Shown in pieces: positions 1-64,000 of a stretch of DNA of 64,000 nt. A program made the translations under genes and the position numbers. The notes under the pieces are model-generated. The model was not told where the DNA came from. It did not search any database and saw only the letters and a list, made by a program, of their open reading frames with translations. This stretch comes from Mycolicibacterium aubagnense (lineage in GTDB: Bacteria; Actinomycetota; Actinomycetes; Mycobacteriales; Mycobacteriaceae). The stretch spans positions 5,270,001-5,334,000 of the forward strand of contig NZ_AP022577.1 in NCBI RefSeq assembly GCF_010730955.1. The letters run 5' to 3'. The first letter of the stretch is position 1, and each line of letters begins with the position of its first letter.

Positions 1-629
1 CCGAGCACCGCGAAGCCAACGACCGGCTGGCGGCGCTGAGCATCGCCGTCGAAGATCTGGACGCGCAGGTGGCCAAGTTCGAGTCCGAGATCGACGCGGT
101 TCGCCAGCGCGAGACCCGTGACCAGAAGCTGATGGACAGCGGTTCGGTCGGTGCCAAGCAGGTGGCCGAGCTGCAACACGAGCTGGAGACACTGCAGCGC
201 CGGCAGGCCGCGCTCGAGGAGCAGCAGCTGGAGATCATGGAGCGCCGCGAAGAACTTCAGGCCGAGCAGGCCGAGGAGCTCGCGCTGATCGACGCGCTGC
301 AGGGTGATCTGACCTCGGCGCAGGTGGAGCGCGACAACGCACTCGTGTCCATCGACGAGTCCCGCAAGGTGGCGGCCGACCGCCGCGTGGCGCTGTTGGG
401 CTCGGTGGCCCCGGAGCTCGCCGAGATGTACGAGAAGCAGCGCAAGCAGGGCGGCGCCGGCGCCGGGTTGCTGCAGGGCAGCCGGTGCGGAGCCTGCCGC
501 ATCGACCTGGATCGCGGTGAGCTGTCCCGGATTTCCGCGGCCGCTCCCGACGACGTGCTGCGTTGTCCCGAGTGTGGGGTGATTCTGGTGCGGGTCAAGG
601 ACTTCCGCGCCGGGACCGGAGATCTGTGA
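1..629 (+). CDS. Zinc-ribbon coiled-coil protein (Rv2229c type), 5' end outside the window
   Basis: The reading frame is already open at base 3, so the N-terminus lies off the window; about 208 residues are visible. Most of the visible part is charged, heptad-like coiled coil rich in Glu, Gln, Arg and Leu. The C-terminus holds two CxxC pairs (CGAC and CPEC, about 28 residues apart), a C4 zinc ribbon. Proteins of this family are thought to bind nucleic acid or act as scaffolds; the exact role is not established. The gene ends 10 bases before the RNase H/CobC gene on the same strand, the arrangement of Rv2229c-Rv2228c in M. tuberculosis. The GTG at 69 is internal and not the true start. Confidence 0.9.
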   Translation, partial: EHREANDRLAALSIAVEDLDAQVAKFESEIDAVRQRETRDQKLMDSGSVGAKQVAELQHELETLQRRQAALEEQQLEIMERREELQAEQAEELALIDALQGDLTSAQVERDNALVSIDESRKVAADRRVALLGSVAPELAEMYEKQRKQGGAGAGLLQGSRCGACRIDLDRGELSRISAAAPDDVLRCPECGVILVRVKDFRAGTGDL

Positions 630-639
630 GCGCGGGTCT

Positions 640-1731
640 GTGAAAGTTCTGGTCGAAGCCGACGGCGGATCGCGCGGCAATCCGGGGCCCGCCGGCTATG
701 GCGCTGTGGTGTTTTCGGCCGACCGGTCCGAGGTGCTGGCCGAGAGCAGCGCCTCCATCGGAGTGGCGACCAACAACATCGCCGAGTACCGCGGCCTGAT
801 CGCGGGTCTGGAAGCCGCGGCGGAGTTGGGGGCCGATGACGTTGCGGTGTCCATGGATTCGAAGCTGGTGGTCGAGCAGATGTCCGGCCGCTGGCGGGTC
901 AAGCATCCGGACCTGATCGTGTTGAACCGGGAGGCGGTGGCGTTGGCCCGGCGGTTCGGGCGGGTGAGCTACACGTGGATTCCGCGAGCGCAGAATTCAC
1001 ATGCCGACCGGCTGGCCAACGAGGCCATGGATGCGGCCGCGGGGCCGCCGGCGACATCGGGTCCCGAACCGAAAGCCGCTGCGGCACAACCGTCGCCACC
1101 GGGCTGGACCGGTGCCGTTGGCGCGCCGACGCGGTTCCTGCTGCTCCGGCACGGGCAGACCGAACTGTCGGTGCATCGCCGGTACTCGGGCCGGGGAAAC
1201 CCTCCGCTGACCGACGTGGGTCGTGAGCAGGCCGCATCGGCCGCCGCGTATATCGCTGGTATCGAAGGAGTCTCAGCGGTGATCAGCTCACCGCTGCAGC
1301 GGGCGCTGGACACCGCGAAGGCGGCCGCGGATGTGCTCGGCCTTGACGTCACCGTGGACGAGGACCTGATCGAGACCGACTTCGGTGCCTGGGAAGGCCT
1401 GACATTCGGCGAGGCGGCGAAACGGGATCCAGAGTTGCACGGCCGCTGGCTGGGGGACACCAGCGTGGCTCCGCCTGGAGGTGAGAGCTTCGACGCGGTG
1501 ACCCACCGGATTCGGCGGGCCCGCAACCGAATCATCGCCGAGCACGGCGCGACGACGGTACTCGTGGTCTCGCATGTCACTCCGATCAAGACAATCCTGC
1601 GGCAGGCGCTCGATGCCGGCCCGGGGATTCTGTACCGGCTGCACCTGGACCTGGCGTCGCTGAGCATCGCCGAATTCTTCGGCGACGGTGGTTCCGCGGT
1701 GCGGTTGGTGAATCAGACCGCCTATCTGTAG
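640..1731 (+). CDS. Bifunctional RNase HI / acid phosphatase (CobC-like)
   Basis: A 363-residue two-domain protein orthologous to Rv2228c. The N-terminal RNase HI domain (about 1-135) shows the carboxylates D8, E49, D73 and D123, in the contexts VEADGGSRG, NNIAEYRG, SMDSK and SHADRLANE; this domain cuts RNA in RNA-DNA hybrids. After a Pro/Ala linker, the C-terminal histidine phosphatase domain (about 165-363) shows the phospho-acceptor RHG motif (R170-H171), an SSPLQRA segment and a late VSHVTP histidine. That domain resembles alpha-ribazole phosphatase of cobalamin synthesis. The start is GTG. The gene probably forms an operon with the zinc-ribbon gene 10 bases upstream. Confidence 0.93.
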   Translation: MKVLVEADGGSRGNPGPAGYGAVVFSADRSEVLAESSASIGVATNNIAEYRGLIAGLEAAAELGADDVAVSMDSKLVVEQMSGRWRVKHPDLIVLNREAVALARRFGRVSYTWIPRAQNSHADRLANEAMDAAAGPPATSGPEPKAAAAQPSPPGWTGAVGAPTRFLLLRHGQTELSVHRRYSGRGNPPLTDVGREQAASAAAYIAGIEGVSAVISSPLQRALDTAKAAADVLGLDVTVDEDLIETDFGAWEGLTFGEAAKRDPELHGRWLGDTSVAPPGGESFDAVTHRIRRARNRIIAEHGATTVLVVSHVTPIKTILRQALDAGPGILYRLHLDLASLSIAEFFGDGGSAVRLVNQTAYL

Positions 1732-1737
1732 GCGGTC
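1716..1737 (+). terminator. Hairpin across the RNase H/CobC stop codon
   Basis: A perfect 9-bp inverted repeat (GACCGCCTA / TAGGCGGTC) with a 4-base loop. The TAG stop codon lies in the right arm. No U-tract follows directly, as is common for mycobacterial terminators. It marks the 3' end of the conserved gene pair before the inserted mce region. Confidence 0.5.
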
Positions 1738-2025
1738 GCCCAAGCCCGGCCGTGGCCGAAAGCAGGTAGCGGAACGCGGTTTGCTGACGCACAGGTTTGT
1801 CGGGTCAGGACAGAGCCGGGCGGGCAGTTCGCTTTTTTTCGTCGGTTGCGGACATAGTTCGCGAGCTGTCGCCCGCGCAGAATCTGCGTAGCAACATTCC
1901 GAACGGTTGTTGAACGCGCATGGATCGCAGCTGGGCAGAGCTGCCGGCGCCGCCGACCCGTTGGCCATGCATGCCATGGAACATGTTGACATCGGTCATG
2001 ATTCGACGTCGAGGCAGGGGAGTGA

Positions 2026-3087
2026 ATGGTCACGGTCACCGCCGGGCGCGCCGAGGTTGCCGCAGACGCTGATCATCATGTGCACCCGTCAGGCCGCAAT
2101 CATCGTGGTTCGGGGGTGCACCACCAGCTGGACCGACAGTTGGATTGCCTGCGGCGGCGCCTCGAACGGCAGCGCGCCGCCGGCGGCGCGACCGAGGATC
2201 TGTTGGCTGGGGTACAACGGCTCCGGCGGGAGCTGAATGGTAGCGAGGTTGGTCGGGGCGTCACGCGGGTGAACGCCCTCCGTCACGCCGTCGATTCCCT
2301 GCGTGGCACGTCGTCGCGGGAGACCATCAGGAGCGCGATGGCGTTGTTGTGCCGGGACTTCGGATTCACTCGGGTGATGGTCTCGACGGTCCGCGAGCAC
2401 GACTGGCTGCCGCGGCATCTGCATGGCCGTGCCGCGACATCGGGTTCCTTCCAGGGCTTCCCGATCGGTGTGCCCGTCCGGTTCGAGGATTCCCAGGCCG
2501 AAGCCGCCCTGATCCATGGCCGACACGGAGTCGTCGTGTCCCGCCCGACCGCGTCGGCACGTCGCGATTACCTCGCGGCGCCGATCACCGTGGGCGGCAA
2601 CGTGATCGGGATGCTGCATGTCGACTTCCCGGATGCCCCCGACACCACCGTCATGGCTCAGTTCGATCTGCTCGAAGCGTTCGCGGAATGTTTGGCAGTG
2701 CTCTACGAGCGGGCCGTTCTCGAAGAGAAGGTGTCGCGGCAGCGCGTCGAGGTCGACAAGCTCTGTGCCACAATGGATCAACTCATGACGCGACCGCTGC
2801 TGGACGGTGCGACGTCGTCAGGTGCGGGTGTCCCGGACGCTGTGGGCGCGCCGGCGAGCGATGGCGCCGCGGCGCCTGAGCTCACTGCGCGCGAGCGGGA
2901 GGTCATGTCCTACGTGGCGACTGGTGCCACCAACCGGGACATCGCGCGGTGCCTGCTGATCTCCGAGGGCACCGTGAAGTCGCACCTCAAACGCATCGCC
3001 GAGAAGTTCAACACCACCAACCGGGCGGCCGCCCTCGCGACGTACCTGGCGATGGACGCCGGCGTGGGGAGCGGACGACCACGATGA
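2026..3087 (+). CDS. GAF/LuxR-type transcriptional regulator, first of a coupled pair
   Basis: A 353-residue regulator. Residues 284-345 form a LuxR-type helix-turn-helix (PELTAREREVMSYV, then SEGTVKSHLKRI). The middle (about 100-230) looks like a GAF-type sensor domain, and the N-terminal part is charged and probably helical. No receiver domain or Walker motif is visible, so it is probably a ligand- or partner-controlled regulator and not a two-component one. ATG 2026 is preceded by a purine-rich AGGGGAG site. The stop overlaps the start of the second regulator (ATGA). Position just upstream of the mce genes suggests it controls them; this is inference. Confidence 0.82.
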   Translation: MVTVTAGRAEVAADADHHVHPSGRNHRGSGVHHQLDRQLDCLRRRLERQRAAGGATEDLLAGVQRLRRELNGSEVGRGVTRVNALRHAVDSLRGTSSRETIRSAMALLCRDFGFTRVMVSTVREHDWLPRHLHGRAATSGSFQGFPIGVPVRFEDSQAEAALIHGRHGVVVSRPTASARRDYLAAPITVGGNVIGMLHVDFPDAPDTTVMAQFDLLEAFAECLAVLYERAVLEEKVSRQRVEVDKLCATMDQLMTRPLLDGATSSGAGVPDAVGAPASDGAAAPELTAREREVMSYVATGATNRDIARCLLISEGTVKSHLKRIAEKFNTTNRAAALATYLAMDAGVGSGRPR

Positions 3088-4154
3088 CGCGCCGTGCGAT
3101 GGTGACCAGACTCAACCAGATCGACGGACACCTGCGCAGCGTGCTCAACCTGCCGAAGATCAACAAGGCGACCAACCTCGAGCAGGCCATCGCGAACTCG
3201 GCGACAACGACCGAGGAGGTCCTCTTCGGTGATGACGGCGAAGGAATCACCCTCATGCCGGCCGTCGCGCAGCGCCTGTTGATGGCGTCGTTGCAAGCGC
3301 AGGTCGAGGCGCGCCTGATCAGCGGTGACGACTCCGGTGCGACGGCGAGGTCGGTGATCGACAGTATCCGGCGGTTGAAAGCGGCACCGTCGGTGCAAGC
3401 GCTCGAGCGTCAGGTATGCACCGAGCTGTGCCACACCATCGGGTTCAGCAGCGCGGTGCTCTCGTCGATAGCACCCGACAAGTTCATTCCCGTGGCATCG
3501 CACGACACGCGTGGCACGGGAAAACCCTTGCCGCGCAGCGGCTGTACCGCCGAACAGGAATGTGTCCGGTTCCGGCGGATGGTCCACGCCGGCCGCGGCG
3601 ACGTGCCGGCCACCGACGGCTTCTGCGAAGCTCTGGGTGCCGCGGAGTATCTGGTCGCGCCCATCGTCGTGGAAGCCAAGGTCGTGGCGCTGGTTCACAT
3701 GTCGCGCGCCCGGGGCGCCACCGCCGACGGGGACGTCGACACGCTCGGGCTGCTGCTGTCGGTGTACTCGGTCGTCTACGAGCGACTGCTGAATTCCGGG
3801 CGGGTGGAACAGCTTCGGATATCGATCGTCGGAGCCGCCGCCCGGCTGGCCGAGGAAGCCGATCGGATTGCCGGAACGGTCGTGAGCCTGGACGCCGACG
3901 ACGACGGCGCCTTCGCGACGGATGCGGCGGTCGATGCGTTCACGGTGGCCTTGTCCAACCGCGAGCGGGACGTGTTCGCCAGGATGGTGCGCGGTGACTC
4001 CAATGCGGAGATCGCCCACGAGCTCGTCGTCTCGGTGGAAACGGTCAAGACGCACGTGAAGCGAATCCTGCGCAAGATCGGCGCCGCCAATCGGCTGGAG
4101 GCCATCACGCTCTACATGGATGCGCATTCCGGATTTGGCGAGCAGGCGCAGTAG
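3084..4154 (+). CDS. GAF/LuxR-type transcriptional regulator, second of the pair
   Basis: A 356-residue protein with the same layout as its upstream neighbour: a GAF-like middle region and a C-terminal LuxR helix-turn-helix (about 288-347, SNRERDVFARM and SVETVKTHVKRILRKIG). I start it at ATG 3084, whose last two bases begin the stop codon of the upstream gene; this 4-base overlap implies translational coupling and probably co-regulation or heteromer formation. An in-frame start at 2949 would overlap the first gene by more than 130 bases and is unlikely. The pair probably arose by duplication. The effector is unknown. Confidence 0.82.
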   Translation: MTRRAMVTRLNQIDGHLRSVLNLPKINKATNLEQAIANSATTTEEVLFGDDGEGITLMPAVAQRLLMASLQAQVEARLISGDDSGATARSVIDSIRRLKAAPSVQALERQVCTELCHTIGFSSAVLSSIAPDKFIPVASHDTRGTGKPLPRSGCTAEQECVRFRRMVHAGRGDVPATDGFCEALGAAEYLVAPIVVEAKVVALVHMSRARGATADGDVDTLGLLLSVYSVVYERLLNSGRVEQLRISIVGAAARLAEEADRIAGTVVSLDADDDGAFATDAAVDAFTVALSNRERDVFARMVRGDSNAEIAHELVVSVETVKTHVKRILRKIGAANRLEAITLYMDAHSGFGEQAQ

Positions 4155-4399
4155 TCGTCCGCTCATTTCTGTATCCGCAGTTTTCTCCGACGCCACCAAT
4201 TCATTGCCGCTGCGGTGAATTACGTCGTGTTCGAAATGGTTTATCAGAACACGGATCCAGCAATTTTCTGAGTGCGATTGTTCATGCGATCCTGCGGAAT
4301 TCCGGTTCCGCACGTCGAGGTGTCGGCTGGAACACATTTGTCCCCCCGATGGGGGGTACGTCACAGACATAGATCCCTCCATCCGGAGGTGTTCGGTAG
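4155..4399 (+). promoter_or_regulatory. Leader and probable promoter region of the mce operon
   Basis: A 245-base gap between the second LuxR regulator and yrbEA, visibly richer in A and T than its surroundings. It holds an imperfect inverted repeat AATTCA...TGAATT (4198-4221), which could be the 3' end structure of the regulator transcript, and the C6-GAT-G6 palindrome listed separately. A GGAGGT ribosome site at 4385-4390 sits 9 bases before ATG 4400. I could not pick one convincing -10/-35 pair. Confidence 0.5.
4342..4356. promoter_or_regulatory. C6-GAT-G6 palindrome, candidate operator
   Basis: Six C, then GAT, then six G, starting 58 bases before the yrbEA start codon. As DNA it is a perfect 6-bp inverted repeat with a 3-base centre. 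It could be a binding site for the adjacent LuxR-type regulators or a short hairpin in the leader. No T-run follows, which argues against a classical terminator. The function is inferred from position only. Confidence 0.4.
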
Positions 4400-5275
4400 A
4401 TGACCAGCATTGATAGCGTCTCCACTCATGTTGGCCGCAGCGATCGCATATCGACCATATGTAGCGGATTTGGCGCAAGGGCTGGAAAGTGCGGGCGGCA
4501 AATGGTAGCGATTGCGCGGACCGCGGCTAAGCCGGTCACCTCATTGGGCGGATTCTTCGCCATGACGTTCGACACTTTCGTGCAAATGTTCCAGCCGCCG
4601 TTCGCATGGCATGAATACGTCACGCAGACATGGTTTGTCGCGCGTGTGTCGGTGCTGCCCGCATTGCTGCTCACGATGCCGTTCGCGGTGCTGCTGACAT
4701 TCACCTTCAACATTCTGCTGACCGAATTCGGCGCGGCCGACTTCTCCGGCACCGGCGCCGCTATCGGTACGGTGAATCAGATCGGCCCGATCGTCACGGT
4801 TCTTGTGGTGTCGGGCGCGGGCGCGACGGCGATGTGCGCCGACCTCGGGGCCCGGACCATCCGCGAAGAACTCGACGCGCTGCGCGTGATGGGTATCAAC
4901 CCCATCCGGTCCCTGGTGGTGCCGCGCGTGCTGGCCGCCACCACCGTGGCCCTGGCCCTGTCCGCCACGGTGATCCTCGTCGGCCTGACGGGCGCGTTCC
5001 TCTTCTGCACCACGGTTCAGCACGTCTCGCCAGGCGCGTTCGTCGGCGGCCTGAACCTCCTGACCGGACCAGGGGACATCATCGTCGCGCTCATCAAGGC
5101 GACGCTGTTCGGCATGGCAGCCGGCCTGATTGCTTGTTACAAGGGCACTTCCGTGCGCGGCGGTCCCGCGGGCGTCGGCAACGCGGTCAACGAGACGGTC
5201 GTGTTCACCTTCATGGTGCTGTTCGCCATCAACGTCATCGTGACAGCTGTCGCGATCCAGTACACGGTGTCGTGA
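4400..5275 (+). CDS. YrbE-family ABC permease (MlaE-like), mce locus A-type
   Basis: A 291-residue MlaE/YrbE permease, the inner-membrane channel component of an Mce lipid importer. Several hydrophobic segments are visible, with the family's conserved EELDALRVMGI stretch and a C-terminal GGPAGVGNAVN motif. ATG 4400 is supported by GGAGGT 9 bases upstream; the resulting N-terminus is about 50 residues longer than in typical YrbE proteins, and ATG 4502 is a shorter alternative. It pairs with the next gene; YrbEA and YrbEB usually form the permease dimer, energised by a shared ATPase (MceG) encoded elsewhere. Confidence 0.92.
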   Translation: MTSIDSVSTHVGRSDRISTICSGFGARAGKCGRQMVAIARTAAKPVTSLGGFFAMTFDTFVQMFQPPFAWHEYVTQTWFVARVSVLPALLLTMPFAVLLTFTFNILLTEFGAADFSGTGAAIGTVNQIGPIVTVLVVSGAGATAMCADLGARTIREELDALRVMGINPIRSLVVPRVLAATTVALALSATVILVGLTGAFLFCTTVQHVSPGAFVGGLNLLTGPGDIIVALIKATLFGMAAGLIACYKGTSVRGGPAGVGNAVNETVVFTFMVLFAINVIVTAVAIQYTVS

Positions 5276-5282
5276 GGAAGAG

Positions 5283-6137
5283 ATGACTGTCGACGTTCCG
5301 AGCCGCAGGTTCCCGCGGTTCGACAGACTCACCAAGAGTTCGATCGCCCGCTGGAACCGCGTCGGCGAACAGGGCGCCTTCTATTCACACACCATCGGGT
5401 CAATTCCCGATGCGGTGGTCAACTACCGCGCGGAACTGCTTCGGCTCATCGCCGCAACGGGTTTGGGCACCGGCGCGCTCGTCGTCGTCGGCGGCACCGT
5501 CGCGATCGTCGGTTTCTTGACGATGACCACCGGTGCCCTGGTGGCGATTCAGGGCTACAACCAGTTCTCGTCCGTCGGCTTCGAGGCCCTCACCGGTTTC
5601 GCCTCGGCGTTCCTCAATGTCCGGATGATCGTGCCGGCGACCACCGCGGTGGCGCTGTCGGCCACCATCGGCGCCGGTGCCACCGCGCAGATCGGCGCCA
5701 TGCGCATCAACGAGGAGATCGATGCGCTCGAGGTCATCGGCATTCGCAGCGTCACCTACCTCGCCTCCACGCGCGTGCTGGCCGCCGTGGTGGTGGTGAT
5801 CCCGCTGTACTGCGTCGCCGTGATGATGGCGTTCTTGGCCGCACGCATGGGCACCACCACCGTCTACGGGCAGGGCGCCGGCGTGTATGACCATTACTTC
5901 AACACGTTCCTCAATCCGAATGACCTGATCTGGTCGTTCGTCCAGTGCGTCGCTATCACCATCGTGATCATGTTGGTGCACACCTACTTCGGATTCGCCG
6001 CAGCCGGCGGTCCGGCCGGGGTCGGCGAGGCAGTGGGCCGTGCGGTGCGCTTGTCCATGGTGATCGCGGCCGTCGAGATCGTGTTCATCTCACTGGCCAT
6101 CTATGGCCAGTCCGGCAACTTCAACATGGCGGGTTAG
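5283..6137 (+). CDS. YrbE-family ABC permease, mce locus B-type
   Basis: A 284-residue second MlaE/YrbE permease. It keeps the conserved INEEIDALEVIGIRS stretch and a late GGPAGVGEAVG motif, between hydrophobic segments that should cross the membrane. It starts at ATG 5283, seven bases after the upstream stop, with a GGAAGAG ribosome site overlapping that gap. It is the expected partner of the upstream YrbE, and the first Mce protein follows after only three bases, so all three are in one transcript. Confidence 0.93.
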   Translation: MTVDVPSRRFPRFDRLTKSSIARWNRVGEQGAFYSHTIGSIPDAVVNYRAELLRLIAATGLGTGALVVVGGTVAIVGFLTMTTGALVAIQGYNQFSSVGFEALTGFASAFLNVRMIVPATTAVALSATIGAGATAQIGAMRINEEIDALEVIGIRSVTYLASTRVLAAVVVVIPLYCVAVMMAFLAARMGTTTVYGQGAGVYDHYFNTFLNPNDLIWSFVQCVAITIVIMLVHTYFGFAAAGGPAGVGEAVGRAVRLSMVIAAVEIVFISLAIYGQSGNFNMAG

Positions 6138-6140
6138 TCG

Positions 6141-7583
6141 GTGGAAGCGCGCAAGGGCGATCGGAAGATCTCGAACTCATGGTGGGCACTGATCCTGATA
6201 ACTGCCGTCGTGCTGTTCATGGTGGTGACCACGGTCATCTTCACCGGTGCGGCCAAATCCTATGTACCCGTGACGGTTATGGCCGACCGCGCGGGCCTGG
6301 TGCTGGAGACCAATGCCAAGGTGAAGATGCGCGGCGTGCTGGTGGGCCGAGTCAGCCGGATCGACGTGAACAACTCCGGAGCGACCCTGCAACTCAAGCT
6401 CGATCCGGACCAGGTCAAGTACATCCCCGCCAATATCGGTGCGCAGGTCAGTGTCACGACGGCGTTCGGCGCCAAGTTCGTCGACCTGGTGTATCCGCAG
6501 ACGCCCAGTAGCGCCCGCGTGGCCGCCGGTACGGTGCTGCATTCGGCACACACCACGACCGAGATCGATACGGTCTTCGAGAACATCGTCAACCTGCTGG
6601 ACATGGTGGATCCCGCCAAGCTGAACTCGGTGCTCAGTGCCGTCGCCGAAGGGGTCCGCGGCCAGGGCGAGCGCATGGGCCAGGCCACAACGGATCTCAA
6701 TCAGGTGCTGACGGCGCTGAACTCGCGCTCGGACACGATTCGTGACGACTGGCGGTCGTTCAAGGCCTTCAGCGACACCTATGGTGCGGCCGCCGACAAC
6801 ATCGTGAAGATTCTCAACGCCGCCAGCACCACGAGCAGCACCGTCACGGGCAAGGCGAAGGCGCTCGACAGTCTGCTGATGAACGTCATCGGATTCTCCG
6901 AGGCGGGAACCGATCTGCTGGGGCCGAACGGGGACAACCTCGTCGACGCGATCAACGGGCTGGAACCCACGACGAGTCTGTTGCTGAAGTACAGCCCCGG
7001 ATACACGTGCTGGTTGGAAGGCACCAAGAAGTTCCTCGACACCGGCGCCTGGGGTGTGTTCGGCGGGGCCGACGGCCGCTCGCTGATCCTCGACGCGACG
7101 CTGCTGCCGGGAAAGAACCCGTACGTGTTCCCCGACAACCTGCCGATCGTCGCGGCAAAGGGCGGGCCGGGCGGCCAGCCAGGCTGTGGTTCGCTGCCGG
7201 ATGTCGCCAAGAATTTCCCTGTGCGGCAACTGATCACGAACACCGGATGGGGGACCGGGCTGGATATTCGGCCGAACCCGGGCATCGGCAGCCCCTGCTG
7301 GGGACAGTGGTTCCAGAGCACGCGCGCGGTGCCACAAGCGCCCAGCATCCGGCAGTGCCTGCCCGGCCCGGCGCCTGGCCCGATCCCGTACCCCGGGGCG
7401 CCGCCGTATGGCGCAGCGCTGTACGGACCCGGCGGGGTGCCGCTGTGGCCGGGTGTGCCGCCCGCGCCGCCGAATCCCGCTGACGCACAACCGCAATCGG
7501 CGCCGGCGCCCGTAGAGGCCCCGCCGCTGCCGGCTGAAGCCCCCGCGGCGCCCGCGTTGCCGGCAGAAGCCGGCGGGAACTGA
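6141..7583 (+). CDS. MceA-type protein (first Mce subunit)
   Basis: A 480-residue Mce protein starting at GTG 6141. One N-terminal hydrophobic helix (about 14-37) is followed by the MCE/MlaD domain (about 40-120, with the ring-forming AKVKMRGVLVGRVSRI segment), a long helical region, and a Cys-containing tail that ends in a Pro/Ala-rich stretch of about 100 residues. Mce proteins assemble as hexamers that carry lipids across the mycobacterial envelope. The tail is probably flexible or binds other envelope parts. The cargo of this locus cannot be read from sequence. Confidence 0.92.
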   Translation: MEARKGDRKISNSWWALILITAVVLFMVVTTVIFTGAAKSYVPVTVMADRAGLVLETNAKVKMRGVLVGRVSRIDVNNSGATLQLKLDPDQVKYIPANIGAQVSVTTAFGAKFVDLVYPQTPSSARVAAGTVLHSAHTTTEIDTVFENIVNLLDMVDPAKLNSVLSAVAEGVRGQGERMGQATTDLNQVLTALNSRSDTIRDDWRSFKAFSDTYGAAADNIVKILNAASTTSSTVTGKAKALDSLLMNVIGFSEAGTDLLGPNGDNLVDAINGLEPTTSLLLKYSPGYTCWLEGTKKFLDTGAWGVFGGADGRSLILDATLLPGKNPYVFPDNLPIVAAKGGPGGQPGCGSLPDVAKNFPVRQLITNTGWGTGLDIRPNPGIGSPCWGQWFQSTRAVPQAPSIRQCLPGPAPGPIPYPGAPPYGAALYGPGGVPLWPGVPPAPPNPADAQPQSAPAPVEAPPLPAEAPAAPALPAEAGGN

Positions 7584-7622
7584 CCGTGACGATCAACCAA
7601 CGACAGAGGCAGGAGGAACGCC

Positions 7623-8648
7623 ATGGATAACTTCAGAGGCACGCTGCTGCGCCTTGGCGTCTTCCTGTCGGTCTGTCTGCTCGGCACGGTCGCCCTTTGG
7701 GCGGTGTTCGCCGACTTACGGTTCGACGAGGGGCACACCTACTTCGCCCGCTTCGTCAACGTCTCGAACATGAAGAAGGACAGCCACGTTCGCATCGCGG
7801 GCGTGGAGGTCGGCCAGGTCAAGAACGTGTCGATCAACCGCGATTCGACGGTGACCGTCGAATTCACCGCGGACAGCTCGGTCGTCCTGACCGAGGGCAG
7901 CCGCGCGGTGATCCGGTACGACAACGTCGTCGGCGATCGCTTTCTGGCGCTGGAGGAAGGTGCCGGCGGTACCAAGAAGCTCAATCCGGGCGCCACCATC
8001 CCCGTCGACCGGACCGAGCCCGCGCTGGACCTCGACGCCGTCATCGGCGGTTTCCGTCCGTTGTTCTCGGCGCTCAGCCCCGACAAGATCAACGATCTGA
8101 GTGGGCAGTTGATCCAGGCCTTGCAGGGGCAGGGACCATCGATCGGGTCGTTCCTGGCACAGGCGGCAGTGGTCACCAACACCCTGGCCGACCGCGATCA
8201 GCTGATCGGGGAGGTCGTCACCAACCTCAACACCGTGCTCAGCACTTTCGGCGGCAAGAGCGACAAGCTCGACAAGGCAGTGGTCTCCCTGTCGGAGCTC
8301 GTTGACCGTCTGGCCCAACGCAAGACGGACATCTCACAGGCGGTGGCCTACACCGACGCGGCCGCCAACTCGATCGCCGGTCTGCTGACCGAGGCCCGGC
8401 CGCCGCTGGCCAAGACCGTCCACGAGGTGGACCGGACCGCGGGCCTGGTCCTGGCCGACCACGACTACTTCGACAACTTCCTCAACACCCTGCCCGACAA
8501 GTACCGAGCGCTGTCCCGACAGGGGATCTACGGCGACTTCTTCAGTTTCTACCTCTGCGACGCGGTGCTCAAGCTCAACGGTAAAGGGGGACAACCGGTT
8601 TACGTCAAGGTGGCCGGGCAGACCTCAGGACGGTGCACGCCGAGATGA
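7623..8648 (+). CDS. MceB-type protein
   Basis: A 341-residue Mce protein: N-terminal hydrophobic helix (about 8-28), MCE domain (about 38-115, SHVRIAGVEVGQVKNV), then a long helical part and a short C-terminus ending with two Cys residues (YLCDAVL and GRC). It lacks the Pro-rich tail of MceA. ATG 7623 has a strong AGGAGG site upstream; the 39-base gap after mceA is the longest in the mce operon. Its end overlaps mceC by ATGA. Confidence 0.92.
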   Translation: MDNFRGTLLRLGVFLSVCLLGTVALWAVFADLRFDEGHTYFARFVNVSNMKKDSHVRIAGVEVGQVKNVSINRDSTVTVEFTADSSVVLTEGSRAVIRYDNVVGDRFLALEEGAGGTKKLNPGATIPVDRTEPALDLDAVIGGFRPLFSALSPDKINDLSGQLIQALQGQGPSIGSFLAQAAVVTNTLADRDQLIGEVVTNLNTVLSTFGGKSDKLDKAVVSLSELVDRLAQRKTDISQAVAYTDAAANSIAGLLTEARPPLAKTVHEVDRTAGLVLADHDYFDNFLNTLPDKYRALSRQGIYGDFFSFYLCDAVLKLNGKGGQPVYVKVAGQTSGRCTPR

Positions 8649-9997
8649 AACCCTTTGCCGAGCGAAGCCACTTCGCCCTAGGCGCCATCGGCATCAGCGC
8701 TGTGGTGGTGATCGCCACCGTGGCGCTCATGTTCCAGAAGATTCCGTTCGTCAGCGGGACGAGCACGTACTCCGGATACTTCGAAGACGCCAGTGGACTG
8801 CACACCGGTGCGCCCGTGGACATCTCGGGCTTTCCGGCGGGACGCGTCGCCAGCATCGACCTCGACGGTCCCCGCGTTCTGATCAAGTTCACCGTCGACG
8901 ACAACGTCCACCTCGGGGACCGCACCGAGGCCGCGATCAAGACCAAAGGCCTGCTGGGCAGCAAGATGCTGGAAGTCGTTCCCAAGGGCGACAGCGACCT
9001 GAAGGGCACCATCCCGCTCGAGCGGACCGTATCGGCATATCAGCTGCCGGATGCGCTCGGCGACGTCACCAACGCGATCAGCGGACTCGACACCCATCAG
9101 CTGTCGGACTCGTTGTCCACTGTGTCGGAGGCTTTCGCCAACACCGCCCCGGACCTGAGGGATGCGGTGAACGGCATCGCCCGGTTCTCCAAGACGCTGG
9201 GTGATCGTGACGCGCAGTTGCGCAGCCTGCTGGACAACGCGTCGAAGGCGACGACGGTGCTGGCCAACCGCAGCGACAAAGTGGTGAGCCTGGTAAAGGA
9301 CACCAATGCGCTTCTGGTGCAACTGCGTACGCAGAGCGCCGCGGTGAGCCGGCTGTGGAACAGCTTGTCGGCGGTCTCACTGCAACTCAAAGGGCTGATA
9401 GCCGAGAACCGTTCGCAACTGCGCCCCGCGCTGGACAAGCTCAACGGTGTCGTGGCGATGCTCGACAACCGCAAGGAACGGCTGCAGCAGGCCGTCAAGG
9501 GCCTCAGTCAGTACGCCCTGGCACTGGGCGACGCGGTCGGCTCGGGTCCGTTCTTCAAGGCGTACATCGTGAACCTGCTGCCGGGGCAGTTCGTGCAGCC
9601 GTTCGTCGATGCCGCCTTCTCGGACCTCGGCGTGGATCCGAATGCGAAACTGCCGTCGCAGCTTCAGGATCCGCAGACCGGTCAGCCGGGCACGCCGCCG
9701 CTTCCGGTGCCGTTCCCGCGGACGGGCCAGGGCGGCGAGCCGCGGCTGACCCTGCCGGACGCCATCACCGGCAAGCCCGGCGATACCGCCTGTGGCCCAC
9801 CGGGGATCCCGTTGCCCGGCCCCGGCTGTTACCCCGCCCGGGAAACGCAGCCCGCGCCGGCGCCCGGTGGGCCGCCGCCCGGACCACCGGCGCTCGCGCC
9901 CGGACAGACCGCCATGCCGGAACCGCCCAAGACCCCGCCACTGCAGGTGTCGGATCCCGTCCAGCTACCCGCACCGACGCCAGGAGGACAGCCATGA
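8645..9997 (+). CDS. MceC-type protein
   Basis: A 450-residue Mce subunit. I place the start at ATG 8645, which overlaps the mceB stop by four bases (ATGA); GTG 8633 is an in-frame alternative that only adds four residues. It has an N-terminal hydrophobic helix (about 12-33), an MCE domain (APVDISGFPAGRVASI), a long helical stretch predicted to line the channel, and a C-terminal Pro/Gly-rich tail of about 110 residues. The stop overlaps the mceD start by four bases. Confidence 0.92.
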   Translation: MKPFAERSHFALGAIGISAVVVIATVALMFQKIPFVSGTSTYSGYFEDASGLHTGAPVDISGFPAGRVASIDLDGPRVLIKFTVDDNVHLGDRTEAAIKTKGLLGSKMLEVVPKGDSDLKGTIPLERTVSAYQLPDALGDVTNAISGLDTHQLSDSLSTVSEAFANTAPDLRDAVNGIARFSKTLGDRDAQLRSLLDNASKATTVLANRSDKVVSLVKDTNALLVQLRTQSAAVSRLWNSLSAVSLQLKGLIAENRSQLRPALDKLNGVVAMLDNRKERLQQAVKGLSQYALALGDAVGSGPFFKAYIVNLLPGQFVQPFVDAAFSDLGVDPNAKLPSQLQDPQTGQPGTPPLPVPFPRTGQGGEPRLTLPDAITGKPGDTACGPPGIPLPGPGCYPARETQPAPAPGGPPPGPPALAPGQTAMPEPPKTPPLQVSDPVQLPAPTPGGQP

Positions 9998-11307
9998 GCA
10001 AGCTGTTCACACGTCTGCTTGTCGTCGCGGCGGCCGTGGCCCTTGTCGTCGGTGGCGGCTACTTCGCGGTGAAGGCGTTCCAGCAGGCGTCGCGCCACGA
10101 GGTGGTGGGCTACTTCCAGAACACCAATCAGCTGTTCAGCGGCGACGATGTGCTGATCCAAGGGGTGCCGGTCGGCAAGGTCGAGAAGATCGAACCGGGA
10201 CCCGAGCGCGTCAAGGTCACCTTCTGGATCGACGACAAGTACAAGGTGCCGGCCGACGCCAAGGCCGTGATCCTGTCGCCACAGTTGGTGACGGGCAGGG
10301 CAATTCAGCTGATCCCGCCGTACCGGGGCGGACCGACGCTGCGTGGCGGCGCCGTGATCCCGCTGGATCGGACCGCGGTGCCCGTGGAGTGGGACCAGGT
10401 CCGAACCCAACTACAACGCGTGGCCGATCTGCTCAAGCCCGACCAGCCCGGTGGGGTCAGTACGCTCGGCGGTTTCATCAACACCGCGGCCGACAATCTG
10501 CGCGGACAGGGCGCCAGTATCAGGGAGTCGGTGATCCGCTTGTCGCAGGCCGTGTCGATCCTGGGGGACCACAGCAATGACCTGTTCTCGACGTTCAAGA
10601 ACCTCTCGATCCTGGTATCCGCGCTGCAGGACAGCACCGGACTGCTGGAGCGGCTGAACGGCAACCTGGCCGAGGTGACTGGACTGGTGGCTGACGATCC
10701 GGACAAGGTCGGCCAGGCGCTGCACGACATGAGCTCCGTCGCCGATGACCTGCGCTCGTTCGTCGCGGACAACAAGGAGGCCGTGGGGACGGCGTCGGAC
10801 AAGCTGGCGTCGGTGAGCACAGCGATCGTGGGCAGCCTCGATGACATCAAGCAGGTATTGCACGTGGCGCCAACGGCTTTGGCCGACTTGAACAACATCT
10901 ACGAGCCGGCGGTCGGTTCCTTGACCGGCATCCTGGCGGCCAACAACTTCGCCAACCCGGTCAGCTTCATCTGCGGCGCGATCCAGGCGGCGTCGCGCCT
11001 CGGGGCGGACCAGTCGTCGAAGTTGTGCGCGCAGTACCTGGCGCCGATCGTGAAGAACCGGCAATACAACTTCCTGCCGCTGGGCGAGAACCTGATGGTG
11101 GGTACCCAAGCGCGGCCCAATGAGGTTACCTACAGCGAGGATTGGATGCGGCCCGACTACGTCCCACCGTCGCGTCCGGCGGCGCCGGCGGCACCGGTGG
11201 CGCAACAGGCTGGTGCGGCTGACGCACCGGCTCCTCAGACGGTGTCCACTGACGCCCATGCCGGGCTGGCCGGAATGATGACGCCGCCGGCAGGAGGCGG
11301 GTCATGA
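9994..11307 (+). CDS. MceD-type protein
   Basis: A 437-residue Mce subunit starting at ATG 9994, which overlaps the mceC stop (ATGA) and has AGGAGG 6 bases upstream. The frame stays open far upstream, but that part is the shadow of mceC. An N-terminal hydrophobic helix (about 7-26) is followed by an MCE domain (DVLIQGVPVGKVEKI), helical repeats, a GAxQAASRLG segment with flanking Cys, and an Ala/Pro-rich tail. The stop overlaps the mceE start. Confidence 0.92.
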   Translation: MSKLFTRLLVVAAAVALVVGGGYFAVKAFQQASRHEVVGYFQNTNQLFSGDDVLIQGVPVGKVEKIEPGPERVKVTFWIDDKYKVPADAKAVILSPQLVTGRAIQLIPPYRGGPTLRGGAVIPLDRTAVPVEWDQVRTQLQRVADLLKPDQPGGVSTLGGFINTAADNLRGQGASIRESVIRLSQAVSILGDHSNDLFSTFKNLSILVSALQDSTGLLERLNGNLAEVTGLVADDPDKVGQALHDMSSVADDLRSFVADNKEAVGTASDKLASVSTAIVGSLDDIKQVLHVAPTALADLNNIYEPAVGSLTGILAANNFANPVSFICGAIQAASRLGADQSSKLCAQYLAPIVKNRQYNFLPLGENLMVGTQARPNEVTYSEDWMRPDYVPPSRPAAPAAPVAQQAGAADAPAPQTVSTDAHAGLAGMMTPPAGGGS

Positions 11308-12458
11308 ACCGGCTGCGTACGGCCGGGGGCTGCATGCTGGCGACCCTGGCGTTGCTCGCCTCGGCGGGCTGTTCGGATTGGCGCGGCGCCAACAGCCTGC
11401 CGCTGCCCGGCACCGAAGGCGGGGGACCGGGGGCGTTCGAAATCCAGGCGCAGATGCCGGATGTCACCAACCTGCAAGAGAATTCGCGGGTCCGGGTCTC
11501 CGATGTCACTGTCGGAACGGTCACCAAGATCGAGCGGCAGGGGTGGCACGCGCTGGTCACCATGCGACTCAACGGCGATGTGAACGCGCCGGCGAACTCG
11601 ACGATCAAGCTGGGCCTGACGAGCTTGCTGGGCACGTTGCACATCGAGCTCGGGCCACCCAAAGATGGCCGGCCGCAAGGCAAATTGCACCAGGGTTCGG
11701 TCATTCCGCTGGCGAGCAGTGGCAGTTTCCCGTCGCTCGAGCAGACGCTGTCGGCGGTGTCGATGGTGCTCAATGGCGGTGGCATCGGCAATGTCCAGGA
11801 CATCACCGAAGCTTTCAGCACGGCGTTCCACGGGCGCGCCGAAGACCTGCGCAGCCTGATCAAGCAGCTCGACACGTTCACCGCGAACGTCAAGGACCAG
11901 ACCCCCGACATCATCGCGGCGTCGGAGAGTTTGAACACCGTCGTCGGCAAGCTCGCCGCGAGCCAGCCGGTACTCGACCGCGCCGTCGACAGTATCCCGC
12001 AAGCGCTGGCCGTGCTCAATGGCGAGCGCGAGAACCTGGTCACGGCCGCCGACAAGCTGAGCAAGTTCGCGGCGCTCGCGACAGACACCGTGGACCGGTC
12101 AAAAGAGAACGTGATCAAGGAATTACGCGACCTGGGGCCGACCCTTGAGCAGCTCGCCAATGCCGGGCCGGCCATGACGCGGGCACTGAGTTTCATCCCG
12201 ACCGTGCCTTTCCCGAGCGACACCATCGAGAAGTGGCAGCGCGGTGACTACGCGAACCTCACCGCGATTGTCGATCTCACGCTCAGCCGCATCGACCAGG
12301 CGTTCTTCACCGGCACGCGCTGGGAGTGCGACCTGACCGAGCTCGAGTTGCAGTGGGGCCGCACCATCGGCCAGTTCCCGAGTCCGTGCACCGCGGGCGG
12401 GCCGAACAACCCGGGCAATCCGCTGACCATTCCGTACCGCTGGGATCAGGGGCCGTAA
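11304..12458 (+). CDS. MceE-type lipoprotein (LprK-like)
   Basis: A 384-residue Mce subunit with a lipoprotein signal: a hydrophobic stretch ending LLASAGC, giving lipidation at Cys23. The fifth Mce protein of actinobacterial loci is usually the lipoprotein, which fits. The MCE domain follows (about 45-125, NSRVRVSDVTVGTVTKI), then helices and a C-terminus with two Cys (WECDLTE and SPCTAGG). It overlaps mceD by ATGA, and mceF begins on the base after its stop. Confidence 0.92.
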   Translation: MNRLRTAGGCMLATLALLASAGCSDWRGANSLPLPGTEGGGPGAFEIQAQMPDVTNLQENSRVRVSDVTVGTVTKIERQGWHALVTMRLNGDVNAPANSTIKLGLTSLLGTLHIELGPPKDGRPQGKLHQGSVIPLASSGSFPSLEQTLSAVSMVLNGGGIGNVQDITEAFSTAFHGRAEDLRSLIKQLDTFTANVKDQTPDIIAASESLNTVVGKLAASQPVLDRAVDSIPQALAVLNGERENLVTAADKLSKFAALATDTVDRSKENVIKELRDLGPTLEQLANAGPAMTRALSFIPTVPFPSDTIEKWQRGDYANLTAIVDLTLSRIDQAFFTGTRWECDLTELELQWGRTIGQFPSPCTAGGPNNPGNPLTIPYRWDQGP

Positions 12459-13910
12459 ATGCATCTGGACAAACGCGTGAGAATTCAGCTCGCGATCTTC
12501 GCCGTCATCGCTCTTATCGCCGTGACGATGATGGGCCTGATCTATATGCAGTTGCCGGCCAAGTTGTTCGGCATCGGGCGCTACGTGGTGAAGATGGAGC
12601 TGCCCGATACCGGCGGCATCTACGCCACCGGCAACGTCACCTACCGCGGCACCGTGGTGGGCCGGGTGCAGTCCGTCGGTCTGACGCCGACCGGGGTGCA
12701 GGCCGAGTTGTCCCTCAACTCGGGCACCGACATTCCCTCCGATGTGCAGGCCGACGTGCACAGCCAGATGGCGATCGGTGAGCAGTTCGTGTCCCTGACG
12801 CCGCGCAGCGCGAATTCTCGGCCGCTCAAAGACGGTGACGTGATCCCGCTGGCACACACCTCGGTGCCGCCGGACATCAACACCGTGATCGACTCGCTGA
12901 CCAAGGGCCTGCAGGCGGTGCCCAAGGACAACCTCAGGACAGTCATCGACGAATCGGCCACGGCCGTCGGCGGTTTGGGGCCGGAACTGTCGCACATCGT
13001 CAAGGGCGGCAGCCAGCTGGCCATCGACGCGCGCGCGAACCTCGACCCGCTGCTGAGTCTGATCGATCAGGCGAAGCCCGTGCTGGACTCGCAGAACAAC
13101 ACCTCCGGCGCCATCCAGGCGTGGGCGGCGAATCTCGCCACGGTGACCGGCGAACTCCAGGCCCAGGACAAGGCGCTGGGCACCGTCCTCGACAAGGGCG
13201 GCCCGGCGTTCGGCGAGATGGGGCAGTTGTTCAGCCGGCTGCAGCCGACATTGCCGGTCCTGCTCCAGAATCTGGTATCCATCAACAAGGTCGCGATCAC
13301 CTACCAGCCGAACCTTGAACAGCTCCTGGTGCTGCTACCTCGGACAACCGAAGCGGCGCAGGGCGTTACGCTGGCGAACCGCGATACCAAACAGGCCTAC
13401 AAGGGCGCGTATCTGAGCTTCAACCTGAACATCAACCTGCCGCCGCCATGCACCACCGGATACCTGCCGGCACAGCAGATGCGCAATCCCGCGCTGGAGG
13501 ACTATCCCGAACTTCCGGCGGGCGATCTGTATTGCCGGACCCCGCAGGACGGCATGTTCAACGTCCGTGGCGCGAAGAACCTGCCGTGCGAGACGGTGCC
13601 CGGCAAGCGCGCCGCCACCGTCAAGCAGTGTGAGAGCAACGAGCCGTACGTACCGCTGAACGACGGCTACAACTGGAAGGGCGATCCGAACGCCACGTGG
13701 ACCGGGCAGGACGTGCCGCAACTGCGGCCGGGTTCACCCCCGCCGGCTGGCGCTCCTAAGCCCCCACCGATCGCCGTCGCCGAGTACGACCCGGCTTCGG
13801 GGACCTACATAGGCCCAGACGGAAAGACCTATACCCAAGCCGATTTGGCGAACACGGCTCCGAAGGAGAAGACATGGCAGAGCATGATGACGCCGCAGCC
13901 GGGGAGCTGA
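12459..13910 (+). CDS. MceF-type protein
   Basis: A 483-residue last Mce subunit, starting at ATG 12459 directly after the mceE stop. It has an N-terminal hydrophobic helix (about 8-30), an MCE domain (NVTYRGTVVGRVQSV), helical segments, a Cys-rich region (about 328-395) and a Pro-rich C-terminus with a YIGPDGKTYTQADL segment typical of MceF proteins. Its last 37 bases overlap the next gene, so the downstream Mce-associated protein is translated from inside it. Confidence 0.92.
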   Translation: MHLDKRVRIQLAIFAVIALIAVTMMGLIYMQLPAKLFGIGRYVVKMELPDTGGIYATGNVTYRGTVVGRVQSVGLTPTGVQAELSLNSGTDIPSDVQADVHSQMAIGEQFVSLTPRSANSRPLKDGDVIPLAHTSVPPDINTVIDSLTKGLQAVPKDNLRTVIDESATAVGGLGPELSHIVKGGSQLAIDARANLDPLLSLIDQAKPVLDSQNNTSGAIQAWAANLATVTGELQAQDKALGTVLDKGGPAFGEMGQLFSRLQPTLPVLLQNLVSINKVAITYQPNLEQLLVLLPRTTEAAQGVTLANRDTKQAYKGAYLSFNLNINLPPPCTTGYLPAQQMRNPALEDYPELPAGDLYCRTPQDGMFNVRGAKNLPCETVPGKRAATVKQCESNEPYVPLNDGYNWKGDPNATWTGQDVPQLRPGSPPPAGAPKPPPIAVAEYDPASGTYIGPDGKTYTQADLANTAPKEKTWQSMMTPQPGS

Positions 13911-14512
13911 CCGAGGGCGGGGTCGCCGTCCTCGACCCCGATATTGGCGATGTCGATGAGGTGGGTGAGGCCACCGCCGCCGCCGACGCCGACGGCGCGG
14001 ATGCGCCTGTCGACGAGCCCGCGACACCGAAGTCGGTCCGCCGGCTGGCGGGGGCGATCGGGCTGATCCTGGTGATCGCACTGAGCGCCCTCGTCGGGTG
14101 GTTGGCAGTGCGCACGCACCGCGCAACCCAGGTCGACGAGCGGCAGAGCCAGATCGTTCAGGCCGCCCGGCAGGGCGCGCTGAACCTGACGACCATCGAC
14201 TGGCAGCGCGCCGATGCCGACGTCCAGCGCATTCTCGACAGCGCCACGGGGGAGTTCTACGACGACTTCGCCAAGCGCTCAGCACCTTTCATCAAGGTCG
14301 TGAAGGAAGCGAAGTCGACGTCCACGGGCTCGATAACCGAGGCCGGGCTGGAATCGGAGTCGGGCGACTCGGCTCAGGTACTGGTCGCGGTGGCCGTCAA
14401 AACCTCGAATGTCGGTGCGCCGGCGCAGGAACCGCGCGAGTGGCGGATGCGCATCGCGGTGCAGAAAGTCGGTGATGTGATGAAGGTTTCGAACGTGGAG
14501 TTTGTGCCGTGA
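13874..14512 (+). CDS. Mce-associated membrane protein, first
   Basis: A 212-residue protein with an acidic N-terminus (about 1-50), one transmembrane helix (about 58-78, LAGAIGLILVIALSALVGWL), and a C-terminal domain with the fold type of small stress/VirB8-like Mas proteins. Such proteins follow mce genes in many actinobacteria and are thought to stabilise the transporter. ATG 13874 has an AAGGAG site and overlaps mceF by 37 bases. The stop overlaps the next start (GTGA). Confidence 0.85.
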   Translation: MAEHDDAAAGELTEGGVAVLDPDIGDVDEVGEATAAADADGADAPVDEPATPKSVRRLAGAIGLILVIALSALVGWLAVRTHRATQVDERQSQIVQAARQGALNLTTIDWQRADADVQRILDSATGEFYDDFAKRSAPFIKVVKEAKSTSTGSITEAGLESESGDSAQVLVAVAVKTSNVGAPAQEPREWRMRIAVQKVGDVMKVSNVEFVP

Positions 14513-15150
14513 AATGGATCAAATCTCGCGGCGACAATGCCGTAGCGGAAAAATCAGTCGAGGCAACGGCTTCGGCGAATGAGCTCACCGTCGATGCGCT
14601 CGACGAAGCGGTCGAGATCGACGCCGCACAGACCACCGACGCGGCGCCTGCCCACCCGCGGCGCCGCGTCGCGTGGGCGAGTATGGCCGTTTACGGCCTG
14701 CTGCCCGCGCTTGTTCTGGCGCTGGGCGGAGCGGCCGGTTACCTGCAGTGGAAAGACGTGTCCCTGAGCCAGTCCGACACGGCCAAAAAAGAATCCACCA
14801 AGGCCGCCACCGACGGCACCATCGCCCTGCTGTCCTACAAGCCCGAGACCGTCGACAAGGATCTGGAAGCCGCCAAGAAGTACATGACCGGCAACTTCCT
14901 GAACTCCTACACGTCGCTGACCCGCGACGTGGTGATCCCGGGTTCCAAGCAGAAGAAGATCTCCGCCGTCGCCACCGTGCCCGCGGCCGCGTGGACCAAG
15001 GCGACCCCGGACCATGCGGTGGTGATGCTGTTCGTGGACCAGACGATGATCATCGGCGGCAGCGCCCCGACCAGCACCGCGTCGAGTGTTCGAGTGACCC
15101 TCGACAAGGTCGAGGGGCGTTGGCTCATCTCGCAATTCGATCCGATGTGA
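14509..15150 (+). CDS. Mce-associated membrane protein, second
   Basis: A 213-residue paralogue-like partner of the upstream protein: a charged cytoplasmic N-terminus, one transmembrane helix (about 58-80, AVYGLLPALVLALGGAAGYL), then an extracytoplasmic domain with the DFDPM-type ending (ISQFDPM) seen in this family. It starts at GTG 14509 by a four-base overlap (GTGA). It probably acts with the Mce complex; direct function is unproven. Confidence 0.85.
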   Translation: MKWIKSRGDNAVAEKSVEATASANELTVDALDEAVEIDAAQTTDAAPAHPRRRVAWASMAVYGLLPALVLALGGAAGYLQWKDVSLSQSDTAKKESTKAATDGTIALLSYKPETVDKDLEAAKKYMTGNFLNSYTSLTRDVVIPGSKQKKISAVATVPAAAWTKATPDHAVVMLFVDQTMIIGGSAPTSTASSVRVTLDKVEGRWLISQFDPM

Positions 15151-15521
15151 GCAGCATGATCCGACGGTGGACTTGTGGGGTCCTCGCCGCTGCCGTGGTG
15201 GGTGTACCGGCGGTATGCGCGCCGGCGGTTGCCCGTGCCGATGCGACGGCGTATCTGATCGGCGTGACCGTGCGGCCCGGCTACAACTTTCCCAACGCCG
15301 ATGTGGCGCTGGGCTATGGCTACGCCATCTGCGACAAGGTGGCGGCCGGTCGGCCGTTCGCTGACGTAATGGGCGACGTACGAAACGATTTCCGCACCGA
15401 CGACGACTATCAGGCGTCATATCTCATTTCGCAGGCCGTGAACGAACTGTGCCCGGTACAGATCTGGCAACTGCGTAACTCTGCAGCGCACTACCAGTCG
15501 CCGCCGGGCGTTCATCCCTGA
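15147..15521 (+). CDS. Small secreted DUF732-type protein
   Basis: About 124 residues if started at GTG 15147, which overlaps the upstream stop by GTGA as its neighbours do; ATG 15156 is an alternative giving 121 residues. A signal peptide is clear, with predicted cleavage after AVARA. The mature part is a single small helical domain with two Cys (YAICDKV and NELCPVQ), the pattern of mycobacterial DUF732 proteins. Function is unknown; location implies a role with the exported Mce machinery. Confidence 0.78.
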   Translation: MSSMIRRWTCGVLAAAVVGVPAVCAPAVARADATAYLIGVTVRPGYNFPNADVALGYGYAICDKVAAGRPFADVMGDVRNDFRTDDDYQASYLISQAVNELCPVQIWQLRNSAAHYQSPPGVHP

Positions 15522-15537
15522 TGCAAAGGAGTTCAAC

Positions 15538-16200
15538 ATGAGATGTCGGCCACGGGTGCTGTCTGTGTTGGCCGCCGTGCCCGTCAGCGCCGTCATCTGC
15601 GCGCCGCTCGCGCACGCTGACAATGGCAACACCCTCATTCCGAACAACAAGCGGCTCAACGACTCCGTCGTGTCGAACGTCTACACCGTGCAGCACCAGG
15701 CCGGGTGCACCAACGACATCGCCGTCAATCCGCAGCTGCAGCAGGCCGCCGAGCGGCAGGCCAAGGACATGATGGCCAACCGGGACCTGGACGGGGACAT
15801 CGGTTCTGACGGATCCACGCCCCAGACGCGGGCCGCGGACGCGGGCTACCGCGGCGGACCGGTGGCGCAGACGGTCGCCACCAACCCGGCGCTGGCGATC
15901 AGCGGCGTCGAGCTGATCAACCAGTGGTACTACGACCCGGTCATCAAACAGATCATGGCCAACTGCGCGAACAACCAGATGGGCGTGTGGTCGGAGAACA
16001 GCCTCGACCGCACCGTCGTCGTCGCGGTCTACGGTCAGCTGCCCGAACCGCCGCACCGCGACGACAAAGAGGGCGGTACCAACAACGGCTTCGACCCGAG
16101 CCCCGACTACGACGGCAGCGACGAGATCGAGCACTTCTTCAACTGGTTCCCGTGGATCCTGCGCGGCGTGCACCCGCCGCCGGCGTACCCCGCGAATTAG
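15538..16200 (+). CDS. Secreted CAP-domain (SCP/PR1) protein
   Basis: A 220-residue protein with a signal peptide ending PLAHA. The mature part resembles a CAP/SCP domain: an N-terminal helix with Cys, a GVELINQWYYDPV segment and a C-terminal strand region (RTVVVAVYGQL). It is followed by an acidic, Trp-rich tail. CAP proteins often bind sterols or other lipids in eukaryotes; for this one it is inference. A clear AAAGGAG site lies 6 bases before ATG. It ends 6 bases before the convergent permease gene. Confidence 0.75.
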   Translation: MRCRPRVLSVLAAVPVSAVICAPLAHADNGNTLIPNNKRLNDSVVSNVYTVQHQAGCTNDIAVNPQLQQAAERQAKDMMANRDLDGDIGSDGSTPQTRAADAGYRGGPVAQTVATNPALAISGVELINQWYYDPVIKQIMANCANNQMGVWSENSLDRTVVVAVYGQLPEPPHRDDKEGGTNNGFDPSPDYDGSDEIEHFFNWFPWILRGVHPPPAYPAN

Positions 16201-16206
16201 CTTGGG

Positions 16207-17031
16207 CTACTTGATCGAGCCCGCAGTCAGTCCGCTGACCACGCGGCCCTCGATCGCCGCGAACAGCACGATGACGGGCACCGTGGCGATCACCGACCCG
16301 GCGAACAGGTGCCCCCAATCGATCGAGTACACCCCGATGTAGTTGTTGATTCCGACCGTCAGCGGCTGCCGGTCCGAGGACGCGCCCAGCGTGAGCGTCA
16401 GCGCGACGATGAACTCGTTCCAGGCCGCGATGAACGTGAAGATCGCGGCGGTGACGATTCCGGGCATCGCCAACCGGAGGCTGATGCGCACGAACGCGCC
16501 GAAACGGCTTGTGCCATCGAGCATTGCGGCCTGTTCGAGCTCGAAGGGGATCGTCGAGAAGTACGCGTTGAGGATCCAGATGGCGAACGCCAGGTTGAAG
16601 CCGGCATTGACGAGGATCAATGAGATCAGCGGTGTCGCGAAGTCGAATTTGATGAACTCGCGCTGGATGCCGACGAGCATCGCCGCGGGCTGGAACATCT
16701 GCGTGGCGAGCACCAGCAACAGGAACAGTGAGCGGCCACGGAACTTCCGCCGCGCGGTGTAGTAGGCGGCGGGCAGCGCGACGGCGAGCACGACGAGTGT
16801 CGCTCCACCTGCGACGATCAGACTTGCCGAGAGATTCCCACCGAGGCCCGTCGACCAGATGGTCGTGAAATTGTGGAAGTCGAAGCGCGAGGGCAGGTAG
16901 CCCGGCGACAGGAGTTCGTCCGCCGGTCGTAGTGCGGTGACGACCATTTCGGCGTACGGCAGCAGGAGGAACATGGCGATGGCGTAGGCCGCGAGCGCCG
17001 CGGCGAGCCGTCGAACCGGCGGCCGGGTCAC
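16207..17031 (-). CDS. Carbohydrate ABC transporter permease (MalG-like)
   Basis: About 274 residues, from GTG 17031, whose GTGA overlaps the stop of the upstream permease. Six hydrophobic segments and the cytoplasmic EAA loop (LEQAAMLDGTSRFGAFVRIS, then LAMPGIVTA) identify a MalG-type inner-membrane permease that contacts an ATPase. It is the last gene of a three-gene operon. No ATP-binding gene follows; the converging CAP gene ends 6 bases away. Substrate is probably a sugar or sugar-like solute, from family only. Confidence 0.9.
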   Translation of the reverse strand: MTRPPVRRLAAALAAYAIAMFLLLPYAEMVVTALRPADELLSPGYLPSRFDFHNFTTIWSTGLGGNLSASLIVAGGATLVVLAVALPAAYYTARRKFRGRSLFLLLVLATQMFQPAAMLVGIQREFIKFDFATPLISLILVNAGFNLAFAIWILNAYFSTIPFELEQAAMLDGTSRFGAFVRISLRLAMPGIVTAAIFTFIAAWNEFIVALTLTLGASSDRQPLTVGINNYIGVYSIDWGHLFAGSVIATVPVIVLFAAIEGRVVSGLTAGSIK

Positions 17032-17912
17032 CGGATCTGGTCCTTCCATCGCGTGACGCGCAGGAAGACCAGAACCATGACGACCACCAGCGCGAAGTTC
17101 AACGCGGACATCGCTGCGGACTCACCGATGTGGGCGGACTTCAGGATGAACATGAACGTCGTCGTCGTGCTGGTCTCGTACCCGGGCCCGCCGCGCGTCA
17201 TCTCCCAGATGATCGGGAACGAGTTGAAGACGTTGATCACGTTGATCAGCGTCGCGACGATGATGGCCGGACGCAGCAGCGGCAGGGTGATCGACAGGTA
17301 TGTGCGCCAGTGGGAGGCACCATCGACCCTGGCCGCCCGGTAGACGTCGTTCGGGATGGTCTGCAGGCCCGCAAGGATGGTGTACGTCGTGAAGGGGAGC
17401 GAGACGAAAATGGCGACCAGCATCATCGCGACGAAGGCGGATATCGGCCGGCCCAGCCAATCGGCTCTGGTCGACCCGAGGTCGACGAGGCCGAGGTCGT
17501 GCAGGAAGACGTTGATGACGCCGCTGCCAGATTCGAGTGCCCAGCGAAAGATGAGGGCGGTCATCATCACCGACGCGGCCCAGGGCGCGATGAGTGCCCA
17601 CCGCGCGATCCTGCGGCCCGGGAACTGGGCGTTGAACAGCTGGGCGAGACCGAGTGACACCGCGATCGTCACAGCGACGACCACGACGACCCAGATCGCG
17701 GTGCGAAGGAGGACCCCGCTCAGAGCGGCTTCATCGGCGAGCGCTTGGTAGTTGCGGCCACCGGCGGAACCGAGGACGACGCCACTCGGGCTGACCTTTT
17801 GGAACGACGTCTGGACCATGACAACGACGGGCCAGAGCACCGTCAGCCCGATCAGCGCGCATGCCGGCCCGATCCACGCCAGCGGCGCGAGCCGTCTCAG
17901 GGTGCGCCTCAC
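17028..17912 (-). CDS. Carbohydrate ABC transporter permease (MalF-like)
   Basis: A 294-residue permease with about six membrane segments and the EAA loop (YRAARVDGASHWRTYLSI, then LPLLRP). It starts at GTG 17912, directly after the stop of the binding-protein gene, and overlaps the MalG-like gene by four bases. It forms the membrane channel with that partner. The TGAGTG junction with the upstream gene suggests translational coupling. Confidence 0.9.
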   Translation of the reverse strand: MRRTLRRLAPLAWIGPACALIGLTVLWPVVVMVQTSFQKVSPSGVVLGSAGGRNYQALADEAALSGVLLRTAIWVVVVVAVTIAVSLGLAQLFNAQFPGRRIARWALIAPWAASVMMTALIFRWALESGSGVINVFLHDLGLVDLGSTRADWLGRPISAFVAMMLVAIFVSLPFTTYTILAGLQTIPNDVYRAARVDGASHWRTYLSITLPLLRPAIIVATLINVINVFNSFPIIWEMTRGGPGYETSTTTTFMFILKSAHIGESAAMSALNFALVVVMVLVFLRVTRWKDQIR

Positions 17913-19151
17913 TCAGCCGGCCTCGACCGCCGACTGCTGGAGCGCGGTGAGAACCGTCTTCGGGTCATCGGTGACTGCCGTTCCGATCTCGTGCTGGATA
18001 TTGGACTTGACCTCGGCCCACGTGGTGGTGTTCGGGTACTGCACCGCATTGGGCAGCGCCCTCATGAACGGGCCGAACACCGGGTCTCCGGCCAGGGAAT
18101 CGGCGGCGCTCGTCGTGGCCGGCAGCAGGTGGTAGAGCTTGCCGAAGGCGATCTGATATTCGTCCTGATAGGCGAAGTCGAGGAACGCCTTGATCTGCGC
18201 CTGGTGCCCGTTGGCGTTGAATGCGGCGACGTTGTCACACACGCCGAGGGTGCTGGCCAGCGGTCCGGACCTACCGGCGATCGGCACCGACGCCCAGTCG
18301 GCGTCGGTGAGCTCGCCGCCGCCGGAGATGATCGGGATGAGTGCTGGTGAGCCGTTGATCATCCCGACCTCGCCCTGCGCGAACTGCTTCCACAGATCGG
18401 TGCGGTTCTTGGTGCCCGGGTTGGGCTCCGTCAGGCCGGCGCCGGCAAGGTCCTTGACGAACTCGAACGCCTCGACGTTCTGCGCACTGTCGATCGCCCA
18501 CTTACCGTCGGCGTCCTGGTAATTGCCACCGTTGCCCAGGAACCAGAGGAGCGCCTCGGCTTGCGCTTCCTCAGGCCCGAGTGGCAAGCCGAATCCGATC
18601 TTGCCCAGCGCCTTGATCTTGGTCGCGTCGGCTTTGACGTCGTCCCACGTGCCCGGTGCCGCCGCGATGCCGGCCTCGGCGAACAGCTTCTTGTTGTAGA
18701 ACAGCGTGCGTGCGCTGGTGGTGAACGGCAGACCGTACTGCTTGCCGTTGTAGGTGCCCTGCTTGGCGAACACCGGCAGCAGATTGCCGGGATTGCTCAG
18801 GACCTCGTCGGCGGAGTAGAGCAGACCGTCCTGCGCGTAGTTGGAGAAGTAGTCGCCTTCGGTGATGTCTGGGAACTGGCGGTTCTGCACCATCGTCTGG
18901 ACCTGGGTGTCGAAGTCGTTCCAGCTGATGGCGGTGATGTCCACCGAGATCTTCGGGTTCTTGGCATGGAATGCATCGACGATGCCCTGCCAGTAGTTCT
19001 TGCTGGCGTTCTGGGGCCCCGTGCCATAGTCGGCGACGACGAGTTTGAGCGTGACGTTGCCATCGCTGTCCTTGGTGCTGCCGCCGCATCCGGAGAGCGC
19101 AAGTGCGACGGCCGCCCCAGCTGCTGTCGCACGCAAGATCCTGCTCTTCAT
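17913..19151 (-). CDS. Extracellular solute-binding lipoprotein of a sugar ABC importer
   Basis: A 412-residue family 1 solute-binding protein. The signal peptide ends LALSGC, placing the lipidated Cys at 22. Two-lobe binding-protein features are visible, such as KNPKISVDITAISWNDF near the N-terminus and GEVGMINGSPALIPI in the middle. ATG 19151 has a GGGAGA site upstream. It captures the solute for the two permeases downstream. The three-gene set lacks its ATPase, which in actinobacteria is often a shared MsiK-type protein. Confidence 0.9.
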   Translation of the reverse strand: MKSRILRATAAGAAVALALSGCGGSTKDSDGNVTLKLVVADYGTGPQNASKNYWQGIVDAFHAKNPKISVDITAISWNDFDTQVQTMVQNRQFPDITEGDYFSNYAQDGLLYSADEVLSNPGNLLPVFAKQGTYNGKQYGLPFTTSARTLFYNKKLFAEAGIAAAPGTWDDVKADATKIKALGKIGFGLPLGPEEAQAEALLWFLGNGGNYQDADGKWAIDSAQNVEAFEFVKDLAGAGLTEPNPGTKNRTDLWKQFAQGEVGMINGSPALIPIISGGGELTDADWASVPIAGRSGPLASTLGVCDNVAAFNANGHQAQIKAFLDFAYQDEYQIAFGKLYHLLPATTSAADSLAGDPVFGPFMRALPNAVQYPNTTTWAEVKSNIQHEIGTAVTDDPKTVLTALQQSAVEAG

Positions 19152-19740
19152 GTGGTCTCCCCGTCTCCTGTGCGTCAGGCCACTGTTCGATGCTTTGGCG
19201 AATGTTAGCGGCCGGGTTGTGGGATGTATCCGGACATCGGTGACAGTTGACTCGGGGCTCGCTCGCTCGCGCGACTTTGCGAAACTGCCCGAGCGACCGG
19301 CAATCGGCGCGAAAAGTGTTCTGTGCGTCGCATTGTCGCGCGCTCGGTGCCCATCTCAACGTTCGGGGATGTCCTGAGACTTCGGCTGAATCCGAACGGT
19401 TGCTCGTTTTCGATTAGCAGCCGACGCTGCTCGGGGTGCATTTGGCGCTGGCTGGGCCGCTGGGAACTTCTTGCAACCGCTGTGCGCCGGCCCCTCGAGG
19501 AACTGCTGCTTCCACTTGGTCACCAACGTGGTGGTCCCCCCGGCGCGGCGGGCCGCTTCCGCGCCGGTCATCTCGCCAGCGAGCACCGCCAGTATCTGGC
19601 GGGTTTTCTCCTCAGCGGGGAATCTTCGTTCGTCGTGACCGCACCATCGCGCTACCCCTTCCGGCCGGGATCGTGATTTATCCACAGAGCACGATTCATC
19701 CACAATCGGCGCCTGCCAGAAAGTTTGAAGCAGTAGAACC
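19152..19740. other. Gene-poor stretch with a transposase relic
   Basis: No intact gene. The side near 19200 should hold the promoter of the sugar importer (minus strand). The middle holds the transposase remnant listed separately. I saw no terminal inverted repeats around it. The right end joins the promoter of the HNH gene. Confidence 0.6.
19461..19631 (-). pseudogene. Remnant of an IS3-type transposase OrfA (helix-turn-helix part)
   Basis: A minus-strand stretch of about 57 codons reads like the first half of an IS3-family OrfA: RRFPAEEKTRQILAVLAGE, then TGAEAARRAGG and VTKWKQQFLEG. These match the usual pattern of a positively charged start, an EEK segment, an AEAARR helix and a WKQQFLEG end. 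The second transposase frame with the DDE core is absent on both sides, so it is a relic. The open frame continues outwards into unrelated sequence. Confidence 0.6.
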
Positions 19741-19769
19741 TTGTTGTTCGAACATATGTTCGATATAGT
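19741..19769 (+). promoter_or_regulatory. LexA-type SOS box inside a promoter of the HNH gene
   Basis: A perfect mycobacterial SOS box, TCGAAC-ATAT-GTTCGA, lies at 19748-19763. It fills the spacer between a -35-like TTGTTG (19741-19746) and a -10 TATAGT (19764-19769), separated by 17 bases. The ATG at 19775 lies about where transcription should begin, so the mRNA is probably leaderless. LexA bound here would block the promoter. The SOS box sequence is established knowledge; the promoter assignment is mine. Confidence 0.8.
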
Positions 19770-19774
19770 GAAGT

Positions 19775-21016
19775 ATGGGAACCAGGCTAGATCGCAACCC
19801 ACTTCTTGACCACCTCAGCGGCGTGGTCGTCCCCGACGACCTGGCTGGGGATGACGCGTTGGAGGTGGTGCGGGTGCTTGTCGTGCTGCGCAATGTGGTT
19901 GATCATCTGGCGGCGGTGGTGGCGGGGGTGCTGGGTCGGTGTGGGGTGGCGGCCTCGCAGGGGCGGACGCCGCGGGAGTTGTTGATCGTGTTGGGGTGTG
20001 CGCCGTCGGTGGCCGAGCGGTGGGTGCGTATCGGTGCCGCGCTGCCGTTGTTGCCGACCCTGGCCGCGCATGCCGCGGATGGGGCGATCTCCGGTGAGCA
20101 TGTCGACGCGATCGTCAAGGGCATCAACCACATTCAGGCCCGCGCACCGGGACCTGTCGATGACGAGCACCGGTTCGCACAGGTGACGGACTTGTTGGGC
20201 CAGTTCTTCTCCGGCGCGACCCCAGCGGACATAGGGGCGCGAGCTCGGCGTTTGGGCAACCGAGTCGCGGCCGCCGAAGGTGGGTTGCCGGCCGCTGAAG
20301 ATCGGTCGGTCAACACTGTCGAGCACCGGGTGACCAGCGACGGTCGGTTGCAGGTGCGCGCGGATCTGGATGCCGAAGTGGGCGCCAAGCTGGTGGCCGC
20401 GATGGATGAGCTGTCCGCACCCCGCCCTGAACCCGACGGCAGCCCTGATGCGCGGTCGGTGGGGCGGCGCCGGGCCGATGCCCTGGAGGCGGTGCTGGAT
20501 ATCGCGGCCCGCGGCGGCGATATCGCGTCCGCGCCGCGCACCCAGTTGCTGCTGACGGTGCCTGCAGACACCCCGGGTCTGGCGCAGCTCGAGTTCATGG
20601 GGGCGATCAGCACCCTGACCCTGAACCGGATCTGCTGTGACACCACGGTGACGACGGTGATCGTGGACGGCGAGCAGGTGCCGCTGGAGATGGGGCGGGA
20701 GAAGCGGTTGTTCCCGGCGCATCTGCGCAAAGCGCTTTATCTGCGGGATCAATGTTGCATCAAGTGTGGTGCGCCGCCCGGGCGCACGCATGCGCACCAC
20801 ATCGTGCACTGGACCCACGACGGTGAAACCAGCCTGAGCAACGGGTGCCTGTTGTGCCCGGCGTGTCACGCGAATATCCATCACGACGGCTGGGACGTCG
20901 TCATGGGCCTGGACAAACACCCGTGGCTCATCCCACCGGCGACCGTCGACCCACACCGCCGACCGATCCCGGCCTACAACCGCCGCACGATGAGACTGGA
21001 CCACGTGGCTGCGTAA
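19775..21016 (+). CDS. 13E12-repeat family DUF222/HNH endonuclease-domain protein
   Basis: A 413-residue member of the mycobacterial 13E12 (REP13E12) family. The N-terminal DUF222 domain covers roughly residues 20-280. The C-terminal HNH domain has a zinc Cys pair (CIKC, Cys328 and Cys331), the THAHHIVHW metal/catalytic motif, and a second pair CPACH. This is the fold of homing and restriction-type nucleases; its natural target is unknown. No ribosome site precedes ATG 19775, which fits leaderless translation from the SOS-controlled promoter. It looks full length. Confidence 0.88.
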   Translation: MGTRLDRNPLLDHLSGVVVPDDLAGDDALEVVRVLVVLRNVVDHLAAVVAGVLGRCGVAASQGRTPRELLIVLGCAPSVAERWVRIGAALPLLPTLAAHAADGAISGEHVDAIVKGINHIQARAPGPVDDEHRFAQVTDLLGQFFSGATPADIGARARRLGNRVAAAEGGLPAAEDRSVNTVEHRVTSDGRLQVRADLDAEVGAKLVAAMDELSAPRPEPDGSPDARSVGRRRADALEAVLDIAARGGDIASAPRTQLLLTVPADTPGLAQLEFMGAISTLTLNRICCDTTVTTVIVDGEQVPLEMGREKRLFPAHLRKALYLRDQCCIKCGAPPGRTHAHHIVHWTHDGETSLSNGCLLCPACHANIHHDGWDVVMGLDKHPWLIPPATVDPHRRPIPAYNRRTMRLDHVAA

Positions 21017-21072
21017 CCCGCAACCTCGAATCTTTTGCGCACCTTGACAACTCAACAGTGATAACGCCTCGG

Positions 21073-21112
21073 GGGCCTGCTGCTTCGGCGGCGGAACTGA
21101 AGCAGCAGGCCC
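21073..21112. terminator. Bidirectional hairpin between HNH and XRE-cupin genes
   Basis: A perfect 14-bp inverted repeat (GGGCCTGCTGCTTC / GAAGCAGCAGGCCC) with a 12-base loop, between two convergent genes. A T-run is absent on both sides. It probably ends both transcripts. Confidence 0.75.
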
Positions 21113-21158
21113 GCACCCCGGCCGAACGCAACGAACTGCCATCGCCGTGTTGCTCGGC

Positions 21159-21737
21159 TCAGTTGCGGATGTGCAAGCGTTCGCCGTGCGGCCCGAAGAT
21201 GGCGATCGCCTCCACGGGTCCGTCGACGGTGCCGAACCAGTGCGGTGTCCATGTCGAGAACTCCACGGCCTCACCGGGTTTGATGGTGAAGTCGCGATCG
21301 CCGAGCAGCAGTCGGAGGTTGCCTGACAGCACATACAGCCACTCCTGGCCGTCGTGCACGGGAAGCTCTGCGGGTGGCGTTCGACGCCGGGTGCTCACGC
21401 GGATCTTGAACGTGTGCAGACCGCCGGCCGGCCCGCCGCGGGTCAACGGCCAGTAGGTGATCCCGTCGCGGCTGTGTGACGCGCCGCGGACCCGCGGGTC
21501 CTCGGCCTCGGGGGCGCGCATCAGTTCGTCGGTGCTGATCGAGAGCGCGGCGGCGAGTCGGGGCAGGTGGTCGAGCGCGAAGCGGCGCTTGCCCGATTCC
21601 AGGCGGCTCAACGTCGAGATGTCGATATCGGCCGCGCGCGCAACATCTTCCAGAGTCATACCGCGTTGCGTGCGGAGCTCGCGCAGCCGGCGGCGGACCC
21701 GCGACTCGATGTCGTCGTCCTCGGCGTTTGCCTGCAT
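21159..21737 (-). CDS. XRE-family regulator with C-terminal cupin domain
   Basis: A 192-residue protein. Residues about 14-68 form an XRE/Cro-type helix-turn-helix (RTQRGMTLEDVARAADID, then STLSRLESGKR). Residues about 110-185 form a cupin barrel (HDGQEWLYVLSGNLRLLLGD, then PGEAVEF and PHWFG). Regulators of this type sense small molecules or metal through the cupin. It is divergent from a flavoprotein-methyltransferase pair with 47 bases between, so it probably controls them and itself. Confidence 0.88.
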   Translation of the reverse strand: MQANAEDDDIESRVRRRLRELRTQRGMTLEDVARAADIDISTLSRLESGKRRFALDHLPRLAAALSISTDELMRAPEAEDPRVRGASHSRDGITYWPLTRGGPAGGLHTFKIRVSTRRRTPPAELPVHDGQEWLYVLSGNLRLLLGDRDFTIKPGEAVEFSTWTPHWFGTVDGPVEAIAIFGPHGERLHIRN

Positions 21738-21743
21738 GGCAAA
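21727..21743. promoter_or_regulatory. Perfect inverted repeat over the XRE-cupin start codon
   Basis: TTTGCC-TGCAT-GGCAAA, a 6-bp perfect inverted repeat with a 5-base centre, covers the start codon of the XRE-cupin gene. Further GGCA half-sites follow in the divergent gap (21751 and 21770). This is a plausible autoregulatory operator; the assignment is inferred from symmetry and place. Confidence 0.45.
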
Positions 21744-21784
21744 TCAGCTTGGCATTTTGCGCGCCGCACGGCAAGGTCGGTGTC

Positions 21785-22750
21785 ATGCAAAACGAATGGG
21801 AATGCGCCATCGTCGGTGGCGGGGCGGCGGGACTGAGTGCGGCACTGGTGCTGGGTCGTGCGCGACGACGAACGCTGGTTGTCGACGCCGGGGAGCAGAG
21901 CAACCGCGCGGCTCACGGCATCGGGGGACTACTGGGGCACGACGGACGTCCGCCTGCCGACCTGTACGCCGACGGGCGCCGGGAGCTGGCCAAGTATCCG
22001 TCGGTGGAGTTCATCGAGGGTCAGGTCACCGGTGCGACGGCGCAGGACGGCCCGACGTTCCGGCTTGAACTCGCCGACGGGAGTGTGCACCGTGCCAAGC
22101 GACTACTGCTGGCCGGCGGTATGGAGTACGAGTACCCCGACATCCCGGGACTGCACGACCACTGGGGCCGGTCGGCGTTTCACTGCCCGTTCTGCCATGG
22201 CTGGGAAGCCCGCGATCGGGCGCTGGCGGTCCTTGCCGACGGGGACCGCGCCGCGCACATGGCGCTGCTGCTTCGGGCCTGGACCGACGACATCGTCGTC
22301 TTGACCAACGGGCCGTCGAGCCTGAACGACGACCAGAACCGCGCCCTGGCCGACGCCGGGGTGCGCGTGGACGAGCGCAAGGTGGTCGAATTCGCTTCGC
22401 GCAACGACGAATTGGCCGCCGCGGTGTTCGCGGACGGCGACGAACTCAAGCGGGAGGGCGTTCTGGTGGCCAGCGCGTTGCGGCAGCGAACCGACCTGGT
22501 GGCCCAGCTGGGGGTGCGCACCGCTCCGCCCGGGCCGGCCGTCATCGACGCTGTCGTGGTCGACCAGATCAACCGGACCTCGGTGCCCGGCGTCTTCGCC
22601 GCCGGCGACGTCTGCGCTCAGATGCCCCAGGTCGCCGCAGCGATTGCCAGTGGTTCCGGGGCCGCCGCGGCCATCGTGCAGAGTCTGGTGCACGACCAAT
22701 TCGGCTTGCCCGTCATGCCCTGGCCCAACTTCGATCAGCAGGAGAATTGA
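21785..22750 (+). CDS. Thioredoxin-reductase-like NAD(P)/FAD oxidoreductase
   Basis: A 321-residue flavoprotein. The FAD-binding GGGAAG lies at 11-16 and a late TSVPGVFAAGDVC segment is the second FAD signature. A CPFC pair (Cys134 and Cys137) sits where thioredoxin reductases carry their redox disulfide. Start ATG 21785 places the first glycine motif at the usual distance. It could be a small-molecule or thioredoxin-like reductase. The methyltransferase gene follows after one base, so both are one unit. Confidence 0.88.
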   Translation: MQNEWECAIVGGGAAGLSAALVLGRARRRTLVVDAGEQSNRAAHGIGGLLGHDGRPPADLYADGRRELAKYPSVEFIEGQVTGATAQDGPTFRLELADGSVHRAKRLLLAGGMEYEYPDIPGLHDHWGRSAFHCPFCHGWEARDRALAVLADGDRAAHMALLLRAWTDDIVVLTNGPSSLNDDQNRALADAGVRVDERKVVEFASRNDELAAAVFADGDELKREGVLVASALRQRTDLVAQLGVRTAPPGPAVIDAVVVDQINRTSVPGVFAAGDVCAQMPQVAAAIASGSGAAAAIVQSLVHDQFGLPVMPWPNFDQQEN

Positions 22751-22751
22751 C

Positions 22752-23381
22752 ATGTCCACGACTGAGACACCGCAGGAACACTGGGAAAGCCGTTACGCCG
22801 AGAAGCCCCAGATGTGGAGCGGGCGGGTCAACGCCCATCTCGCGACGGTTGCCGGCGAACTGACGCCGGGACGCGCGCTGGATCTGGGTTGCGGCGAGGG
22901 GGCCGACGCGATCTGGCTGGCCACCCAGGGCTGGCAGGTGGTCGCGGTCGACATCGCCACCAATGCCCTGGATCGGGCCGGCAGTGCGGCAGCGGCCAGG
23001 GGAGTGGCGGAGCGGATCGACTTCCAGCACCACGACCTGTCCCAGAGTTTCCCGGCGGGAAGCTTCGATCTGGTGTCGGCGCAGTTCTTGCATTCGACGG
23101 TTCATCTGGAGCGCCGGCAAATACTGAGGCAGGCGTCGGCGGCCGTCGCGCCGGGCGGCACGTTGCTGATCGTCGACCACGGTGAAGCACCGCCCTGGGC
23201 CGCCCAACACGTCCATGACCACCGCTTTCAGTCCGCGGACGAGGTTGTCGCCGAGCTCGATCTACCGGAAGAAGGCTGGCAGTCGCAGCACGTCGGTACC
23301 CTGGAACGCGAGGCAATCGGACCTACTGGCGAATCCGCCATTTTGCGGGACAATCTGATTGTCCTGCGCCGCACGCACTGA
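22752..23381 (+). CDS. SAM-dependent methyltransferase
   Basis: A 209-residue class I methyltransferase. The SAM-binding motif ALDLGCGEGADAIWLA is at about 38-53, followed by an acidic loop (VAVDIATNALDRA) and an HHDLSQSFPAGSFD segment. An AGGAGA site lies 7 bases before ATG 22752. The substrate is unknown; the neighbouring flavoprotein suggests a thiol or xenobiotic substrate, which is only inference. Confidence 0.88.
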   Translation: MSTTETPQEHWESRYAEKPQMWSGRVNAHLATVAGELTPGRALDLGCGEGADAIWLATQGWQVVAVDIATNALDRAGSAAAARGVAERIDFQHHDLSQSFPAGSFDLVSAQFLHSTVHLERRQILRQASAAVAPGGTLLIVDHGEAPPWAAQHVHDHRFQSADEVVAELDLPEEGWQSQHVGTLEREAIGPTGESAILRDNLIVLRRTH

Positions 23382-23395
23382 TCGGAGGTCACCAG

Positions 23396-23746
23396 GTGGT
23401 GAAGTGCCGGCTCGACATCCGCCTGGCTGCAGAGTCGATGCTTCTGGTGACCGCGTGTCTGTGCCTCCTGCTGGGCGGCCGCCAGGCACTCGATTTCGTG
23501 ACCGATGCCATGGGCAACTCGTTGGCCACCTCCGGCGACTGGTCGCTGGGCCCGGCCGCCGCGTTGCTGGTGTACGGCCCGCGGCAGGTGTGGTCGGCCT
23601 GGGCAATCACGGTGCCGGTGATCGTGGTACTCGGCATCGGCTTGGCCGTCGCGCGCACGCGCCGCGACGGGCCGCGATGGCTGAACCAGGCGTTGCTGGC
23701 CTACGGCGCGGTCGTCGTGCTGGACTCGCTGGTCGCGGCGCTCTGA
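23396..23746 (+). CDS. Small hypothetical membrane protein
   Basis: A 116-residue protein with probably three hydrophobic segments (about 11-30, 52-83 and 98-116) and a short Arg-rich loop between the last two. I recognise no family. GTG 23396 follows the methyltransferase stop by 14 bases, with GGAGGTCA nearby, so it may belong to the same transcript. It ends just before the rnpB promoter. Confidence 0.65.
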   Translation: MVKCRLDIRLAAESMLLVTACLCLLLGGRQALDFVTDAMGNSLATSGDWSLGPAAALLVYGPRQVWSAWAITVPVIVVLGIGLAVARTRRDGPRWLNQALLAYGAVVVLDSLVAAL

Positions 23747-23754
23747 CCAGCTGA

Positions 23755-23760
23755 TATGGT
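23755..23760 (+). promoter_or_regulatory. -10 element of rnpB
   Basis: TATGGT ends seven bases before the predicted 5' end of RNase P RNA (23767-23768), the usual distance from a -10 box to the start of transcription. No clear -35 was found. Confidence 0.6.
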
Positions 23761-23767
23761 GGTCGGC

Positions 23768-24163
<396 letters not shown>

Positions 24164-24167
24164 CCCG

Positions 24168-25664
24168 CTACTTCTTCACTTTTCTCATCGCCCGTGCCAG
24201 CGCATGGAGCGAAGCGTCCAGCTGCATGCGGGCGTACTCGGCCACCTCGGCCTCGTGCTGGTGCAGGACGCCGTAGGTGAAGGTGTCCTCGCCCGCAGCG
24301 TGCGCGGCCTCGGCCTGCTGCAGCAGGTGTGCGCGGCTGACGTAGCTGTCCTGGTGATCGCCCAGCAGCGTCTGGATGTCCTTGGCGCAGTCGGCCACCT
24401 TCGGCTCGCCCGTGGCGGCGGCGGTGTATCGAAGACGCTTGGCGCCCTTACGGATTCGGTGCAGTGCCTCTTCGCTGTCCTCGGCGCCGGCAGTCTCCGC
24501 GGCCTCGGCCCGGCGCACCGATTTCCGGACGCGGCGGTAGGCGCCCGTGACCGTCACCGGCTTCGCCTCGTCCTCGGCGGCGGGCGGCTGGGTGTTGTCG
24601 ACGACGATGGCCTCGAGCGCATCGAGCAGCCGGAAGTAGCGCTCGGACCGCATGGCCGCGAGCGACCGGCGCAGCCCGGACTGGTAGCGCCGCTTCGAAC
24701 CGTCGACCAGGCGCTCGCGCACCTGCCCGCGAACCAGCTCCGGCGCAAGCCCGTTCAACGTGTCCTCGTACCGCTGCGCGAGCACCTCGGCGTCCCGTGC
24801 CGTGCCCAGTACGCCGGCCAGCAGCTTCAGCTCGTCGAGCACCCACTCGCGGTCGCCGAGATTGCCGGTCTCCTGCAGCAGGCTGCGGATCTTGCGGATG
24901 GTGACCCGCATCTGATGCACCGAGTCGAAGGTGTCGGCGCGTACCGCACGGTCCCACTCGATCAATTCGGAGATGTGCGCCGCTATGGCGCGGTGCACCT
25001 TGTCCACCGGCACCGGTTCGGATTCTGCGGCGGCCACCACGGGGCGGGCGGCCGCCAGCACCTTGGCCAGCTTGGAGCCGTGTCCGGCCGGTTCGGCGCC
25101 GGCGTCGAACAGCCGATTGGCCAGCCGGTCCAGCACATCGGCACCCCCATCGACGTTGCCCACCAATTCGAGCTCCCACTCGCGCCAGCTCTGCAGCGAT
25201 TCGCCGGCGGTGGCGGTCACGCGGTCGTCGCAGAACTCGGCGAGTTCGGAGTCGTCCGGTGCGTACAGCATGGACACCGTGCGCGCTGTCTCGATCCGCG
25301 CGACGGGCTGCAGCGGCAGGTCCCGGACGATGGCCAGCACGATGTCGCGCAACTCGTCGGGCACGCTGTCGCGGGAACCGGTGAGCGGCAGCCGGATCTC
25401 GGTGCGGGCATCGGCGCCGGCGGGCAGCTTCAGGTGCCAGCCCGCGTCCGTGCCGCCAGTGCGCCGACGCAGGGTGATCTTGTGTGCCGCCAGGTCATGG
25501 TCCGGGGTGTCGAAGTACACCGCGTCCAGGTGGGCGACCGGCAGTTGCTCGACCCGGCCGACGGCGGACAATCCGTCGAACGACGGGGACACCGTGCTGT
25601 CGACCACCGCGAACTTGCGTTCAATCTCGGTGTAGCGGGACGGTTTACGCTTGCCAGCGGCCAT
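24168..25664 (-). CDS. CYTH-CHAD domain protein (Rv2226 type)
   Basis: About 498 residues from ATG 25664, supported by AAGGTGAAC just upstream; ATG 25676 is a near alternative. The N-terminal CYTH domain (about 10-200) carries the metal-binding EIERKF motif typical of triphosphate-processing tunnel enzymes. The C-terminal CHAD domain (about 210-495) is rich in conserved His, Arg and Lys (HQMRVTIRKIRSLL, RIRKGAKRLRY), which bind polyphosphate or phosphorylated partners. Its 3' end meets that of rnpB. The M. tuberculosis relative is also near panB. Confidence 0.88.
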   Translation of the reverse strand: MAAGKRKPSRYTEIERKFAVVDSTVSPSFDGLSAVGRVEQLPVAHLDAVYFDTPDHDLAAHKITLRRRTGGTDAGWHLKLPAGADARTEIRLPLTGSRDSVPDELRDIVLAIVRDLPLQPVARIETARTVSMLYAPDDSELAEFCDDRVTATAGESLQSWREWELELVGNVDGGADVLDRLANRLFDAGAEPAGHGSKLAKVLAAARPVVAAAESEPVPVDKVHRAIAAHISELIEWDRAVRADTFDSVHQMRVTIRKIRSLLQETGNLGDREWVLDELKLLAGVLGTARDAEVLAQRYEDTLNGLAPELVRGQVRERLVDGSKRRYQSGLRRSLAAMRSERYFRLLDALEAIVVDNTQPPAAEDEAKPVTVTGAYRRVRKSVRRAEAAETAGAEDSEEALHRIRKGAKRLRYTAAATGEPKVADCAKDIQTLLGDHQDSYVSRAHLLQQAEAAHAAGEDTFTYGVLHQHEAEVAEYARMQLDASLHALARAMRKVKK

Positions 25665-25761
25665 GTTCACCTTCATTTGCGACCCGGGACGGGCAGTACC
25701 AACGCTGCCATTAGCGTGCCACATCGCGGCGCGGCATCCGCTGCCGATAACGTCTTGAGGC

Positions 25762-26541
25762 GTGACCGAATTCGAGACGCTGAAGTTCGCCCAGTCCGGT
25801 GCCGTCGTGAATATCGTGCTCGACCGGCCCGAGGCGGCCAACGGCATGAACGACGCCCTGACCCGCGACCTGGCGGGGGCCGCGGCGCTGTGCGACTCCC
25901 CGGGAGTGAAGGTCGTCACCCTGACCGGCGCCGGCCGCTTCTTCTGCGCCGGCGGCGACCTCAAAGCGATGGCTGCCGCCGATGATCCGGGTGCGTTCGT
26001 CAAGGGCATCGCCGACGACCTGCACCGCGCCATGTCCACGTTCGCCCGCATGGACGCGGTCCTGATCACCGCCATCAACGGCGTCGCGGCCGGGGCGGGC
26101 TTCCCGCTCGGCGTCTCCGGCGATCTGGTGCTGGCCGCGGAGTCCGCGTCGTTCACCATGGCGTACACCAAGGCCGGCCTGAGCCCCGACGGCGGATCGT
26201 CCTACGTGCTGCCGCGGCTGATCGGCCTGCGCCGCACCCAGGAGCTGATGATCACCAACCGTGTGCTCAAAGCCGCGGAGGCCGCCGACTGGGGCCTGGT
26301 CACCCGCGTTGTGCCCGACGCCGAGCTGCCCGGCGCGCTGGACGCCCTGGCCGCCGAGGTCGCCACGCAGGCCGGTGGTTCGAACGCCGCGGTCAAGCAG
26401 CTGCTGCTGACCACCTACGGCGCCGACTACGAGACCCAGTTGGAGCGCGAAGGGCGGCTGATCGCCAAGTGTGCGTCGTCGGCCGACGGCAAAGAGGGCG
26501 TCGGCGCCTTCGTCGGCAAGCGCAAGCCGGAATTTTCCTGA
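25762..26541 (+). CDS. Enoyl-CoA hydratase/isomerase family protein
   Basis: A 259-residue crotonase from GTG 25762. The oxyanion-hole segments GRFFCAGGDLKAM and GVAAGAGFPLG are present. In classical hydratases the second segment carries a catalytic Glu; here that place is not acidic (FPLG). The later acidic residue is an Asp (GLSPDGGSS), as in PaaG-type isomerases. The reaction may therefore be an isomerisation and not a hydration. A TAACGT element 8 bases upstream suggests a very short leader. Confidence 0.87.
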   Translation: MTEFETLKFAQSGAVVNIVLDRPEAANGMNDALTRDLAGAAALCDSPGVKVVTLTGAGRFFCAGGDLKAMAAADDPGAFVKGIADDLHRAMSTFARMDAVLITAINGVAAGAGFPLGVSGDLVLAAESASFTMAYTKAGLSPDGGSSYVLPRLIGLRRTQELMITNRVLKAAEAADWGLVTRVVPDAELPGALDALAAEVATQAGGSNAAVKQLLLTTYGADYETQLEREGRLIAKCASSADGKEGVGAFVGKRKPEFS

Positions 26542-26546
26542 CCAGG

Positions 26547-26594
26547 GTGAGGGCTGTGCAGGCAATTTCGCGCGATTGCCCGCACCGCCCTCAC
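26547..26594. terminator. Strong bidirectional hairpin between crotonase and panB
   Basis: Three stem segments fit in register: GTGAGGGC/GCCCTCAC, GTGC/GCAC and GGCAAT/ATTGCC, with only two single mismatches in about 20 pairs and an 8-base loop. It lies between convergent genes and should stop transcription from both sides. Confidence 0.82.
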
Positions 26595-26602
26595 AGTGGT
26601 GC

Positions 26603-27448
26603 TCAGTAGGAGTGTTCCTCGGCGGGGAATACGCTGGACGCCACCTCGGCGGCGTATTGCCGTGCGGCGCGGCCCAATTCGGCCCCGACGTCGCCGAAGC
26701 GCTTGACGAACTTGGCGGTCTTTCCGGCCGTCATGCCCGCCATGTCCTGCCACACCAGCACCTGCGCGTCGCAGTTGGCGCCGGCACCGATGCCGACGGT
26801 GGGGATGGTCAGCTTGCCGGTGATCTGGGTGGCCAGCTCGGCGGGCACCATCTCGAGCACCACGGCGATGGCGCCGGCCTCGGCCACGGCGATGGCGTCG
26901 TGGATGGTCTGGTCGCCCGCGTCACCACGGCCCTGAACCCGGAAGCCGCCGAGCCCGTTGACGCTCTGCGGGGTGAAGCCGATGTGGGCCACGACGGGGA
27001 TGCCGGCCTGGGTCAGTGCGGCGATCTGCTCGACCATCCGCTCGCCGCCCTCCAGCTTGACCGCGTGCGCGCCGGTTTCTTTCATGAAGCGGGTCGCCGT
27101 GGCAAGAGCTTGCCGAGGCCCTTCTTCGTAGCTGCCGAACGGCAGGTCGGCGACCACCAGTGCGTGCGGGGCACCCTTGACGACCGCGCGGGCCAGCGGG
27201 ATCAGCTCATCGATGGTGATGGGCAGGGTGGTGTCGTAGCCGTAGACGACGTTGGCCGCGGAGTCGCCGACCAGCAGAACAGGAATCTCGGCGTCGTCGA
27301 AAATGCGGGCCGAGGAGTAGTCGTAGGCCGTGAGCATCGCCCACTTGTGGCCTTCGGCCTTCCATTTCGCGAGGTGGTGGGTACGGATCTTGGTGCGAGG
27401 GGTCTTACAGACAGACTCCGGGGCAGCGCCGTAAACCTGATCAGACAT
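26603..27448 (-). CDS. panB: 3-Methyl-2-oxobutanoate hydroxymethyltransferase
   Basis: A 281-residue cytosolic enzyme that makes ketopantoate from alpha-ketoisovalerate and methylene-tetrahydrofolate, the first step of pantothenate synthesis. Family motifs are [23 protein letters not shown] split by variable residues, the metal-binding GYDTTLPIT, and [16 protein letters not shown] start at ATG 27448, with GAGGACG upstream; an in-frame start about 30 residues earlier lacks support. Neighbours in M. tuberculosis are the same (Rv2226, Rv2225, Rv2224c). Confidence 0.95.
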
Positions 27449-27596
27449 CGTCGTCCTCAAATGAGTTGGTCGGTACGAACCTCGAGGCCCAGATCGGGTC
27501 CCCGGGACGTTTGACGGGTCAAGTCTGCCACCACCGGGCACTCAAGGTGAACGACACATGAAGTGGAATGCCTCACATTGGTTCAGGACCGCCGCC

Positions 27597-27602
27597 TACC
27601 AT
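27597..27602 (+). promoter_or_regulatory. -10 element, leaderless start of the WS/DGAT gene
   Basis: TACCAT ends seven bases before ATG 27610, so transcription should begin at or next to the start codon. It supports 27610 over the upstream in-frame start 27568. Confidence 0.6.
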
Positions 27603-27609
27603 CACGCTC

Positions 27610-29013
27610 ATGCCCGGATACCAGCGGCTCAGCGGACTCGACGCCAGCTTCCTCTACCTCGAGACCGCGGTGCAGCCCCTGCACGTGTGCGCGGTGCTGG
27701 AACTGGACGCCGCCACCATTCCGGGCGGCTACACCTTCGACAAGATGCGCCAGATGCTCAGCGAGCGCATCGCGGCCATGCCGGAGTTCCGGGAAAAGCT
27801 GGCGGACTCGCCGCTGAACCTCGACCACCCGGTGTGGGTGGAGGACGCGGATTTCGACATCGACCGGCACCTGCACCGCATCGGGCTGCCATCCCCGGGT
27901 GGCCGCGTCGAGCTGTCCGAGATCTGCGGGCACATCGCGGCGCTGCAGCTGGACCGCAGCCGCCCGCTGTGGGAGATGTGGGTGATCGAGAACATCGCCG
28001 GCACCGACGCCCACGACGGCGGCCGGCTGGCCGTGATGACCAAGATGCATCACGCGGGGATCGACGGTGTCACCGGCGCCAACCTGATGTCGCAGCTGTG
28101 CACTCTCGAACCGGACGCGCCGGCGCCCGAGCCCGTCGCGGGCAGCGGCACCGCCTCGGAACTCGAGATCGCGGTGGGCGGCGCGGTCAAGTACTTCACC
28201 CGCCCGCTCAAGCTGGCGGGCGTGCTGCCCTCGACGGCGACCACCGTCATCGACACCGTCCGCCGCGCAGCCAAGGGACTGACCATGGCGGCGCCGTTCG
28301 CCGCGCCGAAGACCGCGTTCAACGTCAACATCACCGGGCACCGCAACGTGGCGTTCGCCCAGCTGGACCTCGCGGACATCAAGACCGTCAAGAACCACTT
28401 CCATGTGAAGGTCAACGACGTGGTGCTCGCGTTGGTGTCGGGCGCGCTGCGGCGCTACCTGCTAGAGCGTGACGCGCTGCCGGAGACCACCCTCGTGGCC
28501 ATGTGCCCGGTCTCGGTGCATGGCAAATCCGACCGGCCCGGCCGCAACCAGGTGTCCGGCATGTTCGCCAAGCTGGAGACCACCATCGAGGACCCGGCCG
28601 AGCGGCTTCGTGCCATCGCCGACTCGAGCACCGTTGCCAAACAACACAGTTCGGCGATCAGCGCGACGCTGCTGCAGGACTGGTCGCAGTTCGCCGCGCC
28701 GTCGGTGTTCGGGACCGCGATGCGGGTGTTCGCGGCGACCGGCCTGGCCGAGGCCAAGCCCGTGCACAACCTCGTCGTCTCCAACGTGCCCGGTCCGCAG
28801 GAGCCGCTGTACATGCTCGGCGCCGAGGTCAAGGCGATGTACCCGCTGGGCCCGCTGTTCCACGGCTCCGGATTGAACATCACGGTGATGTCCCTGAACG
28901 GCACGTTGGACGTCGGCCTGATCTCTTGCCCGGAGCTGATTCCGGACCTGTGGGACATGGCTGACGAGTTCGCCACCGCGCTGGATGAGCTGGTTGCCGC
29001 AGCCACCGTCTGA
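27610..29013 (+). CDS. Wax ester synthase/diacylglycerol acyltransferase (WS/DGAT)
   Basis: A 467-residue acyltransferase that esterifies diacylglycerol or fatty alcohols with acyl-CoA. It begins with the family's RLSGLDASFLYLET and carries the catalytic HHAGIDG motif at 147-153. A later SNVPGPQEPLYMLGAEV segment is also typical. Mycobacteria usually hold many paralogues. It is inserted between panB and caeA, where M. tuberculosis has no such gene. Its start has no ribosome site and fits a leaderless transcript. Confidence 0.92.
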   Translation: MPGYQRLSGLDASFLYLETAVQPLHVCAVLELDAATIPGGYTFDKMRQMLSERIAAMPEFREKLADSPLNLDHPVWVEDADFDIDRHLHRIGLPSPGGRVELSEICGHIAALQLDRSRPLWEMWVIENIAGTDAHDGGRLAVMTKMHHAGIDGVTGANLMSQLCTLEPDAPAPEPVAGSGTASELEIAVGGAVKYFTRPLKLAGVLPSTATTVIDTVRRAAKGLTMAAPFAAPKTAFNVNITGHRNVAFAQLDLADIKTVKNHFHVKVNDVVLALVSGALRRYLLERDALPETTLVAMCPVSVHGKSDRPGRNQVSGMFAKLETTIEDPAERLRAIADSSTVAKQHSSAISATLLQDWSQFAAPSVFGTAMRVFAATGLAEAKPVHNLVVSNVPGPQEPLYMLGAEVKAMYPLGPLFHGSGLNITVMSLNGTLDVGLISCPELIPDLWDMADEFATALDELVAAATV

Positions 29014-29071
29014 TGGCGCGCGGCAACGCCCTCATCAGGTCAGACCAGCGCTCATGGCAGCATGGTCGACC

Positions 29072-30598
29072 ATGAACCTCAGACGGGGGAGCCTCGCCCT
29101 CGCATCGGTACTGGCCATGGTCTTGGTGGATGCGACGGGTTGCAGCCAGGTGATCGACGGACGCGCGACCCGCGCGATGCCGAAGCCGGGTGCGCCCCTG
29201 CAGTGGTCGCCGTGCCAGACCACGTCACCGGACTCGCAGTCGCGCATCCCCAAGGGGGCCGAGTGCGCGATGCTGTCGGTGCCCGTCGACTACAGCAAGC
29301 CCGACGGTGACGTCGCACAGCTGGCGCTGCTGCGGATCAAGGCGACCGGCGACAAGATCGGCTCCCTCGTGATCAACCCGGGCGGGCCGGGGGAGTCGGG
29401 CGTCAGCGCCGCGGTGTCGTTGCTCAACAACATTCCGGACTCGGTGCGGCAGCGCTTCGACCTCGTCGGCTTCGACCCCCGCGGCGTCGGGTCCTCCAAA
29501 CCCGCGGTGTGGTGCAACTCCGACGCCGACAACGACCGGCAGCGCGCCGATCCGCAGGTCGACTACTCGCCGGCCGGTGTGGCACACATCGAATCCGAGA
29601 CCAAGGCGTTCGTGCAGCGCTGCGTCGACAAGATGGGCAAGGAGTTCCTGGAGAACGTCGGAACCGCCAATGTCGCCAAGGATCTGGATGCCATCCGGGC
29701 CGCGCTCGGCGACGACAAGCTGACCTACCTGGGTTACTCGTACGGCACCCGCATCGGCGCCCAGTACGCCGAGGACTTCCCGGACAAGGTGCGCTCGATG
29801 ATCCTCGACGGCGCCGTCGACCCCAACGCCGATCCGATCGAGGCCGACATCAACCAGGCCGCCGCCTTCCAGACCGCGTTCAACAACTACGCCGCCGACT
29901 GCGCGAACAGCCCGGAGTGCCCGCTGGGCACGGACCCGACGAAGGTCAATGACGTCTACCACAGTCTGGTCGACCCGTTGGTCCAAAAGCCGGCTCCGAC
30001 AAAGGATCCGCGTGGCCTGAGCTACAGCGACGCATTGGTCGGCACCATCCTGCCGCTGTACTCGCCGGCCATGTGGAAAGACCTCACCGCGGGGCTCACC
30101 GAGCTGAAGGGCGGCCACGGCGACATCATGCTGCGGCTCGCCGACGCCTACATGGGCCGGGACGCTGACGGCCACTACGACAACTCGACCGACGCCCGCG
30201 TGGCGGTCAACTGCGTCGACGAGCCGCCGATCACCGACCGCGTCAAGGTCATCGCCGAGGACAAGCGCACCCGCGAGGTGGCGCCCTTCATGAGCTACGG
30301 CCAGTTCACCGGCGACGCCCCGCTGGGCACCTGCGCGTTCTGGCCGGTGCCGCCGACGTCCAAGCCGCACGAGATTTCGGTCAAGGGTCTGGCGCCGCCC
30401 CTGGTGGTGTCGACGGTCCACGACCCGGCCACGCCGTACCAGGCGGGTGTGGACCTGGCCAAGGAACTCGGTGGCAATCTGCTGACGTTCGACGGCACCC
30501 AGCACACCGTGGTGTTCCAGGGCAACAGCTGCGTCGACGACCACGCCGGCAGTTATCTGATCAACGGGACCATGCCCGCCGCCGGCGCGAAATGCTGA
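29072..30598 (+). CDS. Cell-envelope serine hydrolase/protease (CaeA/Hip1 type)
   Basis: A 508-residue alpha/beta-hydrolase orthologous to Rv2224c (Hip1), a cell-envelope serine protease in M. tuberculosis. The signal region ends DATGC, a lipobox. The nucleophile is Ser223 in GYSYGT; a GGPGESG oxyanion loop, a VNCVDEPP segment and a late GTQHTVV histidine complete the TAP-like hydrolase pattern. ATG 29072 is preferred because it gives a normal lipoprotein signal. The paralogue caeB follows. Confidence 0.92.
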   Translation: MNLRRGSLALASVLAMVLVDATGCSQVIDGRATRAMPKPGAPLQWSPCQTTSPDSQSRIPKGAECAMLSVPVDYSKPDGDVAQLALLRIKATGDKIGSLVINPGGPGESGVSAAVSLLNNIPDSVRQRFDLVGFDPRGVGSSKPAVWCNSDADNDRQRADPQVDYSPAGVAHIESETKAFVQRCVDKMGKEFLENVGTANVAKDLDAIRAALGDDKLTYLGYSYGTRIGAQYAEDFPDKVRSMILDGAVDPNADPIEADINQAAAFQTAFNNYAADCANSPECPLGTDPTKVNDVYHSLVDPLVQKPAPTKDPRGLSYSDALVGTILPLYSPAMWKDLTAGLTELKGGHGDIMLRLADAYMGRDADGHYDNSTDARVAVNCVDEPPITDRVKVIAEDKRTREVAPFMSYGQFTGDAPLGTCAFWPVPPTSKPHEISVKGLAPPLVVSTVHDPATPYQAGVDLAKELGGNLLTFDGTQHTVVFQGNSCVDDHAGSYLINGTMPAAGAKC

Positions 30599-30706
30599 TT
30601 CGCGAAAAGTTGAGTGCCGCCGCAAGATAACCGTTTGGTCACCGTCTGATTGCCGGGTTGTCTCCCTCCCGGACCAAGCTTCGGCTCAGCTGCGCGCCGT
30701 GCGACC

Positions 30707-32248
30707 ATGTGTGCCATGTTGCGGGCGGGCAGTCGGGGACGACATTGTGCGGTAGGGGTCGTCGGATTGCTGGTGGCCATCAGCGCCGCGCCGGGATCGG
30801 TCGCGCACGCGGCCCCCGAATCCCTGCAGTCCTACTACGAACAGGCGCCGGCCTGGAGTAGTTGCGAACCGTTCATCGGTGACACCACCGACCTGCCGAC
30901 GGCCCGGTGCGCCAACGTCAGCGTCCCCGTCGACTACGCGAATCCGCAAGGGCCGCAAGCGAAGCTGGCCGTCATCCGGGTCCCGGCCTCGGGTCAGCGC
31001 CTGGGCGTGCTGTTGGTCAACCCCGGTGGTCCGGGCGCGTCGGCCGTCAGCACCGTCGCGGGCATGGGGGCTGTGCTGGCCGATACCGAGATCGGCCGCA
31101 GCTTCGATCTGGTCGGCTTCGATCCGCGCGGCGTGGGGCATTCGACACCGCAGCTGCGGTGCCGCAGCGACGCCGAATTCGACGCCACCCGCCGCGACCC
31201 GATGGTCGACTACAGTCCGGCCGGGGTGGCGCACATCGAGGCCGTCAACCGCCGCACGGCGCAGGACTGCCTGCAACAGATGGGCAGCAGCTTCCTGGCC
31301 AACGTCGGAACCGCCTCGGCGGCAAGGGATATGGACGTGGTGCGGGCCGCGCTCGGGGAGTCTCAGATCAACTATCTGGGCTTCTCCTACGGCACCGAGT
31401 TGGGGGCGGCCTACGCCGAACGATTCCCGGACCGCGTGCGGGCCATGGTGCTCGACGGCGCTGTCGACCCCAATGCCGATCCGGTGACCGAAAACCTGCT
31501 CCAATTGGCCGGATTCCAAACGGCTTTCAACGATTATGCGACGGACTGCGCGCAGTCGCCCGGCTGCCCGCTGGGCACCGACCCGACGCAGTTCGTCGCC
31601 CGGTACCAGCAGTTGGTCAATCCGCTCGTCGTGCGACCGGGTGCGACGTCCGATCCGCGTGGCCTGAGCTATTCCGATGCGATCACCGGCACCATCAACG
31701 CGCTGTACACGAAGAAGTACTGGAAGTTTCTGACCAGCGGGCTGCTCGGGTTGCAGCGTGGCGGCGATGCCGGCGACCTGCTGCTGCTCGCCGACGATTA
31801 CCAGCATCGTGATCAGAACGGGCGCTACGCGCCGCTGCAGGACGCGTTCACCGCGATCCGGTGTGTCGATGCGCCGTTCCCGACCGATTCCGCCACGTGG
31901 GCGGCCGCGGACCTGAAGGCGCGCCAACTCGCGCCGTTCATGAGCTACGGCCAGTACACCGGCTACGCGCCGCGCGATGTGTGCGCCACGTGGCCGGTGC
32001 CCGCGACGTCCCGTCCGCACCCGCCGGCATCGCCCGGCCCGGGCAAGGTCGTCGTCGTATCCACCACGCATGACCCGGCCACGCCGTACCAGGCCGGGGT
32101 GAACCTGGCACAGGAACTGGGCGCGTCGCTGATCAGTTACGAGGGCACCCAGCACACCGTGGTGTTCAACGGCGACCGGTGCGTCGACACGGCCGTGGTG
32201 GCCTTCCTGACCCAGTCGGTACTGCCGGCGGCGGGATTGCGCTGCTGA
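30707..32248 (+). CDS. Secreted serine hydrolase (CaeB type)
   Basis: A 513-residue TAP-like alpha/beta hydrolase orthologous to Rv2223c and a clear paralogue of the upstream gene. It has a signal peptide with predicted cleavage after SVAHA and lacks the lipobox of its partner. Nucleophile Ser227 lies in GFSYGT, and a GTQHTVVF histidine is near the end. ATG 30716 is a second possible start. It ends 19 bases before the convergent HsaA-like gene. Confidence 0.9.
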   Translation: MCAMLRAGSRGRHCAVGVVGLLVAISAAPGSVAHAAPESLQSYYEQAPAWSSCEPFIGDTTDLPTARCANVSVPVDYANPQGPQAKLAVIRVPASGQRLGVLLVNPGGPGASAVSTVAGMGAVLADTEIGRSFDLVGFDPRGVGHSTPQLRCRSDAEFDATRRDPMVDYSPAGVAHIEAVNRRTAQDCLQQMGSSFLANVGTASAARDMDVVRAALGESQINYLGFSYGTELGAAYAERFPDRVRAMVLDGAVDPNADPVTENLLQLAGFQTAFNDYATDCAQSPGCPLGTDPTQFVARYQQLVNPLVVRPGATSDPRGLSYSDAITGTINALYTKKYWKFLTSGLLGLQRGGDAGDLLLLADDYQHRDQNGRYAPLQDAFTAIRCVDAPFPTDSATWAAADLKARQLAPFMSYGQYTGYAPRDVCATWPVPATSRPHPPASPGPGKVVVVSTTHDPATPYQAGVNLAQELGASLISYEGTQHTVVFNGDRCVDTAVVAFLTQSVLPAAGLRC

Positions 32249-32267
32249 TCTACGCGCGCAGTCATCG

Positions 32268-33470
32268 TCAGACCATGGTGTCTGCGGGCGGAAGACCGAA
32301 TTCGTTGTTGCCGAAGATCAGGTAGGCGCGCTCGGGCTCGTTGGCGGCGTGCACGCGGCCGGCGTGGGCGTCACGCCAGAACCGCTGCAGCGGGGTGCCG
32401 TTGGCCAGGGCGGTGGCGCCGGCGGCCTCGAAGAGCCGGTCGACCGACGCGATGGCGCGGCCGGTGGCGCGCACCTGGTCACGACGGGCGCGGGCCCGCA
32501 ACTCGAACGGGATCTCCTTGCCCGCGACCAGCAGGGCGTACTCGTCTCCGACATTGCCGATCAGCTGACGCCAGGCGGCGTCGATGTCGCTGGCCGCCTC
32601 GGCGATCCGGACCTTGGCGAACGGGTCGTCCTTGGACTTCTCACCGGCGAACGCGGCACGGACCCGCTTGCCCTGGTGCTCGACGTGCGCCTCGTAGGCG
32701 CCGTAGGCCATCCCGACGATCGGCGCCGAGATGGTGGTGGGGTGCACGGTGCCCCACGGCATCTTGTACACCGGCGCGGTGTTGGTCAGGTAGCCGCCGG
32801 CGGTGCCGTCGTTCATCGACTTGTAGGACAGGAAGCGGTGCCGCGGCACGAACACGTCCTTGACCACGATCGTGTTGCTGCCGGTGCCACGCAGGCCGAC
32901 CACGTTCCAGTCATCGACGATGCGGTAGTCGGAGCGCGGAATCAGGAAGCTACCGAAGTCGACCGGGCGGCCATCCTTCATCGCCGGACCACCGACGAAG
33001 GCCCACGTGGCATGCGCGGAGCCGGACGACCATTTCCACTCGCCGGACACCAGATAACCCCCGTCGACGACCGTTGCCGCACCCATCGGGGCGTAGGAGG
33101 AGGAGATCCGGACCGAGGTGTCCTCGCCCCAGACATCCTCCTGCGCCTGCTGATCGAACAGCGCCAGGTGCCAGTTGTGCACGGCGAGCACGCCCGCCAC
33201 CCAACCGGTCGAGCCGCACGCGGAGGCCAGCCGGCGCACCGCCTCGAAGTAGCTGACCGGGTCGCACTGCAGGCCGCCCCACTGCTCAGGCTGTAGCAGC
33301 TTGAAGAAACCGGCGTCTTCGAGTGCCATCAACGATTCACCAGGGATCGCGCGGATGTCCTCGGTGAGCTGGGCACGCTCACGCAGTAGCGGTAACACCT
33401 CGTCCACGCCCGCCAGAACGGTTTCGGTGTCACGAACCGCCTGGGTCGAACCTTGCTGAAGAGTCGTCAC
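32268..33470 (-). CDS. HsaA-like flavin-dependent monooxygenase (steroid ring A type)
   Basis: A 400-residue protein of the acyl-CoA dehydrogenase-like hydroxylase group. It resembles HsaA very closely along its length, for example in LLQPEQWGGLQCDP, CGSTGWVAG, FVPRHRFLSYK and RFWRDAHAGRVHAANE. HsaA hydroxylates 3-HSA, the phenolic steroid of cholesterol breakdown, using reduced flavin from HsaB. No HsaB is in the window. ATG 33470 overlaps the stop of the KshA-like gene (ATGA). Steroid degradation is inferred from family and neighbour. Confidence 0.9.
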   Translation of the reverse strand: MTTLQQGSTQAVRDTETVLAGVDEVLPLLRERAQLTEDIRAIPGESLMALEDAGFFKLLQPEQWGGLQCDPVSYFEAVRRLASACGSTGWVAGVLAVHNWHLALFDQQAQEDVWGEDTSVRISSSYAPMGAATVVDGGYLVSGEWKWSSGSAHATWAFVGGPAMKDGRPVDFGSFLIPRSDYRIVDDWNVVGLRGTGSNTIVVKDVFVPRHRFLSYKSMNDGTAGGYLTNTAPVYKMPWGTVHPTTISAPIVGMAYGAYEAHVEHQGKRVRAAFAGEKSKDDPFAKVRIAEAASDIDAAWRQLIGNVGDEYALLVAGKEIPFELRARARRDQVRATGRAIASVDRLFEAAGATALANGTPLQRFWRDAHAGRVHAANEPERAYLIFGNNEFGLPPADTMV

Positions 33471-34660
33471 TGAACTGCCTTCCCGATGCTGGGCTGATGG
33501 AGACCGACGTCGGCCGCGGCCGAGGTCGGTGTTTCTCGTTGACGGAGGTTCTCCGCCACTTCATTGCGCCAATATTTGTTGGCCGCAGTGGTATCCACTT
33601 CGTATTCGAAGCGGTCGGTCATGTCGGAGGTGACGTCGGCGGCGTCGACGTAGAACTGCTCATACCACCGGCGCAGCTGGTAGACCGGGCCGTCCTCCTC
33701 GACCAGCAGCGGATTCTCGATACGGGTCTTGTTCTTCCAGATCTCCACGTCCTGGAGGAACCCCTTGCTGACTCCGTCGGTGAACGCGCGCAGCAGCATT
33801 TCTGTCGCCTCATCGGTGAGGCCTTGCGGCCGGCGCACCATGATGCCCCATTGCAGGACAAAGGAATCCGAGGTGACCGGATAGTGGCAGTTGACCAGAA
33901 TCGCTTCCACCGCGTATCCGCTGTAGCTGTTGTGCAGCCGGTTGATCATGAACGACGGTCCGAAGTAGGACGCCTCGGAGTCGAGGATCTGTTCGCCCGC
34001 GTAATGCGATCCGCCCAGGTTGACATCGGGCCTGCCGATCGTCTGTAGGTACTGGGACGCGACGTGACCTTCGAACACGTTCTTGAAGTAGGTCGGGAAT
34101 CCGAAATGGACGTAGTAGAAGTGCGCCATGTCGACGATGTTGTCGATGATCTCTCGACAGTTCGAGCCGATGAGCTCAGTGCGCCAGGACCACCCCGTCC
34201 AGCCCTCGTCGCGAAACTCGGAAATGTCCGGGATGTCCAGATGCGACGACGGCGTAGCGCCCTCGGGGTCGTGCCAGACGAAGAGGAGACCGGCACGAAC
34301 GCGTGACAGCCACACGCGGGTACGTGCGAGCCGGGGCGGACGTTTGGCATAGGGCACCTGCGCGCACCGGCCGTTGCCCGCCCACCGCCAGTCGTGGAAC
34401 GGACACGCGACGGCATCGTCTTTGACCTCACCTTGAGACAGGTCGCCGCCGAGATGGCGGCAGTACGCGTCGAGCACATGCACGTCGCCGTGACTGTCGG
34501 CGAAGACCACGAGCTTCGTCCCGAAAGCACTGATCGAATGCGGCTTGCCGTCCGCGAACTCCGACAGCAGTCCCAGGCAGTGCCAGCCGCGGGCAAACCG
34601 AGTCGGGGGCGTCCCGACATCGATCTCACGTACTCCGGCGTCAGTCGAATTTCTGGTCAA
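33467..34660 (-). CDS. KshA-like Rieske oxygenase (3-ketosteroid 9-alpha-hydroxylase type)
   Basis: About 397 residues. The Rieske iron-sulfur ligands C67, H69, C86 and H89 lie in CRHLGG and CPFHDW, matching the numbering of M. tuberculosis KshA if translation starts at TTG 34660. The mononuclear iron site is in DNIVDMAHFYYVHFG. GTG 34669 is in frame, but its first base touches the GGAG of the strong GGAGGTGA site, which is well spaced (8 bases) for the TTG. KshA opens steroid ring B with reductase KshB, not present here. A KstR-like operator lies upstream. Confidence 0.9.
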   Translation of the reverse strand: MTRNSTDAGVREIDVGTPPTRFARGWHCLGLLSEFADGKPHSISAFGTKLVVFADSHGDVHVLDAYCRHLGGDLSQGEVKDDAVACPFHDWRWAGNGRCAQVPYAKRPPRLARTRVWLSRVRAGLLFVWHDPEGATPSSHLDIPDISEFRDEGWTGWSWRTELIGSNCREIIDNIVDMAHFYYVHFGFPTYFKNVFEGHVASQYLQTIGRPDVNLGGSHYAGEQILDSEASYFGPSFMINRLHNSYSGYAVEAILVNCHYPVTSDSFVLQWGIMVRRPQGLTDEATEMLLRAFTDGVSKGFLQDVEIWKNKTRIENPLLVEEDGPVYQLRRWYEQFYVDAADVTSDMTDRFEYEVDTTAANKYWRNEVAENLRQRETPTSAAADVGLHQPSIGKAVQ

Positions 34661-34959
34661 TTCCGTCACCTCCAGGCACTTTGCGGCTCACTAGAACACG
34701 TTCCTTAATTGAACGAGTCGTCACAGTAAGGGCAGGCGGAAGCAATGAACTAGGGACTAATGGCTCTATTTGAGGACCGTGCGCCTTCGCCGTTCTCCGC
34801 GATCCCTATCCGCCCTCGGGTCCACACCGTCCAGGGGCAACCATCCAGGAGCCGACCCGACGGACGCCGTCCCGGGAACTCCGCAGGATCCAGTCGATCC
34901 ATCCCGAACAGAGTCCGCTTGGTAACACAGATTTAACAGCTGCTGCCTACGCTGCGGAC
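34661..34959. other. Intergenic region between the kshA-like gene and glnA2
   Basis: About 300 bases with no gene. It holds the ribosome site and KstR-like operator of the steroid gene pair on the left and a -10-like TACGCT (34948-34953) just before glnA2 on the right. The middle (34740-34920) has no recognised element. Confidence 0.6.
34692..34705. promoter_or_regulatory. KstR-like operator upstream of the kshA-hsaA pair
   Basis: TAGAAC-AC-GTTCCT. The known KstR pattern is TNNAACNNGTTNNA; seven of the eight fixed positions match, and only the last base (T for A) differs. It starts 32 bases upstream of the TTG start. KstR represses cholesterol-breakdown genes until a steroid CoA ester binds it, which fits the products of the two genes. 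Confidence 0.75.
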
Positions 34960-36303
34960 ATGGATCGGCAGAAGGAATTCGTGCTGCGCACGCTGGAAGA
35001 ACGCGACATTCGCTTTGTCCGGCTGTGGTTCACCGACGTGCTCGGATACCTCAAGTCGGTGGCGATCGCGCCGGCCGAGCTGGAAGGCGCCTTCGAAGAG
35101 GGCATCGGCTTCGACGGTTCCGCGATCGAGGGCTTCGCCCGCGTCTCCGAGGCGGACATGGTGGCCCGCCCCGATCCGTCCACTTTCCAGGTGCTGCCGT
35201 GGACCACCAAGAGCGCCGGCAAGCACTACTCGGCCCGCATGTTCTGCGATATCACCATGCCGGACGGTTCGCCGTCCTGGGCCGACTCACGGCATGTGCT
35301 GCGTCGCCAGCTGGCCAAGGCCGGCGATCTGGGCTTCTCCTGCTACGTGCACCCGGAGATCGAGTTCTTCCTACTCGAACCCGGCCCGAACGACGGCTCG
35401 GTGCCGGTACCGGCCGACAACAGCGGCTACTTCGACCAGGCTGTGCACGACTCGGCGCCGAACTTCCGCCGGCACGCCATCGAGGCGCTCGAGTCGATGG
35501 GCATCTCGGTGGAGTTCAGCCACCACGAGGGTGCACCCGGCCAGCAGGAGATCGACCTGCGTTACGCCGACGCCCTGTCCATGGCCGACAACGTGATGAC
35601 GTTCCGGTACCTGGTCAAGGAAGTCGCGATCAACGAGGGCGTGCGGGCCACGTTCATGCCCAAGCCGTTCAGCCAGTACCCGGGCTCGGCGATGCACACC
35701 CACATGAGCCTGTTCGAGGGCGACACCAACGCCTTCCACAGCGCCGAGGATCCGCTGCAGCTCTCCGGCGTCGCCAAGTCGTTCATCGCCGGCATCCTGA
35801 CGCACGCCAGCGAGATCAGCGCCGTCACCAACCAGTGGGTGAACTCCTACAAGCGGCTGGTGCACGGCGGCGAGGCGCCGACCGCTGCCTCGTGGGGTGC
35901 GGCCAACCGCTCTGCCCTGGTCCGGGTCCCGATGTACACACCGCGCAAGGCGTCGTCGCGGCGTATCGAGGTCCGCAGCCCCGACTCGGCATGCAACCCG
36001 TACTTGGCCTTCGCGGTGCTGCTGGCCGCCGGTCTGCGCGGCATCGAGAAGGGCTACGAGCTCGGGCCGCAGGCCGAGGACAACGTCTGGAACCTGACGC
36101 CCGAGGAACGCATCGCGATGGGCTACAAGGAGCTGCCGTCGAGCCTGGGTGTGGCGCTTGGCGAGATGGAGAAGTCCGAACTCGTGGCCGAGGCCTTGGG
36201 AGAGCACGTGTTCGACTACTTCCTGCGCAACAAGCGCACCGAGTGGGAGAACTACCGCAGCCACGTGACACCGTTCGAGCTCAAGGAATACCTGTCGCTG
36301 TAA
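34960..36303 (+). CDS. glnA2: Glutamine synthetase type I, GlnA2
   Basis: A 447-residue ATP-dependent ligase for glutamate and ammonia, orthologous to Rv2222c. Visible signatures are GFDGSAIEGF, the metal/glutamate segment HPEIEFFLLEPG, the KPFSQYPGSAMHTHMS region, and R-rich SSRRIEVRSPDSACNPY. At the place of the adenylylation Tyr of GlnA1 it has DNVWNLTP instead, so it is probably not controlled by GlnE in that way. TACGCT ends 6 bases before the ATG, suggesting a leaderless mRNA. Confidence 0.95.
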   Translation: MDRQKEFVLRTLEERDIRFVRLWFTDVLGYLKSVAIAPAELEGAFEEGIGFDGSAIEGFARVSEADMVARPDPSTFQVLPWTTKSAGKHYSARMFCDITMPDGSPSWADSRHVLRRQLAKAGDLGFSCYVHPEIEFFLLEPGPNDGSVPVPADNSGYFDQAVHDSAPNFRRHAIEALESMGISVEFSHHEGAPGQQEIDLRYADALSMADNVMTFRYLVKEVAINEGVRATFMPKPFSQYPGSAMHTHMSLFEGDTNAFHSAEDPLQLSGVAKSFIAGILTHASEISAVTNQWVNSYKRLVHGGEAPTAASWGAANRSALVRVPMYTPRKASSRRIEVRSPDSACNPYLAFAVLLAAGLRGIEKGYELGPQAEDNVWNLTPEERIAMGYKELPSSLGVALGEMEKSELVAEALGEHVFDYFLRNKRTEWENYRSHVTPFELKEYLSL

Positions 36304-36331
36304 CGGCCTGATGGTGCGCTAACGTCGGGTT

Positions 36332-39298
36332 GTGCCCAACCCCGCGATACAGCGCCCCACGCAGCCCAGCGTCGGCCGGCTCGGGTTGGTGGCGCCGACG
36401 GCGCGGGCGGATCTGGATCGGCTGGGCTGGAACACCGACGCTCACGTCGTGTTGTTGTGGTCGCTGTCGCGCGCTCCTGACGCCGACAGTGCGCTGCGCG
36501 CCATGGTGCGGATCGCCGACGCTCTGCAAGGCGACTGGGCGGAGCTCAGTGCCCTGTTGGTAACCGATACCTCGTTGCGTGGCAGGCTGTTCGCCGTGCT
36601 GGGGTCGTCGTTGGCCCTGGGCGATCACCTGGTGGCGCATCCTCACTCGTGGCGTCTGCTGCAGGGCGACGTCACGTTGCCGTCGCGAGCCGAGCTGCTC
36701 GACGACTTCGACCGGCTGGCGGCCGAATTGTGCAGTACGGCCGGCACCGCAGCGGCTTCGCACGTGCTGCAGACCCACTACCGTGACCGCATCCTGGTGC
36801 TGGCGGCACTGGACGTCGCGCCGACGGTCGAGAACGAACCAGTCCTGCCGTTCGTCACCGTGGGTGAGCACCTGTCCGATCTGGCCGACGCGGCACTCGG
36901 AGCGGCGCTGGTGGTCGCGACCCGGACGGTGTGCGGGGACGATCCCGGACCGCGACTCGCGGTCATCGCGATGGGCAAATGTGGTGCGCGCGAACTGAAT
37001 TACGTCAGCGACGTCGATATCATCTTCGTTGCCGAAGCGGCCGATTCCGTGTCTACCCGGGTCGCCGGCGAGATGATGCGGTTCGCGGGTGAAACGTTCT
37101 TCGAGGTGGACGCGGCACTGCGGCCCGAGGGCAAGGCCGGTCAGCTGGTCCGCACCCTGGAGTCGCACGTCGCCTACTACCAGCGCTGGGCCAAAACCTG
37201 GGAGTTCCAGGCGCTTTTGAAGGCTCGGGCCGCGGTGGGCGACCCGGAGCTGGGTGAGCAGTACATCGCCGCACTGATGCCGATGGTCTGGACCGCTTGT
37301 GACCGTGAGGATTTCGTGCCCGACGTGCAGGCCATGCGCCGCCGGGTGGAGGAGCTGGTGCCCGCCGGGGTGAAGTCCCGGGAGCTGAAGCTCGGCAAGG
37401 GTGGGCTGCGGGACGTTGAGTTCGCCGTGCAGTTGCTGCAGCTGGTCCACGGCCGCAACGACGACTCGCTGCACGTGGCCTCCACGGTCGACGCGTTGGC
37501 GGCACTCGGGTTCCACGGATACATCGGCCGCGACGATGCCGCGAATCTCACTGCGTCCTACGAGTTTCTGCGGCTGCTCGAGCACCGCCTGCAGCTGCAG
37601 CGGCTCAAACGTACCCACTTGCTGCCCGAGGAGGGCGACGACGAAACGTGGCGCTGGCTCGCCCGCGCGGCACATATCCGGCCAGATGGTCAGCATGACG
37701 CGCTCGGGGTACTCCGCGAGGACCTGAAACGGCAGAACATGCGGGTGTCTCGTCTGCACGCCAAGCTCTTCTACCAGCCGCTGCTGGAAGCGGGGCCCCA
37801 TTTCGGCCCGAGGCTGACCACCGCCGCGGCCGAAAGGCAGTTGGCCGCATTGGGTTACGAAGGCCCGCAGAGCGCGCTGACGCACCTGGCGGCCCTGACC
37901 ACTGCCACCGGCCGCCGCGGCACCGTACAGCAGGTGCTGTTGCCGACGCTGCTGGACTGGCTGTCGGACACCCCCGACCCGGATGCCGGTCTGCTGGCAT
38001 ACCGGCGGATCAGTGAGGAACTGACCGACCAGCGCTGGTTCCTGTCCACCCTGCGGGACGAGAGCGCCGTCGCCAAGCGATTGATGCGCGTACTCGGGAC
38101 CTCGGCCTACGTGCCGGACCTGCTGATGCGGGCGCCGGAAGTCATCCAGCAGTACGCCGATGGTCCGCACGGGCCGAAATTGCTTGAAGTGGAACCGGAT
38201 ACGGTGTTCCGCGCGCTGGTGGCGTCGGCCGGCCGACATCCAGACCCGGTCCGGGCCATCGCCGCGGCGCGAACCCTGCGGCGCCGGGAACTGGCGCGGG
38301 TGGCCTCGGCCGACCTGCTGGGCCTGCTGCCGGTAATCGACGTCTGCAAGGCGCTGACATCGGTCTGGGTGGCGGTGTTGCAGGCCGCGCTGGAAGTGGT
38401 GATCCGGGCCAACTCGCAGACCGATGGTCCGTTGGCACGCATCGCCGTCATCGGGATGGGGCGGCTCGGCGGCGGGGAGCTGGGCTACGGGTCGGACGCG
38501 GACGTGATGTTCGTATGCGAACCCGTCGAGGGCGCCGCAGCGGACGAGTCGGCAGCCGTGCGCTGGGCAATCAGTGTGGCTGAACAGGTGCGGACCTTGT
38601 TGGGCCAGCCCAGTAGCGATCCACCGCTCGAGGTCGACGCCGGGCTGCGTCCCGAAGGCCGAAACGGCTCGCTGGTAAGGACTTTGGCGTCGTACGAGCA
38701 GTACTACGCCCAGTGGGCGCAGCCGTGGGAGATTCAGGCTCTGCTGAGAGCCCATCGCGTGGCCGGGGATCTGGAACTCGGCGAGCGCTTCCTGCTGATG
38801 ATCGACCGCACCCGGTACCCGGCCGATGGCGTGTCGCCGGACACGGTGCGCGAAATCCGGCGGATCAAGGCTCGTGTCGACGCCGAACGGCTACCCCGCG
38901 GCGCCGACCCGAACACTCACACCAAGCTGGGGCGCGGCGGCCTGGCCGACGTGGAGTGGACCGTGCAGCTGCTCCAATTACGTTATGCGCACAAGGTTCC
39001 CACGCTGCACAACACCTCGACGCTGGAGGCACTGGATGCCATCGAAGCGGCCCAGCTGATCGAGGGCGACGAAGCGGACACACTGCGCCAGGCCTGGCTG
39101 ACCGCCACCCGGGCGCGCAACGCGCTGGTGCTGGTGCGCGGCAAACCCACCGACCAACTGCCCGGGCCGGGCCGTCAGCTCAATGCCGTGGCGTCGGCCG
39201 CGGGCTGGCCGGACGGCGACGGCGGCGCCTTCCTGGACAACTATCTGCGCGTGACCCGTCGTGCCAAAACCGTGGTGCGCAAGGTGTTTGGGGAGTAG
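36332..39298 (+). CDS. glnE: Glutamine synthetase adenylyltransferase/deadenylase
   Basis: A 988-residue bifunctional enzyme that attaches and removes AMP on the Tyr of GlnA1. Two nucleotidyltransferase halves are visible: [15 protein letters not shown] in the first (about 215) and [15 protein letters not shown] in the second (about 710), each followed by an R-P-E-G-x-x-G pattern. GTG 36332 lies in a small hairpin (GGGTTG / CAACCC) and 6 bases after a TAACGT element, so a leaderless transcript is likely. It follows glnA2, as in M. tuberculosis. Confidence 0.95.
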
Positions 39299-39303
39299 GC
39301 GGC

Positions 39304-39948
39304 GTGACAGAGGCAATCGGTAACTCATTCTTCGGCGTGATCACCGACGAGGAGTACCAGCGTCAACGCGCCGTGTACGAGCCGTTCACCGATGCCGTCC
39401 GCAAGCTGATCGATGCCGGGATCCGCACCGGCGTCGATGCGACGAAACTCGCCGAGGCGCAAGCCGAGATCGAAGCGATCATCGACAAACTACGTGCGGT
39501 GGAAAAGCCGGTGCCCTCGATTGTCCGGCTCGCCGACACCGGTCGCCCGCTGTCGTACGCGAATCCGACTGTGGGGCTGCGCAACGCCATCGCCCCGCCG
39601 ATGGTGGTGAACCACGAGGGCGGGCCGGATTACCGGGCCTGGGCCGAATTCGATTTGGGTCTGCCCTATGAAGGCCCACCCGGACTGGTGCACGGCGGAA
39701 TCTGTGCCCTGGTCCTGGACCAACTCCTCGGCGAGACCGCCAGCGCCGGACTGACCAAGCCGCATTTCACCGGCACCATCACCGTGCGCTACCTGCGCGG
39801 CACCCCGCTGGGGCGAGTCCGTGCCGAGGCCTGGGTCGACCGGACCGACGGTGTGAAGACCTATGCGCGCGGCACCCTGTCCGATGCCGAGGGCGTCACC
39901 GTCGAGGCCGACGGCATCTTCATCCGGCCGCAGTGGGCGCGCGAGTGA
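39304..39948 (+). CDS. PaaI-type hotdog thioesterase
   Basis: A 214-residue protein. The N-terminal part (about 1-70) is helical and family-specific; residues about 95-210 form a hotdog domain with GLVHGGICALVLDQLLGE, the active-site helix of PaaI-type acyl-CoA thioesterases, and an FTGTITVRYLRGTPLG strand pair. GTG 39304 is 5 bases after glnE. The stop overlaps the following oxidoreductase start by GTGA. The thioester substrate is unknown. Confidence 0.87.
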   Translation: MTEAIGNSFFGVITDEEYQRQRAVYEPFTDAVRKLIDAGIRTGVDATKLAEAQAEIEAIIDKLRAVEKPVPSIVRLADTGRPLSYANPTVGLRNAIAPPMVVNHEGGPDYRAWAEFDLGLPYEGPPGLVHGGICALVLDQLLGETASAGLTKPHFTGTITVRYLRGTPLGRVRAEAWVDRTDGVKTYARGTLSDAEGVTVEADGIFIRPQWARE

Positions 39949-40805
39949 AGTTCTACGTCAGCCTGGCCTTTCTGGATATCAGCGAGCTGACCGAGATCGC
40001 TCGGGCCGCAGACGAACTCGGCTACGACGGCATCGCTATCCCGGACCACGTGGTGAACCTGGAGACGTTGAGCACGCCGTACCCCTACACACCCGACGGT
40101 CAGCGTCGCTGGCAGCCATTCACGCACTGGCCCGACCCGTGGGTGTTGGTCGGCGCGCTCGCGCAGGTGACCAGCCGGGTGAAATTCGTGACCACGGTGT
40201 ACATCCCCGGTATGCGCGACCCGTTCTCGGTGGCGAAATCGGTCGGGACGGCGGCCTGCCTGTCCGGTGGTCGGGTGGAGTTCGGCGTCGGCGTGGGGTG
40301 GTGTGCCGACGAGTTCGCTTTGATGGGACAGGCTTTCGAGCGCCGCGGCAAGCGCACCGACGAGATGCTGGAGTTGATCCGGCAGCTGTGGCAGCCGGGG
40401 TGGACGTCGTTCGACGGGGAGTTCTACCAGGTGCCGCGGCTTGAGATGGAGCCCACGCCGCCGCCGGTACCCGTCTACGTCGGCGGTCTCAGCGAGATCG
40501 CCCTGCGCCGGGCCGCGCGCAACGACGGCTGGATCGGCGACCTGATCACCACCGACCAGGCCATCGCCGCCGCGACGCGGGTGCGCGAGTTGCGCGTCGA
40601 AAACGGTTTACCGCTGGAGGGTTTCGAGATCCTGACGCCGCTGGCCGACGCCTATCTGCCGGAGCACTTCGAGCGCGCCGCACAGGCCGGCATCACGGGC
40701 AACGTCACCATGCCGTGGCTGTTCTACAGCGGTCCGCAGGCCACGCCGGCCGAGAAGATCAACGGCCTCAAGCGCTTTCGCGCCGACCTCGGTCTGGATC
40801 GCTAG
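39945..40805 (+). CDS. F420-dependent LLM-class oxidoreductase
   Basis: About 286 residues in the luciferase-like TIM-barrel family, TIGR03619-like. Features are the FYVSLAFLDISELTEIA start, a DELGYDGIAIPDHV segment, GVGVGWCADEFALMG and KRTDEMLELIRQLW. These enzymes use the deazaflavin F420 in mycobacteria. The start GTG 39945 overlaps the thioesterase stop by four bases, so both are made together. The substrate is unknown. Confidence 0.88.
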   Translation: MKFYVSLAFLDISELTEIARAADELGYDGIAIPDHVVNLETLSTPYPYTPDGQRRWQPFTHWPDPWVLVGALAQVTSRVKFVTTVYIPGMRDPFSVAKSVGTAACLSGGRVEFGVGVGWCADEFALMGQAFERRGKRTDEMLELIRQLWQPGWTSFDGEFYQVPRLEMEPTPPPVPVYVGGLSEIALRRAARNDGWIGDLITTDQAIAAATRVRELRVENGLPLEGFEILTPLADAYLPEHFERAAQAGITGNVTMPWLFYSGPQATPAEKINGLKRFRADLGLDR

Positions 40806-41222
40806 CTAGCGTTTGCGCAGCGCATCGAGGGAGAGCGCTCCACCGCCGGTGAACACCAGCAGGAACAGCGCAAAGCAGTAGAGGACCGCGGGCTCGCCGC
40901 CGTTGGCGATGGGCAACAGGCCGTGCGGCTGGTGCTCCATGAAGTAGGCGAAGGCCATTTCGCCGGAACCGATGAAGGCGGCGATGCGGGTGGCCAAGCC
41001 GGTGAAGATCAGGATGCCGACGATCAGTTCGATGGCACCGGCGTACCAACCCGGGAAACTGCCGAAGGCCGGCGCGGCCATACCGGGCGCGGTGTCGACG
41101 GGCCACTTGAACAGCGTGGTGGCGCCATGCAGCGCGAACAGGAAGCCGAGCACTATCCGGAAGACGGACAGCACGAGGGGGGCGACAGTGTCGAGTCGGG
41201 ATTCGATGTCCAGCTGAGCCAT
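40806..41222 (-). CDS. DoxX-family membrane protein
   Basis: A 138-residue protein with about four hydrophobic segments and the DoxX pattern RIVLGFLFALHGATTLFKW, then AGAIELIVGILIFTGLATR. DoxX proteins are linked with quinone or redox stress tolerance; the exact reaction is open. Its stop abuts that of the upstream convergent gene within a CTAGCTAG palindrome. A TAGGAT element ends 6 bases before its ATG, suggesting a leaderless transcript. Confidence 0.85.
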   Translation of the reverse strand: MAQLDIESRLDTVAPLVLSVFRIVLGFLFALHGATTLFKWPVDTAPGMAAPAFGSFPGWYAGAIELIVGILIFTGLATRIAAFIGSGEMAFAYFMEHQPHGLLPIANGGEPAVLYCFALFLLVFTGGGALSLDALRKR

Positions 41223-41303
41223 GGCTCGATCCTAGGGGTCCTCGAGTCATGGCACCGATGTGCGTCAGGCGTTTCGGCCCGGCCGCCGTTCGGTGCCGTG
41301 CTA

Positions 41304-41340
41304 TATTCAACCAATAGGTACAGAACTAAACGGTTGAATA
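41304..41340. promoter_or_regulatory. Inverted repeat, candidate ArsR operator
   Basis: TATTCAACC (41304-41312) and GGTTGAATA (41332-41340), a perfect 9-bp inverted repeat with a 19-base spacer, directly upstream of the ribosome site AGGAG (41341-41345) of the ArsR-type gene. TTCAA/TTGAA half-sites are typical of ArsR/SmtB operators, so autoregulation is likely. Confidence 0.6.
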
Positions 41341-41350
41341 AGGAGCCTGG

Positions 41351-41692
41351 ATGGCGACGGACCAGCTGAGCCGCACTTTCGCCGCACTGGCGGACCCGAC
41401 CCGTCGGAGCATGCTCGCGCTGCTGGCTGATGGGGAACGAACCGTCGGCGAACTGGTCGAGCCGTTCGACATGACGTTCGCCGCGGTGTCCAAGCACCTG
41501 CGGGTACTGGAAACCGCCGGACTGGTGCGGAGAAGCCGCACCGCGCAGTACCGGCCGGCCACCCTCGACCCGGAACCCCTTGCGGCAGCGGCGAAATGGA
41601 TTTCGGAGTACGAGAAATTCTGGAGCGCGAACCTGGATTCGATGGGGGAGTTGCTCGCCCGTCTGCAACACAACAAAGGAGAAGACGCATGA
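41351..41692 (+). CDS. ArsR/SmtB-type winged-helix repressor
   Basis: A 113-residue regulator: ALADPTRRSMLALLADGER, then EPFDMTFAAVSKHLRVLETAGLV, the recognition helix, and VRRSRTAQYRPATLDP wing. No metal-binding Cys cluster is visible, so the signal is unlikely to be arsenic or cadmium. It is coupled by ATGA overlap to the AHSA1/START-domain gene, a very common pair in actinobacteria. Confidence 0.9.
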   Translation: MATDQLSRTFAALADPTRRSMLALLADGERTVGELVEPFDMTFAAVSKHLRVLETAGLVRRSRTAQYRPATLDPEPLAAAAKWISEYEKFWSANLDSMGELLARLQHNKGEDA

Positions 41693-42132
41693 CCGATTCG
41701 GTGACCCTCGTTCGGACCTTCGATGCACCCCAGGAGCTGGTGTACTCGATGTTCGTCACACCGGAGTATTTCGCGACCTGGTTCGGCACCGACCAGGTCG
41801 ATGTGCCGATGGACACCTTCGAGATGGACGCGCGGATCGGTGGTGAATGGCGTGCCGTCATGCACCTGCCCGACGGCACGCTCAAGCACTGGGTCGGCAG
41901 TTTCCTCGAACTCGATCCGCCGAATCGGGTGGTGTTCGACCTGACCGATGAACCGGACAACCCGGAGCGGATGCCGGTCACGGTGACGCTGCGTCCCGTC
42001 GGCGGCGGCACCGAACTGACCCTGGTTCAGCAGACTCCGGGCTGGCCCGCCGAGGGCCGTGCCGCGCTCGAGCACGGCTACAACGCGTTCCTGGATTCCA
42101 TGGGCCGGCTGTTGCAGCGGCTGCCTGCCTGA
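41689..42132 (+). CDS. AHSA1/SRPBCC-domain protein
   Basis: A 147-residue START-like (SRPBCC) domain with the usual VTLVRTFDAPQELVYSMFVTPEYFATWFG start, a WVGSFLELDPPNRVVF middle and a GYNAFLDSMGRLL C-terminal helix. The fold makes a hydrophobic cavity for a ligand. It starts at ATG 41689, overlapping the repressor gene, and may serve as the ligand-binding or effector half of the pair. Confidence 0.88.
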   Translation: MTDSVTLVRTFDAPQELVYSMFVTPEYFATWFGTDQVDVPMDTFEMDARIGGEWRAVMHLPDGTLKHWVGSFLELDPPNRVVFDLTDEPDNPERMPVTVTLRPVGGGTELTLVQQTPGWPAEGRAALEHGYNAFLDSMGRLLQRLPA

Positions 42133-42144
42133 TACGCGGCGGCC

Positions 42145-42196
42145 AGACGCAAAAACTGCTCCTTTCCGGCAAGGGAAAGGAGCAGTTTTCGCGTCT
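42145..42196. terminator. Strong bidirectional terminator between AHSA1 gene and glnA1
   Basis: A 23-bp inverted repeat with one mismatch: AGACGCAAAAACTGCTCC on the left arm, and its complement on the right, with a short GGCAA-type loop. A-rich and T-rich blocks inside the arms give a U-run in both directions, so it should end both converging transcripts. Confidence 0.85.
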
Positions 42197-42208
42197 GTGC
42201 GCTAGGGC

Positions 42209-43645
42209 TCAGCAGTCGTAGTAGAGCGAGAACTCGTACGGGTGAGGACGGATCTGGACCGGCAAGATCTCGTTCTCCCGCTTGTACGAGATCCAGGTCT
42301 CGATCAGGTCCTCGGTGAACACGCCACCCTCGGTGAGGTAGTCGTGATCCTGCTCGAGGCGGTCGATGACGGCCGCCAGCGAGGTCGGGGCCTGCGGGAT
42401 GTTGGCGGCCTCGTCCGGCGGCAGCTCGTAGAGGTCCTTGTCGACCGGGGCCAGCGGCTCGATCTTCTTCTTGATGCCGTCGATACCGGCCATGAGCATC
42501 GCCGAGAAGGCCAGGTACGGGTTACCCGAGCTGTCCGGGCAACGGAACTCGAGGCGCTTGGCCTTCGGGTTGTTGCCGGTGATCGGGATACGCACACACG
42601 CCGAACGGTTGCGCTGGCTGTACACCAGGTTGATCGGGGCCTCATAGCCCGGCACCAGACGCTTGTAGGAGTTCACCGTCGGGTTGGTGAACGCCAGCAG
42701 CGACGGGGCGTGGTGCAGGATGCCGCCGATGTAGTGGCGCGCCATGTCGGACAGGCCCGCATAGCCGGACTCGTCGTGGAACAGCGGCTTGCCGTCCTTC
42801 CACAGCGACTGGTGGGCATGCATGCCCGAGCCGTTGTCGCCGAACAGCGGCTTCGGCATGAAGGTGACGGTCTTGCCGTTCGCCCACGCGGTGTTCTTGA
42901 TGATGTACTTGAACAGCAGCACATCGTCGGCCGCGGCCAGCAGCGTGTCGAACTTGTAGTTGATCTCGGCCTGGCCGGCGGTGCCGACCTCGTGGTGGCC
43001 GCGCTCCAGGGTGAACCCGGCGTTGATCAGGTTGGTCGACATCTCGTCACGCAGGTCGACGTAGTGGTCGTACGGCGCGACGGGGAAGTAACCACCCTTG
43101 GGGCGGACCTTGTAGCCGCGGTTGGCCGAGCCGTCGGCCTCGAAGGGCTCACCGGTGTTCCACCAGCCCGACTCGGAGTCGACCTCGTAGAAGGTGCCGT
43201 TGATCTTCGAGTCGAAGGCGACGGAGTCGAAGATGTAGAACTCAGCTTCGGCACCGAAGTACGCGGTGTCGGCGATGCCGGTGCTGGCCAGGTAGTTCTC
43301 GGCCTTGCGGGCGACGTTACGTGGGTCACGGGAGTAGGCCTCACGCGTGAACGGGTCGTGCACGAAGAAGTTCAGGTTCAGCGTCTTGGCGGCGCGGAAC
43401 GGGTCGATGCGCGCGGTGTTGGCATCCGGCAGCAGCATCATGTCGGACTCATGGATCGACTGGAAGCCGCGCACCGACGAACCGTCGAATGCCAGGCCAT
43501 CTTCGAAAACGCTCTCGTCGAAGGCCGAAGCCGGGATCGAGAAGTGCTGGACGACACCGGGCAGATCGCAGAAGCGAATGTCGACGTACTCGACGTTCTC
43601 GTCCTTGATCAGCTTGAAGATGTCGTCAGACGTCTTTTCTGCCAC
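42209..43645 (-). CDS. glnA1: Glutamine synthetase type I, GlnA1
   Basis: A 478-residue main glutamine synthetase (Rv2220 orthologue). The family signatures [12 protein letters not shown] and [19 protein letters not shown] are clear. Tyr406 in [10 protein letters not shown] is the adenylylation site used by GlnE. GTG 43645 has AAAGGAG upstream. In M. tuberculosis this enzyme also feeds poly-glutamate/glutamine cell-wall material and is exported; nothing like a signal peptide is visible. It is a single gene ending at a strong terminator. Confidence 0.96.
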
Positions 43646-43813
43646 GTAAGTGATCTCCTTTACTGGTGTTACCCGCGGTCGAACCTAGGGACACGATGTT
43701 GCATGCCAATCAACCGTATGTTTCGCGGACGTTACGCGATGGGTGGTTTGTGAATCGCACGGCCACTCACCGCGCGGTTCGGTTGTGCGAGCGCGCACGC
43801 CTATCCTGACAGC

Positions 43814-44305
43814 ATGTCCGGTGCAGATGGATTTCGGCTCGGTTCGTGGCTGTCCGGGCCCGAATCGGAGCGCCCCGTTGATGACTCCAACTACCCGGGT
43901 AAAGCGTTCGGCCTGCCGGAAACCGGCCCGGGTTCGCTGGCGCGATTCGGCCGCCGGTTCGCCGCCCTGTTGGTGGACTGGCTGATCTGTTACGGCCTCG
44001 GCACCCTGAGTGTCGTGTTCGGCGGGGTCAGCGAATACGAATACCAGTACGTCTGGCACGGCACGCCTGCGGTGATCGCCTGGGTCATTGTCGGGACGGT
44101 TTCCGTGCGGTTCTTCGGCTTCACGCCGGGCCAGTTCGTGCTGGGACTGCGCGTCGTATCGGTGGGAAAGACCCAGTACGTCGGAATCGGACGCGCGTTC
44201 GTCCGCATGCTGCTGGTGCTGCTGGCCGTCCCCCCGCTGCTGACCGACTCCGACGGCCGCGGCCTGCAGGACCGGCTGACCAACACCGCCGTCCTGCGCC
44301 GCTAG
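43814..44305 (+). CDS. RDD-family membrane protein
   Basis: A 163-residue protein with an N-terminal hydrophilic part and three hydrophobic segments, beginning with the RDD signature ARFGRRFAALLVDWLICYG. It matches Rv2219A in place and type. Function is unknown. TATCCT ends 6 bases before ATG 43814, again suggesting a leaderless transcript. The gene is divergent from glnA1 and convergent with the DUF4191 gene. Confidence 0.88.
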   Translation: MSGADGFRLGSWLSGPESERPVDDSNYPGKAFGLPETGPGSLARFGRRFAALLVDWLICYGLGTLSVVFGGVSEYEYQYVWHGTPAVIAWVIVGTVSVRFFGFTPGQFVLGLRVVSVGKTQYVGIGRAFVRMLLVLLAVPPLLTDSDGRGLQDRLTNTAVLRR

Positions 44306-44315
44306 GCCCGAACCG

Positions 44316-45071
44316 CTACTTGCGCCGAGCGGTGCGCTGCATGCCCTTCATCTTGGCGCCGGCAGGCAGCGGGCCCTTGGGCAGGCCGCCCGGGCCCAGC
44401 TTCGAACCGAGCGCCGCGAGGCGGGACTCCAGCGAGTCCATCTGCTTGGTGGTGATGTTGGCGGGCAGCTTGGTCAGGTGCCGTTCCAGCTTGGCCAGCG
44501 GCACCTGGTCTTCTTCGTTGCCGACCACGACGGTGTAGATCGGCACTTCGCCGACCAGTCGTGCGGCGCGCTTCTTCTCCTGCGCCAGGAGCGGCTTCAG
44601 GCGCTGCGGCGAGCCCTCGCCGACGAAGATCACACCCGGCCGGCCGATGACCCGGTGCACGGCATCGAAGCTGCCGGTGGCGGCGACGCCCTGCGTGACG
44701 CGCCACTGGCCGCGCATGTTGTCCAGCGCCCAGGCCGCGGCGCCGGTCTGGCCGTCGGCCTTGCTGTAGACCGACTTCTGCGCCCGTCGGCCGAAGATGA
44801 TGAAGGCGACCAGCGCGCCGAGCACCACACCCAGGATGGGCAGCGTCACCCAGGTGAAGATGCTGTCTGAGTACACCGCCATGCCGACGGCGAGCGCCAG
44901 AATCAGCACGAACGCGCCGATCATGTACGGCAGCAGCCGCTTGTCCTCTTTGCGCTGAATCTGGAACGCCTGCCAGAGCTGAGTGCGGCGCTGCTTCGAG
45001 GCAGCCTTACGGGCAGCCTTCGCTTCGGCCTTCGCAGCCTTCAGAGCGGCAGGATCGGTGGTCTTCGCCAT
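44316..45071 (-). CDS. DUF4191 membrane protein (Rv2219 type)
   Basis: A 251-residue protein with a basic N-terminus (AKAEAKAARKAASKQRRTQL), two close transmembrane helices (about 48-90) and a C-terminal domain with a KLERHLTKLPANI segment, ending in basic residues. It lies after lipA with 15 bases between; a TATCCT element ends 6 bases before its ATG, so it may have its own leaderless promoter. The role is unknown, although its stable position next to lipA is conserved. Confidence 0.88.
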   Translation of the reverse strand: MAKTTDPAALKAAKAEAKAARKAASKQRRTQLWQAFQIQRKEDKRLLPYMIGAFVLILALAVGMAVYSDSIFTWVTLPILGVVLGALVAFIIFGRRAQKSVYSKADGQTGAAAWALDNMRGQWRVTQGVAATGSFDAVHRVIGRPGVIFVGEGSPQRLKPLLAQEKKRAARLVGEVPIYTVVVGNEEDQVPLAKLERHLTKLPANITTKQMDSLESRLAALGSKLGPGGLPKGPLPAGAKMKGMQRTARRK

Positions 45072-45086
45072 GCCACCAGGATAGAT

Positions 45087-46019
45087 TCAGGAAACCGGTG
45101 GCCGTAATCGGGCAGCTTGGGCGTACAGCTTTCCGGCCCGGTAGGACGAGCGGACCAGCGGTCCGGCCAGCACACCGGCGAAGCCGAGCCCTTCGGCGAA
45201 CTGCTGATGCTCGACGAATTCCTCGGGCCGCACCCAACGCTCGACGGGGTGGTGTCGCGGCGACGGGCGCAGGTACTGGGTGATGGTGACGATGTCGCAG
45301 CCGGCGTCGTACAGGTCCTGCAGCGCCACGCGGATTTCCTCGGGCGTCTCTCCCATGCCGAGGATCAGGTTGCTCTTGGTGACCAGGCCGTAGTCGCGGG
45401 CAGCGGTGATCACACCGAGGCTGCGCTCGTAGCGGAACGCCGGGCGGATGCGCTTGAAGATGCGCGGCACGGTTTCGACGTTGTGCGCGAACACTTCTGG
45501 ACGCGAGTCGAAGACCTCGTCGAGCAGCGCGGACACACCGTTGAAGTCGGGCGCCAGCAGCTCGACGCCGGTGTTCGGGTTGAGTGCGTGAATCTGGCGG
45601 ACGGTCTCGGCGTACAGCCAGGCGCCGCCGTCGGGGAGGTCGTCGCGGGCCACCCCGGTGATCGTGGAGTAGCGCAGGCCCATGGTCTGCACGCTCTCGG
45701 CGACCCGGCGGGGTTCGTCACGGTCCAGGTCTGCGGGCTTACCGGTGTCGATCTGGCAGAAGTCGCAGCGGCGGGTGCACTGCTCGCCGCCGATCAGGAA
45801 GGTGGCCTCGCGGTCCTCCCAGCACTCGTAGATGTTGGGGCAGCCGGCCTCTTCGCAGACGGTGTGCAGACCCTCGCGCTTGACCAGGCTCTTCAGGTCC
45901 TTGTACTCGGGGCCCATCTTGAGCTTGGTCTTGATCCACGGCGGCTTGCGCTCGATCGGCGTCTCCGCGTTGCGGACCTCCAGGCGGAGCAGCTTGCGGT
46001 TACCGGGATCGACACTCAT
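45087..46019 (-). CDS. lipA: Lipoyl synthase
   Basis: A 310-residue radical SAM enzyme that inserts two sulfurs into protein-bound octanoate. The auxiliary cluster Cys are C55, C60 and C66 (VCEEAGC, then YEC); the radical SAM CxxxCxxC is C81, C85 and C88. I start at ATG 46019, overlapping lipB by four bases. The open frame extends upstream into lipB but has no family homology there. TAACAT ends seven bases before this start, so an internal leaderless promoter is also possible. Confidence 0.95.
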
Positions 46020-46702
46020 GATGTCGATGTTAGTGCGGTGCGGGGTGCGTCGACGGCTGCCCCGAGTGCCGAGCACACCGATACAGCCACCCGGTCCATG
46101 ACGTCCTCGGGCGTGACCTCCCGGCCCAGCTCCTTCGTCAGGGACGTGACGCCGGCATCGGCGATGCCGCACGGGACGATGCCGCCGAACGCGCCCAGGT
46201 CGCAGTTACAGTTCAACGAGAAACCGTGCAGCGTCGTGCCGCGCGCGACGCGGATGCCGATGGCGGCGATCTTGCGCTCGGGCCGCAACCCGTCGGCGGC
46301 CAGCCACACGCCGGAGCGGCCGTCCACGCGGATGGTGTCCAGGCCGAGATCGGCGCACACCGACATCAGCGCATCTTCAAGCAGCCGAACGAATTTCACC
46401 ACGTCGAGCGGCTGCGCGAGGCCGATGATCGGGTAGCCGACCAGCTGCCCCGGGCCGTGCCAGGTGATCTTGCCGCCGCGGTCGGTGTCGATGACCGGGG
46501 TGCCGTCGGCCGGGCGCTCGTGCGGTTCGGTGCGGCGGCCGGCGGTGTAGACGGGCAGGTGCTCGAGCAGCAGCAGGGTGTCGTCGCCGCGCTCGTCGGC
46601 GCGGGCGGTGGCGAGATCACGCTGGAGCTGCCAGGCATCGTTGTAGTCGACGGTGCCCAGGCGGCGTATCTCGATCGGGCCGCCGGCAGATCGGATGGTC
46701 AC
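46016..46702 (-). CDS. lipB: Octanoyl-ACP:protein octanoyltransferase
   Basis: A 228-residue enzyme that transfers octanoate from acyl carrier protein to lipoyl domains. The catalytic pair appears as K144 (ERKIAAIGI) and C178 (GIVPCGI), with the substrate loop [19 protein letters not shown] 46702 has no ribosome site; TAGCGT ends seven bases upstream. It precedes lipA with a four-base overlap, so both steps of lipoate synthesis are coupled. Confidence 0.95.
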
Positions 46703-46727
46703 CGAACTGACGCTACCCCTGCCGGAG

Positions 46728-47636
46728 TCAGGCCGCGTTGGGGGCGGTGACGTAGGACAGGGCCTCGCCGATGGTCCGCTGGTGGAACTCGAAGCCGGCG
46801 TCCTCCAGCGCGGCGGGGATCGCGCGCTGGCCGCCCAGCAGCCCCTCCTCGGCGAACTCGCCGAGCGCTGCCTTCAGTGCGAAGCCCGGCATCAGCAGCG
46901 GGGTGGGCCGGTGCAGTGCCCGTCCCAGGGCTTCGGTGAACTCACCGTTGGTGACTGGCGCCGGACCGGTCAGGTTCAGTGGCCCGGACAGATCGTGGTG
47001 GTTCAGTGCGAACAGCAGGGCCCGCACCTCGTCCTCCAGCGTGATCCACGGCATGTACTGCCGTCCGCTGCCCAGTCGGGCACCGAGGCCGAGCCCGAAG
47101 ACCGGCCGTAGCCGGGCCAGCATGCCGCCCGCCGGGGCCAGCACCAGACCGGTGCGCGCGAGCACGACACGGACACCGGCGTCGGCGGCCGGCCGGGTGG
47201 CGGCTTCCCAATCCACGCAGAGCCGGGCGAGGAAGCCGGTGCCCGCGGGGGACTGCTCGTCGGCGATCCGGTCGCGGGTATCGCCGTAGAAGCCGACGGC
47301 GCTGGCATTGATGAGCACGGGGACGCCGGCGTCGACGACCGCATCGGTCAGCACCTCGGTCGGGCCGATGCGGCTGTCGCGCAGGCTCTGCTTGAACGCC
47401 CCCGACCAGCGGCGGGATCCGACGCTCACCCCGCAGAGGTTGACCACCGCATCGACGTCGTGCAGTGCGTGCCAGTCGAAGTCGCCGGTGCCCGGGTTCC
47501 AGTACACCTCGTCGGCGTTGGCCGGTTGACGGCGCACGATGCGCACCACTCGATGGTCGGTGGCACGGAGTGCCGACACCAGCGCGGATCCGATCAGCCC
47601 CGACGAGCCCGCGATGGCTATGACCGCGTGCGCCAT
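46728..47636 (-). CDS. TIGR01777-type NAD-dependent epimerase/SDR protein (Rv2216 type)
   Basis: A 302-residue extended SDR. The Rossmann motif [12 protein letters not shown] is at about 7-18, GFYGDT is the active-site Tyr region, and the C-terminal half has the [18 protein letters not shown] segment of this family. ATG 47636 follows the dlaT stop by four bases; an earlier in-frame start would extend into dlaT. It lies between dlaT and lipB in a probable operon. The substrate is unknown. Confidence 0.9.
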
Positions 47637-47640
47637 GGGA

Positions 47641-49425
47641 TCACAGACCGAGGTCGGCCTCGAACGCACCCTCTTCGAGACGACGTTTGATGGTGGTCAC
47701 GAACCGTCCGGCGTCGGCGCCGTCGATCAGGCGGTGGTCGTAGGTCAGCGGCAGGTAGCAGACCGACCGGACGCCGATCGACTCGTTGCCGCCCTCGTCC
47801 ACGACGACCCGCGGCCGCTTGACGATGGCACCGGTGCCCAGCATGGCCGCCTGCGGCGGAACCAGGATCGGGGTGTCGAACAGGGCGCCCTGGCTGCCGA
47901 TGTTGGTGATGGTGAAGGTGCCCCCGGCCAGCTCGTCGGGCCGCAGGTTGCCCGAGCGGGCGCGGTCGGCGATGTCGACGATGGCGCGTGCCAGACCACC
48001 GAGGGACAGGTCACCGGCGTTGTGCACGACGGGCGACAGCAGGCCCTGCTCGGTGTCCACCGCGAAGCCGAGGTGCTCGGCGTCGTAGTAGGTGATCTCC
48101 TTGGTGTCCTCGTTGTAGCTGGCGTTGACGTTCGGGTGGACCTTCAACGCGTCGATCACCGCGCGGGCGATGAACGGCAGGTAGGTCAGGTTGACACCCT
48201 CGCGCTCGGCGAACGAGTTCTTGGCGCGGGCGCGCAGCGAGACGATGCGGGTCATGTCGACCTCGTGGGTCTGCGTCAGCTGAGCGGTGGTCTGCAGCGA
48301 CTCGCGCGTCTTCTTGGCGGTGATCTGACGGATCCGGGTGGCCTTCTGCGTGGTGCCACGCAGGTGAGCCAGCGCCGGGGCAGGCGCCGCGGCCGGGGCC
48401 TTGGCAGCGGGAGCGGCGGGGGCCGCTGCTGCGGCGGCGGCAGGTGCGGCCGGGGCCTTGGCGGCTTCCGCTGCGGCGAGCACGTCCTGCTTGCGAATGC
48501 GACCGCCGACACCGGTGCCCTGCACCGAGGCGAGGTCAACGTTGTTCTCGGCGGCCAACTTTCGCACCAGCGGGGTGACGTAGGGGCTCGCATCGTCGGA
48601 CGGCGCGGACGACGCCGCGGGGGCGGCCGCCGCGGGCGCCGGGGCCGCGGGAGCCGGAGTCGGCGCGGGGGCCGGCGGCGGGGTGGGCGCAGCCGGAGCC
48701 GGGGGAGGCGTCGGTGCGGCAACGGGTTCGGGGGCCGGAGCGGGCGCGGGAGCCGCGGGGGCCGGCGCCGGGGCTGCGGCCGGAGCGCTACCGGCGGCAC
48801 CGATCTTGGCGAGCTCGCCGCCGATGGACACCACGTCGTCCTCGTCGGCGGTGATGGACAGCAGCACACCGGCGACCGGCGACGGGATTTCGGTGTCGAC
48901 CTTGTCGGTGGACACCTCGACCAGGGGCTCATCGACCTCGACGGAGTCGCCGACCTTCTTGAGCCAGCGGGTGACGGTGCCTTCGGTGACCGACTCGCCG
49001 AGGGTCGGCATCACGATGGAGGTGGCATCGGCGGCATCGGAGGCGGCCGGGGCGGGGGCCGAAGCGGGAGCCGGTGCGGGTGCCTCAGGGGCCGGAGCGG
49101 GCGCAGCGGCGGCGGGCTCGGGCGCCGGGGCCGCAGGCGCTTCCGGTGCCGCCGCGGGCGCAGCCGGGGCGGGGGCCGGCTCCGAGCCGGCGTCACCGAT
49201 GACGGCGAGCTCGCCGCCGATCTCGACGACGTCGTCTTCGCGCGCCACGATCTTGGTCAGGACACCCGCTGCCGGCGACGGGATTTCGGTGTCGACCTTG
49301 TCGGTGGACACCTCGAGCAGGGGTTCGTCGACCGCGACGGTGTCGCCTTCCTGCTTGAGCCATCGAGTGACGGTCCCCTCGGTAACGCTCTCGCCGAGTG
49401 CGGGCATCTGGACGGAGATGGCCAT
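47641..49425 (-). CDS. dlaT: Dihydrolipoamide acyltransferase, E2 of pyruvate dehydrogenase
   Basis: A 594-residue E2 protein orthologous to Rv2215. Two lipoyl domains are present, with lipoylation lysines K43 and K175, both in VSTDK contexts. Each is followed by long Ala/Pro linkers. A subunit-binding domain (about 290-325, [15 protein letters not shown]) comes next, then the catalytic core with the DHRLIDGAD motif. In mycobacteria this E2 serves pyruvate dehydrogenase and peroxide defence; older databases call it sucB. ATG 49425 has AGGAG upstream. lipB and lipA downstream supply its cofactor. Confidence 0.94.
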
Positions 49426-49618
49426 TACGTTGACTCCTCGAAAAGGTCGCTCGTCACTTCGAATGTCTCAGGCCCCATCCTGTCATGCCCACGCAGTCGA
49501 GGAGTGGCGGGCCGGGGACTTGGTCCCGGTGTCTTGACACCACCACTGAGCAGGCTACTGTCGCATCGAAACCGGTACCGGCGGTACGGGATATTTTGAG
49601 GTCAGGCAGGGTTTGACG

Positions 49619-50554
49619 ATGCGGTTTGTGAACAGTGCGGACGGGACGCGGATCGCGACCTACGAAGAGGGAAACCCCGACGGCCCGGTGGTGGTGCTGG
49701 TGCACGGCTGGCCCGACTCGCACGACATGTGGGACGCGACGGTGCCCTACCTGGCCGACACCTACCGGGTGATCCGCTACGACAACCGGGGCTCACGCAA
49801 TTCCGGTGTGCCCAAGAAGGTTTCGTCCTACACCATGGCGCGTTACGCCGACGACTTCGCGGCCGTGATCGAGGCATTGGCGCCCGGCCGGAAAGTCCAC
49901 GTGCTGGCTCATGACTGGGGGTCGGTCGGCATCTGGGAGTACTTGTCGCGGCCGGAGTCGGTGGACCGCGTCGCGTCGTTCACCTCCACCTCGGGGCCGA
50001 GCGCCGACCACACCCGTCACTACATCATGGAGGGCCTCAAACGGCCCCACCGGCCGGTGCGCTTCCTGCACTCGGTGTCGCAGTTCCTGCGGCTGACCTA
50101 TCAGGGGTTCTTCTCGATCCCGCTGCTGGCACGAGTGTTCGTCCGGGCCACCGTGCCGACCGTCATCCCGCAGCTGCTGAAGCGGCTGGATGGCATGTCC
50201 GACAACCAGATTCGGCATTCGGACACCTTTGCGACCGATGCCGCGAACAGCCTCAAGGTATACCCCGCCAACTACTGGCGGACCATCGTCACGGGCCGGC
50301 GCGACCACTACGTCAACGTGCCGGTCCAGGTGATCGTCAACCGTGGCGACCAGTTCGTCCGCCCGCACCTGTACGACGAGACGCCCCAATGGGTTCCGCA
50401 GCTGTGGCGGCGGGACGTCAGGTCGGGGCACTGGTCGCCGATGTCGCACCCGGAGCTGCTCGCCACCGCGGTCCGCGAGCTGGCCGACCACCTGGCCGGC
50501 GCCGAGCCCGCGCGGGATCTGGAACTGGCTCAGGTCGCCGGCACGGCGAGCTAG
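49619..50554 (+). CDS. Alpha/beta hydrolase similar to the N-terminal half of EphD
   Basis: About 311 residues. HGWPDS is the oxyanion loop and HDWGSVGIWEY holds the nucleophile Asp of epoxide hydrolases. In M. tuberculosis the gene at this place, ephD, is a 592-residue fusion of such a hydrolase with a short-chain dehydrogenase. Here no dehydrogenase part follows in any frame before the next gene. ATG 49619 is chosen over TTG 49613 because AGGCAGGG is then 8 bases upstream. It could therefore be a trimmed relative. Confidence 0.88.
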   Translation: MRFVNSADGTRIATYEEGNPDGPVVVLVHGWPDSHDMWDATVPYLADTYRVIRYDNRGSRNSGVPKKVSSYTMARYADDFAAVIEALAPGRKVHVLAHDWGSVGIWEYLSRPESVDRVASFTSTSGPSADHTRHYIMEGLKRPHRPVRFLHSVSQFLRLTYQGFFSIPLLARVFVRATVPTVIPQLLKRLDGMSDNQIRHSDTFATDAANSLKVYPANYWRTIVTGRRDHYVNVPVQVIVNRGDQFVRPHLYDETPQWVPQLWRRDVRSGHWSPMSHPELLATAVRELADHLAGAEPARDLELAQVAGTAS

Positions 50555-50568
50555 GTGAGGCCAGGGCG

Positions 50569-50604
50569 GGCCACCCGATCAGCCGTTGTCGCGCTCGGGT
50601 GGCC
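50569..50604. terminator. Hairpin between the hydrolase and aminopeptidase genes
   Basis: GGCCACCCGA / TCGGGTGGCC, a perfect 10-bp stem with a 16-base loop, between convergent stop codons. No T-run is present. Confidence 0.6.
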
Positions 50605-50619
50605 ACTCGCCGACGGGGA

Positions 50620-52125
50620 CTAACCGTTGGCTGCGATGTCCTCCAGCACCGCGAACATGGTTCGCGTCGGCACGCCGGTGCCGCCCTTGCCGGTGTAACC
50701 CCAAGGACCGCCGGTGTTGTAGGCCGGGCCGGCGACGTCGAGGTGCGCCCACTCCACACCGTCGGCGACGAACTCGCGCAGGTACACCCCGGCCACCAGC
50801 ATGCCGGCGTTGCGCGCGCCGCTCACGTTCGCGAGGTCGGCGACAGATGACTTGAGGTCGTCCTTCAATTCTTCGGGCAGCGGCATGGCCCAGGCGTTCT
50901 CGCCGACCTGCTGCGACAGCGTGGCGACTCGGTCGCGGAACTCGTCACTGCCCATGACGCCGGGGGTACGCGCGCCGAGCGCCACGAGCTGCGCGCCCGT
51001 CAGCGTCGACGTCTCGATCAGGTAGTCCGGGTTGTCCTCGCACGCGCGGACGATGGCGTCGGCCAGGATCAGCCGGCCTTCGGCATCGGTGTTGAGCACC
51101 TCGATGGTCGTACCGCCGTACTGCGTCAGCACATCACCGGGCCGCTGCGCCGTCGACGACGGCATGTTCTCGGCCATGGGGACGGTCGCGACGACGTCGA
51201 CCGCCAGCTTCTGGCGCGCGGCCAGCACCACGGTGGCGATGACGGCTGCGGCACCGCCCATGTCGGAGGTCATCTGGTGCATGTTGGCGGCCGGCTTGAT
51301 CGAGATGCCGCCGGTGTCGAAGGTGATGCCCTTGCCCACCAGCGCCACCTTCTTGGCGATCTTCTTGCCGGAGCGATAGGTCAGCCGCACCAGGCGCGGC
51401 CCGCGAGAGGAGCCCTTGCCGACGCCCACGATGCCGCCGAAGCCGGCGTCCTCCAGCTCCTTCTTACCCAGCACCTCGACCTCGAGGCCCGCCGACTTGC
51501 CCAAAGCCTTTGCGCGCTTGGCGAATTCGCCCGGGAACAGGTGGCTCGGCGGGGTGTTGACCAGGTCGCGCGCGGTCGCCACGGCGGTGGCCACATCGAC
51601 GCCGCGCGCCGCTGCGGTCTCGGCGTCGTCCGCGGTGGACAGCACAGTGAGCGACGTCAGGCTCGCTTCCTTCGGTGCGGTCTTCGCGCTGCGGAACTCG
51701 CTGAAGCGATAGGCGCCCAGGATCAGGCCCTCGACGGCGGCCGCCAGGTCCAGCTCCGAGAGCGTCGTCACCACGGTCTCGGTGCCGCCCAGCGAGCGGG
51801 CCGCCACGCCGGCAGCGCGGCGGACGACGTCGGCCGGCCACTCGTCGCGGTCTTTGCCCAGGCCCACGGCCAGCACACTGGCCACCGGCAGAGACGGCAC
51901 CAGCACGCGGGTCAGCTGCTCATTGGAGCCTTTCGCACCCAGGGTCTTGAGCGACACCTCGATCTCGCCGGTGGCTTCGGCGTCCAGGAACGGGTTGGCC
52001 AGGACCTTGGCCTCGTCGTTCTCGCCCGAGATGACGGGCACGATCAGTACCGCGGAGTCCAAGCCGGACGGCAGCTCGGAGGCGACGATGACGGTGGGGG
52101 GCTGGTAACCGGGTGCGCTGCTCAC
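50620..52125 (-). CDS. Leucyl aminopeptidase (M17), PepB/PepA type
   Basis: About 501 residues from GTG 52125, orthologous to Rv2213. The M17 signature NTDAEGRL and metal ligands in [10 protein letters not shown] and SDMGGAAA are present. It removes N-terminal amino acids from peptides in the cytosol. GTG 52143 is an alternative by overlap (GTGA) with the cyclase gene, but 52125 has AGGGTGGG upstream and better agrees with the family start (SSAPGYQPP). The upstream cyclase is on the same strand. Confidence 0.92.
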
Positions 52126-52139
52126 CAGACCCACCCTAG

Positions 52140-53249
52140 TCACCGTGTCTGCCGGGCTGCCCGCTCAGCCTCCGCGCATACCTCGAATGCGGTGACGGGG
52201 TCATTGAAACCTTTGAGCACCAACGGCTCCCGGGGCGCGACCGGCCATTTGCCGGGCATGTGGTACCAAGGCGCGGCCACCAGAATCTGCCCGGGTTCGG
52301 CCGCGGTGACCAGCCGGGCCGCCAGATTCACCGGATTGCCGAAGTAATCGCCACCGGTGGCCACCACCGAGCCGAAACTCAGGCCGGCCCGCACATTGAT
52401 ATGGGCCGCCTTCGGCCGTGGATGGTGGACCAGGTCACACGCCACCCGAGCCAGCGATTCGGGAGTGGCGCTGACCCACATCACCGCATCTCCGATGAAC
52501 TTCACCACCCGGCCGCCATCGGCGTGCACCACGTCGTTGGTGATGGCGTTGAACTCATTGAGCAGGCTGGTCAGATCCTCGGGCGTGAGCCGCTGCGTGA
52601 GCTGCGTGAAATTGGACAGGTCGGCAAACCCGATGCCGCACACCACAGTCGACGAGTCTCGATGGACGATTCCATCGAAATACGTTCTGGCGGAGGCGAC
52701 ATGGTGGCGGTGGACCGCGTCGATCATCGCGCCGATGCGCGGGATGAACTGGGCTGCCGCCCGATAGGCACGTGCGGTGACCAGCTCGTCGTGGCTCCGG
52801 GCCAGATCGAGGTCGGGCAGACCCGCGCGACTCATCGACGCCAGCGCCTCGGCCACTCGTGCCACGTTGGCGCCGATGACCCGCAGGAATCCTCGCGCGG
52901 CATCGTCGCCGATCGCGGCCCGCAGATCCGCCCACGTGCGTAACGCCTCGATGTCGGCATCGCTCAGCGTCGGCGCGGTCGGGTCGGCGACCGTCAGGCC
53001 CAGTGCCGCCCAGGTCTGTTCGACATCGGCCAGCGGCAGCCCGAGCGCGCGGGCCGCGGACGCCAGGCTGTGGCTGGGCTGCCCGGACCATTGCACGACG
53101 TCGCCGGCCAGGCCGAACAACCGGCCGCGTTCCTCGGCCTGGGCCATCTGCTCTGTGGTGAAGCCGAGGCCGTCGAGGTATTCGATCAGAGGCGCGCGAC
53201 GCCGCGCATCGGCGATGCCGGCGGCTTCCAATGCGTCGAAATCGACCAC
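52140..53249 (-). CDS. Class III adenylate cyclase (Rv2212 type)
   Basis: A 369-residue soluble cyclase. The N-terminal half (about 1-185) is the helical regulatory domain; in the M. tuberculosis relative it is influenced by fatty acids. The C-terminal catalytic domain (about 200-360) shows [15 protein letters not shown] with the first metal Asp, [13 protein letters not shown] with a Lys for adenine and the second Asp, and NPVNLAARL with the transition-state Asn/Arg. It makes cAMP. Divergent from gcvT, with 54 bases between. Confidence 0.9.
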
Positions 53250-53303
53250 GTAATGAGTCTGCCAGCTACGACGGGTCGGCGGAGCGGACTAGGCTCTCTG
53301 GCC

Positions 53304-54437
53304 GTGAGCGAACTGTTGCAGGGCCCGCTGGAAGACCGTCACCGCGAACTCGGGGCGAGTTTCGCCGAATTCGGGGGCTGGTTGATGCCGGTGTCCTACG
53401 CCGGCACCGTGGCCGAGCACAACGCCACCCGCGAGGCCGTCGGCCTGTTCGACGTCAGCCACCTCGGCAAGGCCCTGGTCCGTGGTCCCGGCGCGGCCGA
53501 GTTCGTCAACTCCGCCTTCACCAACGACCTGCGCCGTATCGGGCCGGGCAAGGCCCAATACACGTTGTGCTGCAAGGAGGTTGACGGCGTAGCCGGTGTC
53601 ATTGATGACCTGATCGCCTACTACGTCTCCGACGAGGAAATCTTCCTGGTGCCCAACGCCGCCAACACCGCTGCCGTGGTCGCCGAATTGCAGCGGGTGG
53701 CGCCGCCCGAACTGACCATCACCAACGAGCACCGGTCCTACGCCGTGTTGGCGGTCCAGGGACCGAAGTCCACCGAGGTGCTCACCGCGCTCGGCCTGCC
53801 GACCGACATGGACTACATGGGGTACGCCGACGCCGAGTACGACGGCGTCCCGGTCCGGGTGTGCCGCACCGGCTACACCGGCGAGCACGGCTACGAACTG
53901 CTGCCCGAGTGGGACCGCGCCGGGGTGGTGTTCGACGCGCTGGTCGCCGCGGTGAAGACCGCCGGCGGCGAACTCGCCGGGCTGGGCGCGCGCGACACGC
54001 TGCGCACCGAGATGGGTTACCCGCTGCACGGACATGAACTGTCGCTTGATATTTCGCCGCTGCAGGCCCGTTGTGGCTGGGCCATCGGCTGGAAGAAGGA
54101 CGCCTTCTGGGGGCGCGATGCCCTGCTCGCGGAGAAGGCGGCAGGTCCCAAGCGGACGCTGCGTGGTCTCAAGGCCGTCGGCCGCGGTGTGCTGCGCGCG
54201 GGTTTGACAGTGCTCGATGGTGGGGCGAGCGAAGCGACGGGGGAGGTACCGGCCAAGCCGGTGGGCATCACCACGTCGGGCACCTTCTCTCCGAGTCTGA
54301 AGGTCGGCATCGCGCTGGCGCTGCTCGACACCGCGGCCGATATCGCCGACGGCGCGCGCGTGACCGTCGACGTCCGGGGCCGGGCGCTGGAATGCGAGGT
54401 TGTCGCTCCGCCGTTTGTGGCGGCGAAAACGCGGTAG
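53304..54437 (+). CDS. gcvT: Aminomethyltransferase (T protein of glycine cleavage)
   Basis: A 377-residue enzyme that takes the aminomethyl group from the lipoylated H protein to tetrahydrofolate. Family motifs include [24 protein letters not shown] and [20 protein letters not shown] 53304 sits 8 bases after TAGGCT, so the leader is very short. The last codons (Ala-Lys-Thr-Arg-stop) are part of the downstream 32-bp repeat, and a degenerate copy lies at 54222-54240, coding for a Gly/Ala/Ser/Glu stretch. Confidence 0.94.
54222..54240 (+). repeat. Degenerate copy of the repeat core inside gcvT
   Basis: Nineteen bases match the core of the tandem repeat downstream (GGGGCGAGCGGAGCGACGG) with one change (A for G). 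It lies in frame inside gcvT, in a segment ([15 protein letters not shown]) that looks like a variable surface loop. The insertion origin is inferred. Confidence 0.6.
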
Positions 54438-54533
54438 GGGGCGAGCGGAGCGACGGGAAAACGCGGTCGGGGGCGAGCGGAGCGACGGGAAAACGCGGTA
54501 GGAGGCGAGCGGAGCGACGGGAAAACGCGGTAG
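54425..54533 (+). repeat. 32-bp tandem repeat, three units plus a partial fourth
   Basis: Units start at 54425, 54457 and 54489, each 32 bases, and a 13-base partial unit at 54521. Each begins GAAAACGCGG and ends GAGCGGAGCGACGG. Units two and three differ from the first by one base each. The first unit contains the last bases and stop of gcvT. There are no spacers, so it is not a CRISPR. It is a candidate variable-number repeat. Confidence 0.92.
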
Positions 54534-54555
54534 CCATGGGCGATACAATCGGCAT

Positions 54556-55686
54556 ATGACCGACGGCCCCCTCGAATTCACCGTTTCGCGCGCGAGCAAC
54601 CCAGCGAGCGATGAGGTAAGGGCTCAGGTTCTGGCCGACCCCGGATTCGGGCGGTTCCACACCGATCACATGGTGTCGATCGACTACACCGCCGACCGCG
54701 GCTGGCATGACGCCCGGGTCACCGAGTATGGGCCCATCGAACTGGACCCGTCGGCGATCGTCCTGCACTACGCGCAAGAGGTCTTCGAGGGTCTGAAGGC
54801 ATATCGCTGGAATGACGGCTCGATCGTGTCGTTCCGCCCGGAGGCCAACGCCGCCCGGCTGCAGACGTCATGCCGGCGCCTGGCCATTCCGGAACTACCC
54901 GGGGACGTCTTCGTCGACTCGCTGCGTCAGCTGATCGCCGTCGACAACGAGTGGGTCCCGGCCGCCGGTGGTGAGGCGTCGCTCTACTTGCGGCCGTTCA
55001 TCATCGCCACCGAGCCTGGCCTGGGCGTGCGGCCCGCCACCGAATACCGCTACCTGGTGATCGGCTCGCCGGCCGGCGCGTACTTCAAGGGCGGCATCAA
55101 GCCGGTGTCGGTGTACCTGTCCACCGAGTACGTCCGGGCCAGCCCGGGCGGCACCGGTGCGGCCAAGTTCGGCGGCAACTACGCCGCCTCGCTGCTGGCC
55201 CAGGCGCAGGCCGCCGAGATGGGCTGCGACCAGGTGGTCTGGCTGGACGCCATCGAGCGCCGGTACGTCGAAGAAATGGGTGGCATGAACCTGTTCTTCG
55301 TGTTCGGCAGTGGCGGTTCGGCCCGGCTGGTCACCCCGGAGCTGTCCGGCTCACTCCTGCCGGGCATCACACGGGATTCGTTGCTGCAGTTGGCGGTTGA
55401 CGCCGGCTTCGCGGTCGAGGAACGCAAGATCGATATCGATGAGTGGCAGAAGAAGGCCGCCGCGGGGGAGATCACCGAGGTGTTCGCCTGCGGCACGGCG
55501 GCCGTTATCACGCCGGTGGCGCACGTGAAGTACGGCAAGGGTGAATTGGCCGGCGAGTCGGCCGGTGAGTTCACCATCGGTGACGGCCAGCCCGGTGAGG
55601 TCACCATGGCGCTGCGCGACACCCTGACGGGCATTCAGCGCGGCACCTTCGCCGACACCCACAACTGGATGACCCGGCTGGGTTGA
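54556..55686 (+). CDS. ilvE: Branched-chain amino acid aminotransferase
   Basis: A 376-residue fold-type IV PLP enzyme that makes Val, Leu and Ile from their keto acids. The signature is [19 protein letters not shown], then [18 protein letters not shown], and [12 protein letters not shown]. In M. tuberculosis IlvE is 368 residues. ATG 54556 is 6 bases after TACAAT (54544-54549), the best -10 in the region, so transcription probably begins on the ATG. The repeat array lies immediately before this promoter. Confidence 0.94.
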
Positions 55687-55700
55687 CGCACGTTCGGCGA

Positions 55701-56423
55701 CTAGTGGGCAGCGAGCCCCAGCGCGGTGAGTGTGGTCGTGACTTCGACGGCCGCGCCCAGCACGTCGCCGGTGATCCCGCCGAACCGGCGGACGCAGTGC
55801 CGCACCAGTAACGCTGTGCTGCCCAGTGCGGCGAGCACGACGACAGGCCCTTGCCACAGCCGCGGGGTTGCCCACGTCGAGGCGCCGGCGACGGCCACCG
55901 TCCACGCCGCGACCACCCACACCGGCTGACTACCGGCGACCATCGCACCCAACGTGCTGCCGGGCGCGGCCGGTACCGACGTGCGGCAGGCGGCCAGTGC
56001 GGCGACCCGGCCCGCGGCGACGGCAATCACCACGGCGACGGCGCTGATCGCGGCGAACGTCATGCTCTGCGCCCCGATGGCCACCACGATCGCCGCCACG
56101 CCGAAGGGGCCCGCGGTACCGCCGCGCATGACGGCCAGCGCCCGCTCGGGCGGTCCGTAACAACCGAGGCCGTCGACGGTGTCGGACAACCCGTCGATGT
56201 GCAGACCGCGGGTCAGCAGGAGCAGCGTCGCCACGGCCAGCAACCCGGCCAGCGGACCCGGCCCGAACGCGTGCCCGGCGCCCCATGCCACGGCCGCCGC
56301 AACGCCACCGAGGACGACGCCCACCACCGGGAGCGCCGTCAGCGTGCCCCGCCCGAACGGCCGGTTGCGGCGCACCGGAAAGACGGTGCTGAACGCGAAA
56401 GCCGAAGCGAGGGAACCGATCAC
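55701..56423 (-). CDS. cobS: Cobalamin synthase (adenosylcobinamide-GDP ribazoletransferase)
   Basis: About 240 residues from GTG 56423, a membrane enzyme that joins adenosylcobinamide-GDP to alpha-ribazole. Many hydrophobic helices are visible, with the [16 protein letters not shown] signature (metal-binding Asp) and [11 protein letters not shown]. The open frame extends 39 codons upstream into cobT; I prefer the GTG near cobT's stop. Last gene of cobU-cobT-cobS. It ends 14 bases from the convergent ilvE. Confidence 0.93.
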
Positions 56424-56433
56424 GACGGTCTGG

Positions 56434-57489
56434 TCAGTTCTTTCCCGCGATGTTGGCCTCGCCGAACGTGGCCATGGACGCCAGCGTCGCCACTGCGGCG
56501 CGCAGCACGGGCAGCGCCACCGCCGCGCCGCTGCCTTCACCCAGGCGCATGCCGAGATCCAGGATCGGCGTCATCTGCAGGCGCTGCAGCGCCACCGCGT
56601 GAGCCGGTTCGGTCGACAGGTGGCCGGCCTGCCACCAGGCCTTCGCACCAGGGGCCAACCGGTCGGCGACCAGCGCCGCGGCCGTCACCACCACGCCGTC
56701 GAGCAGGACCGGGGTCCGACGCACCGCGGCCTGGGCCAGGAAGCCGGCCATGGCGGCCAGGTCCGCGCCACCGCACACGGCAAGCAGCGCAACCGGATCG
56801 GCCTTGACGTGCCGCGCACGGAACAGCGCGTCACGAATGGCCGCGGTCTTGCGGGCCCAGCCCTCGTCGTCGACGCCGGTGCCGCGGCCCACCACGGCGA
56901 CGGGTTCGGAAGCGGTCAGGGCGGCGACCAGAGTTGTTGCCGGCGTGGTGTTCCCGATGCCCATGTCGCCCGCGATGAGCAGGTCTGCGCCGGAATCGAC
57001 TTCCTGGTCGGCAATGGTGCGACCGGCCGCGATCGCCGTCACGGCCTCCGCTGTCGACAAGGCATCCTCGACGGCGATGTTGCCGCTGCCGCGTCGTACC
57101 TTGTGGGCGCCGATCGCGGGGGAGTGGGCCGCACCGTCGACCGCGATGTCGGCGACGCGGACGGTGGCGCCGGCCACCTCGGCCAGCACGTTGATGGCGG
57201 CGCCGCCGGCGTCGAAGTTCGCCACCATCTGCGCGGTGACTTCCGAGGGGAACGCGGACACTCCTGATGCCGTCACCCCGTGGTCGCCGGCGAACACCAC
57301 AATCCGGGGCCGCTCGAATTGCTTTGGCGGACAGACGCCTTGGCATGCGGACGCCCAGACCGCCAGCTCTTCCAGCCGGCCGAGGGAGCCCGGCGGCTTG
57401 GTCAGGGTGTCCTGGCGCGCGAGGGCGGCCGCCCGCACGTCGGCATCCGGTTTGGTGAGGTCGGGAAACTGGGCGCGGGGATCGCTCAT
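56434..57489 (-). CDS. cobT: Nicotinate-nucleotide--dimethylbenzimidazole phosphoribosyltransferase
   Basis: A 351-residue enzyme that makes alpha-ribazole phosphate for the lower ligand of cobalamin. Family segments are [38 protein letters not shown] and [18 protein letters not shown] 57489 overlaps the cobU stop by four bases (ATGA). cobS follows after about 10 bases. Confidence 0.95.
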
Positions 57490-58013
57490 CGAGGCTCCTT
57501 GACGGTGAGAGGCTGGCCGGCCACCACCAGCACGACGCGGTCGCAGACCGCGGCCAGTCGCTGGTTGAGCGAGCCCAATTGATCGGCGAACCGGCGGCCC
57601 GATGCCGTGGCCGGGACGACGGTCAGGCCCACCTCGGGGCTGACCAGGGCCAGTGGTGCGGTGAATTCGCTGACTGCCGAGGTCAATTCGTCGACCTCGG
57701 ACTCAATCGACCCACCGGTCCAGGCGTCGCGGCGGTCCATCGCGGCAACCAGCCAACCGCCGATGTCATCGACCATGGTGGCGGTTGCGGACAGGTGCAA
57801 AGTGCTTGCCACATCGGCGGATTCGACGGTCGACCAGTGTGCCGGCCGGCGGTTCCGATGGGCTGAAACCCGGGCTGCGAAGTCGGCGTCGCCGTCGACG
57901 GAACCGGTCGCTACGTAATGCACCGGTTCGCCCGGACCGGCCGCACGGCCGATCCAGTCCTCGGCCCACTGCGACTTTCCCGAGCGGATGCCGCCGAGCA
58001 CCAGGGTGCGCAC
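57486..58013 (-). CDS. cobU: Adenosylcobinamide kinase/guanylyltransferase
   Basis: About 175 residues from GTG 58013. The P-loop GGIRSGKS (about 7-14) is at the N-terminus, followed by the His region ([14 protein letters not shown]) of the guanylylated site. It phosphorylates adenosylcobinamide and adds GMP. In M. tuberculosis cobU lies elsewhere (Rv0254c); here it joins cobT and cobS. It starts 5 bases after the DUF3043 gene, so it may be read from the DUF3043 promoter. Confidence 0.92.
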
Positions 58014-58018
58014 CGGGC

Positions 58019-58705
58019 TCAGTCGACCTTGTCCCCGCGGCTGACCTGCGGCTTCGGCACCCGCATCCGGCGCAGCTGCGAGGCCCGGCTGGCCGCGTAA
58101 AACCCCAGCTTCCAACCACTTTCGGTGTTGTCCGGGAACTTCGCGTCGACCCGCTTGTTGATGCGCCGGCTCAGCAGGACACCGTCGATCGCCATGATCA
58201 CCATCAGGGCCAACATCGCGATCGACAGCAGGCCCTGCGTCTGGACCGGCGGCAGCGCCATCATGAAGAACACCAGTACCAGCGCCGACGGCATGAACAG
58301 GCCCAGCACGTTGCGCCGGGAGTCGACGAGATCGCGGACGTACCGCTTGACCGGGCCCTTGTCGCGGGGCAGCAGGTAGGCCTCGTCGCCGGCCATCATC
58401 TTGGCGCGGCGCGAATCCATGTCCGCCCGGCGGGCCACCCGCTCGGCCTTGCGCTCGTCCTTGGACTTGGAGTTGCGAAGTTCCTTGCGCCGCTTGCGTG
58501 CCTCGGCCGTCGTCATCGGCGCCGGAGCGACCGGGCCGCGCTTGCGGGCCGCGGCGCTCCGTTTGGGCGTCGGGCGGCCCTTGGGTGCGGTGGTGCCCCC
58601 GGCGACGTCGACGTCCGAGTCGGCGGCCCCGGTGACGGAGTCAACGCCCTCGTCGCCGCCACCTTCGGAGTCGGGATTGTCCTTCTTGCGGCCCAGCAGA
58701 TTCAC
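58019..58705 (-). CDS. DUF3043 membrane protein (Rv2206 type)
   Basis: A 228-residue protein with a disordered acidic/basic N-terminus (about 1-100), then two hydrophobic helices (about 135-177) and a basic C-terminal part. It matches Rv2206 in place and size. Function is unknown. TAACCT ends 6 bases before GTG 58705, indicating a leaderless transcript, and the divergent glycerate kinase gene has the same layout on the other side. Confidence 0.88.
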   Translation of the reverse strand: MNLLGRKKDNPDSEGGGDEGVDSVTGAADSDVDVAGGTTAPKGRPTPKRSAAARKRGPVAPAPMTTAEARKRRKELRNSKSKDERKAERVARRADMDSRRAKMMAGDEAYLLPRDKGPVKRYVRDLVDSRRNVLGLFMPSALVLVFFMMALPPVQTQGLLSIAMLALMVIMAIDGVLLSRRINKRVDAKFPDNTESGWKLGFYAASRASQLRRMRVPKPQVSRGDKVD

Positions 58706-58776
58706 GGTGTCAGGTTACTTCGGTGGCCGCGGTCGGCCGTCATGCACCCAAGTCGGAGGCGGCTTAACCTGCTCGG

Positions 58777-59841
58777 ATGAGAGTCCTGATCGCCCCCGAC
58801 TGCTACGGCGACAGCCTCACCGCGGTGCAGGCCGCGGCGGCGATCGCCGCGGGCTGGGCCGTCGCGCGCCCGACCGACACCCTCGTGCTCGCTCCGCAGT
58901 CCGACGGTGGCCCCGGCTTCGTCGACGTCCTGGCCGAACGGCTGGGCGGTCTGCACACGACCAGGGTGCGCGGCCCGTTGGATCGCGAGGTCACCGCGCA
59001 GTGGGTGCTGCACGAGGCCACCGCCTATATCGAGTGCGCGCAGGCCTGCGGGTTGGCGCTGCTCGGTGGGCCGCCCACCGCGGCGACCGCGCTGGACGCG
59101 ACGAGCTTCGGGGTGGGCCAGCTGGTGGACGCCGCGCTGGTGGCGGGCGCACACCGCGTGGTCGTGGGCCTCGGCGGCAGTGCCTGTACCGACGGCGGCC
59201 GCGGGCTCGTCGAAGCGCTGGGCGGGCTGGCGTCCGCGCACCAGAGGCTGGCGGGCGCCGAACTGATCGTCGCCTCGGACGTCGAGCACCCACTACTGGG
59301 ACCGATGGGTGCCGCGGCGGTGTTCGGTCCGCAGAAAGGGGCCGATCCCGCGACGGTGGCAGTTCTGGAGCAGCGGCTGACGGAGTGGGCCCGCGAACTC
59401 GAATCCGTGGCCAGCCGAGATGTCTCCGCGGAACCCGGTGCCGGCGCCGCCGGCGGTCTCGGGGCGGCGCTGCTGGCGCTGGGCGGACGGCGCGAGTCGG
59501 GGGCGACGGTGATCGCCGGCCACACCGGGCTGGCTGCGGACCTCGCCGCTGCCGACCTGGTCATCACCGGTGAGGGCCGGTTCGACGACCAGTCGCTGCA
59601 CGGCAAGGTGATCAGCGCCCTGGTCGGTCAGGCCCACGGCAGGCCGGTGCTGGTGCTGGCCGGGCAGGTGACGCTGAACCCGTCGGCACTGGCTGCCGCG
59701 GGGGTCGCGGCCGCTCATTCGATCACCGACCACGCCGGTTCGGTGGCGCTGGCCATCGCCGACGCGGCCAACCAGCTGAGCGGATTAGCTGCGGCTGTCG
59801 CCGCTGAAGTCGGGAATAGCGGCCGGACAAGGTACCGTTGA
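58777..59841 (+). CDS. Glycerate 2-kinase family protein
   Basis: A 354-residue kinase of the GarK/GlxK type. Family features: [35 protein letters not shown], and [15 protein letters not shown] with [14 protein letters not shown]. It phosphorylates glycerate in central metabolism. TAACCT (58765-58770) ends 6 bases before ATG 58777, so the message is probably leaderless. It is the Rv2205c orthologue. Confidence 0.92.
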
Positions 59842-59844
59842 TGG

Positions 59845-59864
59845 TGCCTGGATAGTTCCAGGCA
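59845..59864 (+). terminator. Short hairpin after the glycerate kinase gene
   Basis: TGCCTGG / CCAGGCA, a 7-bp stem with a 6-base loop, just after the stop codon and 25 bases before erpA. It could end the kinase transcript or sit in the erpA leader. Confidence 0.45.
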
Positions 59865-59889
59865 ATCGAGTGTGCACCAGGGAGAAGCA

Positions 59890-60258
59890 ATGACTGTTGA
59901 GGACGCGACCAGCACCGGTACCTCGACCGAGACTCACGGCGTGATTCTGTCGGACGCGGCGGCCACCAAGGCCAAAGCTCTGCTGGATCAGGAAGGCCGG
60001 GACGACCTCGCGCTGCGTATCGCTGTGCAACCGGGCGGCTGCGCCGGCCTGCGTTACAACCTGTTCTTCGATGACCGCACCCTCGACGGTGACCTCACGA
60101 CCAACGTCGGCGGCGTCAACCTCACCGTTGACCGCATGAGTGCCCCGTACGTCCAGGGCGCCGTCATCGACTTCGTCGACACCATCGAGAAGCAGGGCTT
60201 CACCATCGACAACCCGAACGCCACCGGCTCCTGCGCCTGCGGCGATTCGTTCAACTGA
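59890..60258 (+). CDS. erpA: Iron-sulfur cluster insertion protein, HesB/ErpA type
   Basis: A 122-residue A-type carrier that hands Fe-S clusters to target proteins, orthologous to Rv2204c. The three ligand Cys are C51 (GGCAGLRY), C115 and C117 (SCACGDSF). The start ATG 59890 has GGAGAAG upstream. Lipoyl synthase and other Fe-S enzymes encoded nearby are possible clients. Confidence 0.92.
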   Translation: MTVEDATSTGTSTETHGVILSDAAATKAKALLDQEGRDDLALRIAVQPGGCAGLRYNLFFDDRTLDGDLTTNVGGVNLTVDRMSAPYVQGAVIDFVDTIEKQGFTIDNPNATGSCACGDSFN

Positions 60259-60280
60259 CCCAGCCGGTCCGGCGGGTCTC

Positions 60281-60937
60281 CTACAGGGAGTCCGCCGGGC
60301 GCGGCAGGTACGAGCACACCAGGGTCTCGCGCGGCTGGACGAGCAGCTGAGCTACCGCCTGGAACTCGGTGTTGTTCGCAGCGGGCTTCGTCCCCGGGCC
60401 GCGCGACAGCCGGCCTGATGGCGCCACCTTCATGGTGAACAGCACCTGCGCCTGATTCGGTGACAGCATCACGATCTTGTCGATCGACGTCACATCTGCC
60501 TGGCCGAACTGCTTACGGAACGCATCACTGGCCAGATTCGCCACGGTGTAATCGGTGGCGTGGTCCTTGACGCCGTCATACAAGCCACACAGCGCGTGCC
60601 GCGCCACAGTCTGCTTGTCCTGCTGCAACAGCGCGTTCAGATAGCCCTGGATCGCGGACTTGGCAGAGGCATCGGTCAGGCCTCGATCGCTCGTGCTGTG
60701 GACCGCGAAGATGATGCCGCCGATGACGGCGACAACCGCAACGACAGCGCCGATGACCAGCAGGACTCGCTTGGTGTTGTTGCCGCCGCCCGATGGATAC
60801 GACACCGCCGGCGGAAGCGTCGTCGGGTAGGCCGGAGCAGGGCCGGCGGAGGGTGCACCGTAGGGGGCACCGTAGGTGGAGTTCCCCGGACCCGGCTGCG
60901 GGGGGATCGATTCCGGGTACGGATATGCGCCGTCCAT
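60281..60937 (-). CDS. Proline-rich single-pass membrane protein (Rv2203 type)
   Basis: About 218 residues from ATG 60937. The N-terminal part (about 1-55) is Pro/Gly/Tyr-rich and cytoplasmic; one transmembrane helix follows (about 56-79, LLVIGAVVAVVAVIGGIIF), then an extracytoplasmic domain with Cys pairs (ALCGLYDG and LVCSYLP). GTG 60946 is an alternative, but the TAGCCT element at 60947-60952 would place transcription start after it, so 60937 is preferred. Role unknown. Confidence 0.82.
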   Translation of the reverse strand: MDGAYPYPESIPPQPGPGNSTYGAPYGAPSAGPAPAYPTTLPPAVSYPSGGGNNTKRVLLVIGAVVAVVAVIGGIIFAVHSTSDRGLTDASAKSAIQGYLNALLQQDKQTVARHALCGLYDGVKDHATDYTVANLASDAFRKQFGQADVTSIDKIVMLSPNQAQVLFTMKVAPSGRLSRGPGTKPAANNTEFQAVAQLLVQPRETLVCSYLPRPADSL

Positions 60938-61002
60938 GTTGACCACAGGCTAGCGCACCCCGGCTGACGTCCCGGTCCGGCTACTCCGGGTGCGCTGGGT
61001 AA

Positions 61003-61980
<978 letters not shown>

Positions 61981-61990
61981 CCGCGAGCGG

Positions 61991-62035
61991 GTGGGAAACG
62001 ACCGGAGTCAGCTCGATCTCGCGGTCATTTCCCGC
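61991..62035. terminator. Bidirectional hairpin between adoK and asnB
   Basis: GTGGGAAACGACCG pairs with CGGTCATTTCCCGC, with one mismatch and one G-T pair over about 14 positions and a 17-base loop, between convergent genes. The AAA/TTT block lies inside the stem. Confidence 0.65.
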
Positions 62036-62052
62036 ACTGCCGGCGTCAGCGA

Positions 62053-64000
62053 TCAGAGCTCGACGGGGTAGACGGGCTCGCTGATCTGCGGCGTGACGCT
62101 GCCCTCGATGAAGATGGCATGCCACAACATGAAGATCAGCACCGTCCACAGCCGGCGGCTGTGATCGTTGACGCCATTGCGGTGGTCTTCGAGCATCTGG
62201 CGCACCGCGTCGAGGTTGATCAGGTGCCCGGCCTGCGACGCGTTGACCGTCGCGTAGGCCCACTCCAGCAGCTCGCCGGAGCGCAGCCAGTGCCGGATCG
62301 GCACCGGGAAGCCCAGCTTCGCGCGGTGCAGCACATGGGCGGGCACGATGGGTTCCAGCGCGCGGCGCAATGCGTATTTGGTCGTGGTCCGGGTGATCTT
62401 CTGGTCGTAGGGCAGCTTGGACGCGACCGCGAACACCTCGGGATCCAGGAACGGCACGCGCAGTTCCAGGGAGTTGGCCATGGTCATCTTGTCGGCTTTG
62501 ACCAGGATGTCGCCGCGCAGCCAGGTGAACAGGTCCAGGTGCTGCATGCGCGCGACCGGATCCCAGCCGGCGGACTCGGCGTAGATCGGCGCCGTCACAT
62601 CGGTGTGGGTCCACTCCGGGTTGAACTGCGCCAGGGTCGCCTGCAGCTGCTCGTCGGAGAAGCTGCGGGCGTTGCCGTAGTAGCGCTCCTCGAGCGTCAG
62701 CGACCCGCGGTGCAGCAGGCTCTTGCCCCGCACGCCATCCGGCAGGGACTTGGACGCCTTGCCCAGGCCCCGTCGCAGCCCGCGGGGGACGCGATCAAAC
62801 GCCTTGAGCGACAACGGTTCCCGATAGATGGTGTAGCCGCCGAACAGTTCGTCGGCGCCCTCGCCGGACAGCACGACCTTGACGTGCTTGCGGGCTTCGC
62901 GGGCGATGAAGAACAGCGGCACCAGCGCCGGGTCCGCCACCGGCTCGTCCAGGTACCAAACGATCTCCGGCAGCGCGTCGACGAACTCGGCCTGGCTGAC
63001 CACCTTGGTCACGTGCCGCGCCCCGATGGCCTCGGCGGAGGCGACGGCCACGTCGACCTCCGAAAAGCCTTCGCGCTCGAAGCCGGTGGTGAACGTGATC
63101 AGCTTGGGGTTGTGGCGCATCGCCAGTGCGGCGATGGCGGTGGAGTCGATGCCGCCGGACAGGAACGCGCCCACGGTGACGTCGGCCCGCATGTGCTTGG
63201 CGACCGAGTCCTCAAGCACCGCGGTGATCTCGTCGTACCGGGCCTGCTCCTGCCCTGCGACAAACGGCACCGCGGCGAACTTCGGCTTGAAGTACCGCGT
63301 CACCTCCGGCTGCTGGCCCGGCCGGATGCGGGCGTAGCTGCCCGACTCCAGTCGGCGGATACCGACCTGCAGCGTCTCGGGCTCGGGCACGTACTGCAGC
63401 ACGGTGTAGTGCTGGACGGCACGTTCGTCGATGCTCAGATCGATGCCGGCGCCGGCCGCCAGGTCGAGAATGCACTTCTTCTCGCTGCCCACGATGGTGC
63501 CGCCGGGTCCCGTCGCCAGATACAGCGGCTTGATGCCGAACGGGTCACGGGCGCAGAACAACTCGCGGGTCTCGGAATCCCACAGCGCGAAGGCGAACAT
63601 CCCGCGCAGGCGGCTCAGGGCAGCGGTGCCCCAGTAGTGGTACGCGGCGACGATCGCCTCGCTGTCGCCTTCGGTGGCGAACTCGGCACCGAACTCAGTA
63701 CGTAGCTCGTCCCGCAACTCCAGGTAGTTGTAGATCTCGCCGTTGAACACCAGCGCGTAGCGGTTCGGCGCCTCGGGCGGACCCCAGCGCAGCGGCTGAT
63801 GGCTGTGCGCGATGTCGATGATGGAGAGCCGGTTGAAGCCGAATACGACGGTGTGATGACCGTCTGACGGATCGCTGTCGTCGGCCCAGGCACCCGACTC
63901 GTCCGGACCCCGATGACGCATCGGATGCGTGGCATCCGATACCGCGCTCACGAGGTCAGTGGAATGGTCGGCAACAGGGTCGGCCAGGTAGGCCAGCAGT
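62053..64000 (-). CDS. asnB: Asparagine synthetase (glutamine-hydrolysing), 5' end just outside
   Basis: About 649 codons are visible; the gene runs off the right edge. The first in-window residues read LLAYLADPVADH, so only the first few residues, including the catalytic Cys2 of the glutaminase, are missing. MRHRGPDES is the glutaminase region and FLSGGIDSTAIA the ATP pyrophosphatase loop. It makes asparagine from aspartate and glutamine. Rv2201 orthologue. The C-terminal end is preceded by a hairpin. Confidence 0.94.
   Translation of the reverse strand, partial: LLAYLADPVADHSTDLVSAVSDATHPMRHRGPDESGAWADDSDPSDGHHTVVFGFNRLSIIDIAHSHQPLRWGPPEAPNRYALVFNGEIYNYLELRDELRTEFGAEFATEGDSEAIVAAYHYWGTAALSRLRGMFAFALWDSETRELFCARDPFGIKPLYLATGPGGTIVGSEKKCILDLAAGAGIDLSIDERAVQHYTVLQYVPEPETLQVGIRRLESGSYARIRPGQQPEVTRYFKPKFAAVPFVAGQEQARYDEITAVLEDSVAKHMRADVTVGAFLSGGIDSTAIAALAMRHNPKLITFTTGFEREGFSEVDVAVASAEAIGARHVTKVVSQAEFVDALPEIVWYLDEPVADPALVPLFFIAREARKHVKVVLSGEGADELFGGYTIYREPLSLKAFDRVPRGLRRGLGKASKSLPDGVRGKSLLHRGSLTLEERYYGNARSFSDEQLQATLAQFNPEWTHTDVTAPIYAESAGWDPVARMQHLDLFTWLRGDILVKADKMTMANSLELRVPFLDPEVFAVASKLPYDQKITRTTTKYALRRALEPIVPAHVLHRAKLGFPVPIRHWLRSGELLEWAYATVNASQAGHLINLDAVRQMLEDHRNGVNDHSRRLWTVLIFMLWHAIFIEGSVTPQISEPVYPVEL

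Follow-up and report, generated by a model that had tools for sequence, protein, structure and literature searches.

A duplicate kshA-hsaA pair in Mycolicibacterium aubagnense lies behind a KstR-type operator and a DosR-box-like element

Mycolicibacterium aubagnense carries, between a caeB-like esterase gene and glnA2, an intact spare copy of two O2-consuming steps in the opening of the cholesterol rings, and this pair, here kshA2-hsaA2, is under purifying selection. We found it in a 64,000-nucleotide stretch of contig NZ_AP022577.1 (here, the window). Gene identities, conservation, promoter anatomy, and recurrence in relatives are established from sequence. On this basis, we put at about 70% the probability that the pair is a duplicate oxygenase set that would be released by steroids through KstR, boosted at low oxygen through DosR, and dependent on borrowed reductases, with its regulation deduced from the promoter. 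Actinobacterial cholesterol breakdown consumes several O2 per sterol, and many of its settings are O2 poor. The features of the locus are as follows.

30650..32248, plus strand: caeB-like esterase gene, left flank of the insertion (flank comparison with relatives)
32268..33470, minus strand: hsaA2, paralogue of the 3-HSA monooxygenase oxygenase subunit (NF045629, PDB 3afe, dN/dS)
32268..32871, boundary approximate, minus strand: 3' half of hsaA2, probable gene conversion tract (sliding DNA comparison)
33467..34660, minus strand: kshA2, paralogue of the 3-ketosteroid 9alpha-hydroxylase oxygenase subunit (PDB 2zyl, Pfam KshA_C, clade, dN/dS)
34692..34705, no strand: KstR-type operator TAGAACACGTTCCT (matrix score 19.0; kept in relatives)
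34723..34728, minus strand: predicted -10 hexamer TACTGT of the TANNNT type (read from the letters; start site inferred)
34750..34769, no strand: DosR-box-like palindrome CTAGGGACTAATGGCTCTAT (own dosR-region matrix; published consensus)
34960..36303, plus strand: glnA2, right flank (relatives' common block just upstream of glnA2 retained)

Both genes that the initial annotation had placed between caeB and glnA2, one kshA-like and one hsaA-like, are present as intact reading frames. Their four-base overlap, in which the hsaA2 start meets the kshA2 stop, is also real, and its bases at 33467-33470 are GTGA rather than the ATGA given earlier because the hsaA2 start codon is GTG. For kshA2, a TTG at 34660 behind GGAGG is by eye the likelier start; the longest reading frame opens with a GTG at 34669. 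The predicted protein scores 617.5 bits against the solved KshA 2zyl/4qck, which we take to be that of M. tuberculosis, and passes Pfam Rieske (75.2 bits) and KshA_C (292 bits) over its full length. Its CRHLGG, CPFHDW, DMAHFYYVH, and FLQDVEIW blocks align with 2zyl and retain ligand-type residues, presumably those of the [2Fe-2S] cluster and the mononuclear iron. These domains and blocks are common to KshA2 and the KshA structures, including 4qdc/4qdf (by our assignment, R. rhodochrous KshA), whereas KshA2 sits in a separate clade and has a fixed W-to-R change at position 244 in its rapid-grower type. By domains and cofactor-binding blocks, KshA2 is a member of the KshA oxygenase family, and 9alpha-hydroxylation with KshB is its predicted activity.

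Over its full length, HsaA2 scores 671.8 bits with NF045629, the equivalog model for HsaA (cut-off, 450), and it reaches 745.5 bits against PDB 3afe. Set beside known HsaA (NF045629; 3afe, 2rfq), its N half is divergent, whereas the C-half protein of the window copy is identical to that of the resident canonical HsaA. A sliding comparison with canonical hsaA of the same genome gave 97 to 100% DNA identity over the 3' half and mostly 58 to 69% over the 5' half, with two stretches of 83 to 86%. The 3' half of hsaA2 is probably a gene conversion tract.

The initial annotation had called for a search for other copies and for a KshA tree. Canonical kshA (68% identical) and canonical hsaA (87% identical) both lie elsewhere in the genome, which makes kshA2 and hsaA2 extra, and the tree places kshA2 in a distinct clade of 14 loci (support, 99/96). 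Comparisons with relatives gave dN/dS values of 0.09 to 0.14 for kshA2 (four comparisons) and 0.16 to 0.21 for hsaA2 (three comparisons). The claim that the pair must borrow its reductases also stands: tblastn at an E value of ≤1e-5 found neither KshB-like nor HsaB homologues in the 64-kb window, as first noted, and the canonical cluster encodes HsaB (NF045630) and a reductase that we term KshB-like by family and position, and that met no KshB model.

The predicted transcription start is closely followed by the KstR-type operator. As the initial annotation had it, the site departs from the pattern only in its last base, with 7/8 fixed bases of TnnAACnnGTTnnA; an outermost-base departure is tolerated at one site at least, that of Rv3531c (ACTAGAACGTGTTCCTGTTT), which is listed as EMSA positive in Table 3 of PMC1995591. 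Scored with a matrix built from the 47 KstR sites of that table, the operator reaches 19.0, not far above the minimum of the tabulated range (18.1 to 32.0). It is the top match in the window (runner-up, 10.6) and ranks 13th among 313,763 18-mers from 14 partly overlapping stretches of the same genome. All 12 higher matches fall in stretches around homologues of kshA, hsaA, or CYP125 from the same genome, and two of these stretches also gave pattern matches. The canonical kshA, hsaA, and cyp125 promoters likewise carry the palindrome TnnAACnnGTTnnA. Across the kshA2 clade, 13 of 14 loci score at least 17; the site of locus L019 is degraded (13.4).

Farther upstream lies the DosR-box-like palindrome. 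Its center is 61 bp from the operator center and precedes the predicted start by about 43 bp; the -10 hexamer for that start follows the TANNNT rule given in PMC6448022. The predicted DosR box stands at activator distance upstream of the inferred promoter. The same genome encodes DosS and an orthologue of DosR that scores 376 bits against DevR 3c3w, next to a Usp gene. From 24 core matches near this dosR, we picked 11 putative boxes by eye for a matrix. With it, the window box is the best in the 64-kb window (18.0; next, 10.3) and first among 238,776 20-mers from 12 stretches of the genome. It fits 10 of 12 positions of the stringent DosR consensus published in PMC6448022, which one place inside a called gene in the window fits better (11/12) and another equally well. 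One half has a mismatch, GAG in place of GGG, and the window box is therefore weaker than its rapid-grower orthologues. A genome-wide scan with GGGNCNNWNGTCCC gave 25 matches against 45 for the reversed control and by itself revealed no regulon; the DosR regulon region was found through the Usp genes and dosR.

Both the arrangement and the box recur. The kshA2 clade comprises the window copy and 13 related loci, at 12 of which hsaA adjoins, with a CYP125-type P450 next to 9 of the 13; cyp125 is missing beside the pair at 5 of all 14 loci, the window included. A DosR-like box is present at 14/14 loci, spaced 61 bp from the KstR site in the 7 rapid-grower-type loci and 63 to 64 bp in the other 7, and the separate hsaA promoters have a box and a KstR site 42 bp apart at four of six loci (the box is absent at L022 and L134). 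In all, 18 module boxes fit 10 or 11 of the 12 positions of the consensus in PMC6448022. Scores of at least 13 were reached by 13/13 module kshA upstream regions (one of the 14 was too short), 4/95 of the other kshA copies (one of 96 too short), 1/30 other hsaA, and 0/25 other cyp125 upstream regions. Of 1,950 shuffled upstream regions, 0.3% reach 13 and none reach 18, and 300 permuted DosR matrices matched at most 3 of the 13. Module cyp125 genes have the box at only three of seven scored upstream regions, those in which cyp125 and kshA2 have one intergenic region in common. All 15 genomes searched have a dosR orthologue, 14 with kshA2 and G185 with a near relative. That relative (L106/L135; KshA, 73% identical) falls outside the clade and lacks the box, and we did not count it as a module member. 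The M. frederiksbergense pair has other DosR-box-like sites around it and an aa3 oxidase gene nearby, and of two dosR copies there, one is about 32 kb away.

KshA, HsaA, and CYP125, the side-chain C26 oxygenase, all use O2, and the module P450 of genome G124 scores 806 to 810 bits against 4apy and 5dqn, presumably CYP125 of M. smegmatis, with the difference that the window pair lacks an adjoining CYP125. The hsaC product is likewise O2 dependent; its duplication in the module was ruled out, with one close hsaC per genome in 12/12 genomes and a paralogue at 46 to 50% in 9/12, including G012, which lacks kshA2. The module occupies different chromosomal places. The tie to the glnA2 neighborhood in the initial annotation is not upheld, as related species carry the pair beside other genes and the compared stretch around glnA2 lacks it in all 16 same-genus relatives. 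We also rejected a plasmid origin, the best plasmid-borne KshA in the collection searched being only 63% identical (Nocardia farcinica), with no close plasmid copy. Likewise rejected was a single common origin of hsaA2 and cyp125 with kshA2: a 100/99 branch of the CYP125 tree separates rapid-grower module copies, which group with canonical copies, from slow-grower ones. Module HsaA forms three supported clades, with branches between them only moderately supported in the whole-length tree, and well-supported branches of half-length trees force at least one change (N half) and at least two (C half). The HsaA signal is blurred by gene conversion.

Under dual control, KstR bound just downstream of the predicted start would block transcription until steroid-derived acyl-CoA is present, and phosphorylated DosR on the box overlapping the -35 region would activate it at low O2 or with NO. 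KshA2 and HsaA2 would then take electrons from KshB and HsaB encoded elsewhere and may supplement or replace the canonical oxygenases once O2 limits the pathway. We infer DosR and KstR binding, induction, and a benefit at low O2. Counted against the model are the by-eye choice of the matrix boxes, the mismatch in the window box and its better or equal consensus rivals in the window, the imperfect slow-grower-type boxes, the two separate hsaA promoters and most module cyp125 upstream regions without a box, the five loci without cyp125, the unduplicated hsaC, the degraded KstR site of L019, and the boxes at a few other kshA copies; an extra oxygenase would also be useful in hypoxia only while some O2 remains. 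The different substrate range proposed in the initial annotation is possible, and the model does not need it; the DosR-box-like element and the CYP125 partner, both missing from that annotation, shift the likely purpose away from a new substrate and toward low oxygen.

The strongest rival, which we consider improbable, is a plain KstR-controlled pair whose substrates have changed, to bile acids, for example, or to sterols bearing different side chains, with the palindrome no more than a core-promoter feature. The KstR-type operator would fit this, as would KshA2 substitutions fixed in 7/7 rapid-grower-type copies, such as R244 (W in 7/7 slow-type copies and 89/89 other copies compared, 7 distant rows being left out); yet the cofactor-binding blocks are retained, only two HsaA2 positions are both fixed across the seven rapid-grower-type copies and distinct from 90% or more of the 26 canonical copies, and the window hsaA2 is nearly identical to the canonical gene over half its length. 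According to PMC6593523, M. neoaurum KshA paralogues have measured substrate profiles, and a second kshA of Mycobacterium sp. VKM Ac-1817D, which may or may not be kshA2, is induced 25-fold by phytosterol. Against a core-promoter feature, the palindrome fits DosR boxes, keeps its spacing at 14/14 loci, and recurs at four of six separate hsaA promoters.

It is less likely still that another two-component or LuxR-type regulator binds the palindrome, in which case the promoter's second input would be something other than oxygen. The box fits both the genome's own dosR-region boxes and the published consensus, and further DosR-like boxes surround the pair at L018 and L019. Slow-grower-type boxes are imperfect (CAC for CCC; a GTCAC half; scores, 13 to 18), in keeping with a different regulator, and in Rhodococcus spelaei, which has one of the 4/95 other kshA copies with such a box, a search at an E value of ≤1e-60 found no DosR orthologue. 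A selfish or decaying duplicate without a role of its own would suit the patchy distribution (9/198 sampled genomes) and varied chromosomal places, and is very improbable given intact reading frames, dN/dS of 0.09 to 0.21 in seven comparisons, and a conserved promoter.

Of the two regulons that dual control would join, that of mycobacterial KstR (PMC1995591) shares the palindrome TnnAACnnGTTnnA at steroid oxygenase promoters, whereas the window promoter adds a DosR-like element at fixed spacing and differs in the outermost base, as does Rv3531c. The DosR (DevR) dormancy regulon has in common a GGGAC...GTCCC-type box upstream of a TANNNT -10 and dosR/dosS in the genome; its predicted targets here are, in contrast, steroid oxygenases. 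The main text on the M. avium DosR regulon (PMC11876180) contains no word beginning oxygenase, P450, or cholesterol, and among the papers listed by literature searches, none links DosR to kshA, hsaA, cyp125, or steroids in its title or abstract opening.

Our findings suggest that some mycobacteria may keep a separate O2-using cholesterol enzyme set for oxygen shortage. More tentatively, and probably beyond what holds, an O2-sensing sterol oxygenase cassette may have been assembled more than once from KshA2 of one ancestry and separately recruited HsaA and CYP125, gated by KstR and DosR, with high-affinity isozymes that, like alternative terminal oxidases in respiration, would sustain sterol oxidation in microaerobic soil, biofilm, or host tissue. 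If dual control is true, a sterol repressor and a hypoxia regulator at one promoter would be a direct, testable link between two well-studied regulons concerned with metabolism and persistence in mycobacteria, and could supply steroid biotechnology with oxygenases that work at low O2. It would also bear on how the pathway keeps running at low O2.

The window's steroid oxygenase genes, kshA2 and hsaA2, lie between a caeB-like esterase gene and glnA2:

32248: end of the caeB-like esterase gene
32268-33470, minus strand: hsaA2
33467-34660, minus strand (reading frame open to 34669): kshA2
34728-34723: predicted -10 hexamer TACTGT of the kshA2 promoter
34960: start of glnA2

KshA2 scores 617.5 bits against the solved KshA structures 2zyl/4qck and passes the KshA_C model; HsaA2 scores 745.5 bits against structure 3afe and passes a curated HsaA model. 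Aligned to 2zyl, KshA2 retains the cofactor-binding blocks of KshA. The two genes do share the 4-base overlap described in the initial annotation, which reads GTGA, not ATGA. Both look to be under purifying selection, with dN/dS values of 0.09-0.14 for kshA2 (4 comparisons), 0.16-0.21 for hsaA2 (3 comparisons), and 0.30 for hsaA2 against its own canonical hsaA.

Elsewhere in this 6.32-Mb genome we found the canonical kshA (C1:2635637, 68% identical to the window copy) and hsaA (C1:2726859, 87%), so the window genes are extra copies; further kshA-like genes are more distant (61% and 58%). Multiple copies are also described in Mycobacterium sp. VKM Ac-1817D, whose transcriptome is reported to include five kshA homologues, two of them phytosterol induced (PMC6593523). 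The canonical hsaA adjoins hsaC, hsaB, and a reductase gene that is KshB-like by family and position only. A scan of the window and 13 related loci (E≤1e-5) detected no homologue of the KshB-like reductase, HsaB, or HsaC, which agrees with the initial annotation that the reductases lack a copy here and means that they must come from elsewhere. A separate region of the same genome (C1:5651332-5665694, loci L139 and L140) carries KshA-like (58%), HsaA-like (41%), and HsaC-like (46%) genes and is perhaps a further ring-degradation cluster.

To place the pair, we compared the glnA2 site in 16 same-genus relatives where glnA2 was found. A caeB or caeA homologue abuts glnA2 directly in 13; the caeB-glnA2 gap is filled by ~1.1 to 1.3 kb of other DNA in two, and caeB is absent within 1.5 kb of glnA2 in one. 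Neither kshA2 nor hsaA2 was present near glnA2 in any of the 16, within the locus stretch compared, so the window carries an insertion of ~2.7 kb. The three exceptional relatives (L245, L248, and L254) vary in the DNA that precedes glnA2, a possible insertion hotspot.

The window KshA falls in a single distinct paralogue clade, a placement raised in the initial annotation, with 14 members and support of 99/96 (tree of 50 of 110 KshA rows). Members occur in 9 of 198 sampled genus genomes, including that of the window, with at most nine candidates scored per genome, and at least five more loci were found among the best 80 loci of named genomes (M. frederiksbergense, M. houstonense, M. chelonae, M. 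interjectum, and a bog MAG). One KshA (genome G185) is 73% identical yet lies outside the clade. Among the matches listed were also two KshA sequences 68% identical to the window's on short contigs titled Bifidobacterium breve MAGs (L071 and L085), which are probably misbinned or mistitled.

All of the 14 loci but L133, from genome G194, have an hsaA gene next to kshA2 or close by, and nine have a CYP125-type P450, which in genome G124 matches CYP125 structures 4apy and 5dqn at 806 to 810 bits. The cyp125 gene is divergent from kshA2 in L020, L128, and L129, and an hsaA-cyp125 order faces kshA2 in L021, L022, L130, L131, L132, and L134. Two close hsaA copies (E≤1e-150) were found in 8 of 27 chosen genomes, namely, the sampled KshA2-clade carriers except G194, and a single one in the other 19. 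Annotated neighbors differ from locus to locus (caeB and glnA2 in the window, amidase and aa3 oxidase genes in M. frederiksbergense L018, and a wax ester/triacylglycerol synthase gene in L131), which suggests that the module has been relocated or transferred.

The module genes probably do not all share one history. In whole-length trees, module KshA forms one clade, CYP125 two, and HsaA three. The CYP125 split is carried by a 100/99 branch, and separate recruitment of CYP125 into the module is likely; the branches between HsaA clades are weaker, and HsaA may have been recruited separately. The 3' half of hsaA2 (32268-32871) is 97 to 100% identical to the canonical hsaA of the same genome, and most of the 5' half only 58 to 69%; the C-half proteins of the two copies are identical. 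This pattern points to probable, recent gene conversion with the resident hsaA along this tract. In genome G020, the module HsaA likewise pairs with its resident copy in a C-half tree (99/77).

Alignment of nine upstream regions revealed two conserved blocks, a KstR-type operator and, farther upstream, AGGGCCATTAGTCCCTA or close variants, which looks like a DosR box. With a KstR matrix built from 47 sites (PMC1995591, Table 3), the window operator scores 19.0, toward the bottom of the range spanned by those sites (18.1 to 32.0) and far above the next-best score in the window (10.6). Its odd last base, pointed out in the initial annotation, recurs in the Rv3531c site, reported as EMSA positive (PMC1995591).

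For the second block, we located the genome's dormancy region through its Usp genes and confirmed dosR there (376 bits to DevR 3c3w), with dosS, beside a Usp gene. A DosR matrix was built from 11 putative boxes chosen by eye from 24 intergenic core matches in this region (leave-one-out scores, 8.5 to 15.9). We then scanned 12 of the genome's own stretches outside the region, three of them chosen for holding the box core (238,776 20-mers, some counted twice because stretches overlap). The window box at 34750-34769 was the top match, at 18.0; the second-best score within the window was 10.3, and orthologous boxes reach 23.0. It fits 10 of 12 fixed positions of a published stringent DosR consensus, GGGACTTNNGNCCCT (PMC6448022), and the other 17 module boxes fit 10 or 11. 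This consensus on its own does not single out the window box: of two other sites in the window, one, within a called gene, fits 11 positions and the second fits 10.

Counting a box as present at a score of at least 13, we found it in 13/13 module kshA upstreams, L102 being too short to count (L131, a longer version, scores 16.2), and in 4/95 other kshA copies (L053, L091, L093, and L096). It occurs upstream of 4/13 module and 1/30 other hsaA copies (L091, the same intergenic box as its kshA) and of 3/7 module cyp125 genes, all in the intergenic region common with kshA2, and 0/25 others. Only 0.3% of 1,950 dinucleotide-shuffled upstreams reach 13 and none reaches 18; no permuted matrix (0/300) matches more than 3 of the 13 upstreams. 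The box lies 61 bp from the operator in all seven rapid-grower-type loci and 63 to 64 bp in all seven others. In eleven fetched loci of 8.6 to 20 kb (L020, L021, L022, and L127-L134), kshA2 accounts for all matches of at least 13 apart from those at hsaA in four of the loci; three further matches each occur in L018 and M. houstonense L019.

In the seven rapid-grower loci, hsaA directly follows kshA2, without its own KstR site or box. At separate hsaA promoters, the KstR site is paired with a DosR-like box at a distance of exactly 42 bp in four of six loci (L021, L130, L131, and L132) and stands without a box in L022 and L134. Because these promoters differ from that of kshA2 in gene order and spacing, a plain copy is unlikely, and the paired sites are an independent line of evidence.

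Similar arrangements occur at further kshA loci. Four Mycolicibacter loci (L062, L083, L093, and L096), outside the KshA2 set, have a box (12.7 to 16.7) 52 to 53 bp from a KstR site and ~95 bp upstream of the kshA match, and both genomes checked (L093 and L096) have a dosR orthologue. In L053 and L054, a box (16.8 and 11.0) upstream of kshA is set 63 bp away from the KstR site, matching the slow-grower kshA2 spacing. In Rhodococcus spelaei (L091), a box stands between divergent hsaA (4627-5787) and kshA (6001-7134), with 61 bp between it and the KstR site. Searches of 18 genomes gave a dosR orthologue in 17, R. spelaei alone yielding none at E≤1e-60.

The -10 hexamer places the predicted transcription start near 34716. 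Relative to this start, the DosR-like box is centered at about -43 and overlaps the -35 region, a position suited to an activator, and the KstR operator lies immediately past the start, a position from which a repressor would block transcription. In M. houstonense, the operator is degraded (13.4) and the box is strong (22.6). M. frederiksbergense has two dosR copies, one of them ~32 kb from the pair, which lies among other DosR-like boxes. There, an aa3 oxidase subunit I gene (L018:1342-3084) lies near DosR-like boxes, a few kilobases from kshA2-hsaA2; M. houstonense has the same oxidase type (L019:1142-2866), similarly placed, and several such boxes.

KshA and HsaA, in ring opening, and CYP125, present in most relatives and acting in side-chain attack, catalyze O2-consuming steps. 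Given the two-element promoter and these products, we infer from sequence that the module is probably a reserve set of oxygenases with which sterols are used when oxygen is low; the regulators would bind the promoter, the genes would be induced, and the cell would benefit.
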